Part shown: positions 1 through 64,000 of the stretch, piece after piece
Layout of the letters: every line of letters begins with the position of its first letter
How positions within the stretch are numbered: position 1 is the stretch's first letter
DNA from: a virus
IMG/VR virus record: IMGVR_UViG_3300009154_000046
Span: 1-64,000 of that record
Length of the DNA stretch: 64,000 bases
Direction: 5' to 3' (one strand)
Translations under genes and position numbers: made by a program
The notes under the pieces: generated by a model
Told to the model about the DNA's origin: nothing
The model's input: the letters and a program-made list of their open reading frames with translations, nothing else
Databases searched by the model: none

Positions 1-345
1 AAATTCAACTCCGGTCATTTTCTCAACTGCTTCTTTTACTGAATCCAGTCCTTCTTCATTTTCACAACTTCCGCAAGTAGTTCCTATTTCTCCTATCATT
101 TTTAATCTATAAGCACAATACGGGTTTGGTGTCTCACTATAATCCATAATTACATTATCAAGGTCATATCGGTCAGTACCATCTTTTGTAACCAATTCAC
201 CATCTCCATCACGTCTTAATTGAGCACTACGGCGATAACCACAATTATTACACATTACATATTCCTCACCCGTTTTATAATAAAAATCACTATGTGCTTC
301 ATGGCCGCAATTCGGGCAATCTATATAATCTATTACACTTCCCAT
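1..345 (-). CDS. Zinc-ribbon protein, 3' end outside window
   Basis: Open from the ATG at 345 to the left edge, 115 codons with no stop, so the C-terminus is missing. The N-terminus carries CPNCG at residues 10-14 and CNNCGY about 21 residues later, a classic CxxC...CxxC zinc ribbon; a further CGSC lies near residue 97. Small zinc-ribbon proteins are common among phage accessory genes, often binding nucleic acid or protein. The leader is an A-rich TTAAAATTTAAAAA run without a ribosome binding site, as for its neighbours. Function unknown. Confidence 0.8.
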   Translation of the reverse strand, partial: MGSVIDYIDCPNCGHEAHSDFYYKTGEEYVMCNNCGYRRSAQLRRDGDGELVTKDGTDRYDLDNVIMDYSETPNPYCAYRLKMIGEIGTTCGSCENEEGLDSVKEAVEKMTGVEF

Positions 346-390
346 TTTTTAAATTTTAACTTTTGAAAAATAACATTATACCAATCAATA

Positions 391-744
391 CTAATTGTTT
401 TGAGCTTTGGCCCACAAATACGCTTGAAATCTATCCATAAAATTCACTTTAGATTTTACTTCATCTAAACTGATTTTGGTATCACAAGCCTCGCCATTTA
501 CATTAGTACCAACTATAAGTCCATTACCGGCGAATGGTTGGTGCCCACCCTTTACAAAAAAGAACTCATTACATTCACTATTAAAGAGTCCTTCTTCATC
601 TACCATAATCGAGTCTTGCTCATCGAAGTATAATGCACATTCAACCATACCACAACCAATAGTTTCATACCAACTTTCCAGGTCACCGTTGATGTCTACT
701 TCCTTTACTTCTTTGTTTTTTGAGTCAATAAAAATTGCTTTCAT
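391..744 (-). CDS. DUF3846-like hypothetical protein
   Basis: 117 residues. The pattern of a short beta-strand start (MKAIFID), a WYETIGCGMVE segment, a central strand ending in MVDEEGL and the QPFAGNGLIVG motif resembles the DUF3846 family of phage and plasmid proteins. This is a resemblance judged by eye. Leader AAACTTAAAACAAAATG is typical of the cluster. Role unknown. Confidence 0.7.
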   Translation of the reverse strand: MKAIFIDSKNKEVKEVDINGDLESWYETIGCGMVECALYFDEQDSIMVDEEGLFNSECNEFFFVKGGHQPFAGNGLIVGTNVNGEACDTKISLDEVKSKVNFMDRFQAYLWAKAQNN

Positions 745-764
745 TTTGTTTTAAGTTTTAAGTT

Positions 765-1358
765 TTAATTAATTCCCATTGCTTTTCGGTATATACCTAA
801 CATTTTATTGGCTTCATCCCCACTTATTACAGCCAACTTAGTAACCGGCTGATTAAAATGTAAAGGAACAGTCGATGTTATATATTTCATATTTGTTTCA
901 ATGTATATATCCTCAGGTGTGAATCCAAAAATACCTTCACCATTAGTACCATAAGAACCATCTTCTGCCGGACTTGGAAGAACTGCAAGTTGTCCAACTG
1001 GTAAATCGTTTCCACTTCTTGAACCTGATATAATTTGCATTGTATTTGTTAATTGAGAATTAACTGAACTTACTTTATTTACTTGGTAATATCCTATTGG
1101 TTGCGCAACTCCTTCAATAAACACATACATATAAAACATTACGGAGCGGTCATTTTGTAACTTAAATCTTTTAGTAAGATTATCACGTTCCAAACTCCAT
1201 GTAATCGTTGGTGGTGGTTGTATCTTATTTAAGTTTTGCTGATTAAATTCAGTATGCGATTGTTCCTTAATTGCCGATGTATTATCGGGTGTATTTATAC
1301 GGTCACACGATACTAATACGATTGATACTACTAATACAATTGATAATAATTTTTTCAT
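765..1358 (-). CDS. Putative phage lipoprotein
   Basis: 197 residues beginning MKKLLSIVLVVSIVLVSC, a type II signal peptide with lipobox LVSC, so the mature protein should be lipidated at Cys18 and anchored to a membrane. The remainder is soluble, beta-rich and not recognised. It lies just upstream of a run of small cytosolic orphans and downstream of another membrane-anchored gene (1374-1763), with which it may act at the envelope, for instance in superinfection exclusion; that role is inference. Confidence 0.75.
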   Translation of the reverse strand: MKKLLSIVLVVSIVLVSCDRINTPDNTSAIKEQSHTEFNQQNLNKIQPPPTITWSLERDNLTKRFKLQNDRSVMFYMYVFIEGVAQPIGYYQVNKVSSVNSQLTNTMQIISGSRSGNDLPVGQLAVLPSPAEDGSYGTNGEGIFGFTPEDIYIETNMKYITSTVPLHFNQPVTKLAVISGDEANKMLGIYRKAMGIN

Positions 1359-1373
1359 TTTGTTGTTTTTATT

Positions 1374-1763
1374 TTATTTATTATAATTTGAAAATTGATT
1401 TACGTCTAATTGATATGGTAGAGCGCTACTCTTCCAAACCTTTTTATCAATGTGCTTACTCTTAGCGTTGTATTCTTCGACCCATCTATTAAGATTTTGC
1501 TTAGTCGAATTGATACGTTGTGCTTTACTAAATTGGTCGAATTGTTTATCATTACCAGGTGTGGATTGAATGATACCCAAATCGGTATTTATTTTATTAC
1601 ATGTCGCATAGATGTCTTGATACTCATCATAACTAATCACTGCGTTTTCCATACTATTATACACATGATTCCGAAAGATGTCACACGACCTAAATGCGAA
1701 CGATACTACTGTAACCCCTATAAGGATTAATACTACTAACATAACTGTCCCAAATTTTCTCAT
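1374..1763 (-). CDS. Membrane-anchored hypothetical protein
   Basis: 129 residues. Residues 7-25 (VMLVVLILIGVTVVSFAF) form one N-terminal transmembrane segment or uncleaved signal anchor; the rest is polar and helical, with a YQDIYATCNKINTDLG segment. The pattern resembles small LemA-like or signal-anchor phage proteins but no family can be assigned. It precedes the lipoprotein gene by 15 bp and is probably co-transcribed with it. Confidence 0.7.
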   Translation of the reverse strand: MRKFGTVMLVVLILIGVTVVSFAFRSCDIFRNHVYNSMENAVISYDEYQDIYATCNKINTDLGIIQSTPGNDKQFDQFSKAQRINSTKQNLNRWVEEYNAKSKHIDKKVWKSSALPYQLDVNQFSNYNK

Positions 1764-1779
1764 TTTTATTTGTTTTTAT

Positions 1780-2067
1780 TTAATTATCTAATAAATTTCT
1801 CCATATCTTCTGAGCTTCCCATGGATTGCTTACATACTCATTTACTTCTTTCATAGCTGACTCTACAGTTTCAAAAGCTATACTTTTACAGCCCACATTA
1901 ACCACACATCCTCTACTAAGGAATCTTAGTGTAATTTCATACTCCTGTAATACTTGTTGTTTACTTGGTCTATACTCTTTTTTATCTGGGTAGCGTTCTT
2001 CTACCGGCACTGGTTCGGGCATTGGTCCTTCCCAGCCTAATGGTGCTAATTTGTCAAAGCTTGGCAT
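1780..2067 (-). CDS. Hypothetical protein
   Basis: 95 residues with a proline/glutamate-rich N-terminus (EGPMPEPVPVEERYPDKKEY) followed by a compact alpha/beta region ending in an aromatic helix (PWEAQKIWRNLL). Probably cytosolic. No family recognised. Start chosen at the only ATG with the cluster's A-rich leader. Confidence 0.6.
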   Translation of the reverse strand: MPSFDKLAPLGWEGPMPEPVPVEERYPDKKEYRPSKQQVLQEYEITLRFLSRGCVVNVGCKSIAFETVESAMKEVNEYVSNPWEAQKIWRNLLDN

Positions 2068-2096
2068 TTTACTTGTTTTTATGTTTGTTATTTAAT

Positions 2097-2279
2097 TTAG
2101 TTTTTAATTCCATCAATTACACTCGGGTAATAAAATGTATCTTCTATCTTTATAGAAAGAAGTTTACCACCGGTTTCGTTGTTATTAATTTCGTTTGCTT
2201 TTTCGGGTCTACTATCCCAAATAATTCCGTCCAATGATACTTTGTACTCTGATAATCTTTTAAATGATTTTAATTCCAT
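2097..2279 (-). CDS. Small hypothetical protein
   Basis: 60 residues, predicted soluble and beta-rich; in line with flanking genes and preceded by AAACAAAAAGTAAAGTT. No recognisable domain. Confidence 0.55.
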   Translation of the reverse strand: MELKSFKRLSEYKVSLDGIIWDSRPEKANEINNNETGGKLLSIKIEDTFYYPSVIDGIKN

Positions 2280-2319
2280 AACTTTACTTTTTGTTTTATT
2301 GTTTATAATTGATTTATTT

Positions 2320-2727
2320 TTAAATTGTTCTTTTTAGTCCACACTTCCTACATTCTTCCTCACCGGAATATGAAGAGTCATTATTGATTGCTACCCAATC
2401 ACAACCGAAACATACATCGGTATTTGATGTTATTGTACCGGGTTCGGTATCACTAATCAATTCAATAGTTGAATCGCCACCATTATCACCGGGCTCCATA
2501 ATATCTTCGGTTTCGTAAAGATGCTCTTGCTCCGAAAATGTTTCACTACATAAATTATCATGAAATGCCTCAATCATTTCCTTACGAGCCGCTTCATAAC
2601 TTTCAGCCTGAATGTTGTGCGTTTCCCTAATCCATACCGTTACTTTTTTATCAACATAGAAACTGAAATCTTGTTTATCAATGTGCTCCATATTCTCGTT
2701 GTGTTTACCATCTCCGTAAATTGCCAT
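2320..2727 (-). CDS. C-terminal zinc-ribbon protein
   Basis: 135 residues. The C-terminus has CFGCDW and, about 18 residues on, CRKCGLKRTI, a zinc ribbon; the N-terminal half is acidic with an amphipathic helix (AESYEAARKEMIEAFHD). A similar CxKCGL(K/F)R tail ends the protein at 41039-41605. Likely a small DNA-, RNA- or protein-binding accessory protein. Confidence 0.65.
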   Translation of the reverse strand: MAIYGDGKHNENMEHIDKQDFSFYVDKKVTVWIRETHNIQAESYEAARKEMIEAFHDNLCSETFSEQEHLYETEDIMEPGDNGGDSTIELISDTEPGTITSNTDVCFGCDWVAINNDSSYSGEEECRKCGLKRTI

Positions 2728-2739
2728 ATTGTTTTGTTT

Positions 2740-3018
2740 TTATTTGTTATCTAATTTTTCAATAAATGCGAAAGGATGTGCTAAAGCAATCACTCTTAAA
2801 TGCGATATACAGTCGCCATCTGCACTACTAATAGCCCCTCTTAAATCATTGTTACAAATTGCTTGAACAAACGAACCACCCTGCATAATACCATCCCTAG
2901 TCAACATTACTGATGCGATTACATCAACAATATGGTCGGTATATGTGTAAGTTCCGCAATTGTGTAGATGTTTTTTAGCAGCATCTATATACTGCTCTCT
3001 TTGTTTTTGAAAATCCAT
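2740..3018 (-). CDS. Hypothetical protein
   Basis: 92 residues, mostly helical, with a Cys/His-containing N-terminal helix (KKHLHNCGTYTYTDH) and no signal peptide. The ORF is closely spaced with both neighbours. No family recognised. Confidence 0.6.
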   Translation of the reverse strand: MDFQKQREQYIDAAKKHLHNCGTYTYTDHIVDVIASVMLTRDGIMQGGSFVQAICNNDLRGAISSADGDCISHLRVIALAHPFAFIEKLDNK

Positions 3019-3022
3019 AGTT

Positions 3023-3349
3023 TTATATTAAGTTGGTTTTAATTAGTGTTTTTAGAATATCTTTTATGAAATGATTAATGAATAAATCCAAATCTTTCAT
3101 TAGATGCGGTATTAGTACCGCATCGGTTGCTAATACAGTACCACTTCTACCATTACCAGGTAGACACTTTATCAATGCGTATGTTTCTTTTCGCCAATCA
3201 ATATCAAAAAGTAATGGATTATATTTACGGTTATCACTATAAATCCACATATCGCCTAGTTCAGTAGAGTCTACTTCGATATAAAAATCATTTTCATTAA
3301 TTTTAAATTTAACACCATCTATTTTATTAAAGTTTATTGGTATATTCAT
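3023..3349 (-). CDS. Hypothetical protein
   Basis: 108 residues; beta-rich N-terminal two thirds (KFKINENDFYIEV, DMWIYSDNRKY) and a helical C-terminus. It stops 4 bp before the next start, consistent with translational coupling. No family recognised. Confidence 0.6.
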   Translation of the reverse strand: MNIPINFNKIDGVKFKINENDFYIEVDSTELGDMWIYSDNRKYNPLLFDIDWRKETYALIKCLPGNGRSGTVLATDAVLIPHLMKDLDLFINHFIKDILKTLIKTNLI

Positions 3350-3366
3350 TGTATGAGTTTTAGTTA

Positions 3367-3789
3367 TTAATATTCTTCTTCATCTTCTTCCGTATCATCA
3401 TCGTAAAAGAAGCCCTGAAATTCACAATTCTCAGGTCCTTTCGGGTCATATTGCCAACCCTCAGCCATCTCAACTAAATTCGGAAACTTCACTTCGGTAT
3501 TATCACCATTCGGCGAGTCTTTAAACGCCAAATTAATTCCATACTCTCTAGCTTGATCGGTGTATTGTTCACCATGCGTTTCGTAACTAATATCGGATGC
3601 GTACCCATTCATTTCAGCCAATAGTTCGTAGTAGTCCTTACCCATAAATACACCATAGCCTTCGTAATCATCTTCAGTCCATACATTACCTTTATCATCT
3701 AACATTTGAACACGAAAGGTACTATGTGTTGAATACTGGTTAGCTATACTAACATCAGTGTCTTGCGTTTTCCAACTAAAAAATCCCAT
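3367..3789 (-). CDS. Conserved phage hypothetical protein (MGFFSWKT type)
   Basis: 140 residues starting MGFFSWKTQDTDVSI, with a GYGVFMGKDYYELLAEMNG motif and a very acidic C-terminal tail (YDDDTEEDEEEY). I recognise the MGFFSW start as a type often seen in large phages of Gram-negative hosts, but no function is known to me. Confidence 0.65.
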   Translation of the reverse strand: MGFFSWKTQDTDVSIANQYSTHSTFRVQMLDDKGNVWTEDDYEGYGVFMGKDYYELLAEMNGYASDISYETHGEQYTDQAREYGINLAFKDSPNGDNTEVKFPNLVEMAEGWQYDPKGPENCEFQGFFYDDDTEEDEEEY

Positions 3790-3810
3790 ATTATTTTGTT
3801 TTAAGTTTGA

Positions 3811-3996
3811 TTAATTAAAGTATAAAAATTCTACACAGTCTGCGTGGTTGTATTTACCAATATCCTGAAAGTGTGAATATGCTCCATCAGCATCCGATAT
3901 ATCAACTACTGTTCTAACTTCACTTACTAAATTACTACCAAAGATGTCAATTGCTTCGGTTATCAAATCATTACTTGTCAAGTTCAAATCTTTCAT
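3811..3996 (-). CDS. Small hypothetical protein
   Basis: 61 residues, acidic and helical, with an N-terminal NLTSNDLITEAIDIFG segment. Leader AAAACTTAAAACAAAAATAAAA matches neighbouring genes. Not recognised. Confidence 0.5.
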   Translation of the reverse strand: MKDLNLTSNDLITEAIDIFGSNLVSEVRTVVDISDADGAYSHFQDIGKYNHADCVEFLYFN

Positions 3997-4009
3997 TTTT
4001 ATTTTTGTT

Positions 4010-4360
4010 TTAAGTTTTTATTTTTGTATAATGCTTTATTATAAGATCAAGAAATTCTAAAAATATATGGGGTGATTGTAGATTGAGTTCCCAAATCGTA
4101 GAATCTTTACAAACATCATCAGGGCCTGTATTTTCCCAAAAACATATTGGATATGCCATAAAGGATTGCCAACGTTTATACTCGCCTTTTCTATTAATCT
4201 TTAGGAAAAACTCTCTACCAGGCCTATCCGTATGTGTAAAGACAATATCGTATGTATGTGCTGTGTGTGGATAGCTATAATTTGGTGTGTGTATTGCTAA
4301 TACGTTTGCCTTATACCCATCCATTCGTATTATCTTGTTTATATTCTTAATGCTTAGCAT
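4010..4360 (-). CDS. Hypothetical protein
   Basis: 116 residues, soluble, beta-strand-rich core (ANVLAIHTPNYSY, YDIVFTHTDRPGREFFLKI). Its start overlaps the end of the upstream phosphoesterase gene by 14 bp, so the two are probably translationally coupled. No family recognised. Confidence 0.6.
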   Translation of the reverse strand: MLSIKNINKIIRMDGYKANVLAIHTPNYSYPHTAHTYDIVFTHTDRPGREFFLKINRKGEYKRWQSFMAYPICFWENTGPDDVCKDSTIWELNLQSPHIFLEFLDLIIKHYTKIKT

Positions 4361-5006
4361 AATTTTCAGTTATTTCGTGATGATCAAATTTAAACATTGA
4401 TTTAATAGGCTGGTCTTTCATAATCGAAACCACTTCGCTCATATCAATTGGATACAATTTATTACCGTCAACTCCAACATCCATCATCTTACCCGTACCA
4501 ATTCGTTTATCAGCCGTAAAGTGTACGTGTCCGTGTAAGTGGATAGCCCCTCTAGCCATATTATCCCACGATGCTATTGGAAAGTGCATCAAAGCAAATC
4601 GGTATTCCTTAGCTGCCAAAGTACCTACATTAGTTTTCACTACGAGGTTTTGGTATTTACTAACCGATGCGAATAAGGATTGACATCCATCTCTATTATT
4701 TTCAATGTGGTGGTCGTGGTTACCTGTAATGATATGTACATTCTGGCACACAATACGATTTCTAAATTCCTCAATCATTTCAAATCCACCAAACGACCAA
4801 TCTCCCAAATGAAATAGAATATCATTCTGCCCTACCACTTCATTGATGTTACCAACCAAAGTAGCGTTCATATGCTCCAATGATTTAAACTCTCTACAAG
4901 TCACCGGGTCAATCCATTTAGTAGTAGCTGAACAAATATTATCGTGATTATAATGTGTATCAGATGTAAAGAATAACCTTTGTCCTTTATTTAATGTTAG
5001 TTTCAT
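4347..5006 (-). CDS. Calcineurin-like metallophosphoesterase
   Basis: 219 residues with the full metallophosphoesterase signature: DTH near residue 17 (FFTSDTHYNHDN), GD at ~67 (FHLGDWSFGG), GNHDHH at ~95, HFPIASWD at ~140 and GHVH at ~158. These residues bind two divalent metals in phosphatases, nucleases and 2',3'-cyclic phosphodiesterases. Phage members hydrolyse phosphomonoesters or cyclic phosphates; the substrate cannot be told from sequence. Its start overlaps the SWIM protein gene. A second, more divergent enzyme lies at 14386-15126. Confidence 0.88.
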   Translation of the reverse strand: MKLTLNKGQRLFFTSDTHYNHDNICSATTKWIDPVTCREFKSLEHMNATLVGNINEVVGQNDILFHLGDWSFGGFEMIEEFRNRIVCQNVHIITGNHDHHIENNRDGCQSLFASVSKYQNLVVKTNVGTLAAKEYRFALMHFPIASWDNMARGAIHLHGHVHFTADKRIGTGKMMDVGVDGNKLYPIDMSEVVSIMKDQPIKSMFKFDHHEITENYAKH

Positions 5007-5325
5007 CTTTTTTTGTTTTTATATGTTTACAATCTTTACCCCTACCGAATCCATGTGCCGGGCAACTACAACTCCAAAACCCTTCATCATTTACAACCCG
5101 ATATGTGTTGCCCTTACTTCCCTGTACTTTCCATTCCATCTTCACTTTGATATATTTGGATTTAGCTTCGGTTTTAACCATTTCCAATTTTTCCCACATT
5201 GGTTTAATTTCATTCCAAGAATATGGCCTATCAACTTTGTGCCATACACCACCCGCGATAATATACCAACATTTACTATAATCACCATATACACATACTG
5301 GTGGATATAAACTTTTGAATTTCAT
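4987..5325 (-). CDS. SWIM-type zinc finger protein
   Basis: 112 residues. The C-terminal part contains CSCPAHGFGRGKDCKHI, fitting the SWIM zinc-binding pattern CxC...CxH, usually DNA or protein binding. The N-terminal half includes a tryptophan-rich strand region (CWYIIAGGVWHKVDRPYSW). It ends in KKDETNIK and overlaps the phosphoesterase start by 20 bp. Confidence 0.75.
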   Translation of the reverse strand: MKFKSLYPPVCVYGDYSKCWYIIAGGVWHKVDRPYSWNEIKPMWEKLEMVKTEAKSKYIKVKMEWKVQGSKGNTYRVVNDEGFWSCSCPAHGFGRGKDCKHIKTKKDETNIK

Positions 5326-5389
5326 AATTATTTTTTAGATGTGTGTTGTTTTGAATAGAAATGTAATTTGTGTTAAACCAAATATGGTA

Positions 5390-5755
5390 TTACCACCAGC
5401 TTGTGTAATACACATACTCACCTTCTTCGATTGCTTTTAAAGCTTCTTCAACAAACTTCATATCGTTTTCCATATCTTCACGCGAAGATTCTCCAAAGAA
5501 AAATCCTGAAGTTTCTGGCAGAGAATTTGTTTTTAAATCTTCGTACAAATCCTTTAAATCCTGAAGGGTTAATTCCAAATTAACACAATTAAATGAATCA
5601 CTACCACCTTTAGCATAGTATAGGGTTTCCATCCAACCATGTAAGTTAGGATGTTTACGCCAATATTGTATTTGAGCATCGTTATCATCCCCTTTAAAAT
5701 CCGTTTCAGTTTCAGGCTTTACTTTTGTTCTGTAAGCGTACATGTCTAGTCCCAT
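5390..5755 (-). CDS. Conserved phage hypothetical protein (MGLDMYAYR type)
   Basis: 121 residues beginning MGLDMYAYRTKV, with YWRKHPNLHGWMETLY and a C-terminal EGEYVYYTSWW motif. I recognise this as a small protein widely seen in phages and plasmids, without known function. Predicted cytosolic and acidic. Confidence 0.7.
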   Translation of the reverse strand: MGLDMYAYRTKVKPETETDFKGDDNDAQIQYWRKHPNLHGWMETLYYAKGGSDSFNCVNLELTLQDLKDLYEDLKTNSLPETSGFFFGESSREDMENDMKFVEEALKAIEEGEYVYYTSWW

Positions 5756-5800
5756 AATGTTTGTTTTTAAATTTTAAATTTTAATAATTGATTCAGTGTT

Positions 5801-6163
5801 TCAGCTAAGCATATCAAAAAGATAATTTACTCCAATGTAAGTCCATTTTGCTGTACCATCGGTGATATTGCCTCTGGCGTGTTTAGCGGGTGCTTTCCAA
5901 GTTGCCGGTTTCAATAAGTCGCCCTTCTTAATAGGTACTCCTTTGTGGTCGCCATCAACTCTACTAATGAAACCCCAACAACGAGTCCCAGTCCATAGTC
6001 TGATAAACTTATTACCAATATCAGCCCTAATATATTCAGGGGTTAAATTAGTAAGATATTTTTCGTAGTATGTTTTGATTGCTTCGTTCACTTCAACAAT
6101 AAACCCTTTTACGATTGGATTGTTATCTAAGTAGTCTATATCTTTTTGTGTATCGCCTTTCAT
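5801..6163 (-). CDS. Hypothetical protein
   Basis: 120 residues; central FIRLWTGTRCWGFISRVDG and IKKGDLLKPATWKAPAKHARGN segments suggest a small beta-barrel-like fold that might bind nucleic acid (inference). Adjacent to 6165-6542 with a 1-bp gap. Confidence 0.6.
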   Translation of the reverse strand: MKGDTQKDIDYLDNNPIVKGFIVEVNEAIKTYYEKYLTNLTPEYIRADIGNKFIRLWTGTRCWGFISRVDGDHKGVPIKKGDLLKPATWKAPAKHARGNITDGTAKWTYIGVNYLFDMLS

Positions 6164-6164
6164 A

Positions 6165-6542
6165 TTAGTTTAAGTTTATGTTATTCAGATTTAATGATTG
6201 TAGTATGCTATCACCCGTACTAATCCTTTCTTCTTTTTGTATTTCAGTTTCAATACCCCTCACAATATTTGTTAATTGAACTCTCAAATTGGAAATACCA
6301 AGCTCCAATTTCGCATCCTCACACACACTATCTATAGCTGCATCAAATGAATCAATTAAATATATATCTTCGGGTATCATCGATGAATTTATCATACTAA
6401 TCATTGCCGCTGCTACATGCGTACGCACATTGATAGGAACTTGCCCGTCAAACCCTTTTAAAATCTTCACTAAAGTAACGGCCATTGAAATACGTTGTTC
6501 ATTTGTTTTTTCAATCCTGCTTTGTATTTTTTGATTATTCAT
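6165..6542 (-). CDS. Hypothetical helical protein
   Basis: 125 residues, almost entirely helical, with a Gln/Arg/Glu-rich N-terminus. Its ATG overlaps the end of the small membrane protein gene upstream (shared ATGAATAA), so it is coupled to it. No domain recognised. Confidence 0.6.
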   Translation of the reverse strand: MNNQKIQSRIEKTNEQRISMAVTLVKILKGFDGQVPINVRTHVAAAMISMINSSMIPEDIYLIDSFDAAIDSVCEDAKLELGISNLRVQLTNIVRGIETEIQKEERISTGDSILQSLNLNNINLN

Positions 6543-6705
6543 ATTTTTTTGTTAGTTGTTTAAATATTAAGTAATAGTATTTAGGTGTATTTAATGTAGC
6601 AAGTATCAATACAATTGGAAACATACACAATGTAATTTCTATTTGTTTGTTCACTTCGTATATTATCGGCAATGTAACCAATAACCATGCAATTAGTAGT
6701 ATCAT
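6535..6705 (-). CDS. Small membrane protein (56 aa)
   Basis: Read by hand: ATG at 6705, TAA at 6535-6537. The product starts MILLIAWLLVTLPIIYEV and contains a second hydrophobic stretch (CMFPIVLILATL), giving two transmembrane helices, and ends in a basic tail (LTKKYE). The stop overlaps the start of the next gene. Too short for most gene finders; the reading frame fills the gap between neighbours exactly. Confidence 0.6.
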   Translation of the reverse strand: MILLIAWLLVTLPIIYEVNKQIEITLCMFPIVLILATLNTPKYYYLIFKQLTKKYE

Positions 6706-6717
6706 TTGATTTGTTTA

Positions 6718-6996
6718 TTAATTATGTTTCATACCACGACAAACACCATAGCCCTGTCGTTGTGCCAACCTTACAATGTTATCGGCAATATCTTTTGGTA
6801 GTATTTGAATTGTGTTACCTGTTTTATGATTTGTAATAGGTGCTCCGCCAACACGTTCTACGGTGGAACAATTAACACAATCTCTATAACCATACTTTAC
6901 TTTACGAAGTAGCGGCATATCACCACCACATTTTGTACAACTAATCATTTCTAATTTTTGTTTCACTATCATATATTTACTTTTAAAGGTTATCAT
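6718..6996 (-). CDS. Zinc-ribbon protein
   Basis: 92 residues with CTKCGG at ~20 and CVNCST at ~40 forming a CxxC...CxxC zinc ribbon, followed by a helical C-terminus (DIADNIVRLAQRQGYGVCRG). Start could be the second Met (MIVKQKLEMISC) since the first overlaps the upstream gene. Probable nucleic-acid or protein binding role. Confidence 0.65.
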   Translation of the reverse strand: MITFKSKYMIVKQKLEMISCTKCGGDMPLLRKVKYGYRDCVNCSTVERVGGAPITNHKTGNTIQILPKDIADNIVRLAQRQGYGVCRGMKHN

Positions 6997-7195
6997 TTTT
7001 ATATTGTCCGTTCACCACTCTATCTTCTTCGGTGAAACCGGCGGAGTCATATTCAGGTCCTACATCTTCCAACTCATTGATTTTACTTTTAAGAGAATCA
7101 ATTTTAGTTTGTCTGGCATACTTACCCATATTATTTACGGGAGTCATTTCTTGCCATTGCTTCAATTCTTTTTTCAATTCATTAATCTTATTCAT
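6983..7195 (-). CDS. Small coiled-coil protein
   Basis: 70 residues. Residues 1-45 form a charged amphipathic helix (NKINELKKELKQWQEM, KIDSLKSKINELE) likely to be a coiled coil; the C-terminus is acidic. Sits 1 bp downstream of the GP88-family gene in the same operon. Confidence 0.6.
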   Translation of the reverse strand: MNKINELKKELKQWQEMTPVNNMGKYARQTKIDSLKSKINELEDVGPEYDSAGFTEEDRVVNGQYKNDNL

Positions 7196-7196
7196 A

Positions 7197-8030
7197 TTAT
7201 TTCACTTTGGTTTTAGTTTTAGATTTTATTTCTATCGGTGCGTAAACACTAAACTGGCTATCCATAGGAATAATAAATTTATTATTAGCCGTATCAATTT
7301 TGTTACGAACTTTCTTAAACTTAAGTCCTACAATAACACCTTGCTCGTCAATGTGCCTCATATCATATGCATCACCGTCAATTACTTTGTAACCCATAAA
7401 TTCAATAGGTAGCACTTTACCTTCAAATACCATAGCCACACGTCCTTTATTACTATTCAACAATTCTAAACATTGAAACATATTATATCCGCTGAATGAA
7501 TAAGTCAAATCGTAGTTAGTGTATTTATCTAACATACGGAAACGTTTGGCAACTTTTGTATAGTCATAGAAGATAACATCATCAAACAGGTCAAATATAA
7601 CTTTACCATTATGTTTGAATGTTGTAGGTTCAATATCCGATGTACCATTTAACCTTACTGAAAACGTATAACCTTTACTTTCAGCATCTGCTTTAGCTTT
7701 CTCAATTTCAGTCACTAACCAACCCATAAAGAATGCTCTTTCTTCAAAGAACAATTTAGTTTTTTTGATACGAGCTTTATTGATTGCGTTTTTCTTTACA
7801 TCGATACGATTATGACCCGATTCAGTCAAACAAGCTTCGGTACATTCTGCAGTACGCATCGGGCAAACTTCATAACCACTTTGATTAGCCGGCGCAAGAT
7901 ATAAAATATAAGTCATTTCGTTATACTTTAAACCTTTAGCTATCTTCGATGAAGAAGCAACCGAACCTAAATAAGATAATCCTGTAACTTTTTTGGCGTT
8001 ACCAACCGTAGTAAATTGTAATGTACTCAT
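7197..8030 (-). CDS. GP88-family phage protein
   Basis: 277 residues. It matches the phage gene-product-88 family by its cysteine cluster (YEVCPMRTAECTEACL, residues ~54-69), the SGHNRID segment, the FFEERAFFMGWLVTEI helix, the SVRLNGTSDIEP motif and a C-terminal YDMRHID...VGLKFK region. The family's biochemical role is unknown to me; the conserved Cys residues suggest metal binding. First gene of an operon with its own promoter (8093-8124) and one of the four hairpin repeats upstream. Confidence 0.75.
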   Translation of the reverse strand: MSTLQFTTVGNAKKVTGLSYLGSVASSSKIAKGLKYNEMTYILYLAPANQSGYEVCPMRTAECTEACLTESGHNRIDVKKNAINKARIKKTKLFFEERAFFMGWLVTEIEKAKADAESKGYTFSVRLNGTSDIEPTTFKHNGKVIFDLFDDVIFYDYTKVAKRFRMLDKYTNYDLTYSFSGYNMFQCLELLNSNKGRVAMVFEGKVLPIEFMGYKVIDGDAYDMRHIDEQGVIVGLKFKKVRNKIDTANNKFIIPMDSQFSVYAPIEIKSKTKTKVK

Positions 8031-8066
8031 ATTGTTATTGATTTAATTATCAGATAATAGTGTAAT

Positions 8067-8083
8067 GGCATTACTTAGATGCC
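8067..8083 (-). promoter_or_regulatory. 5'-UTR hairpin of GP88 operon
   Basis: The transcript leader contains GGCATCTAAGTAATGCC, a 5-bp stem with a 7-nt loop just after the expected transcription start. The VWA gene leader carries an almost identical element (30314-30330), suggesting a shared leader function such as mRNA stability or protein binding. Confidence 0.45.
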
Positions 8084-8092
8084 TTTACTTTG

Positions 8093-8124
8093 TAAAGATA
8101 CAACTTATCTTGGACATGGCCTAA
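8093..8124 (-). promoter_or_regulatory. Promoter of GP88 operon
   Basis: TATCTTTA (-7) at 8100-8093 and TTAG (-33; two more copies have TTTG) at 8124-8121, separated by exactly 20 nt with conserved GCCATG and AAGTTG around it. This is the Bacteroidota primary sigma pattern. It lies between a hairpin repeat and the gene. Confidence 0.6.
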
Positions 8125-8140
8125 TGTTTTTGAAAGAATG

Positions 8141-8208
8141 TTTATTGATTATCAACAGGTTAGCTAGAGATGCCCCTAAAAACACGTAACCCATTGATAG
8201 TCAATAAA
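8141..8208. repeat. Long inverted repeat, copy A
   Basis: Arms 8141-8162 and 8187-8208 (22 nt, 19 matches) around a 24-nt loop containing TGCCCCTAAAAA. Core TTATTGATTATCAA is shared with copies B-D. A further half copy (CATTGATTATCAACGGGTTA) follows at ~8220-8240. Located between the Api92-like gene and the promoter of the GP88 operon. Confidence 0.7.
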
Positions 8209-8276
8209 GCATTTTATCATTGATTATCAACGGGTTACTTAAAATTACCTAAAAACCTGGTATTTTTAGCTAAAAA

Positions 8277-8894
8277 CTAGCATGCGTACGGGTTTATGCT
8301 CTCTGGCCAATAATCTTCATCATCTGATACTGGTTCATTTGTATCGCTAAAGTACCATTTTTGAGTTTCGTTATTATATAGAACTGTACGGTTAGTTTCG
8401 TGATCAGAATATATGTAATCTCCAATTTCAGATCCGGTACACTCGCCATTTTCATAATCAACAAAACCACAAAAACTCACACCCGGTTCTTCGTATATCA
8501 GATGAAATGATAACTCAGGAAATTGCGCTGATATTTTATCCAACCATGCAACCGGTGGTCCCCACGCAGTATCAAAACACAAAATTAGATTTTGGTCATC
8601 ATTGACGGTGATGACACTTCCGGAAGCATCCCACTTTGTTCCCCAATTAGATATACGCCACATATACCAATCACTTGACCCGTATTTTTTGATTAAGGCC
8701 TCATAATTTTCACTTTGTTCAAAAACATTTTCTTCAAATAATTCCAGCGGAGTTGGTAATAAGTTATTGAATGTAAACTCCGCATCCCAATCTGGGTGTT
8801 CTTTGTTAGGTATTAATACCGCCTGTTTAAATTCTTTTAATCGTTCTACGTTTGTTGAATGTACATCTAATGTGTTACTGCACCAATTTGGCAT
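8277..8894 (-). CDS. Api92-like / DUF1281 protein
   Basis: 205 residues starting MPNWCSNTLDV, the hallmark of the Api92/YubB family of phage and plasmid proteins with a ferredoxin-like fold. FNNLLPTP near residue 45, WYMWRISNWGTKWDA and FDTAWGPPVAWLD are all family motifs. Function in the family is unknown. It terminates just before hairpin copy A. Confidence 0.85.
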   Translation of the reverse strand: MPNWCSNTLDVHSTNVERLKEFKQAVLIPNKEHPDWDAEFTFNNLLPTPLELFEENVFEQSENYEALIKKYGSSDWYMWRISNWGTKWDASGSVITVNDDQNLILCFDTAWGPPVAWLDKISAQFPELSFHLIYEEPGVSFCGFVDYENGECTGSEIGDYIYSDHETNRTVLYNNETQKWYFSDTNEPVSDDEDYWPESINPYAC

Positions 8895-8905
8895 GTTGTT
8901 TAATT

Positions 8906-10099
8906 TTAAAGTTTATCTAAATTTATTATTATATTGTTTTTATTTTCGTATAAAGCACCATAAATAATTCTCATATCTTTTTTATGGTTTTTTAAAATTG
9001 TTTGTAGTCCAACTGTATGACCCGCTGCTCCAACTTTCTTCCAATCTTCCTTCATCAAATTGGTAAAACAAACAAACCATCTGTCCATATCTTCATTGTA
9101 GGTTACTAATATATATTTACCTTCACGTATACCTTGGCCACCTTGCCATTGTGTTTGAGTTCCTTTGTAAGTAGCTACTTTAATCTCAACCCTATCATCT
9201 ATATCTTTATGGAATATATCCGGATCAGACCAGTGACCTTTCGCCGTAACAACATCATGCCCATCGGCTCGTAACAGAGCGCCACCTATTGTCATAATAG
9301 TATCAGATACAATCCCTGCTATCCTAGCTGGTTCAAAATCATATAAAGGATTATAATCTTCATCGCCAATCTTTACTTCTAATCCATACATTCTATTCAT
9401 ATAGCTAGATGTCCTTGCCATTAGTTTTTTAAATAAAGTATCGGTATATATACCATCCCAATCATAGGTTAAATTTTGAGATGTTTTTACCTTCACACCA
9501 GTCTTACCAGTTGCCTCATCATAGGCAGCTTTTATAGTAATATCATCATCATCAATAAGTTTAAGCAATGATGGCTTCTCTATAAGAATTGTATTTAATT
9601 TATCCAAAGTAGCCCTTGTTGTTTCCAATCTTTTTATATGTGCATTTTGAATTGAATTAGGACGCTTTGTTCCAAACTCTATTTCATACGCATCATTCAT
9701 CTTATTAAACTCGTTCAATTTAATTGACCAAGTCATTTTACGATAAAGATTTGTACTCGTTATTGTGGTATATGTCTGATATGGTTTATTAGGATCGGGG
9801 TATGGCTCATCGGAATATTCTACCCATAATAACTCAACATCGGCCCTCGGAGCAGCGGCAAGACGTGTATTACCGGCTTCGACTAATCCATCTTTCCAAA
9901 TCAATACAGGTTGCTGATTTGGACATAGCTTTTTAGAAACTCTTTTACGGTATGTATCTGCTATTTCTTGAATCTTACTTCTTTCTTCGTTTGTATCAGC
10001 ATAGACTACGGGATTGAATGGGTTTATTTTCAAATCCTTTACATAGGCGTATCTTTTGCCGCTAATGATTTCTAATTTAATTGTTTTACCTTTGCTCAT
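8906..10099 (-). CDS. ParB-like domain fused to PD-(D/E)XK-like nuclease domain
   Basis: 397 residues. Residues ~20-95 resemble a ParB/sulfiredoxin-like domain (DLKINPFNPVVYAD, QQPVLIWKDGLVEAGNTRLAAA). Residues ~290-340 hold a nuclease-like core, GHWSDPDIFHKDI followed by VEIKVATYKGTQTQWQGGQ, matching the D...(E)xK arrangement of restriction-type endonucleases. Between them is a helical linker. Such architecture suggests a sequence-directed DNA-cleaving or DNA-modification-sensing enzyme. Domain calls are from motifs only; the C-terminal one is the less certain. Confidence 0.65.
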   Translation of the reverse strand: MSKGKTIKLEIISGKRYAYVKDLKINPFNPVVYADTNEERSKIQEIADTYRKRVSKKLCPNQQPVLIWKDGLVEAGNTRLAAAPRADVELLWVEYSDEPYPDPNKPYQTYTTITSTNLYRKMTWSIKLNEFNKMNDAYEIEFGTKRPNSIQNAHIKRLETTRATLDKLNTILIEKPSLLKLIDDDDITIKAAYDEATGKTGVKVKTSQNLTYDWDGIYTDTLFKKLMARTSSYMNRMYGLEVKIGDEDYNPLYDFEPARIAGIVSDTIMTIGGALLRADGHDVVTAKGHWSDPDIFHKDIDDRVEIKVATYKGTQTQWQGGQGIREGKYILVTYNEDMDRWFVCFTNLMKEDWKKVGAAGHTVGLQTILKNHKKDMRIIYGALYENKNNIIINLDKL

Positions 10100-10125
10100 T
10101 GTTTTTAAATTTTAAGTTTTAAAGT

Positions 10126-10482
10126 TTATTTTGTTCCGTAATGGTCTTCAAATTTGCCACACACTATTCTATGTAACATTGTATGTAATGTATCATAGAA
10201 GATAGGCATATGTTTTACTATATCAATATTTATCCAAGTATTCCACGTTTGAGGTGATACTGAATTAGTATCTCTATATGAACTAAATGCTATTCTATAT
10301 CTATTACCAAATTCGGATGATTCGTACTCACGTCTTACAATTGCTTTGTAGCTTATACCTTGATACCGTATCGAAAATGTATAATTATATATATCCATAC
10401 CCACATCGGTAACAATAGGATAGATTGTAGGATTGCCAGGCGGAGTCCATCCTTTTAATTTTTCTATGTTTTCTATTTTCAT
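10126..10482 (-). CDS. Hypothetical protein
   Basis: 118 residues from ATG 10482, chosen over an upstream in-frame ATG (10527) because it has the AAACAATG context and avoids a 41-bp overlap with the upstream gene. Contains KGWTPPGNPTIYPIVTD and beta-rich YRIAFSSYRD segments. It shares its general size and style with 10487-10825 but no domain is recognised. Confidence 0.6.
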   Translation of the reverse strand: MKIENIEKLKGWTPPGNPTIYPIVTDVGMDIYNYTFSIRYQGISYKAIVRREYESSEFGNRYRIAFSSYRDTNSVSPQTWNTWINIDIVKHMPIFYDTLHTMLHRIVCGKFEDHYGTK

Positions 10483-10486
10483 TGTT

Positions 10487-10825
10487 TTAAACTCTATAAT
10501 GAACGTAATTTGAGATAATAATACCATCTAAAAATCGGCACCATGAGTGCATATCGTTTAGAACTTCATGTCTAACATTCGTTTCCGATATTTTTAAATT
10601 AATACCAAGGCTATAATCAGCTGCCCATACTTCAACTGGCCAGCCTGGCATAAAATCTCGCTCTCCACCAAGTTTTACAGACCATTCAATATCTTTATAT
10701 AGAAATTTAAAAAAGTATTTACCACCTACTTCATCCCAACACTCAACCATTTGCTTTTCGTGATTTCTAAAAAAATTATTTGCATAATCATTAAATTTCC
10801 AAAAGTTTTTTATAACCAGTTTCAT
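10487..10825 (-). CDS. Hypothetical protein
   Basis: 112 residues, soluble alpha/beta, aromatic-rich (GKYFFKFLYKDIEWSV, WPVEVWAADYSLG), ending in a helix (HSWCRFLDGIIISN). No family recognised. Leader AAACTCATATAAAATG. Confidence 0.6.
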   Translation of the reverse strand: MKLVIKNFWKFNDYANNFFRNHEKQMVECWDEVGGKYFFKFLYKDIEWSVKLGGERDFMPGWPVEVWAADYSLGINLKISETNVRHEVLNDMHSWCRFLDGIIISNYVHYRV

Positions 10826-10866
10826 TTTATATGAGTTTTATTTAATTAAACATAACTGTAGTATAT

Positions 10867-11196
10867 TTATTCTGGTCCCTCATCTTCTGTTGGGATAGAA
10901 TCTTTCCAATCGTCTTGTGTTAGTATTGAGTTAATGTATTGTTCTTTTATAGGAGCATCATAATCACGTCTTTCATAATTTCTTTCTTGATATTCTCTGC
11001 TTACACCTGCTACAAAAGCATCACTAATTACTTGTTCCAGTTCTTCTCTACTTAGAACATATTTGTTTGTTTCTTCTTTAACTAAACCTTTATTTGTAAA
11101 TCCTTGATTGATTGTATAAATCTCATCTAAATAATCAGGTAGTTCCTCAGCCAAAGTTACAGGTACAAATACCTTGTCTGTTATTGTTAGTTTCAT
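10867..11196 (-). CDS. Acidic hypothetical protein
   Basis: 109 residues, strongly acidic, with a central helix (SREELEQVISDAFVAGVSREYQERN). Preceded by TTAAACAATG, the first of the AAACAATG-type genes that dominate up to ~25.6 kb. Not recognised. Confidence 0.6.
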   Translation of the reverse strand: MKLTITDKVFVPVTLAEELPDYLDEIYTINQGFTNKGLVKEETNKYVLSREELEQVISDAFVAGVSREYQERNYERRDYDAPIKEQYINSILTQDDWKDSIPTEDEGPE

Positions 11197-11318
11197 TGTT
11201 TAATAGTTTTGATTATTTCTCAATTTTATTAGTATTTAGGAGTTTTGATTGTTTGGAAAATAATATTGTATATAATTTACGTTTGGTTGGATATATACTA
11301 TCCCAAAAGAGTGCTGTA

Positions 11319-11528
11319 TCATTTTTTATTCAATTTATATTTTTTCTGAAAATGATATTGAAGCCATAAAACATAATCTCTAAAGTAAAATATAATTAAT
11401 AAATTAAATCTCATTTTATTATTTTTATACCTAACTCTTGGTATATATTTTCTAACCCAATCAAAATCTTTAAATATTCCACAATTAAAGTTTTTGTATT
11501 CAAACGACCTTATTGATTTTGCAGACAT
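11319..11528 (-). CDS. Small basic hypothetical protein
   Basis: 69 residues, very basic and aromatic (KSIRSFEYKNFNCGIFKDFDW, QYHFQKKYKLNKK), with a hydrophobic middle (FNLLIIFYF) that might be membrane-associated. It fits between neighbours without overlap. Codon pattern is AT-rich, so it is a tentative gene. The ~120 bp below it hold only a 28-codon ORF. Confidence 0.4.
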   Translation of the reverse strand: MSAKSIRSFEYKNFNCGIFKDFDWVRKYIPRVRYKNNKMRFNLLIIFYFRDYVLWLQYHFQKKYKLNKK

Positions 11529-11530
11529 AA

Positions 11531-11944
11531 TTAATCATTTTTTACTTTTAATACCACCCAATTCTTTGTAGTGTCTATGTTGTTTGCTTTTAGAAAGGAA
11601 TCCCAACTCTCTAATGCTGTATTTATAGTTTCATATTCACTTGTATAAGAATGGTAAGTATTTCTTTTATAAGGTTTTACTACATAAATTATTTGTTCAA
11701 CAAATGGCTCAACATCTTTATCAGTTAATGTAGATGTAGTTCCAATGATTTCAAAATTATCTGCATTATATTTAGAATCTTCCATTATAGTAATGTCAGT
11801 AAATCCATCTTCTTGTTCATAAACTAAACATATATCATTTTGGAATCCATTTATATAGTCATCTGATAATTTAAAATCATAAGCATCTAAAGGAACTTCA
11901 ATTAGTATTAATGTATCTCCTTTATGTGTTGTTATTTTATTCAT
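11531..11944 (-). CDS. Hypothetical protein
   Basis: 137 residues; two halves, the second (PYKRNTYHSYTSEYETINTALESWDSFLKANNI) helical. Its ATGAATAA start overlaps the stop of the upstream 56-residue gene. Not recognised. Confidence 0.6.
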   Translation of the reverse strand: MNKITTHKGDTLILIEVPLDAYDFKLSDDYINGFQNDICLVYEQEDGFTDITIMEDSKYNADNFEIIGTTSTLTDKDVEPFVEQIIYVVKPYKRNTYHSYTSEYETINTALESWDSFLKANNIDTTKNWVVLKVKND

Positions 11945-12107
11945 TGTTTATTTTTTTATTATACAATTTAGCTATTTTAAACCAAAACTCACCTTCTACT
12001 AAATCTTTTACTCCAGCTTTTCTTGTTCTTTCAATTTCTGCTATTGTAAGATTTTTTTTATCTAATTCAATATAACATTCAATAAATGTTTTTTCTTTTT
12101 TATTCAT
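11937..12107 (-). CDS. Small charged protein (56 aa)
   Basis: Read by hand, ATG 12107 to TAA 11937-11939. Starts MNKKEKTFIECYIELDKK, contains IAEIERTRKAGVKDLVEGEFWFKIA and ends KKINNE. Both its start and its stop overlap neighbours through the AATGAATAA junction (Asn-Glu-stop overlapping the next ATG), strong support for translation. Unknown function. Confidence 0.6.
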   Translation of the reverse strand: MNKKEKTFIECYIELDKKNLTIAEIERTRKAGVKDLVEGEFWFKIAKLYNKKINNE

Positions 12108-12324
12108 TGTTTAATAGTTTAAAATAATTTGATTTTGGTTGCATATTCATTATTTTTTCAACTTCTTTTTTATTAGAAGGACAATACATAACAAAACAAT
12201 TCTTTATTTGAACTTCTAATGCTTTAAGTTTTTCAAAATCATTATCAACAAGTCCTAATAACATTTCGGTCTGACCTTTACTTCTATTTATTTGTTGTGA
12301 TAACCATTGTAATTTGTTATTCAT
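12100..12324 (-). CDS. Small hypothetical protein
   Basis: 74 residues, helical, with motif QKNCFVMYCPSNKKEVEKI-like Cys/charged region near the middle. Ends LLNNE with the stop overlapping the next start. Not recognised. Confidence 0.55.
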   Translation of the reverse strand: MNNKLQWLSQQINRSKGQTEMLLGLVDNDFEKLKALEVQIKNCFVMYCPSNKKEVEKIMNMQPKSNYFKLLNNE

Positions 12325-12521
12325 TGTTTACTTTTTTTCTTTTGATGATACTCACCTTTTTCATCTTGATACCAATCCCCTACTTTTAAAGATTCATAAT
12401 TTTCACACCAGCTACACTTAAAATTCTTAGTATCATTTTCTTTTGATGAATAATGTATATTGGGATTTGAATAGTCCTTAAATACTTGTTTTTTACAAGA
12501 CGTGCATTTTATATAACTCAT
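12321..12521 (-). CDS. Zinc-binding small protein
   Basis: 66 residues with CTSCKK at ~6 and CSWCENY at ~36, a split zinc ribbon; short basic C-terminus (HQKKKSKQ). Its end overlaps the next gene by 4 bp. Probably nucleic-acid or protein binding. Confidence 0.65.
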   Translation of the reverse strand: MSYIKCTSCKKQVFKDYSNPNIHYSSKENDTKNFKCSWCENYESLKVGDWYQDEKGEYHQKKKSKQ

Positions 12522-12530
12522 TTTGTTAGT

Positions 12531-13049
12531 TTATTCATTGTTTAAAATTTTAATAGCTTTTTCAGCATCTGATTGACTAAGTCCCTCTGTTGGATGTGTA
12601 TGTATAAAATATGGATGTTGGGTTAATAACATATCATTATCATCATCTAATATGACATAGGTATAATCTATACCAACTCTTTTTTTAACATAAGCCCCAG
12701 TACTATTTTCTCTACAAATGTAATTATCAATCCAATGTTTTATTTCTACACCTCTTGGTATAGACATAGGGAATCCTTTTTCTATATGTTTATACCCTCT
12801 GATAGTAACACCAACTATTTTGCCACCAAATCTAAAATTAGCATTGGTTAGTTTTATTACAGTTTCTTCAACGTTATGTTTTCTCCAACTGCTGCTAATA
12901 ACTAACTTAGCATTTGTTTTTTCCAAGATGTTTCCTAATAGGTCTTGCTTACTATCAACCAATCCCCACATTCTATCCTCTGTTAAACTTTCTGGGGTGG
13001 CAATTACTCCATCTATATCAAGAAATATGTACTTATCCATTGTTTCCAT
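12531..13049 (-). CDS. HAD-like phosphatase (RNA-repair associated type)
   Basis: 172 residues. Motif I is FLDIDGVIAT (nucleophile Asp), motif II VISSSWRKHN and motif IV VILDDDNDM, the pattern of the HAD domain described from Swiss-Army-knife RNA-repair proteins and of many phage HAD proteins. A likely role is removal of 3'-phosphates or other small phosphate groups. Met4 (13040) also has an AACAATG context and could be the true start. Ends ILNNE. Confidence 0.75.
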   Translation of the reverse strand: METMDKYIFLDIDGVIATPESLTEDRMWGLVDSKQDLLGNILEKTNAKLVISSSWRKHNVEETVIKLTNANFRFGGKIVGVTIRGYKHIEKGFPMSIPRGVEIKHWIDNYICRENSTGAYVKKRVGIDYTYVILDDDNDMLLTQHPYFIHTHPTEGLSQSDAEKAIKILNNE

Positions 13050-13338
13050 TGTCTATATCATTTAATTCCTTTAATGTTCTAAAAAAGGCTGTAACAGCTT
13101 TAGGGTTAGCTTTGAGATAATTAGTATTGTCTAATGTACCAGAATTACTAAAATTAGTTTGACTATAATCTTTTGTTGAAACTACACTATCAAGTATAGG
13201 ACTTCTACTTGGTGGTAAGCCAGTTAATTGATTTATGATTTTACTACCATTACATACAGTGCATATTGGAATATTAGAATGTATTCCTATTGTTGGTTCT
13301 ACACCACTTCCTTTACATTGGGGACATTGTTGCCACAT
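13033..13338 (-). CDS. DnaJ-type zinc finger protein
   Basis: 101 residues. N-terminal CPQCKGSG and, 19 residues later, CTVCNGS match the CxxCxGxG repeats of DnaJ-like zinc fingers. The C-terminal half is Ser/Asn-rich with a KAVTAFFRTLKELNDI helix. Ends overlapping the HAD gene start by 17 bp. Confidence 0.6.
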   Translation of the reverse strand: MWQQCPQCKGSGVEPTIGIHSNIPICTVCNGSKIINQLTGLPPSRSPILDSVVSTKDYSQTNFSNSGTLDNTNYLKANPKAVTAFFRTLKELNDIDNGNNG

Positions 13339-13345
13339 AGTTTTA

Positions 13346-13423
13346 TTATTTATTAGTTACTCCTCCTGAAATATATCCTACTATTTTACCACCTATAACA
13401 ATAGGCTGCCATATTTGTATCAT
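13346..13423 (-). CDS. Micro-ORF (25 aa)
   Basis: Hand-read: ATG 13423 with the local AAACAATG context, product MIQIWQPIVIGGKIVGYISG plus VTNK. Glycine-rich and hydrophobic. Translation is supported only by the start context and the exact fit between neighbours, so treat as tentative. Confidence 0.35.
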   Translation of the reverse strand: MIQIWQPIVIGGKIVGYISGGVTNK

Positions 13424-13426
13424 TGT

Positions 13427-13654
13427 TTACTTTTTAAATGTTATTGTATCCCCTACTGAATATTTGTTACAACTGTCTTTAAAATAAGAATATTGTCCTC
13501 TATTTATAATATAACCATATTCACATATATTATTTCCTTTATATTGTACTGATGTTATCTTACATTCAAAAGGTTCTATTTTTGTACTATCTGGAATGTC
13601 ACACCCAATAGTAAACATAGATGCAATAAGTAGTGTTGTTAGTGTTCTTTTCAT
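13427..13654 (-). CDS. Small lipoprotein
   Basis: 75 residues starting MKRTLTTLLIASMFTIGC, a type II signal peptide (lipobox TIGC, lipidated Cys18). Mature part is ~57 residues with four more Cys, probably disulphide-bonded outside the cytoplasm. Unknown role. Confidence 0.7.
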   Translation of the reverse strand: MKRTLTTLLIASMFTIGCDIPDSTKIEPFECKITSVQYKGNNICEYGYIINRGQYSYFKDSCNKYSVGDTITFKK

Positions 13655-13665
13655 ACCTTGTTTTA

Positions 13666-14220
13666 TTATAGTGTTAAATATTTTCTACAGATGTCTGCTT
13701 GTTCCTTTAAAGATTGTTTTCGAGCTGCAACACGAGTAGCAACACGAGTAGCATCAGCAGCAGTAGCAGCAGCATAAGCAGCAGCATAAGCATAAGCAGC
13801 AGCATAAGCATCAGTAGCAGCAGCAGCAGTAGCAGCAGCAGCATAAGCAGCAGCATAAGCATCAGTAGCAGCAGCACGAGCAGCACGAGCAGTAGCATGA
13901 GCAGTAGCATGAGCAGCATGAGCAGCAGCAGCATAAGCATCTAATTCTTCTCTACTTATCTTACCTTCACCAAACTGGATAGCTGCATCTATTGCATTTA
14001 TACTATGTTCATCTCGCATAAGATTCCTAACAGTATTAACACAATGACCCTTGGCAAGAGTTAATTCTCGTAAGTTGTCAGGATAGAGTTTTGCATATGT
14101 CCATAACATCCAATCGGCTCTTTCACATGTTGCAAATGCTTCTTGCAACGTTTTATTCCCTAACCAATTTAGAGCTTCTTCACAAGCGTTAATCGCTTTA
14201 AGTTGTTCTTTAAATGTCAT
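13666..14220 (-). CDS. Imm5-like protein with Ala-rich repeat tail
   Basis: 184 residues. The N-terminal ~95 residues (ALNWLGNKTLQEAFATCERADWMLW, then INAIDAAIQFGEGKISREEL) match the Imm5-like family, found in polymorphic-toxin loci and often in phages. Residues ~98-165 are an Ala-rich run of AAAYAAATDA-type units, encoded by GCA/GCT/TAT repeats, as in other members. Whether it acts as an immunity protein is unknown. Confidence 0.7.
   Translation of the reverse strand: MTFKEQLKAINACEEALNWLGNKTLQEAFATCERADWMLWTYAKLYPDNLRELTLAKGHCVNTVRNLMRDEHSINAIDAAIQFGEGKISREELDAYAAAAHAAHATAHATARAARAAATDAYAAAYAAAATAAAATDAYAAAYAYAAAYAAATAADATRVATRVAARKQSLKEQADICRKYLTL
13735..13938. repeat. Trinucleotide-rich low-complexity repeat
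   Basis: About 200 bp of imperfect AGC/AGT/ATA triplets (units such as AGCAGCATAAGCA), inside the Ala-rich coding tail. It opens spurious polyleucine and polyserine frames on both strands. Prone to length changes by slippage. Confidence 0.8.
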
Positions 14221-14232
14221 AACTTGTTTGTT

Positions 14233-14352
14233 TTAATTTTCATATTCGTTATTACAGCAATCACATCTATAATAATACTGGTTGCTAAATCCCCATACTA
14301 TTTTATAGAATGTTTTAAATTCCTGGCAAAATTTACAATATAAGTGTTTCAT
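14233..14352 (-). CDS. Small zinc-ribbon peptide (39 aa)
   Basis: Hand-read: ATG 14352, TAA 14233-14235. Product begins MKHLYCKFCQEF and has CDCCNNEY at ~29, giving a four-Cys zinc site in a 39-residue protein. It is the first ORF after the promoter at 14372-14403. Confidence 0.6.
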   Translation of the reverse strand: MKHLYCKFCQEFKTFYKIVWGFSNQYYYRCDCCNNEYEN

Positions 14353-14371
14353 TAATTACTTATTTATATAC

Positions 14372-14403
14372 TAAAGATAAGGACTTTATCTTGATTTACC
14401 AAC
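14372..14403 (-). promoter_or_regulatory. Probable promoter inside the end of the phosphoesterase gene
   Basis: TATCTTTA at 14379-14372 and GTTGG at about 14403, 20 nt apart. The -33 box differs by one base from TTTGG. It would drive the zinc peptide, the Imm5-like gene and downstream genes. Confidence 0.45.
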
Positions 14404-15126
14404 TTTAAATTCAGAATTTTCATAAATTAAATATTCTCCGCTGCTACCCTGTGTATCGATGAAGTAGTATTTTCCTCCGGTTGATTTGCCCTTGATGTCA
14501 ATTTGTGATTGATGGGTATGCCCAACTACTTGGATTAAGTCCTTCTTTAGTACACTCTCCTTATTTGCCTTCATTAAGTAGTCGGGTCTAATCCATATTG
14601 GTGTCTGACCTTCACTGTTTCCGTAGTTATCTCCAAATCGAGTCGGAGTAAAACAAAACAGCTTTGGTTTGTGTTTAAACAATTCGTTTAGGTCTGCAGC
14701 TAGTGTATCTATTGACCATTCTCCTAATTCCAATTCTCGGTATGTATTATCCATAAATACACTTGATACGCCAGCATGTGTACACAATATGTTTTCAAAC
14801 TGATAGGCCATTTGTAGGTGTTCTCTATTCTCGTCTACTACCTGTATGATAGAAGGTGCTAGATTATATTGATAGCCACTAGTACCCGTATAACCTATTT
14901 CTGGGAGGTAATGATGATCGTGATTACCAATTAGCAGCACTACTTCTTTACCAGATGTCTTCTTATATTCAATAATCTCTTTGAAGTTATGAATTTGGTC
15001 TACACCCGGTATATCAAACGAATCAAAATAATCTCCAACAAAGATTACTCTATCAGGATTTTCTTGATGCACCATTAGTTTCCAGGTTGCCCTACCGTGT
15101 ACGTCTCCTATAAAAATTGTTTTCAT
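14386..15126 (-). CDS. Metallophosphoesterase (Ser/Thr phosphatase-like)
   Basis: 246 residues. Signature motifs GDVHG at 6-10, GDYFDSFD at ~31, GNHDHH at ~66, CTHAG at ~115 and GHTHQS at ~203 bind two metals as in lambda phosphatase-type enzymes. It could be a protein, nucleotide or RNA-end phosphatase. Overlaps the upstream gene's stop by 4 bp (ATGA). Confidence 0.88.
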   Translation of the reverse strand: MKTIFIGDVHGRATWKLMVHQENPDRVIFVGDYFDSFDIPGVDQIHNFKEIIEYKKTSGKEVVLLIGNHDHHYLPEIGYTGTSGYQYNLAPSIIQVVDENREHLQMAYQFENILCTHAGVSSVFMDNTYRELELGEWSIDTLAADLNELFKHKPKLFCFTPTRFGDNYGNSEGQTPIWIRPDYLMKANKESVLKKDLIQVVGHTHQSQIDIKGKSTGGKYYFIDTQGSSGEYLIYENSEFKVGKSR

Positions 15127-15428
15127 AATTTATTTTTTTTAAATTGTTCAAAATTATACATAGCATGTAGCTTGTTTTCTGATATTTGGTGGAATGGTAC
15201 TTTCATAAGCTCACTAATATAACAATAAGTGTCGAAAGCAAAATTAATTATATCTTCTTCGGTAAATGTATTTTTCATCCCACACCTATACCCATGCATC
15301 CAATATTCTCTTTCACTTAATGTTCCTTCATTGTTCATATTCTCCCATGCTTGTTCGGCTTGTAGTTTCTCTTTATGTCTCTGTAGCTTTCTCTTAGTAA
15401 TAGCTTCTTCACTCATGTCTGCTGTCAT
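15123..15428 (-). CDS. Hypothetical protein
   Basis: 101 residues; N-terminal Lys/Gln/Glu helix (KRKLQRHKEKLQAEQAWENM), then YWMHGYRCGMKNTFTEEDIINFA. ATGA overlaps at both ends point to translational coupling with the phosphoesterase. Not recognised. Confidence 0.6.
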   Translation of the reverse strand: MTADMSEEAITKRKLQRHKEKLQAEQAWENMNNEGTLSEREYWMHGYRCGMKNTFTEEDIINFAFDTYCYISELMKVPFHQISENKLHAMYNFEQFKKNKL

Positions 15429-15784
15429 AATTTATTTAATTTAGATTGTCCTATTGTATACACTTGATGAAAGTCTTCCCATTCTTCAGGTGTTAGTTCT
15501 AATAATCTTTCTCCAACACTTCTTAATTCCCAGTCTTCACTACCCTTTTCTATAAAAGCAATAACAATACAAGTTTCTGGTAAGATAAAAGAACCCTTTG
15601 AAATACTACTTCCTCCTTTCTGTAAAAAATTATCACCAAAACTATCTACATACCCATCTTTTCTGTATTCTTCTTCTTTACCAAAATAAATATTTGTATA
15701 CCATTTTACTATTTCATATAATGGTTTTTTAGTTTTAGTAGATGTGTATTCTCTAAATTCAAGATTGTTTATTCTAATTTTCAT
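15425..15784 (-). CDS. Hypothetical protein
   Basis: 119 residues, beta-rich with a GGSSISKGSFILPET segment and a helical C-terminus. Overlaps both neighbours by 4 bp. Not recognised. Confidence 0.6.
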   Translation of the reverse strand: MKIRINNLEFREYTSTKTKKPLYEIVKWYTNIYFGKEEEYRKDGYVDSFGDNFLQKGGSSISKGSFILPETCIVIAFIEKGSEDWELRSVGERLLELTPEEWEDFHQVYTIGQSKLNKL

Positions 15785-16020
15785 AACTTACTTATTTTAT
15801 ATTCTACTTTATCAATTAATTCACCTGGTAATCCATCACAATAAAATCTACCCATCCCAAACTTTTCTTTTATTTGTGTAAACTTAAAGCCTGGGTATGT
15901 AATAAACTTTTCAAATTGTCCGTCTAACCATTTGATAAATTCATCATCTCCTAAACTTAATCCATAATGTCCTTCTTCTAAATAATCTTTATATTTTTCG
16001 TTAAATTGTTCTATTGTCAT
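15781..16020 (-). CDS. Hypothetical protein
   Basis: 79 residues. The segment FTQIKEKFGMGRFYCDGLPGELIDKVEY resembles a small phage family containing the motif QIKEKFG(G/M)LRFY; I know no function for it. Acidic N-terminal half. Confidence 0.6.
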   Translation of the reverse strand: MTIEQFNEKYKDYLEEGHYGLSLGDDEFIKWLDGQFEKFITYPGFKFTQIKEKFGMGRFYCDGLPGELIDKVEYKISKL

Positions 16021-16026
16021 AATTGT

Positions 16027-16332
16027 TTATTTTGTTTCAAATTCTTTTTTAAGTTTTAGATACTCTGTATATCTTTCTTCTGTACGTTTAGCTTTTAATG
16101 CTTCCAAATGAAGTTTAAATTGTTTCTTTTCTTCTTCTGTTTGTTCTCTATAATGAGTTATAACTACATGGGTTTCTCCTTCATCCCAACCACTATTACC
16201 AAATTCTCCTCTTTCAACATTTATCATTATGTTATTCTCAGGTATTAATAACTCTGGAGGTAGATCAGAAATAGGTATAGAAACTCTCTCTCCACGATAT
16301 GTCTTTTCAAATAATGTTGCTGTTATTTTCAT
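16027..16332 (-). CDS. Hypothetical protein
   Basis: 101 residues; beta-rich first half (SGWDEGETHVVITHYREQT) and a strongly charged helical second half, probably a coiled coil. Not recognised. Confidence 0.55.
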   Translation of the reverse strand: MKITATLFEKTYRGERVSIPISDLPPELLIPENNIMINVERGEFGNSGWDEGETHVVITHYREQTEEEKKQFKLHLEALKAKRTEERYTEYLKLKKEFETK

Positions 16333-16366
16333 AATTCTAATATTTTATTCTGTTTTAAATAACTAT

Positions 16367-16591
16367 TTAATCCAATTCTTCCCATTGACCTTTTACACCT
16401 AATAAAAATGCTTCTTCAACTGTAATATTTTTAGGAAAGTATAATACATGTGTTTGTTTATATTCACCCATTAATCCTCCACCTTCTAAAGTCCATTTAC
16501 ATAAACAAGGATATTCTTTTGGGTAATTTTTAATTTGGTCTTTTGAATATGGATAAAATTCTTCAAATTCTTTTTTATTATTAATTTTCAT
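16367..16591 (-). CDS. Small hypothetical protein
   Basis: 74 residues with a Gly-rich turn (EGGGLMGEY). Overlaps the upstream gene's stop by 4 bp. Not recognised. Confidence 0.55.
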   Translation of the reverse strand: MKINNKKEFEEFYPYSKDQIKNYPKEYPCLCKWTLEGGGLMGEYKQTHVLYFPKNITVEEAFLLGVKGQWEELD

Positions 16592-16911
16592 ATTTTATTT
16601 TTTAGTAAATAATCATCTAATACAGATGTGATTGATTCTTTGTCAATCCAAGTAAAGTCCTGAATAGATTTAGTTGGGCACTCATCTTGAGTAAGTATAT
16701 TAGCATTATCAGCAGCTTTATCTAATAACTCTTTACCAAATTCTCTTTTGAATTGTTCAAATTCTTCTGGTGTGAAACAATAGCAATTCATTTCAACTAA
16801 ATCTTGAATATATTTTCCATTAGAATTACATAATGTAAATCCATTGTATTCTTCATTAAATACTGAGTCTGTAAATTCTACATATACTTCTTGTATTTTA
16901 GGTTGTATCAT
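16588..16911 (-). CDS. Hypothetical protein (MIQPK-start pair)
   Basis: 107 residues from ATG 16911; the longer frame to 16956 is rejected because it would overlap the upstream gene's coding end. Starts MIQPKIQEVYVEF, matching the first residues of the next gene upstream (MIQPKQENSYVVF), so the two may derive from a duplication. Acidic; function unknown. Confidence 0.6.
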   Translation of the reverse strand: MIQPKIQEVYVEFTDSVFNEEYNGFTLCNSNGKYIQDLVEMNCYCFTPEEFEQFKREFGKELLDKAADNANILTQDECPTKSIQDFTWIDKESITSVLDDYLLKNKI

Positions 16912-16913
16912 AA

Positions 16914-17075
16914 TTATTCTATTAATTGATAAATGTATAATGTTTTGGTTTTCCAAGCCTTAACATATTCTCTTGCTTTTTCTAAAGTAGAAATAGGATT
17001 ACTAAGTTGAGATAACCCATCATTTTCAGAAATTTCAAATACTACATAACTATTCTCTTGTTTAGGTTGTATCAT
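16914..17075 (-). CDS. Small protein (53 aa), MIQPK-start pair
   Basis: Hand-read: ATG 17075 to TAA 16914-16916. MIQPKQENSYVVFEISEN, then a helix (STLEKAREYVKAWK) and YIYQLIE. Its ATGA overlaps the upstream stop, supporting translation. Similar N-terminus to the neighbour at 16588-16911. Confidence 0.6.
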   Translation of the reverse strand: MIQPKQENSYVVFEISENDGLSQLSNPISTLEKAREYVKAWKTKTLYIYQLIE

Positions 17076-17344
17076 AATTGTTCAATATAAAGTTTAAAAA
17101 GTTGTTCTGTTGTTAAAATAGTAACATGTCCTAAATTAAACCAAATGTTATCAATTAACATATATTCATTAATATTTAGCCATTCAGCAAATGCTTTACA
17201 ATGTCTTTCTATACTTTCAAAACATTTTTTAGTTGCCGCATCAACATCTAATTCTCTTATACATTCATCTTCACCATTAAAAAAGAATCCATCAAGATAA
17301 TTACTTTCTATTGACCATTTAAGTTCGTGTTCTATTTTATTCAT
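17072..17344 (-). CDS. Hypothetical protein
   Basis: 90 residues, helical, Cys- and Trp-containing (KKCFESIERHCKAFAEWLNINEY). Start context TTAAACAATG. Not recognised. Confidence 0.55.
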   Translation of the reverse strand: MNKIEHELKWSIESNYLDGFFFNGEDECIRELDVDAATKKCFESIERHCKAFAEWLNINEYMLIDNIWFNLGHVTILTTEQLFKLYIEQL

Positions 17345-17357
17345 TGTTTAATTTTAT

Positions 17358-17519
17358 TTAATCAGGTAATTTATTCCATTGGCCGGTTACTAAGTACCAA
17401 GTCAATTCCAATACTTCGGAGTAACACATACGTTCTTCAAACAACCACATTATACTTCCCATTAATACCGTGATGGGACATAAGATAATTCCAAATGGTA
17501 TTCTTATTATTCGCTTCAT
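17358..17519 (-). CDS. Small membrane protein (53 aa)
   Basis: Hand-read: ATG 17519, TAA 17358-17360. MKRIIRIPFGIILCPITVLMG is a basic start plus one transmembrane segment; a 30-residue soluble tail follows (EERMCYSEVLEL). Fills the gap between neighbours. Confidence 0.55.
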   Translation of the reverse strand: MKRIIRIPFGIILCPITVLMGSIMWLFEERMCYSEVLELTWYLVTGQWNKLPD

Positions 17520-17550
17520 AATTTTTATTTTTTATTTTTACAGGCCATCT

Positions 17551-17859
17551 CTAAAAAGGTACCTGCAGGTAACTATCATGTAGTATTTCTCCTCCAATCG
17601 CATCTACTGCATTATCTATATCAGCAAACCAATCCCCTGCTACCTGACTACCACTACCAAAACGGTAGCAAACGAAGCCGTATTCATTAAGGGTTGGACT
17701 TCTATCTAATCGAACCAGTACTGAGTCACCCACTCCATTCTGGCACCCAAAGATGTATTTATCAAGGATTACATCTGCAAAATAGATGTACCAATCCGTA
17801 TAGGGTATCCGCCGACCGATTATCTTTGTTAGATTTGTTATATACAATTCACTACTCAT
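17551..17859 (-). CDS. Hypothetical protein
   Basis: 102 residues, alpha/beta, with a Gly/Ser turn (FGSGSQVAGDW). GC content is visibly higher than in neighbouring genes. Not recognised. Confidence 0.55.
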   Translation of the reverse strand: MSSELYITNLTKIIGRRIPYTDWYIYFADVILDKYIFGCQNGVGDSVLVRLDRSPTLNEYGFVCYRFGSGSQVAGDWFADIDNAVDAIGGEILHDSYLQVPF

Positions 17860-17873
17860 AACGTTTTGTTTTT

Positions 17874-18113
17874 TTATTTAATGGTTTCTTCGTAACCGGT
17901 CTTTCCTACCTGTTGAGTTGTACTGGTCTCGCCCTTATTCGTAAAGTAATGAGGAATGCTCCCATCGTAGAATCGGTACACCTTTATACCATCGTGCTCG
18001 AATAGGAGGTCTACCTTAATTCCATTGCCTTCTATATTTGTGGTTTGTGGTTCTTTGTAACATCCCGTAATCCCCATTGCCGCAATAATTGCTACCCCTA
18101 ATAACTTTTTCAT
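17874..18113 (-). CDS. Small lipoprotein
   Basis: 79 residues, MKKLLGVAIIAAMGITGC signal peptide with lipobox ITGC. Mature part ~61 residues, beta-rich. The ~140 bp upstream hold three ATTAATTT-type short repeats and no gene. Confidence 0.7.
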   Translation of the reverse strand: MKKLLGVAIIAAMGITGCYKEPQTTNIEGNGIKVDLLFEHDGIKVYRFYDGSIPHYFTNKGETSTTQQVGKTGYEETIK

Positions 18114-18257
18114 TTTGTTTGGTTTATTTATTTATTAATTTATTAATTTATTAGGCACTGGTAGTACCTTAAAAGCATTTTATTTAAACTATCAAGAAAT
18201 TTTCCTATTTAACGACTGGTCTCCCCAGCCCCTCCGAATGTTTCGTTATAGTATTGT

Positions 18258-18485
18258 TCATAGCTTTATTATTTCTTGCTTAACTTGTTGATAATATTCA
18301 ATTCCAAATTTATTATATTTTTCATTTACTGTATTCAATCCTTCCAATACTACATCAACTGATATTAAAGCAGATTGTTTTGAAAGTAGACTTACTATAA
18401 TTTCGTTTCCATAATCTTCGCCATCATTCATAAATAACATTCTATATCTATGTACTAATTCTTCTGCTTTTTGTTTTGGTATCAT
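18258..18485 (-). CDS. Small hypothetical protein
   Basis: 75 residues, helical; starts MIPKQKAEELVHRYRMLF, a pattern seen in many small Bacteroidota-phage proteins (K(A/K)AEELVxKY). Overlaps the upstream gene by 4 bp. Confidence 0.6.
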   Translation of the reverse strand: MIPKQKAEELVHRYRMLFMNDGEDYGNEIIVSLLSKQSALISVDVVLEGLNTVNEKYNKFGIEYYQQVKQEIIKL

Positions 18486-18706
18486 TGTTTATTTATTTTA
18501 TTATTATGTAATTCTACTATATATTCTGCCATAGCTTTATTAATTGATGCCGATGAAACTATACATACTTCTTCTATATCATCTTTATCAAATTTAATAG
18601 GAACTTTTGGAACAATCAATCTACACCAACATTGTTCTCCCGAAAAGCAAGGTTCTACTTTCCATTCTACTTCTAATGCTTGTTTATAAGCCTCTTGATA
18701 TGTCAT
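18482..18706 (-). CDS. Small hypothetical protein
   Basis: 74 residues with a Cys pair region (EPCFSGEQCWCRLIVP) and a helical C-terminus. Not recognised. Confidence 0.55.
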   Translation of the reverse strand: MTYQEAYKQALEVEWKVEPCFSGEQCWCRLIVPKVPIKFDKDDIEEVCIVSSASINKAMAEYIVELHNNKINKQ

Positions 18707-18709
18707 TGT

Positions 18710-18979
18710 TTATTTATTAAAATTTTGATTGTAATATTTTTCACCACTTATGTATTCTTCTTGTTTCTCTTTGAGCATCGCAACTCCAAAACTGAAACCT
18801 TTGTCGTAAGCATCAATTATCTGCTGCTCAAACATTTTATTAGCTTGTTCTAAAATTTCTTTTCTCCTAACCCAATAAGTTTCTCTACTAATTAAAGTCA
18901 TATCAAACTCTACATCAAGTCCAATTATTTTATCATTAAGCCATTCTACTGTTGGCATTTGCTTATTCATATTCTTCAC
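18710..18979 (-). CDS. Hypothetical protein
   Basis: 89 residues, helical, EWLNDKIIGLDVEF near the N-terminus and IIDAYDKGFSFGVAMLKEK later. The EWL...AF.qG pattern occurs in small phage proteins of unknown role. Overlaps the DNA ligase end by 17 bp; Met4 is an alternative start. Confidence 0.55.
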   Translation of the reverse strand: MKNMNKQMPTVEWLNDKIIGLDVEFDMTLISRETYWVRRKEILEQANKMFEQQIIDAYDKGFSFGVAMLKEKQEEYISGEKYYNQNFNK

Positions 18980-20075
18980 GATTTATTTTGATTACATAAG
19001 GAAAACGGGGTATACCTGCTGGTGTTAAGTTAAAATATTTTATAGTTGCCGATTTACCAATTAGCTTCTTACGGTCTTTCAACATTTGTGCGGTTTCTTC
19101 AAACGTACCCTTTACATTTGATTTGAAAGTTTGGCCATCTTCCGTTTGGAATACCATATATCCACACGTACCAGTCCGATTACCTTCGCCTTCCACTACA
19201 TCAATAATTTCGTATTCATCGTCCTGAAATGATTTGTGTTTCAGCAGAAACTTACTACGTTTGTTTTCGTACATATCATTCACTCTTAACATCTGTCCCT
19301 CATAGCCCTGCTCCATATACATTTCGTACAACTTCATTAACATAGTTTCATTAGTTGCTAATCTAGTATCTACAACCACACACTTCGTATTACGGAATAC
19401 CTTATCATGCTTTTCCATAATTGCCAACTGATTCTGTCTGCCGAAGAAATTCGTTTTGTAACTTGGTAAATCGTAAATATGATACTCAATAACGTCTGCA
19501 CTCTCTTTAAGTTCATCAGCCGTTGGTTTGCTTTTCTTTACCAATGAAACAATTTTGTTGAAATCATTAGCCAACTTATCACAATACAATTCCCCATCAA
19601 ATATCAATTCAGGATTTGCTTCAAACAACGGCTTAAGCCCTTCAAATATATGTGGCGCTGATAAGATTGGTTTGCCATTACGAGTCCACATTCCGTCCTC
19701 TTTAACGATACAACGAATACCATCAAGCTTTGGTTGAGAATGTATTGGAAACTCCACTTTGTGTTTTTCATCATTCCAATCTTTAGCCAACATCGGTTTA
19801 AAGTATTGTGTTTCATCAATGTTACTAATCGTTTCATAGTAACCACGCTCCAACTTCAACTTGCGTTTTGCTTCAGCCTCTTTCATTGCTTGCTCTTTAT
19901 CGGTAGTTTCATTTGCTCTACCGGCGTTCTTACCGAACACTACAGTCCATTCATTGATAACTTTCTTACCGTCAGTCTGACCTGATATGGTGCGATACTT
20001 ATTACCCACTACTTCAATAGTCCACTCTTGCGTTTTACCTGTCTCTGTTCTTTTGTAGATAGTTGCTAATTTCAT
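18963..20075 (-). CDS. ATP-dependent DNA ligase with N-terminal WGR-like domain
   Basis: 370 residues. Motif I is QPKLDGIRC (adenylated Lys near residue 116), motif III is LIFDGELY, motif IIIa-like FGRQNQ, motif IV YEGQMLR and motif V FLLKHK. An OB-fold-like C-terminus follows. Residues 1-85 (WTIEVVGNKYRTISGQ...EWTVVFGKNAGRANETT) resemble a WGR domain, which binds DNA or poly-ADP-ribose. The enzyme seals nicked duplex DNA in replication or repair. The closely linked RNA ligase lies just upstream. Confidence 0.9.
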   Translation of the reverse strand: MKLATIYKRTETGKTQEWTIEVVGNKYRTISGQTDGKKVINEWTVVFGKNAGRANETTDKEQAMKEAEAKRKLKLERGYYETISNIDETQYFKPMLAKDWNDEKHKVEFPIHSQPKLDGIRCIVKEDGMWTRNGKPILSAPHIFEGLKPLFEANPELIFDGELYCDKLANDFNKIVSLVKKSKPTADELKESADVIEYHIYDLPSYKTNFFGRQNQLAIMEKHDKVFRNTKCVVVDTRLATNETMLMKLYEMYMEQGYEGQMLRVNDMYENKRSKFLLKHKSFQDDEYEIIDVVEGEGNRTGTCGYMVFQTEDGQTFKSNVKGTFEETAQMLKDRKKLIGKSATIKYFNLTPAGIPRFPYVIKINREEYE

Positions 20076-20077
20076 AT

Positions 20078-21166
20078 TTATATTTCTTTAAAGTTTTTTA
20101 AAAATGGTTTATCGTATTTTGGTTTGATTAGTTTCCATATGATGTGGTCATATGGTTTCTTATCCCACATTGCGAAACATACTGCTCTCAAAGCAGGTTC
20201 GGTATTTTTAAGATACTCAGCGAATTGCTTTTTGGTAGGTTCCGGATATACATCGCCATACTTACCATATCGGAAGTGGTCGTATATCTTACCATACCTT
20301 TCACCAATAGAGAATTTAGCGTATCGTAAGTTACCTATGGTTTGCTTTACCCATGCATCAAATTCATCTGGCACCCTATCTAAAAATTCATCCAAAGGTT
20401 TACCGTCACGTAGTAACTCCCATATATCAACGGATGAAAAGTTAGTTAGTATTTTATGTAAGCGTATGTATTCAGTACCTTTTATTTTCATTCTCATTCC
20501 ACCTTTGAACCTGATTACATAACCTTCGGCATCCTTTGATATATTTTCTTTCAATTCCTTAAAATCAGTTATACCATCGTACTTTTTCACTACGTCAAAA
20601 TTATCCATATAGTAAGGAATGTGTATATCTGATTCAATTCCATCCGCTGAACTATCTATACAAGCCAACATAACCATTCTTTCGGAGTTACCATAATCAA
20701 CCACTATTCTATTTCCAGTGTATATTATCTCAAACAAATAGGTATAGCCGGGCGATAGTAAATCGGTATCATACTTCTTTAATATCTCTGCTCCCATTAT
20801 TGATTGTTCCGATGTGAATGAGCCTCTGGTTGCTACTCTCCATTTACCTTCGTAATAAAACACAATACCCAAAGAGCCATCCATTTTTTCAAACACTTCA
20901 AAAGATTCATTTGGTATCTTTGATGTTCTAAATGTCATACCTTCCAATTCTTCGTAGTTAAAGAATTTAGGAAACGATTTAGCCATTACATTACCTTCTC
21001 TGTCTAATACCAGTCCCCTACATTCAATAGTCAAATCATCCCATTTAGATTCGTACTGGCACGTACGAGAATAATTGTAAATTGATATTGGATATTCAGG
21101 GTGGTCTTGCTTCACTATCAAGCCATCTGCTATGTATTTGTTTATTCTATCTAAGTCGTATTTCAT
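20078..21166 (-). CDS. T4 Rnl1-like RNA ligase
   Basis: 362 residues. The nucleotidyl-transfer motif FEKMDGSLG (Lys near residue 91), IECRGLVLD upstream, the TRGSF motif, YLFEII (motif IIIa), EGYVIRF (motif IV) and MKIKGTEY (motif V) match the Rnl1/RnlA family, which rejoins RNA ends, classically tRNA anticodon loops cut by host ribonucleases. First gene after promoter 21212-21243 and hairpin copy B; the PNK-like kinase gene is immediately on the other side. Confidence 0.9.
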   Translation of the reverse strand: MKYDLDRINKYIADGLIVKQDHPEYPISIYNYSRTCQYESKWDDLTIECRGLVLDREGNVMAKSFPKFFNYEELEGMTFRTSKIPNESFEVFEKMDGSLGIVFYYEGKWRVATRGSFTSEQSIMGAEILKKYDTDLLSPGYTYLFEIIYTGNRIVVDYGNSERMVMLACIDSSADGIESDIHIPYYMDNFDVVKKYDGITDFKELKENISKDAEGYVIRFKGGMRMKIKGTEYIRLHKILTNFSSVDIWELLRDGKPLDEFLDRVPDEFDAWVKQTIGNLRYAKFSIGERYGKIYDHFRYGKYGDVYPEPTKKQFAEYLKNTEPALRAVCFAMWDKKPYDHIIWKLIKPKYDKPFLKNFKEI

Positions 21167-21211
21167 ATATTAAAATTTATCGTATAATGCCCTACTACCT
21201 GCCGGACAATA

Positions 21212-21243
21212 CAAAGATACTACATTTTTGCGTAATGGCCTAA
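21212..21243 (-). promoter_or_regulatory. Promoter of RNA ligase/DNA ligase unit
   Basis: TATCTTTG at 21219-21212 and TTAGG at 21243, spacer exactly 20 nt, with the shared GCCAT just after the -33 box. Same layout as at the three other hairpin repeats. Confidence 0.6.
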
Positions 21244-21255
21244 TATTATACAATA

Positions 21256-21333
21256 AAAGTTTATTGATAATCAACTAATTAGCAAAACCCATATTTTTAG
21301 GTAATCATAACTGTTTGATTATCAATAAACTTT
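21256..21333. repeat. Long inverted repeat, copy B
   Basis: Arms 21256-21281 and 21308-21333 (26 nt, few mismatches); loop GCAAAACCCATATTTTTAGG. The centre of the loop is nearly identical to copies C and D while the arms differ. Confidence 0.75.
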
Positions 21334-21356
21334 CTATTAGTCTATTCTAAGGTTTT

Positions 21357-21743
21357 TTACAATTTCACCACAAATCTTGCTTTCATTTGATTAATTTTAT
21401 CAGCGGGTACATTATGTATGTTTTTACCATTGTGTGTAGTTTCAACTATAACCGAATGAACACGATACCCGTTTGCTTCGGCTAACATATTGTAGTGCTC
21501 CATTTCCCATTCCATTGTAAAGGTATTAGATACCACAATTTTTTCAACTCCATTTTCCATAGATAATTTCACTTTGTTTTGACACCAAGCATGCGCATCT
21601 TTTATACGAGATGGGTCAAAGTTATAGTTTCCGTTATCATCTACAAAGTACATATCTGCCTCATAGTGTACACCACCTAGTTCGGTTGCTAATGTTGATT
21701 TACCACTTCCAGGCAAACCACGCAATAATATTAATTTTTTCAT
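21357..21743 (-). CDS. Polynucleotide kinase-like P-loop kinase
   Basis: 128 residues. Walker A is LRGLPGSGKST (residues 7-17) and the fold has a DxxR-like FDPSRIKDAHAWC region and VVSNTFTMEWEM strand, fitting the 5'-OH polynucleotide kinase / AAA_33 group. T4-type PNK phosphorylates 5'-OH RNA ends before ligation; this protein lacks the C-terminal phosphatase domain, which the HAD protein (12531-13049) might supply. Adjacent to the RNA ligase unit. Confidence 0.82.
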   Translation of the reverse strand: MKKLILLRGLPGSGKSTLATELGGVHYEADMYFVDDNGNYNFDPSRIKDAHAWCQNKVKLSMENGVEKIVVSNTFTMEWEMEHYNMLAEANGYRVHSVIVETTHNGKNIHNVPADKINQMKARFVVKL

Positions 21744-21745
21744 TG

Positions 21746-21994
21746 TTATTTCTTTTTAAATTGTTTAAACCAATCTTTTGCAAGTAATAACGGTAATCTT
21801 TCTTTGTAGCTTTTTAAAACAAAAGCAGAGTATTCTTCCATATCACTATACATTCTTTCAGACTTCCATCTACTAATAGATTTTAAAGCATTAATAGAAT
21901 TACCATACTGTAAAGCATTCATTTCTATTTTACAATTAGGGTAAAGATAATTTAGTACTTTATCACAAACTTCTTCAAGTGTTTCTTCTGTCAT
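21746..21994 (-). CDS. Hypothetical protein (ERMYS motif)
   Basis: 82 residues, helical. Contains TLEEVCDKV and SISRWKSERMYSDMEEYSAF. The same TLEEV...KWQKERMYSEKEV arrangement forms the C-terminal third of the next gene upstream, so they are paralogous modules; I have seen this W(Q/K)xERMYSEE motif in many phage proteins without known function. Confidence 0.65.
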   Translation of the reverse strand: MTEETLEEVCDKVLNYLYPNCKIEMNALQYGNSINALKSISRWKSERMYSDMEEYSAFVLKSYKERLPLLLAKDWFKQFKKK

Positions 21995-21996
21995 TG

Positions 21997-22782
21997 TTAT
22001 TTCTTTTTTAATTGTTTAGTTAAAAGTAAATACTCAGCAGTTAATCCTGTTGTCTTGCTTTTTTCTACTATTGCAATAACTTCTTTCTCACTATACATTC
22101 TTTCTTTCTGCCATTTAATTATTTCTTTACAAACAGCAATCATTAACATTCCGTTTGGAGTTGTAGTTTCAAATGATTTTGTATCTACTCTTGTTTCATA
22201 ACCAAAACTTGGTGCTAACTTCTCATAAGTATTATGAAATAAAATAGCTAATTCAACTTCTTCAAGTGTTTCTTTTTTAGGTTCTACCTTATCAAGCATT
22301 TGAGCATCTAAAGAAGTTTTATATCCTAATATTACATCTTTAGGTTCTTCTTTTGGAAAAACTACATTATACAAAATTTTATCTCCCATTGAAAAAGTAT
22401 CTAAATCAACTTTCTCACAACTTGGGTTCTTAACAAACCATTCTAAGAAATCGTCATCAATACTCTGTACACCATCATTAATTAAGTCTTGGTCTGTTGT
22501 TAGGATGATTTTTTTACAATATGCAATGGGTTCATAACTATCTCTATCAAAATAAATGTACTCTATTTTAGCATCAGAGCATTTAAAAACACCCTCATAA
22601 GTAGTTTGTATAAACCAATCCCCTTCTTTAATTTCTTCATCATTAGTGATGTAGATGTTAAACTTTTTTCTATTTTTTCTGTCATTTTTAAATGACTTAT
22701 TAGATTGGTAGCATAATTGATTTGCATCATTATAAATTATCCTACTTGGTTTATCTGTTGGTATTAAATGTATATTTTTCAT
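21997..22782 (-). CDS. Hypothetical protein with C-terminal ERMYS module
   Basis: 261 residues. Residues 1-150 are beta-rich (SRIIYNDANQLCYQSNKSF; GDWFIQTTYEGVFKC; IILTTDQDLINDGVQSIDDDFLEWFVKNPSCE), a known phage arrangement of unknown role; residues ~165-261 carry the ERMYSE module. Confidence 0.6.
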   Translation of the reverse strand: MKNIHLIPTDKPSRIIYNDANQLCYQSNKSFKNDRKNRKKFNIYITNDEEIKEGDWFIQTTYEGVFKCSDAKIEYIYFDRDSYEPIAYCKKIILTTDQDLINDGVQSIDDDFLEWFVKNPSCEKVDLDTFSMGDKILYNVVFPKEEPKDVILGYKTSLDAQMLDKVEPKKETLEEVELAILFHNTYEKLAPSFGYETRVDTKSFETTTPNGMLMIAVCKEIIKWQKERMYSEKEVIAIVEKSKTTGLTAEYLLLTKQLKKK

Positions 22783-22793
22783 TGTTGTTTATT

Positions 22794-23078
22794 TTATTGA
22801 CCACATAAACTTAAATCAAAGTCTATTTGAGGGTCTCCTGTTACAAGATAATCGTTATTAAATCTACTTCTATATGTATTGGAAGGTTTATGGTCATTCA
22901 TAGTATATAACCTATGTTTTAATTCTATTAAAATATGTCTTGATAAAGTAACATTTCCACATTTTTCCTTCATCCATTTTAAATAATTAGGATTAATCTT
23001 TAAAACTTCTCCCACTGTTTTATCTTTGTATTTACCAAAAGGAATTAAAGAATTATTTGTTTCTAATTGAATATTCAT
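22794..23078 (-). CDS. DUF3820-like / ExoX C-terminal domain protein
   Basis: 94 residues with IPFGKYKDKTVGEVLKINPNYL, the core motif of the DUF3820-like and exodeoxyribonuclease X C-terminal domains (GKY.gktl.ev...dp.Yl.W). Stand-alone versions are common in phages; probably a nucleic-acid-related accessory factor. Confidence 0.7.
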   Translation of the reverse strand: MNIQLETNNSLIPFGKYKDKTVGEVLKINPNYLKWMKEKCGNVTLSRHILIELKHRLYTMNDHKPSNTYRSRFNNDYLVTGDPQIDFDLSLCGQ

Positions 23079-23084
23079 TGTTGT

Positions 23085-23393
23085 TTATTTTTTTCTGTCT
23101 TCTCTTATCATAGTTAATACCATATTAGATATAGTATCGTACCCTTTAACCTTATTGATTAATTTCCCATCCTCTCTAAAATTAAATACCACGCCTAGAT
23201 CATCAACTATCCCTAAATCATTAGCAGTCGTATGAGATAGATTACCTAATGCTACTTCGAGTTGAATATTTCTAACGTCATATTCTGTTAATTCTACTTC
23301 TCCAATATAGTATTTGGGTGGTGGTATGATAGGTATTACCACGTGACCGCTTTTAATCTTTATAACCTTATAGTTATTGTTTAGTACTTTCAT
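23085..23393 (-). CDS. Hypothetical protein
   Basis: 102 residues; hydrophobic start (YKVIKIKSGHVVIPIIPPPKYYIGE) then soluble. The PPPKYYIG segment and TEYDVRN motif look conserved-type but no family is recognised. Its ATG overlaps the next gene's stop region. Confidence 0.55.
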   Translation of the reverse strand: MKVLNNNYKVIKIKSGHVVIPIIPPPKYYIGEVELTEYDVRNIQLEVALGNLSHTTANDLGIVDDLGVVFNFREDGKLINKVKGYDTISNMVLTMIREDRKK

Positions 23394-23584
23394 AATTTTT
23401 GTATTTGATGTTCTCCAACATATAAATCTGGAAATAATCTTCCTTTTAGGTTTTCACTATCAACTAAGTAATACCATGTACCTTGATGAGTTTCTCTTGT
23501 ATACCAAATATACATTTCCTTATCATGCCATTTAGGATATTCTTTAGCTATTACTTTTACCCTTTCCATCTTTAACAATTTCAA
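23390..23584 (-). CDS. Small hypothetical protein
   Basis: 64 residues, basic and aromatic (EYPKWHDKEMYIWYTRETHQGTW). It overlaps the upstream gene by 41 bp, in a different frame. Met6 (MERVKVIA) would reduce the overlap. Confidence 0.5.
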   Translation of the reverse strand: MKLLKMERVKVIAKEYPKWHDKEMYIWYTRETHQGTWYYLVDSENLKGRLFPDLYVGEHQIQKL

Positions 23585-23939
23585 TTAATTTAATTAAACA
23601 TTCAAGTTCTGCTTCTTCGTAGGTTCTTGGTTTATTAAAATCTGTAACTTCTTTGTTTGGTGTAATTTTCAAATCAGTAAATTCTAAAATTTCAAATCCC
23701 CATTTAGAAATATGATAATAAGAAAATTGACAACATAATCTATACCTCTCTCTAAACCATCTAAATGCTTGTGAGAATGTTGGTGCAGATGTAAATAAAA
23801 CTTTATCTTCAAATTCTGAGTTCTTACACCAGCATCTACTTTTAAATGAATCTTTCATAAACATTGCAAAACATTCTTCATCAAAACCTAATTCTTTAAG
23901 TTCTAATGCTTGCTGATATGGAATAAATTCTTTAGTCAT
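23544..23939 (-). CDS. Conserved phage hypothetical protein
   Basis: 131 residues from ATG 23939 (AAACAATG context). Contains IPYQQALELKELGF, SQAFRWFRERYRLCC and TYEEAELECLIKLIEIVK, a motif set I recognise from many Bacteroidota-phage and plasmid proteins of unknown function. The 5'-extended frame is rejected as it overlaps a small upstream gene. Confidence 0.7.
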   Translation of the reverse strand: MTKEFIPYQQALELKELGFDEECFAMFMKDSFKSRCWCKNSEFEDKVLFTSAPTFSQAFRWFRERYRLCCQFSYYHISKWGFEILEFTDLKITPNKEVTDFNKPRTYEEAELECLIKLIEIVKDGKGKSNS

Positions 23940-24033
23940 TGTTTTTAATTTGTTTAACAGCATTTTTAAGTTCTAATAATCTTTGTTTGCTTGGGTTCAT
24001 AACATCATTATAAATCTCTATTGGTGTATTCAT
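23932..24033 (-). CDS. Micro-ORF (33 aa)
   Basis: Hand-read: ATG 24033, TAA 23932-23934. Helical, charged peptide beginning MNTPIEIYNDVMNPSKQR. Its stop overlaps the next ATG and its start has TTAACAATG, both features of the local genes. Confidence 0.45.
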   Translation of the reverse strand: MNTPIEIYNDVMNPSKQRLLELKNAVKQIKNND

Positions 24034-24035
24034 TG

Positions 24036-24521
24036 TTAAATTATTTGTTTTGTACCAATATTAAATACTGGAGATAAATTGCGAATATTAGTGTATTTGC
24101 CAGTAAATTCTTTAGTTAAAAAATCACATAATAGCATTTGAGGATAAGCATTTCCATCAAAAAAAGCATAATATAATCTTGAATGAAATAAAACTATTGT
24201 ACCATATCCATAAGACTTTAATTTATGTTTAGGGAAATCAGACCATTTGTAATTTAGTAATGTTCCGTGTTTATCAATCTCAAAATTATCTAATTTCTTA
24301 AAATAAGAATGTTCAAACTTCCATTCGTGTTTATTGTTTTTAAACCAAATATTCAATTCTTCAAGATATTTGTTCTTTTTTAGTTTAATAGGATTGGAAT
24401 TATCAAAATCTTCTTTACTAATTTCTTTTTTCAATTCATAAGTAGATTTTAATCTATAAGTATTATTAAACTTAACAATAATTCCCAAATCTGTTTTATA
24501 ATAAAATGTATTGTTATTCAT
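24036..24521 (-). CDS. Hypothetical protein
   Basis: 161 residues, Lys/Asn-rich; beta-rich C-terminus (KSYGYGTIVLFHSRLYYAFFDG). Not recognised. Strong AT bias in codon use. Confidence 0.55.
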   Translation of the reverse strand: MNNNTFYYKTDLGIIVKFNNTYRLKSTYELKKEISKEDFDNSNPIKLKKNKYLEELNIWFKNNKHEWKFEHSYFKKLDNFEIDKHGTLLNYKWSDFPKHKLKSYGYGTIVLFHSRLYYAFFDGNAYPQMLLCDFLTKEFTGKYTNIRNLSPVFNIGTKQII

Positions 24522-24525
24522 TAGA

Positions 24526-24732
24526 TTAAATTTTAATATGACCTTTGCCTTTATTTAAAGAATAAGGAATGTTTTTACAACTATGATTATCTTCACAAAC
24601 AAGTTTACCTAAATATTCAGTTCCACTTTTATAAACAATAACATCATAATTCCATTCACTTTTTAATTTATCTCCAACAAAAATTGGTTGTTTATTATCA
24701 TCGTAATACCCTGTAAATTTATTGTTATTCAT
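24526..24732 (-). CDS. YopX-like small protein
   Basis: 68 residues. The sequence TGYYDDNKQPIFVGDKL resembles the start of YopX-type phage proteins (G..D.nGk.iyeGDil), here reduced to a single small beta domain. Function unknown. Confidence 0.45.
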   Translation of the reverse strand: MNNNKFTGYYDDNKQPIFVGDKLKSEWNYDVIVYKSGTEYLGKLVCEDNHSCKNIPYSLNKGKGHIKI

Positions 24733-24737
24733 ATTTG

Positions 24738-24809
24738 TTATTTAGTTTTAAGTGCTTTTTTAATTTGTTCTAAGGTATAGCATCTAATACCATTTATAGT
24801 ATACATCAT
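24738..24809 (-). CDS. Micro-ORF (23 aa)
   Basis: Hand-read: ATG 24809 with AACAATG context, MMYTINGIRCYTLEQIKKAL then KTK. Tentative; only start context and spacing support it. Confidence 0.35.
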   Translation of the reverse strand: MMYTINGIRCYTLEQIKKALKTK

Positions 24810-24811
24810 TG

Positions 24812-25537
24812 TTATTGTTTTTTAATTAATGTGTAATTGTTTTGTTTCAAAAACATTAAAAAAGAACTACTACTACCATTATTAATATCTGAATTAATAA
24901 AAACATTCCATACTTCATCCCAACTATTATCTTCTACTTTAGGTTGTGGGCAAATACATTTTTGACTTAATGAATTTCTGCAAGAAGATGGTTGTTTACA
25001 ATGTATATTAAATTGCAAAAATGCCTCATTTAATATTCTTTCATTTTCTTGTTCTTCTGTTTCTTCATCCATTTCAACATCTTTATTTACTGATAATGGT
25101 TGTTCAGGTATCATTTCAGCTTCTTTGGTTTCTGTTTTTACAGCCCAAATATTTTGAACCTCTCTACCTGTTAATTGAGTATAATTTAATGCTGGAGTAA
25201 ATACTTTTGATTTATATTCCTCAAAATAATGTCGTTTACTAATAATAGTATTTGAACTATCAAATGGCAATGTTTCCCACCAATCTAAAGCTATTCTACG
25301 ATAATTTTCTGTTGGTTCTTCTTTAGAATGTTCTTTAAGGTATCTTTCTTTTATTCTTTCTTCGGTTGAATCAAATACTGATGCTGGGTTATTTGCTGCC
25401 CATTTAAGAATTACCTCATTATAGAATATGTTTTCTATTTCTTCATCTGATAAATTATTATGAGGTGATAATCTGTGATATTCTTTAATATCTAAATCAT
25501 TGAACCAATTTAAGGCTAAGTTTTTTATAGTATTCAT
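24812..25537 (-). CDS. Hypothetical protein
   Basis: 241 residues. First half has two related helical segments (LALNWFNDLDIKEYHRLSP and IALDWWETLP), each followed by an acidic stretch; C-terminal Cys-rich segment (HCKQPSSCRNSLSQKCICPQP) could bind zinc. The first-half motif is like small phage modules with the pattern (W)FN.L....K..L....y. Function unknown. Confidence 0.6.
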   Translation of the reverse strand: MNTIKNLALNWFNDLDIKEYHRLSPHNNLSDEEIENIFYNEVILKWAANNPASVFDSTEERIKERYLKEHSKEEPTENYRRIALDWWETLPFDSSNTIISKRHYFEEYKSKVFTPALNYTQLTGREVQNIWAVKTETKEAEMIPEQPLSVNKDVEMDEETEEQENERILNEAFLQFNIHCKQPSSCRNSLSQKCICPQPKVEDNSWDEVWNVFINSDINNGSSSSFLMFLKQNNYTLIKKQ

Positions 25538-25540
25538 TGT

Positions 25541-25791
25541 TGTTTTATTTTTTGTTGTTTAAAAATAGAAAATAGTAGTCTGAATTGACAGACATTGATT
25601 AATTATTCTTACTTCTTTTAGGTGTTAAAATACCACATATTACTGTGACTGTTAAACCTTTAATCAATTAAACCAAATGTTTATACTATTTTAATGTTGA
25701 GAACTCATCTGTGTTTTAGTGGTTACTTGGTTCACTATTTACGGCATTCCTTTCTCAAGGGAAAAACACACTAATTTTATAATTTATTTGT
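25541..25791. other. Non-coding gap
   Basis: About 250 bp without a convincing ORF. It contains a short palindrome TTTAATCAATTAAA-type element near 25658-25672 and otherwise AT-rich sequence. No clear promoter of the family used elsewhere in the window. Confidence 0.4.
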
Positions 25792-25917
25792 TTACATTCT
25801 ATTATGATAGAAGTATTTACTGTCATGTGAAGGGCAGCTTGTTCTACTACAGCTACACATACCAATAATTAATAACATAATTAAGAAGATTTGTCCTGGA
25901 GTTAATTCTTTTGTCAT
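25792..25917 (-). CDS. Small Cys-rich lipoprotein-like peptide (41 aa)
   Basis: Hand-read: ATG 25917, TAA 25792-25794. MTKELTPGQIFLIMLLIIGMC carries one hydrophobic segment, followed by CSCSRTSCPSHDSKYF; the Cys after IIGM could be a lipobox. It follows the small membrane gene 25935-26132 by 17 bp. Confidence 0.5.
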   Translation of the reverse strand: MTKELTPGQIFLIMLLIIGMCSCSRTSCPSHDSKYFYHNRM

Positions 25918-25934
25918 GTTTTTAATTTAGATTG

Positions 25935-26132
25935 TTATTGTAATAGATGGCTAATTAAGATGATTAACCCACTTAATATGAACATTAATAAATTAATGAA
26001 AACTAATGAGTTCTCATCATAATTAAAGTAATCTTTAATCGTCCTAACTGTTGTTGTTTGTCGAAGCGTTTTGAATATGATTAAGTTACTATAAAGTATC
26101 AAAAACAACGCTAATAAAATTGAATGTCCCAT
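25935..26132 (-). CDS. Small two-helix membrane protein
   Basis: 65 residues, hydrophobic segments at ~4-19 (SILLALFLILYSNLII) and ~45-63, with a short polar loop between. Preceded by a TATCTTTA box (26153-26146), though without a good -33 partner. Confidence 0.6.
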   Translation of the reverse strand: MGHSILLALFLILYSNLIIFKTLRQTTTVRTIKDYFNYDENSLVFINLLMFILSGLIILISHLLQ

Positions 26133-26169
26133 AATGTTTTTTTTGTAAAGATATGAAAAAATATTTTAT

Positions 26170-26201
26170 AGAATTAGGGGAACAGTATTATCTGCTCCCC
26201 T
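26170..26201 (-). terminator. Probable terminator after MoxR-like gene
   Basis: Stem arms 26192-26201 and 26176-26185 (AGGGGAGCAG / CTGTTCCCCT, ten pairs, one G-T) closing an ATAATA loop, followed by a weak T-rich tail. It lies 28 bp past the stop of the ATPase gene. Confidence 0.6.
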
Positions 26202-26228
26202 TTAATTCCAATCCACCATTAAAAACTA

Positions 26229-27653
26229 CTACCAAGTAATAGTGGTGCTATCAACTGAATCATCAGTAACTTCATTGAATAACTTACTTTCATCTTCGGT
26301 TGATTTGTTGAACTTTTGTATCAACTGCTTCATAAACACTCTTTCACTATCCAGTCCACCATCATTACTGAAATATGGTAGGATTGCTATTTCGGCCGCC
26401 TCCATTAAGGTAAACCCATCATAGATAAGTCCGGCTGCTTCAACATTCACACGCGTTGAAACGATTGTTGAAATTTTACTAGCGTCCGTTTTGATTAACT
26501 GACGAGTAGTATCGGCGATTTCAGCCAAAGCGTTCAATGAATAATCATCAGCTTCAGCGAATTTGTATTTCAACAATTCGTATTCACTTTGCTTATCTAA
26601 TAAATCCATTTCAATTTGAACAAATCTGTCCATAATAGCCCTATCCATTATACGAGTCGATGTGTACTCATTACCGATATTAGCCGTAGCGATAAAGGTA
26701 ACACCACTGGCAACTTTTACGATTGGTGAACCTTCGGCCTCATCTAATCTTAGGTATCTTTGACCAGCATCTAACACAGTCATTAAGATATTCCAAGCTT
26801 CTGGGTGAGAACGAGAAATTTCATCCAATAAGATAATAGCGTTTGGCGTTTTGATAGCCTTAACGAAAGCCGATTCACTAAAGAATGTACCACTCTCTTT
26901 ATTAAAGTGCGTATTACCTATTAGGGTTGCTCGGGGGTCTTGCGTTGCACCTAAGTTGAAATAGAAGTCAGGACGTTTCAATGAACGAACAAGCGATTGA
27001 GCGGCAAGTGTCTTACCACAACCAGTCGGTCCGGTCATCATTATATTTTTACCACGTACCGCTGAACGTAACAAATACTTCCATTTCAAATCTTCAATGA
27101 ATAACCCAGTCGGTTTAAGCGATACACCATTATCATGTATAAATGCTTTAAGTGCATCGTGCGTTTCAAATGCTTCACTTACCGAGTCACAAGCATTTTC
27201 TTCAATAATGTTAGCAATCTTTTTGAACTCGTCCATTTCAACCAATTTGTAAGTAACACTACCAGTCTTACCTACATACCCACGGATTGCTTTGTTTTCA
27301 GCCTCCGCCTGTTTGATACGGCTACGGCTGATACCATTTACCGAAGTTACTGGCTTATTATCAGTAGTCATAAGAGCGAATGTTTTACCTACTAATATTG
27401 GTTTGTAAATTTCATTCGTAAACCCTACAACAATATCGGATTTTTTTGTTGTTACTCTTTTTACCGTAGGTTTTTTTGTTGCTACTTTCTTAGCTACTAC
27501 CGTTCTCTTTACGGTTGTGTTTTTCTTAGCTACTACTTTTTTCTTAGCTACTGGTGTACGTTTAGCCGTCGCTGATACTTTACTCATACTTTTTGTTTTA
27601 GATTTTAGTGTTGAAGATTTATTTACTTTGTTTGTTACTTTCTTAATAGCCAT
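26229..27653 (-). CDS. MoxR/CobS-like AAA+ ATPase with Lys-rich N-terminal tail
   Basis: 474 residues. Walker A GPTGCGKTLAA (~209), Walker B ILLDEISRSHPEAWN (~273), sensor 1 FIATANIGNEY (~323) and the arginine-finger region RIMDRAIMDRF (~334) define a MoxR-type AAA+ protein, usually a chaperone that works with a VWA partner; one is encoded immediately upstream (27955-30267). The first ~75 residues are a histone-like Lys/Ala/Thr/Val-rich tail (AKKKVVAKKNTTVKRT), unusual for the family and likely to bind nucleic acid. Transcribed from the promoter at 27809-27840. Confidence 0.88.
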   Translation of the reverse strand: MAIKKVTNKVNKSSTLKSKTKSMSKVSATAKRTPVAKKKVVAKKNTTVKRTVVAKKVATKKPTVKRVTTKKSDIVVGFTNEIYKPILVGKTFALMTTDNKPVTSVNGISRSRIKQAEAENKAIRGYVGKTGSVTYKLVEMDEFKKIANIIEENACDSVSEAFETHDALKAFIHDNGVSLKPTGLFIEDLKWKYLLRSAVRGKNIMMTGPTGCGKTLAAQSLVRSLKRPDFYFNLGATQDPRATLIGNTHFNKESGTFFSESAFVKAIKTPNAIILLDEISRSHPEAWNILMTVLDAGQRYLRLDEAEGSPIVKVASGVTFIATANIGNEYTSTRIMDRAIMDRFVQIEMDLLDKQSEYELLKYKFAEADDYSLNALAEIADTTRQLIKTDASKISTIVSTRVNVEAAGLIYDGFTLMEAAEIAILPYFSNDGGLDSERVFMKQLIQKFNKSTEDESKLFNEVTDDSVDSTTITW

Positions 27654-27656
27654 ATT

Positions 27657-27785
27657 TTATTTTATTTTTTTTATAATTTTTACTGAATAATACTTTGTGG
27701 TTTCCACTTCATATACGAAGGTACGTTTAACTAATAAACATAGAAACACAACCAATACACATATATACTTTTTACTTACTACCAT
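27657..27785 (-). CDS. Small membrane peptide (42 aa)
   Basis: Hand-read: ATG 27785, TAA 27657-27659. One hydrophobic helix (YICVLVVFLCLLV) and a basic tail (KIIKKIK). It is the first ORF after promoter 27809-27840 and ends 4 bp before the ATPase start. Confidence 0.5.
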   Translation of the reverse strand: MVVSKKYICVLVVFLCLLVKRTFVYEVETTKYYSVKIIKKIK

Positions 27786-27808
27786 ACTATTTGATTACCT
27801 TTACTTTG

Positions 27809-27840
27809 TAAAGATACAACTTATCTTGGACATGGCCAAA
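27809..27840 (-). promoter_or_regulatory. Promoter of MoxR-like unit
   Basis: TATCTTTA at 27816-27809 and TTTGG starting at 27840, spacer exactly 20 nt. Sequence nearly identical to the promoters at 8093 and 30340. Confidence 0.7.
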
Positions 27841-27854
27841 TTATAGGATAAATT

Positions 27855-27927
27855 GGTTTATTGATAATCAATCAGTTAGCAAGACCCCTATTTTTAGGTT
27901 GCCATAACTGATTGATTACTAATAAAC
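27855..27927. repeat. Long inverted repeat, copy C
   Basis: Arms 27855-27878 and 27905-27927; loop GCAAGACCCCTATTTTTAGG with an inner GCAA/TTGC pairing. Arm changes relative to copy D are matched on the other side (CAATCAGTTA / TAACTGATTG), showing compensatory substitution. Confidence 0.8.
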
Positions 27928-27954
27928 ATTCTTTTCAGTATCTAGTATTTTTGG

Positions 27955-30267
27955 TTAGTCCCTATTACTTTTTTGTAAAAATAGGTCATTCATTGATTTA
28001 GCAACTTGCATTATATTTTCAACATTTACATACTTAGCACTTTTATCATACGATTTTTGGAATGTTCGCCAGTCTTGTGTATTTTCAAAACTAGATTCAC
28101 TTTTTTCAGTAATGAAGTAGGATAACACATTTATACCACTCTCACGCATTTTTTTCACTTGCTTATTTGTATGAAGGGCGGCCGATTCACCACCATAAGT
28201 AATATTATCAGTTTTTGATATGATACTATAACAAGGTTGCCCATCTGAGAAGTTTAAGAAATAAGAGTCAACTGAATTATCAGCCGGTATCAAATACTTT
28301 TGGATTGCTTCAAAACATAAACCTTCCGGTGTTGTATTACTACAATCCAATATAGTCATATACTTAGCGAATTGTTTGAATGAATCTCTACGAGAGTCGT
28401 GTATCAAACAAATATAAGGTAACGATTTACCACCACTACTACTACAATCAGTTGAACGTATTGAAACCTGAACATTTAAGTTACGAGCCATCTCACACGC
28501 CTTAACTATTGCTACTACAGAGGTAATTGTTTTTCTTAACTTGCTACCACCCATTGAGCCCGAATAATCAAGAGATATATGTAGGTTTGCTTTCTTATAC
28601 TGGTCGATTTCGTTTGTATAGAATACACCGTCATTATCATACCCAAGCGAAGCAATCATTCTCTTATCAATTCTACCTTTTTTCAAGCGGCTGAATACCG
28701 TTTCACGACTCTCACTTCTTATTTGTAATTTCTTACCTAACAATTTACCCAATGTTATACCACGATTAACTTCTTCTTCTGCCCATGCTTTAACTACCGC
28801 ATCCTTTCCCCATCCGCTAGTATGTGAGAATGGAAAGTCTTTGGATTGAATTAGATTATTAGTCAACTTTTTAACTACGATACAATCAACACCTTGCGAT
28901 ATTCTACCATAGCCGGTTTCCATACCACTACCTACACGAACCAATTCAGTTTCACTTTCAGCAATATCTTTAAGTTTGTTAGAATCTGCGGTACTCAAAG
29001 TTTTTTTCTTTATGTTACCATTAAGGAAGTCCTTTTGTTTTTGGAATTTCTTACTTAGAATATCTGATACTTTCTTACTTAGTGCATTATCCGATGAGTT
29101 TGATTTCTTACCGTCAGTAGAAGTAGCATCGGCATCCATACCACTACCACCTGCCTCATTATCCATATCACCACTCATACCGTCTGGTGCCTTACCATTA
29201 CCGGCTGTATTTTCCTCAGCTTCATCATTTCCACCATTAGCCCCATTACCCTGCGCCGATTGTGGCATCTGACCTCCGTTTTTATCCATTACATTTGTAA
29301 GGATGATTTCCATAATATCAATCGCTAAATTCAAAGAATCAGTTGAACTATTTAATCGGCCGATATTTTTCAAATCTAATAAACGATAAATGGCTCTCAA
29401 TCCTTTCAATTTTGATAAGTCGGTATTTTCATTCATTAGGTTAATGATACGAAACATATACGAATCTATCGTTTCATCGGTGAAATCATCAGAAGCTATA
29501 CCTTTTGTTACACTCTTATCGTTAAAGTAGTAATCATACATCGAAGTATAGTAATCTCTATAACCAGGAGCCGATTTGAATATATACATATCAATACGTC
29601 TATCCTCAATCCAATTTGTTAAACCACTAATAGTATTAGTAATTTGTTCCGTTAAAATACCCTTACTACCAATCTTACCATTGGAAAGGAATATCTCATT
29701 TAATTGATTACGATACGCCGGATATTGCTTAATAACCTCTAGTATAGAAGCATCTAACGAATATGGAATATTAGGGTATGTTGGTGGTAGGTTATTTTCA
29801 ATGTCCTGAGCGTTTGTATGCTCAAACCTCGAAACATCCCATTTATACGAATCACTACAATTAGACATTGCGTATAATAATTTAAAATCTGATAAGATAA
29901 TATGCGAGCCCTCATGCAATGCCAATCCAACCGATACATCAAAGTTATCGTCAACATCGGCTGATAATATCACTTTCTCACCATCGGTTTTACTATCACT
30001 TTTTGTAGCAAAGGTAACCGGAACCGATTTAGTTGTTACGATTTGTACGAAATTGGCGATTGCTCTACGAACTGATGCCATTTTATATAAATCATTAGAA
30101 CGTTTATACGCATTCAATTCATCGGTATTATATGAACTATACTTATCAAGATATTCATACTTAGTATCATAATCATCATACCAAAATGAAGATACTGATT
30201 TTTTACTGCCTGTATAGCCGGTATTACCACTACTATACTTACTAACGTTTTTACTACTTTTACTCAT
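27955..30267 (-). CDS. VWA-domain protein (CobT-like partner of AAA+ ATPase)
   Basis: 770 residues. The MIDAS motif is HISLDYSGSMGGS near residue 570, with Thr and Asp ligands expected downstream (DCSNTTPEG; NFSDGQ). N-terminal ~300 residues hold a helical metallopeptidase-like region containing LALHEGSHIILSDF (HExxH near residue 118), similar to VWA partners of MoxR proteins. A linker (~340-395) is Gly/Asn/Asp/Ser-rich. Together with the ATPase it probably forms a remodelling complex. Own promoter and hairpin upstream. Confidence 0.85.
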   Translation of the reverse strand: MSKSSKNVSKYSSGNTGYTGSKKSVSSFWYDDYDTKYEYLDKYSSYNTDELNAYKRSNDLYKMASVRRAIANFVQIVTTKSVPVTFATKSDSKTDGEKVILSADVDDNFDVSVGLALHEGSHIILSDFKLLYAMSNCSDSYKWDVSRFEHTNAQDIENNLPPTYPNIPYSLDASILEVIKQYPAYRNQLNEIFLSNGKIGSKGILTEQITNTISGLTNWIEDRRIDMYIFKSAPGYRDYYTSMYDYYFNDKSVTKGIASDDFTDETIDSYMFRIINLMNENTDLSKLKGLRAIYRLLDLKNIGRLNSSTDSLNLAIDIMEIILTNVMDKNGGQMPQSAQGNGANGGNDEAEENTAGNGKAPDGMSGDMDNEAGGSGMDADATSTDGKKSNSSDNALSKKVSDILSKKFQKQKDFLNGNIKKKTLSTADSNKLKDIAESETELVRVGSGMETGYGRISQGVDCIVVKKLTNNLIQSKDFPFSHTSGWGKDAVVKAWAEEEVNRGITLGKLLGKKLQIRSESRETVFSRLKKGRIDKRMIASLGYDNDGVFYTNEIDQYKKANLHISLDYSGSMGGSKLRKTITSVVAIVKACEMARNLNVQVSIRSTDCSSSGGKSLPYICLIHDSRRDSFKQFAKYMTILDCSNTTPEGLCFEAIQKYLIPADNSVDSYFLNFSDGQPCYSIISKTDNITYGGESAALHTNKQVKKMRESGINVLSYFITEKSESSFENTQDWRTFQKSYDKSAKYVNVENIMQVAKSMNDLFLQKSNRD

Positions 30268-30313
30268 AATGTGTATTTATTTATATTTTACTTAATAAAA
30301 TTTGAACCATAGA

Positions 30314-30330
30314 GGCATTACTCTGATGCC
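30314..30330 (-). promoter_or_regulatory. 5'-UTR hairpin of VWA gene
   Basis: GGCATCAGAGTAATGCC in the leader, the same stem as at 8067-8083 with changes only in the loop. Confidence 0.45.
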
Positions 30331-30339
30331 TTTACTTTG

Positions 30340-30371
30340 TAAAGATACAACTTATATTTGACATGGCCAAA
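30340..30371 (-). promoter_or_regulatory. Promoter of VWA gene
   Basis: TATCTTTA at 30347-30340, TTTGG starting at 30371, 20-nt spacer. Third near-identical copy. Confidence 0.7.
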
Positions 30372-30384
30372 CTGGGAAAGAAGA

Positions 30385-30460
30385 AGGTTTATTGATAATC
30401 AACCAGTTAGCAAAACCCGTATTTTTAGGTTGCCATAACTGGTTGATTATCAATAAACCT
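30385..30460. repeat. Long inverted repeat, copy D
   Basis: Perfect 25-bp arms (30385-30409 and 30436-30460) around a 26-nt loop that itself pairs GCAA/TTGC and CC/GG. Best copy of the family. Confidence 0.85.
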
Positions 30461-30490
30461 TTATTATAGATAATTTAATAAATTACAATT

Positions 30491-30673
30491 TTATAAAATA
30501 AAATCTTCGCTATTATCTAATTTTATGTTATTTGTTGTTGCTTTATTACCTACAACGGTAATTTTTGTTTGTGGATTTGTTTGTTGTGCTTCTAGCAATA
30601 CGTTTTGATTCTCTAATAGCTTCTTAATATCATTCAATAATGAGATTATACTATAACTTTGTTCTGGTGTCAT
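30491..30673 (-). CDS. Small hypothetical protein
   Basis: 60 residues; N-terminal helix (SIISLLNDIKKLLENQNVLLE) likely coiled coil, then TKITVVGNKATT. Not recognised. Confidence 0.5.
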   Translation of the reverse strand: MTPEQSYSIISLLNDIKKLLENQNVLLEAQQTNPQTKITVVGNKATTNNIKLDNSEDFIL

Positions 30674-30678
30674 ATATT

Positions 30679-30876
30679 TTATGCTTTTCTTTCTAATGTA
30701 ATATTTTTACAAAACCTTATTTCTTTATTATTCAATGTCCATATTTCGCCATCATCCATAGCACACGTAAATAATAAGTCATGCTCTTGTGAATAATCTA
30801 TAACAAGAAAAGCATATCCTTCCATTTGGTCGGATATGCGTTTAATTGGTATCATAGGATTCAATTGTATTATCAT
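30679..30876 (-). CDS. Small hypothetical protein
   Basis: 65 residues, beta-rich (YAFLVIDYSQEHDLLFTCAMDDGEIWTL), likely a single small beta domain similar in style to small phage barrels. Not recognised. Confidence 0.5.
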   Translation of the reverse strand: MIIQLNPMIPIKRISDQMEGYAFLVIDYSQEHDLLFTCAMDDGEIWTLNNKEIRFCKNITLERKA

Positions 30877-30896
30877 AATTTTAAGTTATGAGTGGA

Positions 30897-31448
30897 TTAG
30901 TCCCACCAACCACGAAGACCGGAGCCATCAAATTGCTGATTGAAATCTTTTTTCTTACTGAATTTTGAATAATCTTGTCCTTTGAGTATTGTATATAGTT
31001 CAGCCCATTGCTCTTCTTCAATCTCTGAAGATCTTTTAAAGATTGCTCTGTTATGTTCTTTCTCTTCGGGTGTATCATTATCTACCAAAACAGATAAATT
31101 CGGATTATCTTCCGATGGAACAAACTCCATTGAACGCATAACTAACTCACCTAGCTCTGCTTCAGCTTGATCTATGAAATTATCTACCATAAAGTTGTTA
31201 TATAGTTCAGCTGCTCTACGCATCTTTTGGACTTTTTTAAGACGAGATTCTTCAACTTCATATCCATACTTTTCAATTGCATCGGCGATAATAGTAAGAC
31301 CGATATTATTCATTACATAGATGCCATACGGGTCATATGAACGAAACTGCCATAGCCCCTTACGGAAGCGCCATATGTTTTTTAAGAAATTTGGTAGATC
31401 GTATCTAACCATATACAATGCTTTTCTAATTTTGTATTTTATACTCAT
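30897..31448 (-). CDS. Hypothetical protein
   Basis: 183 residues, helical. WRFRKGLWQFRSYDPYGIYVMNNIGL and a C-terminal EEEQWAELYTILKGQDYSKF segment recall a phage family found in many large phages; function unknown. An alternate 65-residue frame (30881-31078) is a shadow. Confidence 0.65.
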   Translation of the reverse strand: MSIKYKIRKALYMVRYDLPNFLKNIWRFRKGLWQFRSYDPYGIYVMNNIGLTIIADAIEKYGYEVEESRLKKVQKMRRAAELYNNFMVDNFIDQAEAELGELVMRSMEFVPSEDNPNLSVLVDNDTPEEKEHNRAIFKRSSEIEEEQWAELYTILKGQDYSKFSKKKDFNQQFDGSGLRGWWD

Positions 31449-31453
31449 AATTT

Positions 31454-31933
31454 TTATTTTAAGTCTCCATTTTTAATTGCCAATCGTGTCGTTTTCACTT
31501 CGCTAGAAAGTACTCGGTATGTGTGTTCTATCTTAACCATTACACAACTTTCTTTCAATTCACAACTTTTTAAATAGCCGTTTATGTGGTTCATTATATT
31601 AATAGCTCCTACCGGATTTGCTGAATGACAATATACTTTTGGTAAAGGTATATGATTATCCATAGATAAATTCACAATGTATCTTGCACAATCCAATCCG
31701 GTTTTTTCGGTTATATTGTTATATTCCAAATAACCATTGGTTTTTACATTACGATAATACTCCTGCATTGCTTCTTCACCTAAATCGTGGTCAAGAGATA
31801 TACACTCATAATTTTCCAATCCGTGTAAATTTACATGCTTTACAAATTCATCATAATTCGTAACCACTTCCCATTGATTATCTTTTGGGATACGAACATC
31901 ATCTAAATATAACCATATTTTTCTTTGTATCAT
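31454..31933 (-). CDS. Cyclic-phosphate processing receiver (cREC) domain protein
   Basis: 159 residues. IWLYLDDVRIPKD at the N-terminus, the WEVVTNYDEFVKHV segment, SLDHDLGEE and VYCHSANPVGAINIMNHINGYL match the receiver-like cREC domain proposed to act on cyclic phosphate ends in RNA repair. The conserved acidic DD and DHD would bind metal. It belongs functionally with the RNA ligase, kinase and HAD genes. Confidence 0.72.
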   Translation of the reverse strand: MIQRKIWLYLDDVRIPKDNQWEVVTNYDEFVKHVNLHGLENYECISLDHDLGEEAMQEYYRNVKTNGYLEYNNITEKTGLDCARYIVNLSMDNHIPLPKVYCHSANPVGAINIMNHINGYLKSCELKESCVMVKIEHTYRVLSSEVKTTRLAIKNGDLK

Positions 31934-31959
31934 TTTATAGGAGTTTTTTTTTAAAATTA

Positions 31960-32336
31960 CATTATCGTTCTTTGATTATTTTATTTTAATCGTTTAGTAA
32001 TTGTTTTTTGTTTTGTACTTTATCAACTCTGGAGTCCGTATAAGCCATACATTCACGTCTTAAATCTTCCGTATACTTGTCAATATTGTTACGGACATTG
32101 TGTATTTCACTATACATATTTCTCTCAACATCCGATGTCTGTCTATGTATAAGTTCAACTTCACGTCCGACTGTCTGCTCTAAATTTTCTAATTTGTTTG
32201 CTAATCTAATCACCTTTACCATACCTACAACAATTACTACCAACATTGTGATAGCAACCATCGCAAGCATACCAAAAGCAAATGCTAATTGTGTATTCAT
32301 ATTTTGTTTTCTCCTATATATCAAAGAACGATAATG
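31960..32336. repeat. 17-bp perfect inverted repeats flanking a membrane gene
   Basis: CATTATCGTTCTTTGAT at 31960-31976 and its exact reverse complement at 32320-32336 flank the 31986-32300 gene. They could delimit a transferable or invertible segment or form a long-range pairing. Confidence 0.7.
31986..32300 (-). CDS. Single-pass membrane protein with coiled coil
   Basis: 104 residues from ATG 32300; the upstream frame MIYRRKQN lies inside the repeat. Residues ~4-30 (LAFAFGMLAMVAITMLVVIVV) cross the membrane; the rest is a charged coiled coil (NKLENLEQTVGREVELI). The leader contains AGGAG, unusual here. Possible spanin- or exclusion-type role (inference). Confidence 0.6.
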   Translation of the reverse strand: MNTQLAFAFGMLAMVAITMLVVIVVGMVKVIRLANKLENLEQTVGREVELIHRQTSDVERNMYSEIHNVRNNIDKYTEDLRRECMAYTDSRVDKVQNKKQLLND

Positions 32337-32342
32337 TATAGT

Positions 32343-32457
32343 ACAGCAGATAGGATTTGCACCTATATAGTTTAGTTACCTATTTAACTGACCTCCGAAG
32401 AGCCCTACGTCTAACTTACGGATTTATGTCGACATTATCCGTTTCCGCCACTGCTGT
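32343..32457 (-). tRNA. tRNA-like RNA 1, class II-like ends, no anticodon arm
   Basis: ACAGCAG / CTGCTGT form a 7-bp acceptor stem; a T arm (ATAGG TGCAAAT CCTAT) and a TGGCGGAAACGG start of a D region are present. The middle does not give a 5-bp stem with a 7-nt loop and U33. It pairs as ACGGAT/ATCCGT, a TTCG-capped CTC/GAG hairpin and AGTTA/TAACT. 115 nt. Either a degenerate tRNA or a tRNA-like structured RNA. Confidence 0.55.
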
Positions 32458-32590
32458 ATGTTAGGAAAGTAGAAGATGGGCGAGTGGACATCTACTTTTA
32501 TGAACGGCTTTACTTGCTTACACCTCCGATAGAATGTAGATTTTCACTAACTCGTTTTAGCGGTCTATCTTTCCCCGTTCAACCTATTGT
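32458..32590 (-). other. Structured spacer between tRNA-like RNAs
   Basis: No ORF. Contains AAAGTAGA/TCTACTTT (8 bp) around a loop of 16 nt near 32467-32500. Possibly part of a processed polycistronic RNA. Confidence 0.35.
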
Positions 32591-32672
32591 AGTCAGGACA
32601 GGATTCGAACCTGCTTGAGGGCTTACGACCTCGGCTATTCTATTTACGACAACACCATACCGCCACCTGACT
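32591..32672 (-). tRNA. tRNA-like RNA 2, class II-like
   Basis: 82 nt. AGTCAGG/CCTGACT acceptor stem, good T arm (GCAGG TTCGAAT CCTGT) and variable-arm-like GAGG/CCTC hairpin closed by a GTAA loop. The D region has GGCGGTATGGTG. No canonical anticodon loop can be placed in the 13 nt left, so the isotype is unassigned. Confidence 0.6.
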
Positions 32673-32796
32673 ATTTTGCAACTTTTAACAGGTCAGTATG
32701 AGTTGCCAACATATCCAGCTTACGATCTGGCTCCATAGTGTGCATCAGTTGAGAGGCGAGGAGGAACTACGACCTTGTGGCCTGCAAGGTACATCG
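32673..32796 (-). other. Structured spacer
   Basis: No ORF. Hairpins CCAG...CTGG with a GTAA loop (~32713-32728), CCTTG CAGGCCA CAAGG (~32773-32789) and GGTAC/GTACC. Same TCGTAAG loop as in tRNA-like RNA 2. Confidence 0.35.
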
Positions 32797-32868
32797 TACC
32801 ACCGAGGAGAATCGAACTCCCGTTTGAAGAATGAAAATCTTCCGTCCTAACCGTTAGACGACGGCGGC
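32797..32868 (-). tRNA. tRNA-Glu (TTC)
   Basis: Canonical cloverleaf: acceptor GCCGCCG/CGGTGGT with two G-U pairs, D arm GTC TAACGGTTAG GAC, anticodon arm GAAGA TTTTCAT TCTTC giving anticodon TTC, T arm GGGAG TTCGATT CTCCT. CCA is not encoded. Reads GAA codons, the major Glu codon in this AT-rich genome. Confidence 0.9.
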
Positions 32869-32872
32869 ATTG

Positions 32873-33271
32873 TTATAAATTCTCTTTAATGTATTTATGT
32901 ACCTTTGCCATATTCTTATCACACTCATAATCATATCCACCCGTACTAAATAGTTTGCCTTTACCCTCGTACATTCTATACCACAATGCTTGTCTTTCAG
33001 ATTTTTCCAACCTAAACTGGCCTTCAAATCCATAGCACGAACAATGTGAGCCATGCATTTCATATAATTTACCTTTATTATCTTTGAATAAAAAGAATGA
33101 AGTGGAATCACATCCCCACGACCCTACTGATTCGTATGCCACTAAAATTTCTAAATCTTGCAAAGCCTTTGTTATTTCATCAACATCCACACCTTCACCG
33201 GAGTATTTTAATTCCAAATGCTGCTTGATTTGTAATTCAGTCATTGCTTTTAAATCTTCTAATGCTAACAT
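32873..33271 (-). CDS. Conserved phage hypothetical protein
   Basis: 132 residues. The segment YESVGSWGCDSTSFFLFKD...GKLYEMHGSHCSCYGFEGQ is a pattern I recognise in hypothetical proteins of large phages; the Cys/His cluster (GSHCSCYG) may bind metal. It sits between tRNA genes. Confidence 0.65.
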   Translation of the reverse strand: MLALEDLKAMTELQIKQHLELKYSGEGVDVDEITKALQDLEILVAYESVGSWGCDSTSFFLFKDNKGKLYEMHGSHCSCYGFEGQFRLEKSERQALWYRMYEGKGKLFSTGGYDYECDKNMAKVHKYIKENL

Positions 33272-33290
33272 AGTATGTAATTTTAAGTAA

Positions 33291-33321
33291 CAAAAAACCC
33301 CAAACTCATGTTCGGGGGGTT
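33291..33321 (-). terminator. Intrinsic terminator after tRNA-Gly
   Basis: AACCCC...GGGGTT hairpin (33296-33321) followed by TTTTTT on the transcribed strand. Ends the transcript carrying the large RNA and tRNA-Gly. Confidence 0.75.
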
Positions 33322-33333
33322 CTTCATATTATG

Positions 33334-33404
33334 AGCGGGACCAAAGAATCGAACTTCATCCTGCAGCCTGGAGGGCTGCTGTGCTACCATTACACTAATT
33401 CCGC
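33334..33404 (-). tRNA. tRNA-Gly (TCC) with C33
   Basis: GCGGAAT/GTCCCGC acceptor (one A-C mismatch), D arm GTG TAATGGTAG CAC, anticodon stem GCAGC/GCTGC with loop CCTCCAG and T arm TGAAG TTCGATT CTTTG. The body matches bacterial tRNA-Gly(UCC), but position 33 is C, not the near-universal U. It may still decode GGA, or serve another purpose. Confidence 0.75.
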
Positions 33405-33409
33405 TTATA

Positions 33410-34298
33410 AACCATGAGATTATTGGTTTGGGTGTACCATCTTTGGAAGGGTTATTGTTTTCCTTCGTATCCACTTCCTTTTGAGAAGTATCAGTACAGT
33501 GTCGGTCCGTAATGCGAACCACTCATAAAGTCATAAACTACTCTCTAACTAATCTGCTTCTTCAAGTCTGCCGACCTGATTAACACTTGCGGCGTTAGAA
33601 GTTTTTCATTAGAATCACAGACCACTTGCGGTGGTATCGTGGCAACGAACAACTCGTTACTATGTAGACACCTTTCGTCTATAACTGGCAAACACTTTTG
33701 CTTTATGATTATTTTTTGAATAAAAAAAAGTTGTTGTGGTTTGTAGATTGATTCAGGTAGCGGTCTGCCACTAGCTCTCTCACCTTTTGAGTCAGAGAAT
33801 ACTAAACTACCCGATGCAATATCCCTATTGCCATATTTTGAGTCATCTTCATACAAATATGTTGGTACATAAAATGTAAGGATAGTAACAGCACCACCTG
33901 TACACAGTCTTATCTAGCGTCCTTTCGGATAGATTGATGTTAAGACCACTCTGATATTGAGTAACGAAATGATACGAAGGGATTAAGTTCGTATTTCTCA
34001 CATATACTCTATGAGTTATTCCTATTGCTCTTCCGAGCTCAATTAGAGTATCTACTTACCCTAATCATTCAAACTTTTCTGTTACAGTGTCACCCTCACA
34101 TACAGAGCTCAAACAGTATCTCACTTGTCTACATGCGTTCCAACCTTACAGGGTTGAAACTGCAGAATGCTTAACCAAACATTCCACTTTATCCTACTTT
34201 CGTAGTTTATCTAAAACCGAGCATAGACACCCGTCGTTAATTGTGTAAGACGAACTTACTATATTAACAATATCTTTATAATCAAAGAACTTTCTTTG
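33410..34298 (-). ncRNA. Candidate large ornate RNA (GOLLD/ROOL-like)
   Basis: About 0.9 kb between promoter 34305-34336 and tRNA-Gly. It is full of local hairpins on the minus strand, many with GNRA loops: CTAC GAAA GTAG (34194-34205), GCTC GGAA GAGC (34027-34038) inside ATACTCT/AGAGTAT, GTCTTA...TCC GAAA GGA...TAAGAC (33907-33952), ATACGAA/TTCGTAT (33972-33994), ACCAC CGCAA GTGGT (33621-33635), AACGC CGCAA GTGTT (33582-33596), CAACC/GGTTG (34141-34156), TAGAC/GTCTA (33663-33681). Large ornate RNAs next to tRNAs are known from phages; assignment to a named class is not possible by eye. Confidence 0.6.
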
Positions 34299-34304
34299 TT
34301 TAAT

Positions 34305-34336
34305 TAAAGATACGATAAATTTTTCATTCTACCAAA
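34305..34336 (-). promoter_or_regulatory. Promoter of the large RNA
   Basis: TATCTTTA at 34312-34305, TTTGG at 34336, spacer 20 nt. Predicted start near 34298, just before a CAAAGAA/TTCTTTG hairpin. Confidence 0.75.
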
Positions 34337-34357
34337 TCTTTTTTAATCTTTTTTTTT

Positions 34358-34470
34358 AAACTGATTAATGATAACCGGCTTTATAGTATCGTTTCACTCT
34401 CAAGATACTAATGTTTATAGAGTCACACATTCGGTTTTATTAGATGTTGGCTTCAACCATTCATCAGTTT
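34358..34470 (-). ncRNA. Independently promoted ~113-nt structured RNA
   Basis: The predicted transcription start (~34470) coincides with the first base of a closing helix AAACTGAT/ATCAGTTT that spans 34470 to 34358. Inside are AACCG/CGGTT and a 7-bp TAGTATC/GATACTA hairpin. No ORF. A compact, closed RNA with its own promoter; class unknown to me. Confidence 0.6.
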
Positions 34471-34476
34471 GTTTGT

Positions 34477-34508
34477 TAAAGATACGATAAATTTTTTAAT
34501 CTACCAAA
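34477..34508 (-). promoter_or_regulatory. Promoter of the 113-nt RNA
   Basis: TATCTTTA at 34484-34477, TTTGG at 34508, spacer 20 nt; nearly identical in sequence to the promoters at 34305 and 34754. Confidence 0.75.
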
Positions 34509-34515
34509 TCTTTTT

Positions 34516-34731
34516 TTAAATTGTTTTTGTATTCGGTATATCCGTAGTATATGTAGATCCGCCAGCTATTGTTCTATTGCCTGTACCTGTATATGTAAAC
34601 ATTGTAGGCTTTATACCATCCTCAACAATATCATCTAATACCTTCGTAAGTTCATTTTTAACTTTTAAAGGTAACTCATTACTACCAGCTATATAACCTC
34701 TTAACCAATTTGTAAAATCTTTTGATGTCAT
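34516..34731 (-). CDS. Small hypothetical protein
   Basis: 71 residues: helical first half (KDFTNWLRGYIAGSNELPLKV, the pattern FxxWLxGF common in small phage proteins), then a Thr/Gly-rich tail. It has its own promoter 16 bp upstream of the ATG and lies between RNA genes. Confidence 0.65.
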   Translation of the reverse strand: MTSKDFTNWLRGYIAGSNELPLKVKNELTKVLDDIVEDGIKPTMFTYTGTGNRTIAGGSTYTTDIPNTKTI

Positions 34732-34753
34732 ACTTATTATTTCTTTGATATAT

Positions 34754-34785
34754 TAAAGATACGATAAATTTTTCATTCTACCAAA
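34754..34785 (-). promoter_or_regulatory. Promoter of 34516-34731 gene
   Basis: TATCTTTA at 34761-34754, TTTGG at 34785, spacer 20 nt. Confidence 0.75.
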
Positions 34786-34811
34786 TCTTTTTTATTTTTT
34801 TAACTTAATTA

Positions 34812-34850
34812 AGTTTGTCATAGTATATGCTATTATACATATGACAAACT
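34812..34850. terminator. Strong hairpin 3' of tmRNA
   Basis: AGTTTGTCATA / TATGACAAACT (11 bp, perfect) extended by GTAT/ATAC. There is no clear U-tract after it, so it may be a processing or stability element rather than a classic intrinsic terminator. Confidence 0.5.
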
Positions 34851-34865
34851 CAAAAAAGTTGACGG

Positions 34866-35413
34866 TGGAGATGACGGGACTCGAACCCGTGTCTTGATAT
34901 GGAATTGCAACACCAACGTCTCACACGCTTAGCTACTCTGTTCTACACAGAAGCAGGAGGTAAATCTAGGGTGGAATGCTTATCACAGCAGCAAACGTAC
35001 TAAACGTTCCCTTGATTAGTAATGGGACTATATTGGTTAAATACAGTAGATCCACCACTTAGTTGATTCGGGTTCAACCAAGAAAACCTTTAGAGATCGC
35101 CTACCAAAGGTAAATGATTAACTCAACCGCCCCGATTACACACATTCTTGACGGGGATCATTCCAACATTGTGACCACTTTACGGTAGTTGGATATGCAC
35201 TTTTGTAACTATTCTGTTCCAAGGTCAGTTACCAACCTGAAGACTACGCTGCTACAGCAAATGACTCGAAAGCCATGTTGATGATAGATGCACCGATTTC
35301 TTGACGAGATGTTTTTTCTGCGTTTATTGTTTTACAAGTATTTAAGGACATTCATGCTTTGTCCGCGTGTGGTGCTACCCTTCTGCATACCAATCAAATG
35401 CCAGGACATCCCC
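34866..35413 (-). ncRNA. ssrA: Transfer-messenger RNA (phage-encoded)
   Basis: 548 nt. The 5' end GGGGATG pairs with 3' CATCTCC, including G3-U70, the alanine identity element; T arm ACGGG TTCGAGT CCCGT precedes it. The tag reading frame (35321 to 35244) begins at GCA (AEKTSRQEIG...) and ends ESFAVAA-stop, 25 residues with the hydrophobic, Ala-rich terminus recognised by ClpXP-type proteases. tmRNA rescues stalled ribosomes; known bacterial tags are usually ~8-35 residues. No smpB gene is seen here, so host SmpB would be needed. Confidence 0.92.
35244..35321 (-). other. tmRNA tag reading frame
   Basis: 25 sense codons and TAG within the tmRNA; begins GCA GAA AAA ACA and ends GCT GTA GCA GCG TAG, encoding a C-terminal FAVAA. 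No start codon, as expected for a resume frame. Confidence 0.85.
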
Positions 35414-35426
35414 ATATTATTTCAGT

Positions 35427-35554
35427 AGTCAGTACAGGATTTGAACCTGTATGAGTTTTGCTTGCGCCTACATGACTTTAACTCAAAAAGTTCTCTTCTT
35501 ATTTAATGATGGAAGGTCACCATCGTTTGCGTCTACCAATTCCGCCAACTGACT
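35427..35554 (-). tRNA. tRNA-Leu-like RNA 3 with ~40-nt expanded middle
   Basis: 128 nt. Acceptor AGTCAGT/ACTGACT, Leu-type D arm GCGGAATTGGTAGACGC and T arm ACAGG TTCAAAT CCTGT are all intact. Where an anticodon arm is expected there is GATGG TGACCTT CCATC (loop lacks U33), followed by a long arm GAGTT...AACTC holding a GC-GCAA-GC hairpin. No Leu anticodon can be placed. It immediately precedes the tmRNA in the same direction. Confidence 0.6.
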
Positions 35555-35640
35555 ATCCTTAAAAGGTAATGGAAGTTCCTCGACCTCTCCCTAAGTTCAG
35601 TATCTTTGTGCCCTGCCCTTTGTTTTATACCTCTTCGTTA

Positions 35641-35805
35641 TTATATTTCATCTACTTTAAGGTATCCCTTTGCTAGTGTTATAATACCGGTTATTATAAA
35701 TAGTACTCTAAGAAACGTTACTGGTTTATCCATAGCATGTATCACGGTAAATGAACCCAATGTTATTTGCAACATGCCCCATATAAATCTTAGTAGTAAT
35801 CTCAT
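35641..35805 (-). CDS. Small membrane protein (54 aa)
   Basis: Hand-read: ATG 35805, TAA 35641-35643. MRLLLRFIWGMLQITLGSFTV and LRVLFIITGIITLAKGY are two hydrophobic segments. Same operon as 35844-36023. Confidence 0.55.
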   Translation of the reverse strand: MRLLLRFIWGMLQITLGSFTVIHAMDKPVTFLRVLFIITGIITLAKGYLKVDEI

Positions 35806-35843
35806 AATTTGTTGATTTCTTTATTATACCTTTGTTATTAGTT

Positions 35844-36023
35844 CTAATTATTATCTCCAAGAAATGCATGATGTATAGGAGTCCACAAACAATATACCCC
35901 AACACCTTCCAAAAAGGTTAAATGTGGTAATATATTAGAAAATAACGTTGTCAAATATGATATTAGTAATCCAATTATGCAACTTACTATTGTTATATTA
36001 AGTATTAACTTAAATTTTTTCAT
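35844..36023 (-). CDS. Small membrane protein (59 aa)
   Basis: Hand-read: ATG 36023, TAG 35844-35846. MKKFKLILNITIVSCIIGLL then ISYLTTLFSNILPHLTFLEG; one or two membrane segments. It lies 18 nt after the start predicted for promoter 36047-36078, leading the tRNA-like/tmRNA transcript. Confidence 0.6.
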   Translation of the reverse strand: MKKFKLILNITIVSCIIGLLISYLTTLFSNILPHLTFLEGVGVYCLWTPIHHAFLGDNN

Positions 36024-36046
36024 AACTATTTTGTTTTATTATATAT

Positions 36047-36078
36047 CAAATATACGAAAAGTTTTTGGATTTTCCAAA
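36047..36078 (-). promoter_or_regulatory. Promoter of membrane-protein/tmRNA unit
   Basis: TATATTTG at 36054-36047, TTTGG at 36078, 20-nt spacer: a full consensus Bacteroidota promoter. Confidence 0.75.
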
Positions 36079-36079
36079 T

Positions 36080-36631
36080 TTATGGTAAAACCCCAAGCAT
36101 TCCTCTCCACTTAGCTCCTATTGAGATACAATTCCACATTTCGTTAGCATTTATTGTATCTAACGAATTACCAGTTCCACTACGCAGTGGTGCCCATCCA
36201 TTTTCATTATTTATACTAACAGGTTGCTCAGTAGTATTAACTATGATTATTGTTCCGCCATTATTAGTCTCTGGGTTTGGAAATGCAATTCGTCCATTTG
36301 GGTTTACTATCTCAAATATCCCGCTATATGGTATATCATAATATACAATATCGCTTAAATTTAGTGTTGTTGTATAGTATGGTACTATACTTCCCAATTC
36401 AACTTCTAAATGTTTATTTATTTTAACTTTTTGATTATTATCATCGACTGTTAGTTTAGTTCCGTTATAATTTTGATTGTAATCACCTATAATTGTCTGC
36501 TGGCTGGTGTATGAGCCAAGTACAATTGATATAGGATTACCTAAACCATCCGCAAATTCTGACCCACTAACTTGTACGAGTCTTCCGTATGTTTCATCTA
36601 TGTATGAGCCTGATAATGTTGGTATTGCCAT
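36080..36631 (-). CDS. Probable virion/appendage protein
   Basis: 183 residues, beta-rich, Gly/Asn/Thr-rich with no Cys except one; VSINNENGWAPLRSGTGNSLDTINANEMWNCISIG resembles the C-terminal beta structures of tail or baseplate appendage proteins (interaction with 'contents' like NTTEQPVSI). Located next to other probable structural genes. Moderate confidence. Confidence 0.5.
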   Translation of the reverse strand: MAIPTLSGSYIDETYGRLVQVSGSEFADGLGNPISIVLGSYTSQQTIIGDYNQNYNGTKLTVDDNNQKVKINKHLEVELGSIVPYYTTTLNLSDIVYYDIPYSGIFEIVNPNGRIAFPNPETNNGGTIIIVNTTEQPVSINNENGWAPLRSGTGNSLDTINANEMWNCISIGAKWRGMLGVLP

Positions 36632-36645
36632 AATTTAATCATAAC

Positions 36646-37209
36646 TTATTTTAATAATTGCTTAAGAACATTTGTCCTTTGTAAACCACTTTTATCACAA
36701 AATTCGTTAAAAACCCTTCTATTCCTTTCGCTTGACATAGCCATCTTTAAACTTTCTGCGCTTCCATTGTATAATGTGTTATCTTCAAGATAATTTTTTA
36801 TTTCACTTATTGAAGATTTTTTTTCTATCTTCTTTACGGGTTTTAATTGTTGTTTTGGAATATCCACAACTACTTCCACCATTGTTTTTTTAGTAGTTGA
36901 ATCGTTCTGTATTACTTCGACAGTCACACCTTTCGATTCTTCTAACTCATATGTACTTTCGTATGGTACAAATAGTGTATCATCTGCAATGACCTCTAAT
37001 CTAATCTTACCACTTTCCATTAAGTTACTAAAAGTTTTTAACTTTCCCAAATTTACTCTACAACGAGTTCCTTCTATATTCCCTTTAAATGAATATTCGC
37101 ATCCAGTTCCTTCTAAAAATAGTCTAACTTTTGCCGTTTTTTCACTAGCTCCAACGAGTTTAATCTCACATTGAAATTCGTTATTTTTATCCTTTAATAA
37201 TTTGTACAT
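36646..37209 (-). CDS. Probable structural protein
   Basis: 187 residues: a beta domain (CEIKLVGASEKTAKVRLFLEG; KIRLEVIADDTLFVPYES) linked by a charged Lys/Glu segment to a helical C-terminus. The first part resembles small Ig-like domains used in T4-like virions. Overlaps the upstream gene by 23 bp. Confidence 0.5.
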   Translation of the reverse strand: MYKLLKDKNNEFQCEIKLVGASEKTAKVRLFLEGTGCEYSFKGNIEGTRCRVNLGKLKTFSNLMESGKIRLEVIADDTLFVPYESTYELEESKGVTVEVIQNDSTTKKTMVEVVVDIPKQQLKPVKKIEKKSSISEIKNYLEDNTLYNGSAESLKMAMSSERNRRVFNEFCDKSGLQRTNVLKQLLK

Positions 37210-37579
37210 CGCTTAATATTATTTGTGTTTTTAATGATTCTTCTATTTTATTACGAATATCGGAAAGTAATTGAGTAGATATATCATCATTGACTTCCTT
37301 TTCAATCATACTCTTGTTATCTCCACAAATAAATATCAATTTTATTTTTCTTTTTACTTTTTTCTTCTCGTAGTCTTCAACAATACCACCACCACCATTA
37401 GATACTGGTTCTATTACAACATCAACAGTAAATACATTATTCCACAATACACTACCACCAATTGATACTGTTATACCATACTCGTCTAACAAATATTTCT
37501 TATATGCATCTCCTAACTTAAAATCACTCCAAAGATAGTGTGCAGTATTCCAATTTATTTTATGTATTGTTTTTGACAT
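37187..37579 (-). CDS. Hypothetical protein
   Basis: 130 residues. Contains a GNGGGGIVED Gly run and a Lys-rich strand region (KKKVKRKIKLIFICG), then a helix. Probably part of the structural run; not recognised. Confidence 0.5.
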   Translation of the reverse strand: MSKTIHKINWNTAHYLWSDFKLGDAYKKYLLDEYGITVSIGGSVLWNNVFTVDVVIEPVSNGGGGIVEDYEKKKVKRKIKLIFICGDNKSMIEKEVNDDISTQLLSDIRNKIEESLKTQIILSDVQIIKG

Positions 37580-38037
37580 AATTCATCTTTATCTATTATA
37601 AGTATACTATTGCCATTTGAGTCCAAAAATACTTCTTTAATAGGTAAAACCCTATGTATGTATTTTATTGCTATTTTATTCTTTCGCTCATCGTTTACAA
37701 ACATTCCATCATTTGCAGGCTTTCCACCAAACAATTTAATGTGTGGAACTTCGCCATTTACTTTTGGAACTAATTTATATAATGATGCCAAATAGCATTG
37801 AGAAAGTATATTATATAAAGTAAATGCATTCTTTATAGATACCTGCTCATACTGATATTCTTCTGTCTTATACAACAACTGAATTTCATATCCACCATTA
37901 GTTTCATCTACTCTATAATTAATTTCAGCATTATAGGTATAACCTGCTAATCCGAATCGGTATATATCACACCCAAAATATTTTTCACCATCATTAAAAA
38001 ATTCAAATATTAATTCAAATGGCTTATCATTTTCCAT
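37555..38037 (-). CDS. Hypothetical protein
   Basis: 160 residues from ATG 38037; the TTG at 38052 lies inside the promoter. Acidic alpha/beta (FEFFNDGEKYFGCDIYRF; YQYEQVSIKNAF). The start codon is 4 nt after the -7 box, so the message is probably leaderless. Confidence 0.55.
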   Translation of the reverse strand: MENDKPFELIFEFFNDGEKYFGCDIYRFGLAGYTYNAEINYRVDETNGGYEIQLLYKTEEYQYEQVSIKNAFTLYNILSQCYLASLYKLVPKVNGEVPHIKLFGGKPANDGMFVNDERKNKIAIKYIHRVLPIKEVFLDSNGNSILIIDKDELCQKQYIK

Positions 38038-38041
38038 ATTA

Positions 38042-38073
38042 CGAATATACAAAAACTTTTTGAATATACCAAA
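38042..38073 (-). promoter_or_regulatory. Promoter, leaderless type
   Basis: TATATTCG at 38049-38042, TTTGG at 38073, spacer 20 nt; ATG follows 4 nt after the -7 box. Confidence 0.7.
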
Positions 38074-38074
38074 T

Positions 38075-38101
38075 AAAAAAACCCAACCTTACGGGATTGG
38101 G
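38075..38101 (-). terminator. Intrinsic terminator after endolysin
   Basis: CCCAA TCCCGTAAGG TTGGG (38101-38082) followed by TTTTTTT on the transcribed strand, 38 bp past the endolysin stop; it abuts the next promoter. Confidence 0.85.
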
Positions 38102-38139
38102 CTATGGTCTATTGTCCTAAAGGTAGCACTTTAGTATTT

Positions 38140-38730
38140 TTATGCTAATAAAGCATGATATTCTTTGAAATGTTTTAATCTGTCTGGTAATCCGATTGTA
38201 CCACCATTTACACATTTAGTTACTGCTGTTACAGCCGCATCCGATGCATCGGTGCATTTAGGTAAACATCGTGTGAAAAACCAAGCTGCTGATGCTAATG
38301 GGTATTTAGTTGCTACTAAATCTGGATTAGCAATACAATCTTCTCCGATTGATTTTGAAAAAGCTTCGTAGTTTTGTTTGCCGGTTAATTGTATATATCC
38401 TCTACCATGAAACTTCCATCCATCACCCGTTGCTTCTACACCATTACCCATTCTACCACCATAAATTCTATTAGCGATTTTTTGTGGTTGTCTTTCATAT
38501 TGCTTGGCTAATGCTTCATTTGGAAAATACTTTTTAAATAATCCTAACAATCCCTTTGCACCATAGTTAAGATTTTCTTGTGTTAATTTAAAACCACCAC
38601 TTTCGTGTCCACATTGTGATAAGAAATGTGCTAATTTTAATGCAGTGTCAATTTTGAATTTGGTCATAACTTCAGGTATCTGAGCTATAACACTGTCAGG
38701 AATGTGTCCTTTGAGTTTTTGTAAGTCCAT
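38140..38730 (-). CDS. Endolysin, GH19 chitinase-like
   Basis: 196 residues. Glycoside hydrolase family 19 features: FLSQCGHESGGFKLTQENLNY with catalytic Glu near residue 43, RIYGGRMGNG, GWKFHGRGYIQLTG, ASAAWFF and CVNGGTIGLPDR. In phages this fold cleaves peptidoglycan for host lysis. No signal peptide is seen, so export would rely on a holin; several small membrane proteins lie directly upstream. Confidence 0.9.
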   Translation of the reverse strand: MDLQKLKGHIPDSVIAQIPEVMTKFKIDTALKLAHFLSQCGHESGGFKLTQENLNYGAKGLLGLFKKYFPNEALAKQYERQPQKIANRIYGGRMGNGVEATGDGWKFHGRGYIQLTGKQNYEAFSKSIGEDCIANPDLVATKYPLASAAWFFTRCLPKCTDASDAAVTAVTKCVNGGTIGLPDRLKHFKEYHALLA

Positions 38731-38751
38731 ATTTTATTGGTTTTGTATTTA

Positions 38752-39189
38752 TTAAAAGTCTTTATTAATTCCAAATGAAAAACTATTCGTTGTAAGTCCA
38801 AATGCACTTTGAGCTCCGTAAGTTATCACTATTGATTTATTCTTTGGTAATTTAATACTATAATTAAAATCATATTCCAATGTAATATCATTATAGTTGT
38901 AAAAATATCCGGCACACAATGTAATTGAAAAGTTTGAATTTGGTATTGGCAATCCAACTACAAAGTCCGTATATATATTATCTACATTTAAAGAATATAT
39001 TCCCGTTCTAAGTCCGATTGATACATCTTTATTCAAATACTTTCCAACTTCAACACATCCACCTATTAGGTTTTTAGTATCTGATAATTGCGTATCAAAT
39101 GCTATACTTGGTCCAATATAAGTATAATATTTTTGTGAGTAAGCTACTGAACTTATTAATAAAAATATTGCTAATATTAATTTTTTCAT
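38752..39189 (-). CDS. Secreted outer-membrane beta-barrel-like protein
   Basis: 145 residues. MKKLILAIFLLISSVAYSQ is a signal peptide with cleavage at A-Y-S-Q; the mature part has alternating strands (YYTYIGPSIAF, VSIGLRTGIY, FSITLCAGYFY) and ends in a strand with terminal Phe (FGINKDF), the signature recognised by the BAM complex. Next to lysis genes; may modify the host outer membrane. Confidence 0.65.
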   Translation of the reverse strand: MKKLILAIFLLISSVAYSQKYYTYIGPSIAFDTQLSDTKNLIGGCVEVGKYLNKDVSIGLRTGIYSLNVDNIYTDFVVGLPIPNSNFSITLCAGYFYNYNDITLEYDFNYSIKLPKNKSIVITYGAQSAFGLTTNSFSFGINKDF

Positions 39190-39195
39190 TTTTAA

Positions 39196-39594
39196 TTATT
39201 TTTTTTGATGTGATTCAAGAACACTTAAACGTGCTTTAATATCTGCCCTTTCTTGCATTGCATTGATTTGAACTGATGTAATCTTGTCAGAAATCTCCAT
39301 TTTCATGTCCGCCCTTGCTTGTGCCGCAGCTGCTCTAAGAGTTTCCAATTCAATAGTAGTTCCTTGAGGTGGAATTGCTTTATTCTCAGCATTAACAACG
39401 ATATTAACTTTATTTTGTAGTACTGTTACCTTATCACTTAATTCATTTACTTGAGTAAGTAGCCAACCTATTGCTGATACGCATACCGGAAATAAAATAA
39501 ATACTAATTTTTCTACTAATTCCGATTTACCTTTATCAATAGCGATTGTTTTTTCTAATTCTAATGTTTTTTCTTCGTGCTTTGTTGCTGACAT
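39196..39594 (-). CDS. Membrane protein with coiled coil
   Basis: 132 residues. One membrane segment at ~30-47 (LVFILFPVCVSAIGWLL) followed by heptad-like coiled coils to the C-terminus (KVTVLQNKVNIV; RADIKARLSVLESH). Topology fits an i-spanin-like or holin-associated protein in the lysis region (inference). Confidence 0.6.
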   Translation of the reverse strand: MSATKHEEKTLELEKTIAIDKGKSELVEKLVFILFPVCVSAIGWLLTQVNELSDKVTVLQNKVNIVVNAENKAIPPQGTTIELETLRAAAAQARADMKMEISDKITSVQINAMQERADIKARLSVLESHQKK

Positions 39595-39595
39595 G

Positions 39596-40324
39596 TTACT
39601 TTTTATTTGTTGGTTTTTTAATAGGTTTTTTATTAGTAACTGGGTTTTTAGTTGCTGTTTTCTTTTTTGTAACCGTCTTTTTGGTTGCTTTCTTTACTGG
39701 TTGTTTTTCCCTCCTATCTCTAATAATTGAGTATATGATTGAACCGGCTAACATTACTGCTAATGCCAATGCTCCAACCATAAAATTATCAAATGTTGCT
39801 ATTAGTGATAACATTTTTACAGTCTCTTCTTGTCCAACTCTAGTTTGCAAATCAGTTAACCAGTTTACTTTATTTGTAATCGATGGTATTGATTCTTTAA
39901 TGTGACTTTCATCTAATAGTTTTTGTGCTGCGATTTTATCTGATACTGCTAAATCGAATAGTGCATCAATTTTCTTATCAAGTTCTTGCATTTCTTTATC
40001 GGCCAAATGCGCAACCGAATCTTCTTCCGGTACCAAATATGTAGCAAGATATGATTTCCAATCTTTTCCCGTACTTTCTCTTGCTTTTAGTATATCAGCT
40101 TTATGAGCAAGTAAAGTATCTATATTACTTATATTGGCTGAGAACGCATCATCAATATATGTGCCATAATAATCAAATCTATGCGATAGGAGTGGGCCGG
40201 GTTTTAATCGGTCTTCAAGTATTGTAGTTGCCGATGCGTGTATTTTACCATCAACATATTTACCAAAAGATGCTACAGCAACTATGATTGCCGTAAGAAT
40301 AATCATTATTGTAGAACTTTTCAT
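39596..40324 (-). CDS. Two-helix membrane protein with Lys/Thr-rich tail
   Basis: 242 residues. Hydrophobic segments at ~6-20 (IMIILTAIIVAVASF) and ~185-205 (GALALAVMLAGSIIYSII), a helical periplasmic-type region between, and a C-terminal tail of KKATKKTVTKKK-type units. Adjacent to the holin-like gene, 2 bp apart. Confidence 0.6.
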   Translation of the reverse strand: MKSSTIMIILTAIIVAVASFGKYVDGKIHASATTILEDRLKPGPLLSHRFDYYGTYIDDAFSANISNIDTLLAHKADILKARESTGKDWKSYLATYLVPEEDSVAHLADKEMQELDKKIDALFDLAVSDKIAAQKLLDESHIKESIPSITNKVNWLTDLQTRVGQEETVKMLSLIATFDNFMVGALALAVMLAGSIIYSIIRDRREKQPVKKATKKTVTKKKTATKNPVTNKKPIKKPTNKK

Positions 40325-40325
40325 A

Positions 40326-40715
40326 TTAACCGTGTTTTGTTCTTGTTGTCTTTTTAGTTACTTTTTTAGTAGGAGGTGCACCACCTGTTTTTATATTTTT
40401 AAGAAACTCCGCTGGATTATTAGCAAAATTAGTTGATATTTTTATTATGCCTGTTAATATTTCGGGTGAGTTCAATCCCACCATACCATAAATAATAGCC
40501 TTATACATAGATGCTACTTCAAATTGCTCTAATATAAACCAAGCAATTAGTGAAGCAATCATTGCCGCAGCAATATTGCCAACAATATGTCCAGGGGTTT
40601 TATCCTCTGGGTTTTTACTTGTCGCAAGTCTAGCTATCATTCCGGCTGCTCCAATAAGTAATACAATCCATCCACCTCCAAAAAATAGAGGAATGAATTT
40701 ACTTAAATCATCCAT
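40326..40715 (-). CDS. Putative holin (LydA-like)
   Basis: 129 residues. Three hydrophobic stretches (~8-30 PLFFGGGWIVLLIGAAGMI; ~45-63 GNIAAAMIASLIAWFIL; ~70-90) separated by a charged turn, as in class-type phage holins of the LydA/holin_2 group; tail TKKVTKKTTRTKHG is basic. A holin would release the endolysin through the inner membrane. Confidence 0.55.
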   Translation of the reverse strand: MDDLSKFIPLFFGGGWIVLLIGAAGMIARLATSKNPEDKTPGHIVGNIAAAMIASLIAWFILEQFEVASMYKAIIYGMVGLNSPEILTGIIKISTNFANNPAEFLKNIKTGGAPPTKKVTKKTTRTKHG

Positions 40716-40758
40716 TTCAAGTCAATTTAAAAGTTATAGTAACCCTTATATTAACCTA

Positions 40759-41013
40759 TTATTCTTCCGTTTTTTCTTCTTTAACCTTTTTATGAGTAAA
40801 CTTGTCCAAGCTATCTGCTCCCATTCCGATTGCTGTGATAACCATAACTGCGTTTACTAAATTATCAGCTGGTTTAAAATGTTCTTCTGTAAAACTATTA
40901 GCCAACATTGTTCCACATAGAAATAATGCGCCAACAAATGCAACTACCGGTTTTATTGATGTTGAACCCCGTTCATCTTTGAAAAGGTCAATTATCCATT
41001 GTTTGAAATCCAT
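40759..41013 (-). CDS. Small two-helix membrane protein
   Basis: 84 residues. Segments ~22-40 (PVVAFVGALFLCGTMLA) and ~50-66 (NAVMVITAIGMGAD), with a charged C-terminus. Could be a second holin or antiholin in the lysis group. Confidence 0.55.
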   Translation of the reverse strand: MDFKQWIIDLFKDERGSTSIKPVVAFVGALFLCGTMLANSFTEEHFKPADNLVNAVMVITAIGMGADSLDKFTHKKVKEEKTEE

Positions 41014-41038
41014 AGGTTTATATTTATTTTATTATAAA

Positions 41039-41605
41039 TTATTTTTCAGATGGTCTAAAAAGTCCACATTTAATACATTCTTCATGCCCATCGTGGTCTT
41101 CATCGGCCCATTCGTGTTCACATTGTCTATGCGTATGATATTCAAATTCCAACTCTTCCATTTTTTGTTTGTGCTCTTGTTGGTCTTTTACTAATTCAAA
41201 CTCTTGTCTATTTTCTACTACTGCTAACTCCCTTGCTGCTTGAGCTCCTACTACAAATGCATCTGGCATAAGTGGGGCAAATGGTTTGTTAGTTTCCTTC
41301 ATATCGTTTGTATGAGATAATGATACACCATCTTCTTCATCCATTTTTTGTACTAACATTTTATCTTTATCAGTATCGCTAAACCAGTAATCTATAATTT
41401 TACCATAAGAACCAATAAATGCACCTAGCAATAACATTAACAACTCTTTCCAAGCTGCTGCCATTGGAGTTTGCGATGTGATTGCCGCAAATATGCCACC
41501 AATGATTAATATAAACCCACCCAAAACCATAGCGGTAATGTACCACCTACGTTTCATCATTGCGCTTAATAAATCTCTAAATCCAGTCGGTTTATTGTTT
41601 TCCAT
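41039..41605 (-). CDS. Membrane protein with C-terminal zinc ribbon
   Basis: 188 residues. Two membrane segments at ~17-39 (YITAMVLGGFILIIGGIFA) and ~50-66, a long cytosolic charged helix (QEFELVKDQQEHKQKMEELEFEYH) and a final zinc-binding motif CEHEW...EECIKCGLFRPSEK. A TATATTTG box lies at 41658-41651 but without a -33 box. Confidence 0.6.
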   Translation of the reverse strand: MENNKPTGFRDLLSAMMKRRWYITAMVLGGFILIIGGIFAAITSQTPMAAAWKELLMLLLGAFIGSYGKIIDYWFSDTDKDKMLVQKMDEEDGVSLSHTNDMKETNKPFAPLMPDAFVVGAQAARELAVVENRQEFELVKDQQEHKQKMEELEFEYHTHRQCEHEWADEDHDGHEECIKCGLFRPSEK

Positions 41606-41691
41606 AATATTGCTATTAGTATAAATAAAAAATGGTTATACCTGCTTTCGCAAATATAACCAAATTAAGTTGTTTAATATAAATATAAAAT

Positions 41692-42744
41692 CTATTTCAA
41701 AAAAGAAGATAATTTAAAATATCTTTTTTCCGCAATTGGAGCAGGTCCGCCTCCGGCTCCGGTATCAGCTGCTTTGGCCCGAATACCAATGTGCTCAGCG
41801 AAATCATTTGAAGTTTTTACAAGCGGTTTAATTGGTTGGTCAATAACCCTTACATTCATATCAATTTGCTTATCAGGGTTTGCTGCGTTATGCGCAACTA
41901 CTGCTGCCCAACGATGGTGCCCATCTAATACATACCCATCGTTACTTACATAGATAGGAGCTGTTATTTTCTTATATGCCGGATGGTCTGGGTTATCCAA
42001 TACCTTACTCATTCCGGCAACTTTAACTCCAACTAATTCAGATTGAGTTGCTTTTAAACGGTCGGCCGGTACTGCTGCTGGTTCTGATACTTTGATACCT
42101 TTATCGTTTAACATTTTTTTGAAAAACTCTTCTGTATCTGCTTCACCGTTTTCATCCTTTGGAAGTTTATCCGCTGGTGAGCCTGGTCGAGGTGTACCTT
42201 TGAATTGTGGCATATCCGCTCTATCAATACCTTTATTTCCCTCACAATAGAGGTTTGTTCCAGGTATAGTTACCTTACACAAATTATAATTGGGAGCCTT
42301 CTCACCCTTTGCTTTTGCTTCTGCACCCAATTTGGCCAATTCATCAATCTTTGCTGAAATCTTTTGACGTTCAATCGGTGAAATATCAGCCAATCCCTTT
42401 TTGGTTGTATCCATTCCAGGCATTAATGCTTTTAACTTTGAAGTTTCTGCATTACCACTTTTATCCGTTTCAGCAGATGTTTTAAAATCTGCAGCTCCAA
42501 TTTTAGTAGGTTCTGGTTTGTTACTTGGTTTAGCGTTTGGTGCCGGTTGCTTTGGTTTTGGCTTATCTCCTACTGGCAATTTACCACCATTTGCAGCTTT
42601 TGTTTTTTCTACTTCCGCTGGTGTTGGTTTATCGTGCTTTGAAGGGTCGAATTGTTTAACTTTATAGACATTACCTGTCTTTTTGTTTTTAACAACATCA
42701 TCTTCATTAATAAAGTTATATAATTTTCTTTCTATTGTATTCAT
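41692..42744 (-). CDS. ParB-like domain protein, possible virion protein
   Basis: 350 residues. Starts with an INEDDVVKNKKTGNVYKVKQF module also seen at the start of other proteins of large phages. A Pro/Lys-rich linker follows. C-terminal ~220-310 shows ParB/sulfiredoxin features (DRLKATQSELVGVKV, APIYVSNDGYVLDGHHRWAAV). ParB-like domains can bind CTP/ATP or act as ADP-ribosyltransferase-like enzymes; DGHHRW is the core motif. Confidence 0.65.
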   Translation of the reverse strand: MNTIERKLYNFINEDDVVKNKKTGNVYKVKQFDPSKHDKPTPAEVEKTKAANGGKLPVGDKPKPKQPAPNAKPSNKPEPTKIGAADFKTSAETDKSGNAETSKLKALMPGMDTTKKGLADISPIERQKISAKIDELAKLGAEAKAKGEKAPNYNLCKVTIPGTNLYCEGNKGIDRADMPQFKGTPRPGSPADKLPKDENGEADTEEFFKKMLNDKGIKVSEPAAVPADRLKATQSELVGVKVAGMSKVLDNPDHPAYKKITAPIYVSNDGYVLDGHHRWAAVVAHNAANPDKQIDMNVRVIDQPIKPLVKTSNDFAEHIGIRAKAADTGAGGGPAPIAEKRYFKLSSFLK

Positions 42745-42746
42745 AA

Positions 42747-42878
42747 TTATCTACCTTGACCTCTATAGTCTTTTGGTTTTGATGTATGTTTGTTATAGCT
42801 TTTTTGTGCACTACCTGTTTTTCTTTTGCCAAAACTAACTTTATTAGATGATCCGTTAGAAACTTTTGCCTTTGCCAT
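42747..42878 (-). CDS. Small basic protein (43 aa)
   Basis: Hand-read: ATG 42878, TAA 42747-42749. MAKAKVSNGSSNKVSFGKRK then Gly/Ser/Lys-rich tail ending DYRGQGR. Highly basic and probably disordered, suited to binding nucleic acid or packing in the virion. Confidence 0.6.
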   Translation of the reverse strand: MAKAKVSNGSSNKVSFGKRKTGSAQKSYNKHTSKPKDYRGQGR

Positions 42879-42931
42879 TTTTAAGATGTTTTACTTTACA
42901 AATATTTTTATATAAATATAAAGTTTTATCT

Positions 42932-43180
42932 TTAATCCTCACCATATAGCGAAAATCTTTTTAAAGGCTTTTCAACTTCTTGCTCTGTAATAATTTCTAC
43001 AGTTCCACTACGTGCATCTATATAGAATCTAGTATCACCATTTGTTTGATACCAACCCTCCAAAGCATCAGTTAGGGATGGGAAAACTATCCCACCCCTC
43101 TCTGCTGCGAAGACCCATTTATCTCCTGGAGGAACTCGTTTAAGTACAATTTCTTTTTGCTCTTTGATTTCCGTTTCCAT
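42932..43180 (-). CDS. Small hypothetical protein
   Basis: 82 residues, beta-rich (DKWVFAAERGGIVFPSLTDALEGW; RFYIDARSGTVEI). Adjacent to the DUF4494-like gene with a 1-bp gap. Not recognised. Confidence 0.55.
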   Translation of the reverse strand: METEIKEQKEIVLKRVPPGDKWVFAAERGGIVFPSLTDALEGWYQTNGDTRFYIDARSGTVEIITEQEVEKPLKRFSLYGED

Positions 43181-43181
43181 A

Positions 43182-43388
43182 TTAGATTATTTCTATGATT
43201 TTTGTTTCTGAAACTTTCTCAACTTGATACTCCAGCTGGACTGCCTCTTTTGTGAATTTTTTTACCAACTTTGCTTCAGCTTCGGTACAGGACATAGCAT
43301 CTACCAAATATTGTTCTTTTTGTTTTTTAATCTTACCTTTAGCATCTTCTATTTCTACTGCTACAGTAACTGCGTAATACTTTGCCAT
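43182..43388 (-). CDS. DUF4494-like protein
   Basis: 68 residues. YYAVTVAVEIED...KKQKEQYLVDAMSCTEAEAKLVK follows the DUF4494 pattern (YLVDA.s.tEAEar) of small proteins in Bacteroidota and their phages. Function unknown. Lies just downstream of groEL. Confidence 0.75.
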   Translation of the reverse strand: MAKYYAVTVAVEIEDAKGKIKKQKEQYLVDAMSCTEAEAKLVKKFTKEAVQLEYQVEKVSETKIIEII

Positions 43389-43416
43389 ATTTTGTTGTTT
43401 TATTGTTTAAAATTTA

Positions 43417-45036
<1,620 letters not shown>

Positions 45037-45058
45037 TTATTTTATTTTGCTTTGTTTT

Positions 45059-45090
45059 TAAAAATAATGATAATTTTTGAATTTACCAAA
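45059..45090 (-). promoter_or_regulatory. groEL promoter
   Basis: TATTTTTA at 45066-45059, TTTGG at 45090, spacer 20 nt. Leader ~20 nt. No CIRCE-like inverted repeat is seen, so heat-shock control by HrcA is not indicated. Confidence 0.7.
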
Positions 45091-45091
45091 C

Positions 45092-45118
45092 AAAAATGGG
45101 AAAACTTACGTTCTCCCA
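45092..45118 (-). terminator. Intrinsic terminator after OMP-like gene
   Basis: TGGGAGAAC / GTTTTCCCA (nine pairs, 45118-45097) with GTAA loop, followed by TTTTT. It directly abuts the groEL promoter, separating the two units. Confidence 0.85.
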
Positions 45119-45141
45119 AATTTTCTTAATATGTGTAATAA

Positions 45142-45675
45142 TTAAAACTTATAGATAACACCGAATTTTGCTGTTGCAAATGGGTTTGTTACTCCGGTAA
45201 ATCCAATAGTTGTTACTGAGCTACCTTCAGCGCTTTTATAACTGATTAAATCGGCTACATGCATTGTAAGTCCTAAATGTTTGGTAACTGAATAATTTGC
45301 TACCAATCCTAAATTAGCTGATGTTGATGTTGATTTAACACCTGCTACTTTTGATGAATTACTAGTCAAATCTACTTGCGAAAACACGTGACAGTGTTGT
45401 CCAATGTTTAAGAATACGCATCTTGCAAATACACCTACATTTGTAGTTGTTTCAGTTGCGGTTTCGCCAAAAGAACCCAATACACCTACTGAAACTTTAT
45501 CAGTTACAAAATATCCAACCAACGGGTTGATACTATAAGATGCTTTTACATCAGTTGCTTTTGAATACGATACCGTACCACTTACGATTTTTGAACCTTT
45601 CTGAGCGTTCACTCCGGTTATTACAGCCAATAACATTGTTATTGCTAAAATACCTACTTTAAATCCTCTTTTCAT
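45142..45675 (-). CDS. Outer-membrane beta-barrel-like protein
   Basis: 177 residues. MKRGFKVGILAITMLLAVITGVNAQ is a signal peptide (A-N-A-Q cleavage). Mature strands alternate (SINPLVGYFVTDKVSVGVLGSFG; NLGLVANYSVTKHLGLTMHVADL) and it ends in FGVIYKF with terminal Phe. Resembles the eight-stranded OMP_b-brl family typical of Bacteroidota, so possibly host-derived. Monocistronic, with its own promoter and terminator. Confidence 0.75.
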   Translation of the reverse strand: MKRGFKVGILAITMLLAVITGVNAQKGSKIVSGTVSYSKATDVKASYSINPLVGYFVTDKVSVGVLGSFGETATETTTNVGVFARCVFLNIGQHCHVFSQVDLTSNSSKVAGVKSTSTSANLGLVANYSVTKHLGLTMHVADLISYKSAEGSSVTTIGFTGVTNPFATAKFGVIYKF

Positions 45676-45734
45676 TTTTGTTTTTGTTTTGTTAAAAAAT
45701 TGTTTGTTAAACTACTTTTATTTCGTTTACTATG

Positions 45735-45766
45735 TAAATATAATGATAATTTTTGAAGCTACCAAA
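45735..45766 (-). promoter_or_regulatory. Promoter of OMP-like gene
   Basis: TATATTTA at 45742-45735, TTTGG at 45766, 20-nt spacer; leader ~60 nt. Confidence 0.7.
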
Positions 45767-45798
45767 TTTATTTAGATTCTTCTTTTTTCTATATGTAG

Positions 45799-45981
45799 TT
45801 ATCTTCCACGCTTTCTATATAACTCCCATGCTTTATACATATGGGCTTTGTATGAGTATTCTACTGATATTGGTCCGTTTGGTTGCTTTGCAAGGTCATA
45901 TTTCCAAATCGACTTACAATCTTCATCTTCAAATATTCGTTCAAATTTTGTTGGCTTATCTATCGGAGAGTTCTTCTTCAT
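45799..45981 (-). CDS. Small hypothetical protein
   Basis: 60 residues from ATG 45981 (an ATG at 46002 is possible). KFERIFEDEDCKSIWKYDL and EYSYKAHMYKAWELYRKRGR; acidic then basic. Overlaps the end of the HNH gene by 26 bp. Not recognised. Confidence 0.5.
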   Translation of the reverse strand: MKKNSPIDKPTKFERIFEDEDCKSIWKYDLAKQPNGPISVEYSYKAHMYKAWELYRKRGR

Positions 45982-46522
45982 CTGGTATTCCATTTTCTTC
46001 ATACCAATTTTTTACATTACGTTCTCCAACTAATAAGAAGAAGCAATTGTAACAGAGTGGTCTGATATTATCTAATTTTCTATTATTTAAGTTTCCATCC
46101 AAAAAGTCTATCAATAAAGGCATCTTGCCATCTGTGATTCTTTCTTCGCCAAATCCACAGCTTCCACATGCCTTTGGTATATATCCACTATCGAATAGTT
46201 TGTTTTTAAATTTATGCAAAGGATAACGTAAATGCTTACCATCAATTAAATCTTCAATATGATACTTATTATTTCTTATACCAACTTTTCTATCAATACC
46301 AATTCCGCGGGGGTTTTTTAAATCTTCAAATATCCCATAAAGTCTTGCATATTTCTTATAGGTATTGTATGATATACCCAATGTTCTTGCTGTCTCTAAT
46401 GCTGATCTTGATTTAGCTTGTGCTGCTTTTATTTGCTCTTGCAGAATTGGGCGAGCTCCCAATCCACGTTTTGTAATTCGATTTTCCAGGTTCGGAAAAA
46501 ATCCTTCACTTTGTTCTTCCAT
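45956..46522 (-). CDS. HNH-type protein with N-terminal HTH
   Basis: 188 residues. An HTH-like segment (SALETARTLGISYNTYKKYARLYG) is followed by a zinc-stabilised HNH-like core (ACGSCGFGEERITDGKMPLLIDFLDGN, then LDNIRPLCYNCFFL). The first His of the catalytic triad is replaced (LLIDFLDGN instead of L.lHH.dG), so cleavage activity is doubtful; it may be a DNA-binding derivative. Common as a stand-alone or mobile phage gene. Confidence 0.65.
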   Translation of the reverse strand: MEEQSEGFFPNLENRITKRGLGARPILQEQIKAAQAKSRSALETARTLGISYNTYKKYARLYGIFEDLKNPRGIGIDRKVGIRNNKYHIEDLIDGKHLRYPLHKFKNKLFDSGYIPKACGSCGFGEERITDGKMPLLIDFLDGNLNNRKLDNIRPLCYNCFFLLVGERNVKNWYEENGIPDEEELSDR

Positions 46523-46564
46523 ACTAATAACTATTTATCTTGTTACTTATAAGTATATCAAATT

Positions 46565-47161
46565 TTATTTTTTCTTTAATTTATAAATAAAAATATTTTT
46601 TGGCAACGTTTCCAATACTTTGACATTTGGGTCTTTTTGTTTATATCTACGATTGATTTCTACGCCATAAGGTCGGTCTAACATTGATAAAGTTCTTATA
46701 TGAAAACGTTTGCCATCAACTTCTAAAGTCTTTCCAACTCCAGTCACACCGAGATATTCAAAATTTGATGCTCTATATATAACTCCACTATGTCCTTGTT
46801 CCATATCTGCATAGGATAGTATAAACTCCCATTTGGAATTTTTCTTCAACCATTTAATTGTTCGTGATACAAAAAATGATTCTGCGTTTTTGGGCGTTGC
46901 ATCTATTAGACACAATCTACGAAGTTCCAATACCCTATCAGGTGCTTCGGGATAATAACTCTGCGCTGCCGTTGGTCCAGCTGGTCTTGTGTAAATACAC
47001 ACACCTACCATTTCTGGTATTCCAAAATTGCCTACTTTAAAAAGACAGAATGTATGTTTTGATTGGATGTTGACATAATCAGAATAATGCCATTTTTTGA
47101 GAAATTTTCTAACTGTATGATTGAATGTAGTTTCCTCAACCCAATAACCTTGTAATGCCAT
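46565..47161 (-). CDS. Mom-like DNA modification protein (GNAT fold)
   Basis: 198 residues from ATG 47161; leaderless with the ATG 6 nt after the -7 box. VLELRRLCLIDATPKNAESFFVSRTIKWLKK and FILSYADMEQGHSGVIYRASNFEYLG match the Mom family (ELtRL.v.d..pkN..S.fi; .iSYaD...gH.G.iYqA.nw.y.G), related to GNAT acyltransferases. Mom of phage Mu converts adenine to N6-methylcarbamoyl adenine and blocks restriction. Similar phage proteins of unknown chemistry exist. Confidence 0.72.
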   Translation of the reverse strand: MALQGYWVEETTFNHTVRKFLKKWHYSDYVNIQSKHTFCLFKVGNFGIPEMVGVCIYTRPAGPTAAQSYYPEAPDRVLELRRLCLIDATPKNAESFFVSRTIKWLKKNSKWEFILSYADMEQGHSGVIYRASNFEYLGVTGVGKTLEVDGKRFHIRTLSMLDRPYGVEINRRYKQKDPNVKVLETLPKNIFIYKLKKK

Positions 47162-47167
47162 AATTAA

Positions 47168-47199
47168 CAAATATACGAATAAAATCCGAATATTCCAAA
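47168..47199 (-). promoter_or_regulatory. Promoter of Mom-like gene, leaderless type
   Basis: TATATTTG at 47175-47168, TTTGG at 47199, spacer 20 nt; the ATG lies 6 nt further. Confidence 0.75.
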
Positions 47200-47634
47200 T
47201 TAAATTAAAACCTTTAAGAGTTTTTTAAACGTTTCATCTATTGAATTTGTTGTATCCAAATCAACAAAGAATGAAATAGGAGGCTCATAGTTTTCAATTA
47301 TTGCCGTTTTATTTTTACTATTATGACAGTAGATTTCTTTAATATCGTATTCTGATTTATATTTTTCACGTAGATTTCTAATTGGTGATGTAGTCGAAAT
47401 TATAACATCACTACCGTTTAAATTTATATATTTACCAATATTGAAACACATTTGGTCAATATCGGCGTATTCAATTAGATTATATGTTTTTTTAATTTGC
47501 TCCTCGTCTATATGGAATACCGTCTTACGCCAATTACGTTTATCGGTTTGCAACCAAAATTGTAAACGTTTCGCCACAGTTGTCTTTCCACTAACTGGTT
47601 GACCAATGAGCCAGTAGATTTGCGAATTTTTCAT
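47200..47634 (-). CDS. APS-kinase-like P-loop protein
   Basis: 144 residues. Walker A IGQPVSGKTTVAKRL, then TVFHIDEEQIKKTY (as in the HLDGD..R of APS kinases), VIISTTSP and a C-terminal helix. Adenylylsulphate-kinase-like; in sugar or nucleotide contexts such kinases phosphorylate small molecules or polynucleotides. Substrate unknown; the nearby glycan and repair genes suggest either. Confidence 0.68.
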   Translation of the reverse strand: MKNSQIYWLIGQPVSGKTTVAKRLQFWLQTDKRNWRKTVFHIDEEQIKKTYNLIEYADIDQMCFNIGKYINLNGSDVIISTTSPIRNLREKYKSEYDIKEIYCHNSKNKTAIIENYEPPISFFVDLDTTNSIDETFKKLLKVLI

Positions 47635-47654
47635 AACCTATCTTATTAAATTAA

Positions 47655-48512
47655 TTATTTTGTTTTTAATGATCGTACTGCTGCTTTATATACTGATGAA
47701 TTTTTATCATATCCCAATGCGGATGTTACTTTTATTTCACGACCCGTATCTGGGTTTTTAACTTTTCTATCTAATGCAGATTTTGGCACCATCGATTTTA
47801 GTTTAGTTACATCATTTTTAGATTTTGCACCTGTTTTATCAACCATAGCCGGCATAGCGGGCATTTCGTGTCTAACTGTTCTTACCTTTAATTTTATATC
47901 CGGATGTTGCTTTTTTAATGCATGTACTGCTGATACGTTTTTATGAGAGTCATCAATAAAGAATACATCATTATACCCTGTTTTTATTTTATCGGAAATC
48001 CAATCTGCTTTCTTTTGGGGATTGCCATCTGCTAATGCTATTACATATATACCATCTAGTCCAATATCTTTTAGGTATTGTTTAACAGGCTTATATGCGC
48101 CTCTTGCTGTAAGTATTACGGTCTTTCTATCTCCTTCTGCTGCATGTATTGTTCTTAATAATTTTGTTACACCTTTGATTTCCTGCGGTTGTTTCACCTT
48201 TTCAAAATCAGAGAAGTCAAACTTATCATCTTTTTTTGCATCGTATATTGCATATTGTCCTGGCGTTAATGTTGATTTCTTACCATCGCCATGCGTAACG
48301 TATATATGTGAGTCGGTGGTCACAAGTGTATCATCAAAATCAAACACACGTAGTTTCTTACCCTTTGGTAATTCATCTTCATTTATAGGCGCAGCAAATG
48401 CATTGAACATTGGGTCAGTATATACTTTGCCAAATTCAACTTGTCTACCATTCCAAACGCCCATTGTTGGTTTAGTTATAAATTCTTTTAATATATCTAC
48501 CAATCCTTTCAT
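47655..48512 (-). CDS. HAD-family phosphatase-like protein
   Basis: 285 residues. LRVFDFDDTLVTTDSHIYV near residue 54 is motif I; VILTARGAYKPVKQYL is motif II and DVFFIDDSHKNVSAV is motif IV. The ~50-residue N-terminus and the Lys-rich C-terminus resemble virion or head-associated HAD proteins of large phages. Function not known; probably phosphatase on small or polymeric substrate. Confidence 0.75.
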   Translation of the reverse strand: MKGLVDILKEFITKPTMGVWNGRQVEFGKVYTDPMFNAFAAPINEDELPKGKKLRVFDFDDTLVTTDSHIYVTHGDGKKSTLTPGQYAIYDAKKDDKFDFSDFEKVKQPQEIKGVTKLLRTIHAAEGDRKTVILTARGAYKPVKQYLKDIGLDGIYVIALADGNPQKKADWISDKIKTGYNDVFFIDDSHKNVSAVHALKKQHPDIKLKVRTVRHEMPAMPAMVDKTGAKSKNDVTKLKSMVPKSALDRKVKNPDTGREIKVTSALGYDKNSSVYKAAVRSLKTK

Positions 48513-49342
48513 TAGTTAAATTTGGTTTTAGTTAAATCCTTAATTCTTATTTTAATTTTTGGTGTGTAGCCATCAGGTAATTCGGTTCTAACACCAGTAA
48601 ATCCTTCAATTCTATCGCCAAAGTAGTTTAAAGTAAATATACGTTTTGTAAGATTAAGCTGCATTTGTGATGTAGTTTTCATCTTATCAGTATTTCTAGT
48701 CATATTATTTGGGTTGTCGTGTGAGTATTTGTTTTTTCTCAATGCTTCCAACTCCTTTGTCCAATCTTCTAATTGACCAATAGCTGCTCTTGCAGTTGCT
48801 CTACGAATTACTGAGCTTTTGTAATCAGGCCCTTCCGTATATCCGGCTTCAGGGTGAGATAAACCGTGATTTGTCCTTACATATATTTCCGATGGGTCTT
48901 GCTTTTTAATTATTGCCTTATGCTTTGATGTCATTTCAATAGTAATCAAATCATTAGGGTCTGCAAGGAATGTGTGTCCCTTAATGCCACCATCATATAA
49001 TACAACGGATTTAACTGCATCTTTTAATTTTTTCTGCCCTAGTGCGTAACGTATTCTTAGACCATCCTGCGATTTCTTTCCGGTCTTTGCTACTAATTGT
49101 TTTTCTTTCTCATCGAATCCAACCATTAACGCTGAATTGACAATGCCTATGCCATATTCATTCATACCCTCGCTCCAGTCGGTTGTTATATCATGTAGAT
49201 AGACAACTTCAACCTCATTTATAAAGGTATGTACTATCTCTATAAGTGGTTTATAAGCCCTGTCACGATTTTTAGCGAGTACCATATCGTTGCCAAATTT
49301 CTTTGAAACGATTATACATTCTTTTAATAGTTCTTTAGCCAT
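48512..49342 (-). CDS. Ntn-hydrolase / acyltransferase-like protein
   Basis: 276 residues. ECIIVSKKFGNDMVLAKNRDRAYKP at the N-terminus, DWSEGMNEYGIGIVNSAL, then AVVLYDGGIKGHTFLADPNDLITIEM-like and IYVRTNHGLSH. This order (N-terminal Cys, NRD, W.GmNe.Gl, N-H motif) is that of C45/AAT and NRDE-type Ntn hydrolases, which cleave or transfer amide bonds. The Cys would be exposed only after removal of eight residues. A peptide- or amide-acting enzyme is inferred. Confidence 0.6.
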   Translation of the reverse strand: MAKELLKECIIVSKKFGNDMVLAKNRDRAYKPLIEIVHTFINEVEVVYLHDITTDWSEGMNEYGIGIVNSALMVGFDEKEKQLVAKTGKKSQDGLRIRYALGQKKLKDAVKSVVLYDGGIKGHTFLADPNDLITIEMTSKHKAIIKKQDPSEIYVRTNHGLSHPEAGYTEGPDYKSSVIRRATARAAIGQLEDWTKELEALRKNKYSHDNPNNMTRNTDKMKTTSQMQLNLTKRIFTLNYFGDRIEGFTGVRTELPDGYTPKIKIRIKDLTKTKFN

Positions 49343-49658
49343 TTAATATTTTCTTTGTTGTTTTAAGTCCTTTCTCTAATTTTTCATTTTCATCGGTAAG
49401 GAACTCAACTTTAACACGTAGTTCTGCTACTTGCGCCGTTAATTGTAATATTAAACTACGAAGTTCATCTTTCTCTTTTGCACTTGCTTCAAGTAGGGCT
49501 TCTAATTTAGAAATTCTATCACGACAATCGTGTCTGATGAAATCTTCATCCTTCTCTTTATGTGCGGCTCTTCTTTCATAATATCTCCATGCTGCGCCAC
49601 CACTTAACATTGTTATAGCAGTGATTATTATACTAGTTACATTACTATCTAATGCCAT
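49335..49658 (-). CDS. Membrane-anchored coiled-coil protein
   Basis: 107 residues. Membrane segment ~8-25 (VTSIIITAITMLSGGAAW), then long coiled coil (LEALLEASAKEKDELRSLI; VEFLTDENEKLEK). Resembles i-spanin-like proteins. Overlaps the Ntn gene by 8 bp. Confidence 0.6.
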   Translation of the reverse strand: MALDSNVTSIIITAITMLSGGAAWRYYERRAAHKEKDEDFIRHDCRDRISKLEALLEASAKEKDELRSLILQLTAQVAELRVKVEFLTDENEKLEKGLKTTKKILNG

Positions 49659-49660
49659 AA

Positions 49661-50275
49661 TTATTTAGATTTTAATTGTCCTTTATTAGTTGGATCGTTA
49701 TAACCTGTATTTGCTTGGTTAATAAAATTTTGGGATTGCGATATATGGTCTTGTACCCACCCTGGTAAATCTATTTCAGTTGTTCCAATTTTACCTTTAA
49801 GTTCATTAGCGTTTTTAATTATATCATTAAGTAAATTCATAGCCATACTCACTTCATGATCATCACTTTCATATATATTATTTTCGCCTATTTGTGAAAG
49901 ATTGTATTTGTTACCATCCATGTCAAGATATTCATTATCCATAACTTTAAGGTTCAACTCCTTATTGCCATCTTGTGACATTAAATCGGCTTGATTATTA
50001 GTAGAATTTTTTACGCTCCACTTTCCCAAGTCTTTTCCGTTTCTAGTTACGGAAACTTGTACGCCTGGTCTTAGTAATTCGTTTATTTTATTTTTTTTTT
50101 CTTTTATTGCGTATTTTAGTAATTCTGTAAGTTTATTAAATACTTGCTCACCCTTACTTTCTCCAAGTCTATATGCTCCGCCTAACTTTTCATAAACTTT
50201 AATCTTATGGGATACTGGAATATTTTTCTCTTGTAGTTTTTCCCATATTTTAGGATTAGTTAATTCTAATTTCAT
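49661..50275 (-). CDS. Conserved phage protein, possible head-associated
   Basis: 204 residues, soluble. The C-terminal part HEVSMAMNLLNDIIKNANELKGKIG...DLPGWVQDHISQSQNFI is a module found at the C-termini of several virion and unknown proteins of large phages. N-terminal half helical and charged. Function unknown; structural role inferred. Confidence 0.55.
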   Translation of the reverse strand: MKLELTNPKIWEKLQEKNIPVSHKIKVYEKLGGAYRLGESKGEQVFNKLTELLKYAIKEKKNKINELLRPGVQVSVTRNGKDLGKWSVKNSTNNQADLMSQDGNKELNLKVMDNEYLDMDGNKYNLSQIGENNIYESDDHEVSMAMNLLNDIIKNANELKGKIGTTEIDLPGWVQDHISQSQNFINQANTGYNDPTNKGQLKSK

Positions 50276-50309
50276 ATTATATAATTATACCTCTATAAAT
50301 ATAAACATT

Positions 50310-51197
50310 TTATCTATTACTAAAATTATTTAGCTCTAAATTAAAATTTTGTTCTGCTATTCTTCTAAATTCTTCTTTTCTATTCTTTGATACTATAAAA
50401 GATTTAATGGTATTATTTGTTCTAGTTTTGTGCAACTCACCTGCTATAAGGTTTGATAATACTAATTGAGATACAATCTCACCACGTTGTTTCATTATCT
50501 GACAACAATACATAACAAATGTATCTTCAAGTCCATAATGTCCAAATGATTCTGGTACACCGGTTTTATCCAATATGGATTTTGATATTAAAGTAAACCA
50601 GCCACCCGCAAATTTGAATGTAGGAATTTCGTATATTTCAATTTCATCCGAACTCAATAGGGAGTCTTTTTGAATATTGGTTGTTTTATAGTAATCAGTT
50701 GGTGCGAAATGATAATTCTTATTAACAATAACATCCCAAGTATCATCCCATTGTTTTACAAATTCTGGAGTTACTACAACCATATCCAATCCATTGCCTT
50801 TTGCTAATTTGTATGTATCGGTTATATAATGTAGTGTTGTATCTTTGAAAAACATATCAGTATCTAGCCATATAAAGAAATCAGCATCTGGATTGTTTTC
50901 TAAACTATAGCGTCTTTGCGATACGCACCCCAATATATTGTTGGAATCGCATATCAACTCCCATTCACACCAATCCAAATACTTTTCAACCAATTCAATA
51001 GTCCTATCTTTAATATATTCTTTTGGCAACCGTGTCTTATTCCAATCAGTCAATTCATCCGAAAGGCACATCGTTATTTCAACTCTAAAATTAATACTAT
51101 CATCTAAAAATACTGAATTTCTTTTTAATCCGTTTAATGTTAATGCCAAATCTTCCAACTCTTGTGGTAGACAAAATATTGTTATAACTCCTTTCAT
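50310..51197 (-). CDS. Glycosyltransferase (GT-A fold, GT2-like)
   Basis: 295 residues. Starts GVITIFCLPQELEDL, contains the metal/nucleotide-binding FFIWLDTDMFF (DxD) at ~127-137 and a C-terminal acceptor-binding helix (SFGHYGLEDTFVMYC). Metal-dependent inverting transferases of this type add sugars to glycans or lipids. First (most downstream-transcribed) gene of the glycan cassette; its ATG overlaps the upstream stop. Confidence 0.75.
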   Translation of the reverse strand: MKGVITIFCLPQELEDLALTLNGLKRNSVFLDDSINFRVEITMCLSDELTDWNKTRLPKEYIKDRTIELVEKYLDWCEWELICDSNNILGCVSQRRYSLENNPDADFFIWLDTDMFFKDTTLHYITDTYKLAKGNGLDMVVVTPEFVKQWDDTWDVIVNKNYHFAPTDYYKTTNIQKDSLLSSDEIEIYEIPTFKFAGGWFTLISKSILDKTGVPESFGHYGLEDTFVMYCCQIMKQRGEIVSQLVLSNLIAGELHKTRTNNTIKSFIVSKNRKEEFRRIAEQNFNLELNNFSNR

Positions 51198-51685
51198 ATT
51201 AAATCTTTTACTTTTATCATTTTACCAAAAATACTTAATTGGTTTTGTGCTATTATTGGTAGATTATCAGTCAATGCTAACAATTGCTCTTTATTAATCA
51301 TAAATTTATATTCATCCGATATATAAACTGATTCATTATTTTTAATTTTATTTTTTAAATAATTTAAAAATGTATTTGGATTACTACCCCACATAATGTT
51401 TCCTATTCGTATTATATTATAATTTTGAAAATTATCCTTTATGTAATCTTCCATTTGCTTTTTATGTTGTAAGTATTTACTTATTTCATATTTTTCGTTA
51501 TTATCAATTGCTATTGAACTGAAATAGAATATACATTTTGATTTATCTTGTTTAGATATCAAATCCAATTCTCTTTTAAATTCAGATTCAGTTGTTTCCG
51601 AGCTATTTGAAACTCCTGATGCGAAGAATATTATTCCATCTCTATCATTTAAAATTGATGCTATATCGCCTGTACCTACAATCAT
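51194..51685 (-). CDS. Short SDR/epimerase-like protein
   Basis: 163 residues. MIVGTGDIASIL supplies a GxGxxA nucleotide-binding start; SKCIFYFSSIAI and YEISKYLQHKKQMEDYI hold Ser and Tyr-x3-Lys positions, then NIIRIGNIMWG. About half the length of classical NAD-dependent epimerases, so it may be a trimmed enzyme or a partner subunit. Confidence 0.65.
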   Translation of the reverse strand: MIVGTGDIASILNDRDGIIFFASGVSNSSETTESEFKRELDLISKQDKSKCIFYFSSIAIDNNEKYEISKYLQHKKQMEDYIKDNFQNYNIIRIGNIMWGSNPNTFLNYLKNKIKNNESVYISDEYKFMINKEQLLALTDNLPIIAQNQLSIFGKMIKVKDLI

Positions 51686-51688
51686 AAC

Positions 51689-52540
51689 TTATTTATATTT
51701 AGCCTCTAATACCGATTTCCATTCAGGAACTCTATCGTATTGATGTATTAATGTAAATGGTATACCCGTGCTTGTTTTAACAATGTCGCCATCTAAATAT
51801 GGTTGTGGTTCTACTAAGTTATTCTTATTAATTGATACTACTTTGGCATCTACGGTTGTACCGGCTTGGCATGCCCAAGCTTCTTCGGAGTTTGTAAATC
51901 TTGTAACCGATTTATATACATCAAACGATAATAGAGTATTTAGTGCGGCTTGGTCTGGTGTTTCATTTGAGCTGCCTATACACATAAGATATATATTTAA
52001 AAATAATTCACTCATTATTTTCCATTCTCCACTTACAGTTCCACAATTATAAATTAAATTATCTTGACAACGTTCATATACAAAATCACCAAAGCTTTCA
52101 ATTAAATTATTTTTACCCCACTCTTCGTGTTTATACTTTAAGCTTTCAGATCCAACATTTATTTTTTTATCTCCTATGTTATTCTCAATCCAAATAGATG
52201 GATTTTGCTGAAATATTACATCGCGTGGGTCACAAGCTATTACATACCTCAAATCGCCATATTCTTCATTTAGAGATTGTAATGATTGATAATAATGCAA
52301 TTGCCTATCGCAAATTATTCTAAAATTATCTTTATATGTATACCATTGATTTACCTCATCACGGTTAAACCCAACAACTATCCAACCACGTTTACGCAAT
52401 TCATCAACGGTTGAAAATGGTACATTATAGACAATCATTACTTTATATCCGTCAAAGCCTGATTTTTCTAATGAATTAATAAATATTTCTATTTTATCAA
52501 ATGTATAATTTGTTATACAACCTAATACTACGTCTTTCAT
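51689..52540 (-). CDS. Glycosyltransferase-like protein
   Basis: 283 residues. YKVMIVYNVPFSTVDELRKRGW, then ARYVIACDPRDVIFQQNP-like (DPRD as DxD equivalent) and NCGTVSGEWKIMSELFLN...DQAALNTLL, the pattern of GT families that include plant and bacterial galactosyl- or arabinosyl-type transferases (DUF-type GT77/DUF288). Substrate unknown. Confidence 0.65.
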   Translation of the reverse strand: MKDVVLGCITNYTFDKIEIFINSLEKSGFDGYKVMIVYNVPFSTVDELRKRGWIVVGFNRDEVNQWYTYKDNFRIICDRQLHYYQSLQSLNEEYGDLRYVIACDPRDVIFQQNPSIWIENNIGDKKINVGSESLKYKHEEWGKNNLIESFGDFVYERCQDNLIYNCGTVSGEWKIMSELFLNIYLMCIGSSNETPDQAALNTLLSFDVYKSVTRFTNSEEAWACQAGTTVDAKVVSINKNNLVEPQPYLDGDIVKTSTGIPFTLIHQYDRVPEWKSVLEAKYK

Positions 52541-52544
52541 AAAC

Positions 52545-53330
52545 TTATAATTTAATTATTGAGTGTTCTTTTAATCCACATACCATTTCGTATTCTTGTC
52601 CAAGATAATTTTTTCCGCCTAACCAATTTGGGTCTTCCCATGGCTGTGCTGTATATAAATTTTCAATAAGATCATAACCTCCAATCATCATCACAAATTG
52701 AACTATAAAATCCTGCCATCCAATTATTTTGTTAATACTTTTTAAAGTATCATAATCGTTCCAAAGTGGTTCTCTACATTTTTCCCAAGATTTTACAAAC
52801 TCATCTGGTTTAAAAATGCAACCACCACCAGCTCCATATGTGATTGCGCTGGCTAATCCTCCCAAATTATAAGAATACAACATAAATTCATTTGGTAAAT
52901 AATTAGGGCGATATGTTCCAGTTGCCGATGGTGCGGATGCATGTATTGCCATTGAAAAATCCGTATTTAATATAGATAATTCTTTTAAAAGATAATTATC
53001 TTCTTCTAGAATCATAATATACTTTGTAGTACATTTTTTACAAGCCTCATACAACCCACGTATCCATTCAAAAGTTTCTTCCCTAGTCCAACATGGTTTT
53101 CCAACTATTACATCGCCAAAATCACCACAATATCCTACTTGAAAATTATTAACTGTAAGTTCTGCTTTATATTTTTCTGCTACCTTTTTATAATTTTCAA
53201 CATCCCCATCATAATCTACATTTATAAAAATATCGGAATCTGGGTAATATTTTTTCAATGTTCCAATTGCCTTATCTCCTGCTTCATAATTCGTCCAAGC
53301 CCATATGTATGCGCTAATTATTTTTTCCAT
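52545..53330 (-). CDS. Glycosyltransferase-like protein
   Basis: 261 residues from ATG 53330; the longer frame overlaps the upstream gene. ISAYIWAWTNYEAGDKAIGTLKKYYPDSDIFINVDYDGD, TTKYIMILEEDNYLL (acidic metal site) and GGGCIFKPDEFV. Typical GT-A layout, likely modifying a surface glycan. Confidence 0.65.
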   Translation of the reverse strand: MEKIISAYIWAWTNYEAGDKAIGTLKKYYPDSDIFINVDYDGDVENYKKVAEKYKAELTVNNFQVGYCGDFGDVIVGKPCWTREETFEWIRGLYEACKKCTTKYIMILEEDNYLLKELSILNTDFSMAIHASAPSATGTYRPNYLPNEFMLYSYNLGGLASAITYGAGGGCIFKPDEFVKSWEKCREPLWNDYDTLKSINKIIGWQDFIVQFVMMIGGYDLIENLYTAQPWEDPNWLGGKNYLGQEYEMVCGLKEHSIIKL

Positions 53331-53340
53331 ATAATTTATT

Positions 53341-54057
53341 TTAAAATTTTTTACCATAATCATCACTACGCAATACTTTATATAAGTCATTTGCATACGG
53401 TGTTCTGCTATCATTTAGCCCTCCAATAAAACGGTCATCTAGCCATTGTACTTGCTCTTTGCCTACTCTATTAACGAGTGGAATATAAAAGTTATGCAAT
53501 CCTACATTAACGCCTCTTGGTGGCACTATTTTCATTTCTATAATGCAGTCAATCATAGTTTGTACCATAGAATGTGGAAATACAATGAATGTATCATTTA
53601 CTATTGGTAAATCGTGATACTCCGGTTCTCTCCATAAAAAATTACATTTTGTAAAATCGTAATTATAAATTTTAAATGGATTTTTTAAAAAGAACATATC
53701 AAACCTAGTAGAAACTACAACATCCAAATCTTCACCAATTAATTGATTTAAACTATTAATATAAGTTAGTGCCTGCATTTTGAATAAATCCGTTGGTAAA
53801 TCTATATTACCCATAAATTTATTATAATTCTCCTCTACAAATGTTGATTTTTTTATGTTTGGATACGCTTTTAAAATATCATTCTTTTTAATACTATCAT
53901 ATGTAAATATGTAAGTTGATAAATCGTGCCCATCTTCTATTAATGGTGTGATTATATTATTTGTAAATCCTTCCAATGAATCCACATAGTTTCTGTATCG
54001 TTCTACTATACTACCATCATTATAAGATACTCCGGTTAAATTAAGTCCTATTTTCAT
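53341..54057 (-). CDS. Glycosyltransferase-like protein
   Basis: 238 residues. DLSTYIFTYDSI, LDVVVSTRFDMFFLKNPF (DxD-like RFDMFF at ~118) and FIVFPHSMVQTMIDCI. Similar proteins occur in Bacteroidota polysaccharide clusters. Start ATG 54057, 3 bp from the DegT stop. Confidence 0.62.
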   Translation of the reverse strand: MKIGLNLTGVSYNDGSIVERYRNYVDSLEGFTNNIITPLIEDGHDLSTYIFTYDSIKKNDILKAYPNIKKSTFVEENYNKFMGNIDLPTDLFKMQALTYINSLNQLIGEDLDVVVSTRFDMFFLKNPFKIYNYDFTKCNFLWREPEYHDLPIVNDTFIVFPHSMVQTMIDCIIEMKIVPPRGVNVGLHNFYIPLVNRVGKEQVQWLDDRFIGGLNDSRTPYANDLYKVLRSDDYGKKF

Positions 54058-54059
54058 TT

Positions 54060-55211
54060 TTAATTATTAATAATATTTGCTATTGTTTCAATTTCTAAAT
54101 TTGTTAAGTAATGATGATTTGGTATATAAAACCCATACTTATCAATTAAATTGGCATTATGTAAATCATTTGAATTTCCATTAACGTTATACCAAAATGG
54201 TTTATTCGCAATATTACCAGCTATTAGTGGTCTAACTTCCACATTTTCTAACATTAAGGATTTTATAATTTCATTTCTCTTATACGATACAATAGGATAT
54301 GCAAAATTTGATATAAAATCTTCATTTTTTACTCTTAAATTGAGTTCATTATTTTTAATCAAAGAATTATAATAGTTAAAATTTTTGTTTCTTAATAAAG
54401 AATACGAATCAAGTTTATCAATTGCCCTTAATCCTATAAAGGCTTGTAAATCGGTAGACCTCACATTTAAACCAGGAACGTAAAAGCAATACAATGATTC
54501 AAATTCATCAACATTGTATCGTTTTCTCAAATAATCTTGCTTAAATTTTGGTAAATCTCTATCCCAACCATGACTTCGCATCATTAATAACATATAATAA
54601 AATTCTTCATCATTTGTATTTATAAATCCGCCCTCTATTGTACTCAAATGATGTCCAAAATATGTTGAAAATACAGAAGCAAATCCAAATGCTCCTAAAT
54701 ATTTTTTATTATATTTTGACCCCATTGATTCACACACATCCTCTAATAAGATAACTTCATATTTTTCACATAAATTTATCAGCGAATCCATATCAGGAAC
54801 TAATCCTAATGGACATACTGATATAAAAACCGATGGTTTATGCTTTATAAATAATTCTTCTAAATGATTCAAATCGCATGATAAATCTTCCAAATTGCAA
54901 TCGCACAAATATGTTTTATAATCTAATAGCATTGGTGAACTGACATCAGTCGCCCAACTTAAAGCTGGAGCTATTATTACATTATTCTTTAAAATTTTAA
55001 ATTGCTTTAAAGCAGCAAGCATTAAAAGAATGGCAGAAGAGCCTGAATTTACAAATACGGAATATTTTGTTCCTATTTTTTCTGCCCACTTTTTTTCCAA
55101 TTCAACAGTTAAATTACCTTTTGTTAATCTAGGCATTTCATCGGCCGATAACCATTCAATTAATGCCGATATATCGTTTTTATCAATAGTATCACTAACT
55201 AGTTTTATCAT
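54060..55211 (-). CDS. DegT/DnrJ/EryC1-family PLP enzyme, His in place of Lys (3-dehydratase type)
   Basis: 383 residues. Family motifs include FVNSGSSAILLML (PLP phosphate loop), VIAPALSWATDVSS, LLEDVCESMGSKY (Asp/Ser contacts) and SVFSTYFGHHLSTIEGGFI. In aminotransferases a Lys sits before the EGG; here it is His, as in ColD- and RfbH-like 3-dehydratases, which remove the C3 hydroxyl to make 3,6-dideoxysugars. The gene has its own promoter with ATG 4 nt after the -7 box. Confidence 0.82.
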   Translation of the reverse strand: MIKLVSDTIDKNDISALIEWLSADEMPRLTKGNLTVELEKKWAEKIGTKYSVFVNSGSSAILLMLAALKQFKILKNNVIIAPALSWATDVSSPMLLDYKTYLCDCNLEDLSCDLNHLEELFIKHKPSVFISVCPLGLVPDMDSLINLCEKYEVILLEDVCESMGSKYNKKYLGAFGFASVFSTYFGHHLSTIEGGFINTNDEEFYYMLLMMRSHGWDRDLPKFKQDYLRKRYNVDEFESLYCFYVPGLNVRSTDLQAFIGLRAIDKLDSYSLLRNKNFNYYNSLIKNNELNLRVKNEDFISNFAYPIVSYKRNEIIKSLMLENVEVRPLIAGNIANKPFWYNVNGNSNDLHNANLIDKYGFYIPNHHYLTNLEIETIANIINN

Positions 55212-55215
55212 AACA

Positions 55216-55247
55216 CAAATATATGAATAATTTTTTAAAATTCCAAA
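55216..55247 (-). promoter_or_regulatory. Promoter of DegT-like gene, leaderless type
   Basis: TATATTTG at 55223-55216, TTTGG at 55247, spacer 20 nt; ATG 4 nt after the -7 box. Confidence 0.75.
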
Positions 55248-56146
55248 TTAATATTATTATATGTTTTTTTAATCCCATTAAATAAAGATAATGGATTAAA
55301 ATTTGGAATAACTTTTTTCAATAATTCTATTGATATATCTTTTTGATATTGCCCATCAGGTAAGTTTGTATCAAATTTTATTTCTAAATCATTCATATTG
55401 CAAGCTTCTAAAGCAATGTTAGCTATTTCTCTTATTGAAAGTATTTCATTTGTGGCAACGTTCATATTATCATATATTCCATTTTCCATACAATATTTTA
55501 TAACATATGCCAAATCATCCGCATGCATAAATTGTCTTAAAGGATTCCCTGTACCAAATAATATTATACTGCTCTGATTAGTTTTTTTAGCAATATAAAT
55601 TTTTTTAATGAGAGATGCTACAAAGTGACTGTTATCACCATACTTATCATATTCGCCATATAAATTGCAAGGTATGAGGTATTGATAATTTAAACCATAT
55701 TGCTTATTATATGCATCGGTTTGAACTGCTAAGCATCTTTTAGCATATGCGTATGAAAAATTAGTCGGAGTTGGTGGGCCGGAATGAAGTACACTTTCTG
55801 TCATTGGATACGAATCAACAATATCCGGATAAATACAACTACTTAATATTCCTATAAATCTTTCTATGCCAAATTCATATACAGACTCTAATAATAATGT
55901 ATTCATTAAAATATTTTCATTGAAATATTGAACTGGATATTTTATATTATCGAGTATACCCCCAACCTTTGCTGCTAAATGTATAACCATATCGGGCTCA
56001 TAACGATATAATAGATTATCAATTTCTTTCTTTGAAGTTAAATTACAATCTTTTGATGATAAATAAATTGCATCTGGTAAAATATTTTTTAAAGATTTAC
56101 CAACAAGGCCAGTTCCGCCTGTAACTAATATTTTTTTATATTGCAT
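55235..56146 (-). CDS. fcl: GDP-L-fucose synthase
   Basis: 303 residues, close to the ~310-320 of the family. KKILVTGGTGLVGKSL (NADP-binding GxxGxxG), LAAKVGGI (family-specific), SSCIYP, the catalytic YAYAKR (Tyr-x3-Lys) and LIPCNLYGEYDKY mark this as GDP-4-keto-6-deoxymannose epimerase-reductase, which makes GDP-L-fucose. The 4,6-dehydratase (gmd) is not in the window. The fucosyltransferase gene is directly upstream. Confidence 0.9.
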   Translation of the reverse strand: MQYKKILVTGGTGLVGKSLKNILPDAIYLSSKDCNLTSKKEIDNLLYRYEPDMVIHLAAKVGGILDNIKYPVQYFNENILMNTLLLESVYEFGIERFIGILSSCIYPDIVDSYPMTESVLHSGPPTPTNFSYAYAKRCLAVQTDAYNKQYGLNYQYLIPCNLYGEYDKYGDNSHFVASLIKKIYIAKKTNQSSIILFGTGNPLRQFMHADDLAYVIKYCMENGIYDNMNVATNEILSIREIANIALEACNMNDLEIKFDTNLPDGQYQKDISIELLKKVIPNFNPLSLFNGIKKTYNNINLEF

Positions 56147-56148
56147 AA

Positions 56149-57018
56149 TTATTTATTTCTAACGATATATCCATTTTCAAATCTAGTATCTATTACATTC
56201 CAATCGGGTTCATATATACTATCATATGGTGCTCCAGGCGTTTCACCACTCCATGTACCTGGACCCGATGGTCCGAACCATATACTTGGCGCATATGTAG
56301 ATTTATTTTTATTTTTATTTAAGAACTGAGCCCACCAGCTGTATGTTGAGTTTGATATAATATTAGTATTACACATACTCATTAGCCACATTTCTTCATA
56401 ATTCTCTAATCCAGAAACAATCCTCATATTTTTAAAATTCAATGTATTTGCGTATGCCTTATCATTTGAAAATATTAACAAATTATCGTATTCCCCAATA
56501 TTACTTATACATTCCTCAAAGTAAGAAATATCAGTAACAGGCAATATATGTGAAACATTAAAAAAATCACCTCTACGAATGTGCATTGATACTGTTTTTC
56601 GACTTTGAATTTCAGGATATAATATGTTTGCTTTTTCTATAAACTCATTTGTTGGTCCAAATGTATCTTTTATTTTTTCATCATATCCCAAAAAGTTTTT
56701 CCAGCTTTCAAAGTAACCCCTAAATAAAACTGTTTTTTCAAAATTTATATTTTGATTTATAAATTTATTATAATTGAAACTATCTTCTTCAAGTAAAACA
56801 TAATCACCTATATCATCTACAAATTTTAAATTTCTATAAACATTATTTATAAAATGCTGTGGCCACATATCGGGTTGATAACTATAAGATAGGTATAATT
56901 TAGTAGAAAACGCAGGCTCTATACCATATTTCCAACCTTGAGCACAAGCATGCGCTATTTGGAATAGTTGAGCTCCGAGGCCTCCACCTAAATTTGCTGT
57001 TGAGTATATTTCATTCAT
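56149..57018 (-). CDS. GT11-family alpha-1,2-fucosyltransferase-like
   Basis: 289 residues. LGGGLGAQLFQIAHACAQG at the start, VSMHIRRGDFF (~173), ISYFEECI, LLIFSNDKAY and NIISNSTYSWWAQFL are the hallmarks of GT11. Uses GDP-fucose; one conserved N (GGLGNQLFQ) is Ala here. Together with the GDP-fucose synthase it points to a fucosylated product. Confidence 0.88.
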   Translation of the reverse strand: MNEIYSTANLGGGLGAQLFQIAHACAQGWKYGIEPAFSTKLYLSYSYQPDMWPQHFINNVYRNLKFVDDIGDYVLLEEDSFNYNKFINQNINFEKTVLFRGYFESWKNFLGYDEKIKDTFGPTNEFIEKANILYPEIQSRKTVSMHIRRGDFFNVSHILPVTDISYFEECISNIGEYDNLLIFSNDKAYANTLNFKNMRIVSGLENYEEMWLMSMCNTNIISNSTYSWWAQFLNKNKNKSTYAPSIWFGPSGPGTWSGETPGAPYDSIYEPDWNVIDTRFENGYIVRNK

Positions 57019-57033
57019 TTTTATATATTTAAT

Positions 57034-57795
57034 TTAATTATTTAAGTAATGATTTATTAAATCGGATAAATTTTTGGCAGTTGGACGTGCGTTTACATTA
57101 AAATCTATAAATTGTTCTCTAGTTCGTTTATGGTCTAAATCATCTCCTGGATTAGAATTTGGATTTAATTTACTTTTAAAAGATAATTTTCTTTTTAAAG
57201 TTATTTCGTTTAATGGGCAATATCCATAATATAAAATAGCAAAATCGGTTGTATATGGTTTGTATATATGTTGATTTTGTGGTGTATTAAAATGCCTACC
57301 AGCGCCACCCAAATATTTTACATAATCTAAATTAAAATTATGCATGGACCTACCAAATCTATAAAATCCGTTTTCAAAAGGGCTTTGTCCCCAATGGCGT
57401 TCTTTAATCAAATCTTCTTTAATTTCAGTAAATTCCGTATCTGGCATATCTACCATAAGATATTGTGGTATTATGAATTGTGTTGGATTAGTTATATAAT
57501 TCAATATATCGTATTTGCCTAATAAAAATTCAGTAGTATTTAAACATATTTTAAATCCATCAATTTCCGATTCTAATTCGCTTACTTCGGAATCTACAGC
57601 AACGGCTTCAAAATAAGAATTTCGACTTGTAACAACCTTCCAATCTGGACATATTTCTTTTATTATTTCAACGCTTCTATCTGTGGAGTTATAATCAATT
57701 AGAATACCATAATCAAAATATTTTTTATGATATTTTAACCAGTGTGGTAACAAATATTCTTCATTATAGAAGTGACTTATAATTGTTTTTTTCAT
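57034..57795 (-). CDS. Glycosyltransferase (GT2/GT92-like)
   Basis: 253 residues. TIISHFYNEEYLLPHWLKYHKKYFDYGILIDYNSTDRSVEII fits the family 92-like GT-A start (hfyNEe.lL..Wl.yH...fd..iiidn.StD.s). The usual acidic pair may be EID at ~78. Probably adds a sugar in the cassette. Confidence 0.72.
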   Translation of the reverse strand: MKKTIISHFYNEEYLLPHWLKYHKKYFDYGILIDYNSTDRSVEIIKEICPDWKVVTSRNSYFEAVAVDSEVSELESEIDGFKICLNTTEFLLGKYDILNYITNPTQFIIPQYLMVDMPDTEFTEIKEDLIKERHWGQSPFENGFYRFGRSMHNFNLDYVKYLGGAGRHFNTPQNQHIYKPYTTDFAILYYGYCPLNEITLKRKLSFKSKLNPNSNPGDDLDHKRTREQFIDFNVNARPTAKNLSDLINHYLNN

Positions 57796-57801
57796 TTTTT
57801 A

Positions 57802-59037
57802 TTAATTAATTTTTTGTATAAAAAATTCTGGAAAATATTGTATGAATAAATCATCGGATATGTTTCTTTTTTGCTTAATCCTTTTACAAATTTCATTGAA
57901 AAAATTCCAAGCAAGTGGAACAAATACAACTTTTGCGGTTTTATCCAATTCTTCTAAATAAGAAGGATTGTATATGGGTATATCCATACCAGGCGTTAAT
58001 AATCCTTGTTTTAATGGATTATCATCTATTATACAATCAAGTTCAATTTTTGTAAAATTTAGTAAAGTATTTCCTTTCGCTGCAGCGCCATACCCTATTA
58101 ATGTATATCCATCATTTTTAAACTCTAATAATCTTTGCTTTAATGAGAAAGCTGCTTTATAGCATTTCATTGAATATTCAGGATATGTAAGAATGTTATA
58201 AAGACCATTTGCTTTTTCATTTTCATATTGAATATGTAAATTATCAGATATTTCGTTTTTATGAGAAATAATGAATACATAGCTAGTTCCATGTATATCT
58301 GTCTTTTTTACATCAACCAGATTCAATCCGGCTCGTTTAACTAAAGTCATCATTGAATTGATATTAAAAAAAGATAAGTGTTCGTGATATATTGTATCAA
58401 ATTCATTATTTATTACCATATTTGCTTGAGAAGTTTGTATAAACAACTTCCCATCGGTAGCTAATATTTCTGAACATGCTTTTAGAAAATCATATGTAAA
58501 CCTAGTATGAGCAAAAACATTTTGTGCTGTAATAATATCAAATTTAGTATCTTCAAGCTTTTTTACTGTTACGGTATTAAAGTAATCGCAAATTATATTG
58601 TGGCCTTTTTCTACGGAGTCATTATATAAATTTTCAGCAGGGTCTATTCCATAAGTTTCCAATCCCAATCTCTTATATGAATCTAATTGAGTTCCATCAT
58701 TGCAAGCAATATCTAAAACTTTTTTTGCATTTGGAACTTGCTCAAGTGTTATTTTTGCAAAGAAATCAAAATAATCTTTCAAAGTTTTTGTTGTACCACT
58801 TACATAAAGATAATTTTTAAACATTAAATCAGGATTTACCGCATGGCTTAATTGTAAATGATAGCAATTGGTACATAGATTTAATTTTAAAGGATATTCA
58901 TCCAATAAATCGCCTTTATGATAATCATTTGCCAATGGCTGTTTGCCTAAATCAATAATCGTTTTTAGATTAGTTGAACTACCACATGCTAAGCACTCAT
59001 CATTGGCTATACATTTTTTTGAAAATTCGTTAAACAT
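57802..59037 (-). CDS. C-methyltransferase-like SAM enzyme with zinc N-terminus
   Basis: 411 residues. Zinc motif CLACGSSTNL...CTNCYHLQL (residues ~15-60), SAM-binding VLDIACNDGTQLDSYKRLG (~107) and a C-terminal GYGAAAKGNTLLNF module (~315), the three-part architecture of sugar C-methyltransferases such as those making branched deoxysugars, acting on NDP-4-keto sugars. Start overlaps the upstream gene by 8 bp. Confidence 0.82.
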   Translation of the reverse strand: MFNEFSKKCIANDECLACGSSTNLKTIIDLGKQPLANDYHKGDLLDEYPLKLNLCTNCYHLQLSHAVNPDLMFKNYLYVSGTTKTLKDYFDFFAKITLEQVPNAKKVLDIACNDGTQLDSYKRLGLETYGIDPAENLYNDSVEKGHNIICDYFNTVTVKKLEDTKFDIITAQNVFAHTRFTYDFLKACSEILATDGKLFIQTSQANMVINNEFDTIYHEHLSFFNINSMMTLVKRAGLNLVDVKKTDIHGTSYVFIISHKNEISDNLHIQYENEKANGLYNILTYPEYSMKCYKAAFSLKQRLLEFKNDGYTLIGYGAAAKGNTLLNFTKIELDCIIDDNPLKQGLLTPGMDIPIYNPSYLEELDKTAKVVFVPLAWNFFNEICKRIKQKRNISDDLFIQYFPEFFIQKIN

Positions 59038-59953
59038 AATGTTTTATATTGTTTCTATTTGTAAATTTTGATTTATTATTTGTTTCTATTAATTCTAAAA
59101 CTATACTTTCCGGTGTTTCTTGAAATTTATAGTTAAATGTTTCTGAAAACTTTTCGGAATTTATAGAAAAATTATAGTATTTAGGTTTAATATCTCCCGT
59201 TGCACTTGGGTCGGAATTATAATCCAATACCTTTACTCCTGTAATCTTGCCAACCATATATGCAAGTTTTTCAGCGGTACTATTAAATGATGCCAAATTA
59301 TAAATTCCCCTGCAATCTTCAGTCGTTTCTATTATTTTTTGAATTGCTCTTGATAAATCACTTATACCAAGAATAGGCCTTATTATATCTTTAATGTATA
59401 ATTGTATTTCTCCTTTATTTAAGGCACTGTAAGTCATTGAATTTAACATAACATCGTTTCTTATGTGAGATGCTGCGCCATTAACTGTACCAAATCGTAA
59501 TCCGTAATATTCAATATCATATAGATTTGCATATAAATCTATAATATATTTTGTGGTATCGTAGTGGTTGTGTTGTACAAAGTTTGTAAAACTTTCATTT
59601 ACGCATTTATCCGCAACATTTCCATAAACAGAAGAACTACTTGCATATATAAACTTTTGTTTCTTTGAAAGCTTAGGTAAAAGATTAACGAAGTTTCTTA
59701 CATTGTTATTAAAGCTATATTGCGGATTACCTTCGCACATCTTTACGCTAGAATGAGCTGCTAATAAAATTACAACATCAAACTTATGTATTGTTGATTC
59801 TTGCAATTCATTGTAATCAATAGTATGACACCCATCTGGCACATCGCTGAACCAGCATAAATCCACATTTGTTATATCATACCGATTACGATAATCTTCT
59901 ATTAGTCGGGTTCCAATATAGCCACTCCCACCAATTATTAAAAGTTTTTTCAT
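59030..59953 (-). CDS. NAD-dependent epimerase/dehydratase
   Basis: 307 residues. LLIIGGSGYIGTRLIEDY (GxxGxxG), VILLAAHSSV, YASSSSVYGN and YDTTKYIIDLYA (Tyr-x3-Lys) define an extended short-chain dehydrogenase acting on nucleotide sugars. Reductase, epimerase or dehydratase cannot be separated by eye. Confidence 0.82.
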   Translation of the reverse strand: MKKLLIIGGSGYIGTRLIEDYRNRYDITNVDLCWFSDVPDGCHTIDYNELQESTIHKFDVVILLAAHSSVKMCEGNPQYSFNNNVRNFVNLLPKLSKKQKFIYASSSSVYGNVADKCVNESFTNFVQHNHYDTTKYIIDLYANLYDIEYYGLRFGTVNGAASHIRNDVMLNSMTYSALNKGEIQLYIKDIIRPILGISDLSRAIQKIIETTEDCRGIYNLASFNSTAEKLAYMVGKITGVKVLDYNSDPSATGDIKPKYYNFSINSEKFSETFNYKFQETPESIVLELIETNNKSKFTNRNNIKHYV

Positions 59954-60532
59954 TTATTTATTATTTTTAGGAGTATATGAAACATTACATATACCACCAT
60001 ATCCTTTGATTCTATCCAATTTTTCCCAATCGCTTTTCAACAATCCAATGTGAATACTATCAAGCCATTCTCCACATTTGTATATTGATTTTCTTCTAAC
60101 TCCCTCTTTTGTAAAGCCAACATACTCCGCTGATTTCATACTAGCTATGTTATTCTCTAATACTTGCCCGTCAATTCTATTCATATTTAAAACTTCAAAC
60201 GCAAAATCAGTACCGGCGCATAAAACTGGTTTTGAAAAGCCCTTACCTCTATGTGATTTGAATACATCGTGCGATGAATCATATGTCCTGTTATACCAAT
60301 CAATGTTTTGAATCTTATACAACCCAACTCGTTCATCCGATGAAGCTTCAATACCAATTAAAATTAAATGAGTTTTGCTATTTAAAGATTCAAACCAACG
60401 TTGCTGGTCTAAATCATTTAGAAAATTAATATTATGAGTACCAAACCACGATTCATTTTTAAGTTCCTTTAATAGTGGTAAGTCTTCTCTTTCAAGCTTT
60501 CGTAATGCGATTCCCTCTTTGTGTATATACAT
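59954..60532 (-). CDS. GNAT-family N-acetyltransferase
   Basis: 192 residues. GIALRKLEREDLPLL, IGIEASSDERVGLYKIQNID, SHRGKGFSKPVLCAGTDFAF (acetyl-CoA loop) and IDGQVLENNIASMKSAEYVGFTKEGVRR follow the RimJ/PseH-like GNAT pattern. In glycan clusters this type N-acetylates an amino sugar, which would be made by the DegT enzyme at 62173-63363. Confidence 0.85.
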   Translation of the reverse strand: MYIHKEGIALRKLEREDLPLLKELKNESWFGTHNINFLNDLDQQRWFESLNSKTHLILIGIEASSDERVGLYKIQNIDWYNRTYDSSHDVFKSHRGKGFSKPVLCAGTDFAFEVLNMNRIDGQVLENNIASMKSAEYVGFTKEGVRRKSIYKCGEWLDSIHIGLLKSDWEKLDRIKGYGGICNVSYTPKNNK

Positions 60533-60533
60533 T

Positions 60534-61178
60534 TTAAAGTCCTCCGTCTATTCTTAAATTAGTTCCACAAATATATTCGTTTTCAATTATAAAATTGATA
60601 GTATTATATAATTCTTCCATAGATCCCCAGCGTTTTAGTCCAATTTTATCCTTTGCCATTTCTTGATATTTTTTTTCAACTCTATAACACATGCCACCAT
60701 CCCAATATCCTAGCTGAATTGTATTACAAGTTATACCATACTTAATATTTTCTTTATTTGCGGTTGCTATCAATCTATCTACAAATGCCTTTGAAGCGCA
60801 ATAGATTGAATTTTTTGGTACATTTAGTTCTGAAAAAACCGAAGATATTGCAATTACTCTACCGTATTTTTTTTCAATCATTTTGGGAAGACATCCTGCC
60901 AATATGTTAATATTACCTTTCATATTAACATCCATCATAGAATCAATTTCATTGATATCGGCCGCATCTATCTTACTCAAGAATACATCATATTTTTTCC
61001 CACTCATATTTAATACAATATCAATATCATTGGAATTAAAAAACTTTTTAGTTTGCTCCAGTGATGTAATATCAACTTCTCTACTACTGATTGGGATTAT
61101 TTGATATTTTTTTTCTAATAGAGGAATTAGCTTTTGTCCTAAACCACCACTAGCTCCAAATATAACCATTTTTTTCAT
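60534..61178 (-). CDS. SDR-family oxidoreductase
   Basis: 214 residues. MVIFGASGGLGQKLI (GxxxGxG), VLNMSGK, AISSVFS and YCASKAF (Tyr-x3-Lys) identify a classical SDR; short C-terminus with GTNLRIDGGL. FabG-like reduction of a keto group is plausible beside the ketoacyl-ACP synthase. Confidence 0.85.
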   Translation of the reverse strand: MKKMVIFGASGGLGQKLIPLLEKKYQIIPISSREVDITSLEQTKKFFNSNDIDIVLNMSGKKYDVFLSKIDAADINEIDSMMDVNMKGNINILAGCLPKMIEKKYGRVIAISSVFSELNVPKNSIYCASKAFVDRLIATANKENIKYGITCNTIQLGYWDGGMCYRVEKKYQEMAKDKIGLKRWGSMEELYNTINFIIENEYICGTNLRIDGGL

Positions 61179-61184
61179 ATTATA

Positions 61185-62120
61185 CTATTTAATATATTTT
61201 AAAACACTTACACCCCATGTCCAACCAGAACCTACTGCTGGCATTACTAATATGTTTCCATTTTTTAATTTATTTTCTCTATATAAACAATCTAATGCCA
61301 TTGGGATTGATGCTCCTGCTGTATTACCAAAATTGCCCATATTGAATATAACTTTATCATTTGGAAAATTTAAAATTTCGGATGTTTTAAATAATACTCT
61401 ATGTCCCGGCTGATGTGGTACTATCCAATCAATATCATTTAATGATAAATTATTTGAAAGTAATGCTTTCGTTATTGCATCGGGTAAAACTTTCGTTGCA
61501 ATATCGTAAACTGCCCTTGCATTCATTAAAAATTTTGAAGAATGATGGCATGTAAACCCTTCTTTACCTGAGCCATCTCCATATAAATCCGTACTTATCC
61601 AAGCTCCATTCACATTTGATATAATCACAGCGCCTGCGCCATCTCCAAAAAATACACAATTCCTATCATTCCAATCTGTTATTTTAGAATAAGCATCTGC
61701 TCCAACTAATAATATGTTCTTATATTGTTTTGTTGAAATTAAATTGGTAGCTAATTGTATTCCATAAACGAATCCACTACATACCGCATTAATATCAAAT
61801 GCTGGACATTTAATATCCAATTTATTAGCTAATATACATGCGGTTGATGGCGATATTCTATCCGGACTTGAGGTTGCTAATATAATTAAATCAATATCAT
61901 TCTTATTTATACCCGAGTCGGTAATTGCAGAAATTGAAGCATGGTATGCCAAATCCGATGGTAGTTCATCCACTACATTTCGTCTTTGTTTTATTCCTAA
62001 ATTTTTATAAGTCCAATCCGAATTTGTTCCTATATTTAGGAAATCAATATTTTCATTTGATACTATTTTTTCAGGAACATACGAGCCTATACCAACTATA
62101 CCAACATTTTGAATTTTCAT
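61185..62120 (-). CDS. 3-oxoacyl-ACP synthase III-like (KAS III)
   Basis: 311 residues. Catalytic Cys in DINAVCSGFVYGIQ (~113), His in WIVPHQPGHRV (~238) and Asn in GNFGNTAGASIPM (~268), the complete FabH triad; GVIGIGSYVPEKIVSN start and GDGAGAVI middle also fit. It condenses acyl-CoA with malonyl-ACP. In secondary or glycan loci it builds short acyl chains. No ACP gene is visible here. Promoter at 62135. Confidence 0.88.
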   Translation of the reverse strand: MKIQNVGIVGIGSYVPEKIVSNENIDFLNIGTNSDWTYKNLGIKQRRNVVDELPSDLAYHASISAITDSGINKNDIDLIILATSSPDRISPSTACILANKLDIKCPAFDINAVCSGFVYGIQLATNLISTKQYKNILLVGADAYSKITDWNDRNCVFFGDGAGAVIISNVNGAWISTDLYGDGSGKEGFTCHHSSKFLMNARAVYDIATKVLPDAITKALLSNNLSLNDIDWIVPHQPGHRVLFKTSEILNFPNDKVIFNMGNFGNTAGASIPMALDCLYRENKLKNGNILVMPAVGSGWTWGVSVLKYIK

Positions 62121-62134
62121 TATGTTTATTTTAA

Positions 62135-62166
62135 CAAATATATGTAAAATATATCAAATTACCAAA
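62135..62166 (-). promoter_or_regulatory. Promoter of KAS III gene
   Basis: TATATTTG at 62142-62135, TTTGG at 62166, spacer 20 nt. ATG follows 14 nt after the -7 box. Confidence 0.75.
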
Positions 62167-62172
62167 TTATTT

Positions 62173-63363
62173 TTACCAACCTTTTTTAATACAATCAACA
62201 ATATATTGTCTTTGCTCTTCCGTTACCCACCAACCAACTGGTATACATACTACTTTACCAATAGTCCTTTCTAAATTAGGTAAATGGCTTCTAAATTCTT
62301 TAACGCAAGTATGCTTATCATTTCTTTCATGTACCTGTGATACAACTATACCACAATCTTTCATATGTTTGTAAAAGCCATTGCGGTTTTCAACTAACAT
62401 AGAATATATCCAAAATGCCGAGTCGTGTCCTTTATGTCTATCTAATAGAGTAACACCATAAATTCCTTTTAAATTTTGGTCATAGAATTTTGCGTTATCT
62501 CGATGCTTACCAATTATCCATTCAGCATCTTTTAGGTTTTCAATACCAACCGTTGCACAAACATCGTTCATATGGAATTTAAAACCCCATTCCTCAATAT
62601 CTGCTTCACAACGGAAGTCCTTTCTATTACCATCTCTATCAATACCATACCAACGAATTAGCTTTGCTCTATTGTAAAGTTCTTGATGTGGTAAAACTAA
62701 TAGCCCACCATCAACTGCCGTAATATGTTTAATAGCTTGTAAGCTATACATAACCATATTACCGTGATTACCTAACTTCTTATCTTTATATTCCGAACCA
62801 AATGAGTGCGCACCATCTTCAATAATAGCCGGTGCGTATCCATATATTTGCTTTGATTTTTCTTGTATAGCTTTTAATCTATCCAAATCATTCGGATAAC
62901 CGCCCCAATGAACTACTATAATTGCTTTTGTTTTTGGACCTATTTTTCTTTCCAAATCATCTAAATCCATATTCAATGTTGTAGGGTCTATATCTACCCA
63001 CTTAATCGTTAAACCATTTGCTAATACTGGCCAATTTGATGCCGTACAAGTTAATGGAGTACATAGTATTTCATCTCCATCTTTTAAACCCGGCCAGAAT
63101 TTATGGAGTGTAGAATATCCATCGGCCCATACGCGTGCTGATGGTTTTTTTAATAAATGCAATGCTAAATGCAATCCGGAAGTTCCTGAATTTAATGTAA
63201 CTACTTTATCTGAATTAAAATATTCTTTTAAGTTTGATTCAAACTCTTCTACTTTTGGTCCTTGTCCAATATACCCACTATCCAATATTTTTCCAACTTC
63301 TACTTTTGCGTTTGGATTCATATGAACTTTAAATAATTGTATTGGTGTTTCTACTTTTTTCAT
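62173..63363 (-). CDS. DegT/DnrJ/EryC1-family aminotransferase
   Basis: 396 residues. LNSGTSGLHLALHLL (phosphate loop), ILCTPLTCTASNW, IIEDGAHSFGSEY and VMYSLQAIKHITAVDGGLLV with the internal-aldimine Lys retained (Lys ~218). Makes amino sugars from 4- or 3-keto-sugars. Paired with the acetyltransferase it fits synthesis of an acetamido-deoxysugar. Contrast with 54060-55211. Confidence 0.85.
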   Translation of the reverse strand: MKKVETPIQLFKVHMNPNAKVEVGKILDSGYIGQGPKVEEFESNLKEYFNSDKVVTLNSGTSGLHLALHLLKKPSARVWADGYSTLHKFWPGLKDGDEILCTPLTCTASNWPVLANGLTIKWVDIDPTTLNMDLDDLERKIGPKTKAIIVVHWGGYPNDLDRLKAIQEKSKQIYGYAPAIIEDGAHSFGSEYKDKKLGNHGNMVMYSLQAIKHITAVDGGLLVLPHQELYNRAKLIRWYGIDRDGNRKDFRCEADIEEWGFKFHMNDVCATVGIENLKDAEWIIGKHRDNAKFYDQNLKGIYGVTLLDRHKGHDSAFWIYSMLVENRNGFYKHMKDCGIVVSQVHERNDKHTCVKEFRSHLPNLERTIGKVVCIPVGWWVTEEQRQYIVDCIKKGW

Positions 63364-63367
63364 ATTT

Positions 63368-63727
63368 TTATATTTTTATATTTTTAATTCCAGTATTTCT
63401 TTCTATATTAAACGCATACGCTGATTCGGCTCCATCCGGCTTTTTATCATTAATCAATATCCGATTACCTCCACCAATGCCCATAATTAAACTATCATAA
63501 AAAATACCTAATTCAGATAATTGTTTTTCTGTGGAGTTTCTCATAGATTCCCTTCTTCCTGTAATCAATATAATGTTATATCCCGATGCATCCCACTCAA
63601 TAAATTTTTCTATGGTTCCAGGCAATAACTTTAATTTTTTAGAATATGGTGTATTATTTGTAGGGTTTTCATGCTCAACCAATGTACCATCAATATCGCA
63701 AATTATGGTTTTAGGTCTATTATTCAT
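63368..63727 (-). CDS. HAD-family phosphatase-like protein
   Basis: 119 residues. IICDIDGTLVEHENP (motif I), IILITGRRESMRN (motif II) and ILINDKKPDG (motif IV region). Small HADs of this kind sit in sugar-nucleotide loci and may dephosphorylate sugar phosphates. Overlaps the upstream gene by 8 bp. Confidence 0.8.
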   Translation of the reverse strand: MNNRPKTIICDIDGTLVEHENPTNNTPYSKKLKLLPGTIEKFIEWDASGYNIILITGRRESMRNSTEKQLSELGIFYDSLIMGIGGGNRILINDKKPDGAESAYAFNIERNTGIKNIKI

Positions 63728-64000
63728 ATAACTGAATTAGTTTGTTTTTTATATTTTTTTTAATTTCAAAATCTATATCGACCATATCACTTTTAACTTC
63801 GATAATAAATCTTTCATTTGATAAAACGTAATGCCCACATATTTCTATAAGTTCTTTTTTATTTTTATATGGGTCAAAATTAGAATCTACCCATTTTACC
63901 CATTTTTTAGAATCATAGCATATTTGCCAATACTTTTCAAATATACTACTATTTTTTATATTTGCCAAATAAGTTTTTGTTTCAATAAGACCGAACTCAG
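63720..64000 (-). CDS. Hypothetical protein, 5' end outside window
   Basis: The frame is open to the right edge: upstream of the TTG at 63968 it continues EFGLIETKTYLANIKN without a stop, so the true start lies beyond the window. 93 residues visible, aromatic and acidic (YWQICYDSKKWVKWVDSN). It ends overlapping the HAD gene. Not recognised. Confidence 0.6.
   Translation of the reverse strand, partial: EFGLIETKTYLANIKNSSIFEKYWQICYDSKKWVKWVDSNFDPYKNKKELIEICGHYVLSNERFIIEVKSDMVDIDFEIKKNIKNKLIQLYE

Follow-up and report, generated by a model that had tools for sequence, protein, structure and literature searches.

The window analysed here, a stretch of 64,000 nt forming part of a 75,075-base IMG/VR virus record (IMGVR_UViG_3300009154_000046), carries on its minus strand a group of RNA genes. 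In the direction of transcription these are a phage tmRNA (34863-35413), a small structured RNA of 116 nt (34357-34472), a GOLLD RNA of about 890 nt (33411-34300), a tRNA-Gly(UCC) (33333-33404; detected by ARAGORN and Rfam, with the same layout in relatives) and a strong intrinsic terminator (33292-33317), with a tRNA-Glu further downstream. A 71-aa ORF (34516-34731) lies between the tmRNA and the small RNA and has its own promoter (34785-34754). The 132-aa protein encoded between tRNA-Glu and tRNA-Gly (32873-33271, minus strand) matches phrog_21421 (E 3.8e-14); the integrase label of this PHROG is doubtful, the protein being short for an integrase. Also on the minus strand are genes for a GroEL (43417-45033; phrog_5725, 589 bits) and for a MoxR/CobS-like ATPase and CobT-like protein pair (26229-27653 and 27955-30267).

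The initial annotation had proposed a giant RNA of the GOLLD or ROOL type beside phage tRNAs, together with a cmscan check of the minus strand against the GOLLD, ROOL and HEARO models. This search bore the proposal out: the Rfam GOLLD model RF02032 matches 33411-33814 with 299.8 bits (E 8.7e-85), about twice the gathering score of 150 bits and over the complete model (positions 1-416), and neither ROOL nor HEARO has an Rfam match in the window, at the gathering threshold or at E up to 1. The model describes the conserved 3' half of GOLLD only, and its match, together with covariation, defines the 3' domain (33411-33814). The 5' domain (33815-34300), the variable half in this family, is recognized by blastn homology to most IMG/VR GOLLD loci and by covarying helices; its outer end is placed according to the promoter. 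The total length falls within the range of about 800-900 nt, and both the phage origin (a virus record) and the neighbouring tRNA-Gly and tRNA-Glu agree with what is typical of GOLLD.

A promoter of its own, as had been claimed for this RNA, is indeed present. Three near-identical TTTG-N20-TATCTTTA sites are found on the minus strand, at 34785, 34508 and 34336, the second (34477-34508) preceding the small RNA and the third (34305-34336) GOLLD, whose transcription would be expected to start near 34300. They differ from the Bacteroidota sigma-A consensus TAnnTTTG (PMC9723704) only in ending with A in place of G. Of 59 relatives, 46 have a similar site ahead of GOLLD, and TAnnTTT followed by A or G is eleven-fold enriched there (2.68 vs 0.24 per kb). 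The phage GroEL shows moderate similarity to those of many phages, Bacteroides and Flavobacterium phages included. A Bacteroidota host, as originally suggested, is therefore likely, judging from the promoter type and from this weak phage homology.

Exact-pattern scans of IMG/VR combined with a profile search revealed about 120 GOLLD loci in public virus contigs. Of the loci also run against Rfam's own model, most were confirmed, with scores of up to 332 bits; the 48 places returned by a pattern scan of genome contigs contained no GOLLD according to the profile. The nearest relatives of the window RNA are L006 (81% identity over the 3' domain), L005, L003, L098 and L090, all of which align over both domains, and blastn demonstrated that the checked loci share the 5' half as well. 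Many loci whose 5' half is otherwise little alike carry an identical 26-nt element with a GAAA-capped hairpin (34210-34185). The term "new variant" used in the initial annotation was thus too strong, since IMG/VR contains many close GOLLDs that share this 5' half. No close GOLLD of the window type was found among cultured phage records, nor was a match for L098; the only matches to the window type (65-69% identity) are LR756502.1 and LR745206.1, both from uncultured huge phages.

The terminator that had been placed at the far end of this RNA is located elsewhere: GOLLD ends at 33411 and tRNA-Gly starts at 33404, 6 nt away, with no terminator between them in the window, and the terminator lies beyond the tRNA (33317-33298). 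GOLLD and tRNA-Gly are therefore probably co-transcribed, and RNase P, for which the tRNA is the proposed signal, probably makes the GOLLD 3' end. Wherever the flank is readable, almost every listed locus of the clade and the outgroup contains a tRNA or tRNA-like sequence directly after GOLLD (L227 is the clear exception, with neither), and in the window clade it mostly begins no more than about 20 nt from the end of GOLLD. Relatives of this clade have a tRNA-Gly at this place, or, in five loci (L234, L327, L237, L239 and L252), a tRNA-Gly-like RNA whose T arm is unusual, or, in six others (L230, L279, L295, L336, L328 and L244) a 40-43-nt element with an acceptor and a T-type arm and no anticodon arm. 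The more distant GOLLDs have tRNA-Met, tRNA-Phe or tRNA-like hairpins at their end, the hairpins of L097, L157 and L122 being likewise 40-43-nt elements directly downstream. Retention of the part recognized by RNase P, with loss of the decoding part, suggests, from anatomy, that the shrunken tRNA-like RNA is a processing signal. In L005, the tRNA-Gly directly after GOLLD (about 9860-9960) carries a GC-rich insertion of about 20 nt in its D loop.

We consider it rather unlikely that the 3' end of this GOLLD is formed independently of the tRNA, with tRNA-Gly a mere neighbour belonging to a tRNA array. Such arrays are common around GOLLD, and the finder used for tRNA-like sequences also matches 4-5% of control stretches, a figure inflated by the downstream tRNA arrays that the controls include. 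In another large group of GOLLDs (e.g. L149), a terminator-like hairpin and no tRNA is found near the end, so RNase P processing is no family-wide rule. Against tRNA-independent formation of the end stand the close spacing of the tRNA or tRNA-like sequence in the window clade, the lack of a terminator between GOLLD and tRNA-Gly in the window, and the persistence of the 40-43-nt hairpin in the six loci named above as well as in L097.

Covariation in homologues, whose absence had been named beforehand as a refutation, proved to be strong in two alignments. When the Rfam structure of the 3' domain was imposed on 37 diverse sequences, 91% of the cells paired, 72 of the 93 pairs showed double changes, and covariation scored 0.518, as compared with 0.194 for shuffled data and at most 0.135 with slid partners. 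Mutual information calculated for 62 full-length sequences, with no structure supplied, recovered helices from 34233 to 33412, the 5' half included. The helices thus backed far outnumber the eight or more local ones originally noticed on one strand, and the minus strand of 33410-34298 folds with an MFE of -238.5 kcal/mol, vs -206.7 (sd 5.8) in 20 dinucleotide shuffles (z = -5.5). As regards the GNRA loops reported earlier, the GAAA-capped hairpins are real (CUAC-GAAA-GUAG at about 34204-34195 and UCC-GAAA-GGA at about 33930-33919, minus strand), but CGCAA is a loop of 5 nt and no GNRA tetraloop. Comparison with relatives establishes a two-domain fold, and sequence alone could hardly make the identity of this stretch as a genuine, complete GOLLD more secure.

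The coverage of only the 3' half by the Rfam model might leave room for an ornate RNA class unrelated to GOLLD (e.g. ROOL-like), a reading that is practically negligible given the full-length, high-scoring match to GOLLD, to the exclusion of every other giant-RNA family, and a 5' half that accompanies the GOLLD 3' half throughout the relatives. We give equally little credence to the view that the stretch codes for protein and that its helices arose by chance: the 103-aa ORF at 33545-33856 is open in the window only, the corresponding region of 15 relatives is interrupted by 3-14 stops per frame and by indels in 12-20 columns, substitutions relative to L006 are spread over the codon positions (12/22/17) without third-position bias, and covarying pairs run through the ORF, the lack of a conserved frame refuting this reading. 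Codon-type conservation of this ORF, which had been named as the result that would speak against an RNA, is thus absent.

The alignments also reveal contacts that are not nested within the helices: 33769-33764 with 33692-33687 (GGCAGA/UUUGCC) and 33671-33667 with 33503-33499. An AU-rich variable linker (33701-33740) ends in the conserved AAAGCAAAAGU, and positions 33701-33700 pair by covariation, likewise outside the nested helices, with 33629-33628 in the CGCAA loop (33626-33630) in 62 of 62 sequences (33700/33629: CG 40, GC 18, AT 4; 33701/33628: GC 59, TA 3). A further loop, matching L21a, switches between GC and CG among relatives. Cryo-EM has shown that env-38 GOLLD forms a hollow cage of 14 subunits, in which loop L20 kisses the joining segment J13/15 (bridge B7), a GC/CG switch in L21a corresponds to bridge B8, the linker is disordered inside the cage and the 5' domain forms the cap (PMC12286853). 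The loop-linker contact of the window RNA fits the description of B7, and the GC/CG loop that of B8/L21a, the assignment of L20 and L21a being our own mapping. Judging from the alignments, the contacts by which env-38 builds its cage of 14 subunits are conserved in the window GOLLD. The fit to both bridges supports, short of proof, its assembly into a cage, which is likely, the cage having been solved for another member of the family only.

The small RNA located between the tmRNA and GOLLD, with its own promoter, is not in Rfam 15, and neither the window copy nor those of ten further loci gave an Rfam match at E up to 1; it is described by our model R1 (71.7 bits). Its motif, GAAGCC-N-UAAUAAAACCG...AAAGCCGG, is also present in L003, L005, L008, L090 and L225-L342. 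At least 120 stretches in IMG/VR contain the pattern, a few being unrelated chance matches. In 64 aligned copies at least 28 positions are invariant (UGAAGCCA, UAAUAAAACCG, GU, AAAGCCGG), which for GAAGCC and UAAUAAAACCG is partly built in, as these letters were fixed in the collecting pattern; the other invariant positions and the stems were left free. The two stems covary (score 0.840 vs 0.216 shuffled), and all 16 pairs are changed on both sides somewhere. Among the matches listed (about 87 copies), 23 lie 550-1340 nt ahead of GOLLD, 6 come after tmRNA or tRNA-Met with no GOLLD in sight, and 44 are located just before a start codon, often that of a RecA-like gene, which we read from its sequence as uvsX; the RNA also occurs as a leader before other genes in different viruses. 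Among the GOLLD loci tested, it is confined to the window clade. It was not found in GenBank phages (blastn) or in 296 Flavobacteriales genomes (a weak test, with few candidates scored), and its letters were not found in the papers searched. Hammerhead and pistol ribozymes were dropped as candidates because of mismatches to their cores and the lack of an Rfam match. The invariant positions, covarying stems and two unrelated contexts make it a candidate new RNA class (riboswitch, ribozyme or protein-binding RNA).

The tmRNA (RF00023) scores 64.7 bits (gathering 47), contains an insertion of about 150 nt, and has tRNA-like ends and a tag frame, with a possible 25-aa tag, AEKTSRQEIGASIINMAFESFAVAA, read by eye; a quicker genome scan gave it only 23.9 bits and ARAGORN missed it. 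Tags are also present in relatives (e.g. DEKSTMTYDDLMAFVGMDYAVAA in L005). Beyond it, a tRNA-Leu-like sequence (35430-35548, minus strand) has a normal acceptor and T arm and an abnormal middle, possibly an intron or a sign of degeneration; a complete tRNA-Leu was not established, ARAGORN reporting one only at relaxed settings and with a 40-nt intron. An Rfam scan placed tmRNA and GOLLD on the same strand in all seven clade loci scanned, usually with a tRNA-Met after the tmRNA, which the window lacks. The recurring cassette reads tmRNA, (tRNA-Met), small structured RNA, GOLLD, and tRNA or tRNA-like RNA. The association of mycobacterial GOLLDs with tRNAs has been published (PMC6582537). We regard the cassette and the small RNA as the new parts, GOLLD being already known, and an earlier report of the adjacency of GOLLD and tmRNA is possible.

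Taking all this into account, we estimate a probability of about 85% for the following reading. Transcription of a complete GOLLD would start near 34300 at its own Bacteroidota-type promoter and continue past tRNA-Gly as far as the terminator (33298), after which RNase P would cut at the tRNA, releasing the mature tRNA and forming the GOLLD 3' end. Late in infection the RNA would assemble into a hollow cage, working alongside the translation genes of the phage (tmRNA, tRNAs). In the least certain step, it may hold or protect tRNAs or parts of the ribosome while the host is being shut down. The cassette, in which GOLLD repeatedly neighbours tmRNA and tRNAs and is followed by a tRNA that probably directs its processing, points to a link with translation in the infected cell. 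We incline, with less assurance, to a broader view in which GOLLD is a module of a conserved translation cassette, the anticodon-less hairpin acts purely as an RNase P signal, and the small RNA represents a new class that is also a uvsX leader. If so, a single RNA device is at work both inside the giant-RNA cassette and ahead of recombination genes.

Among known systems, ROOL resembles GOLLD in being phage-borne, located near tRNAs and cage-forming; it differs from the window RNA in its intertwined 5' and 3' regions, and no Rfam ROOL match is seen here. In MALAT1/mascRNA, a long non-coding RNA is followed by a tRNA-like element able to direct RNase P. The layout in the window is the same, although the context is that of a phage and the processing is a proposal. 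Another close counterpart is env-38 GOLLD, which shares with the window RNA the complete 3' domain, two domains of near 890 nt, the AU-rich linker, the loop-linker contact, the GC/CG loop switch, phage origin and the tRNA neighbourhood. Unlike it, the window RNA has a Bacteroidota-type promoter, is preceded by tmRNA and a small RNA absent from Rfam, is followed immediately by tRNA-Gly (tRNA-like RNA in relatives), and contains no tRNA. The relatives described here show that selection acts on the cage contacts in a group of phages remote from the lactobacilli, in which GOLLD was named.
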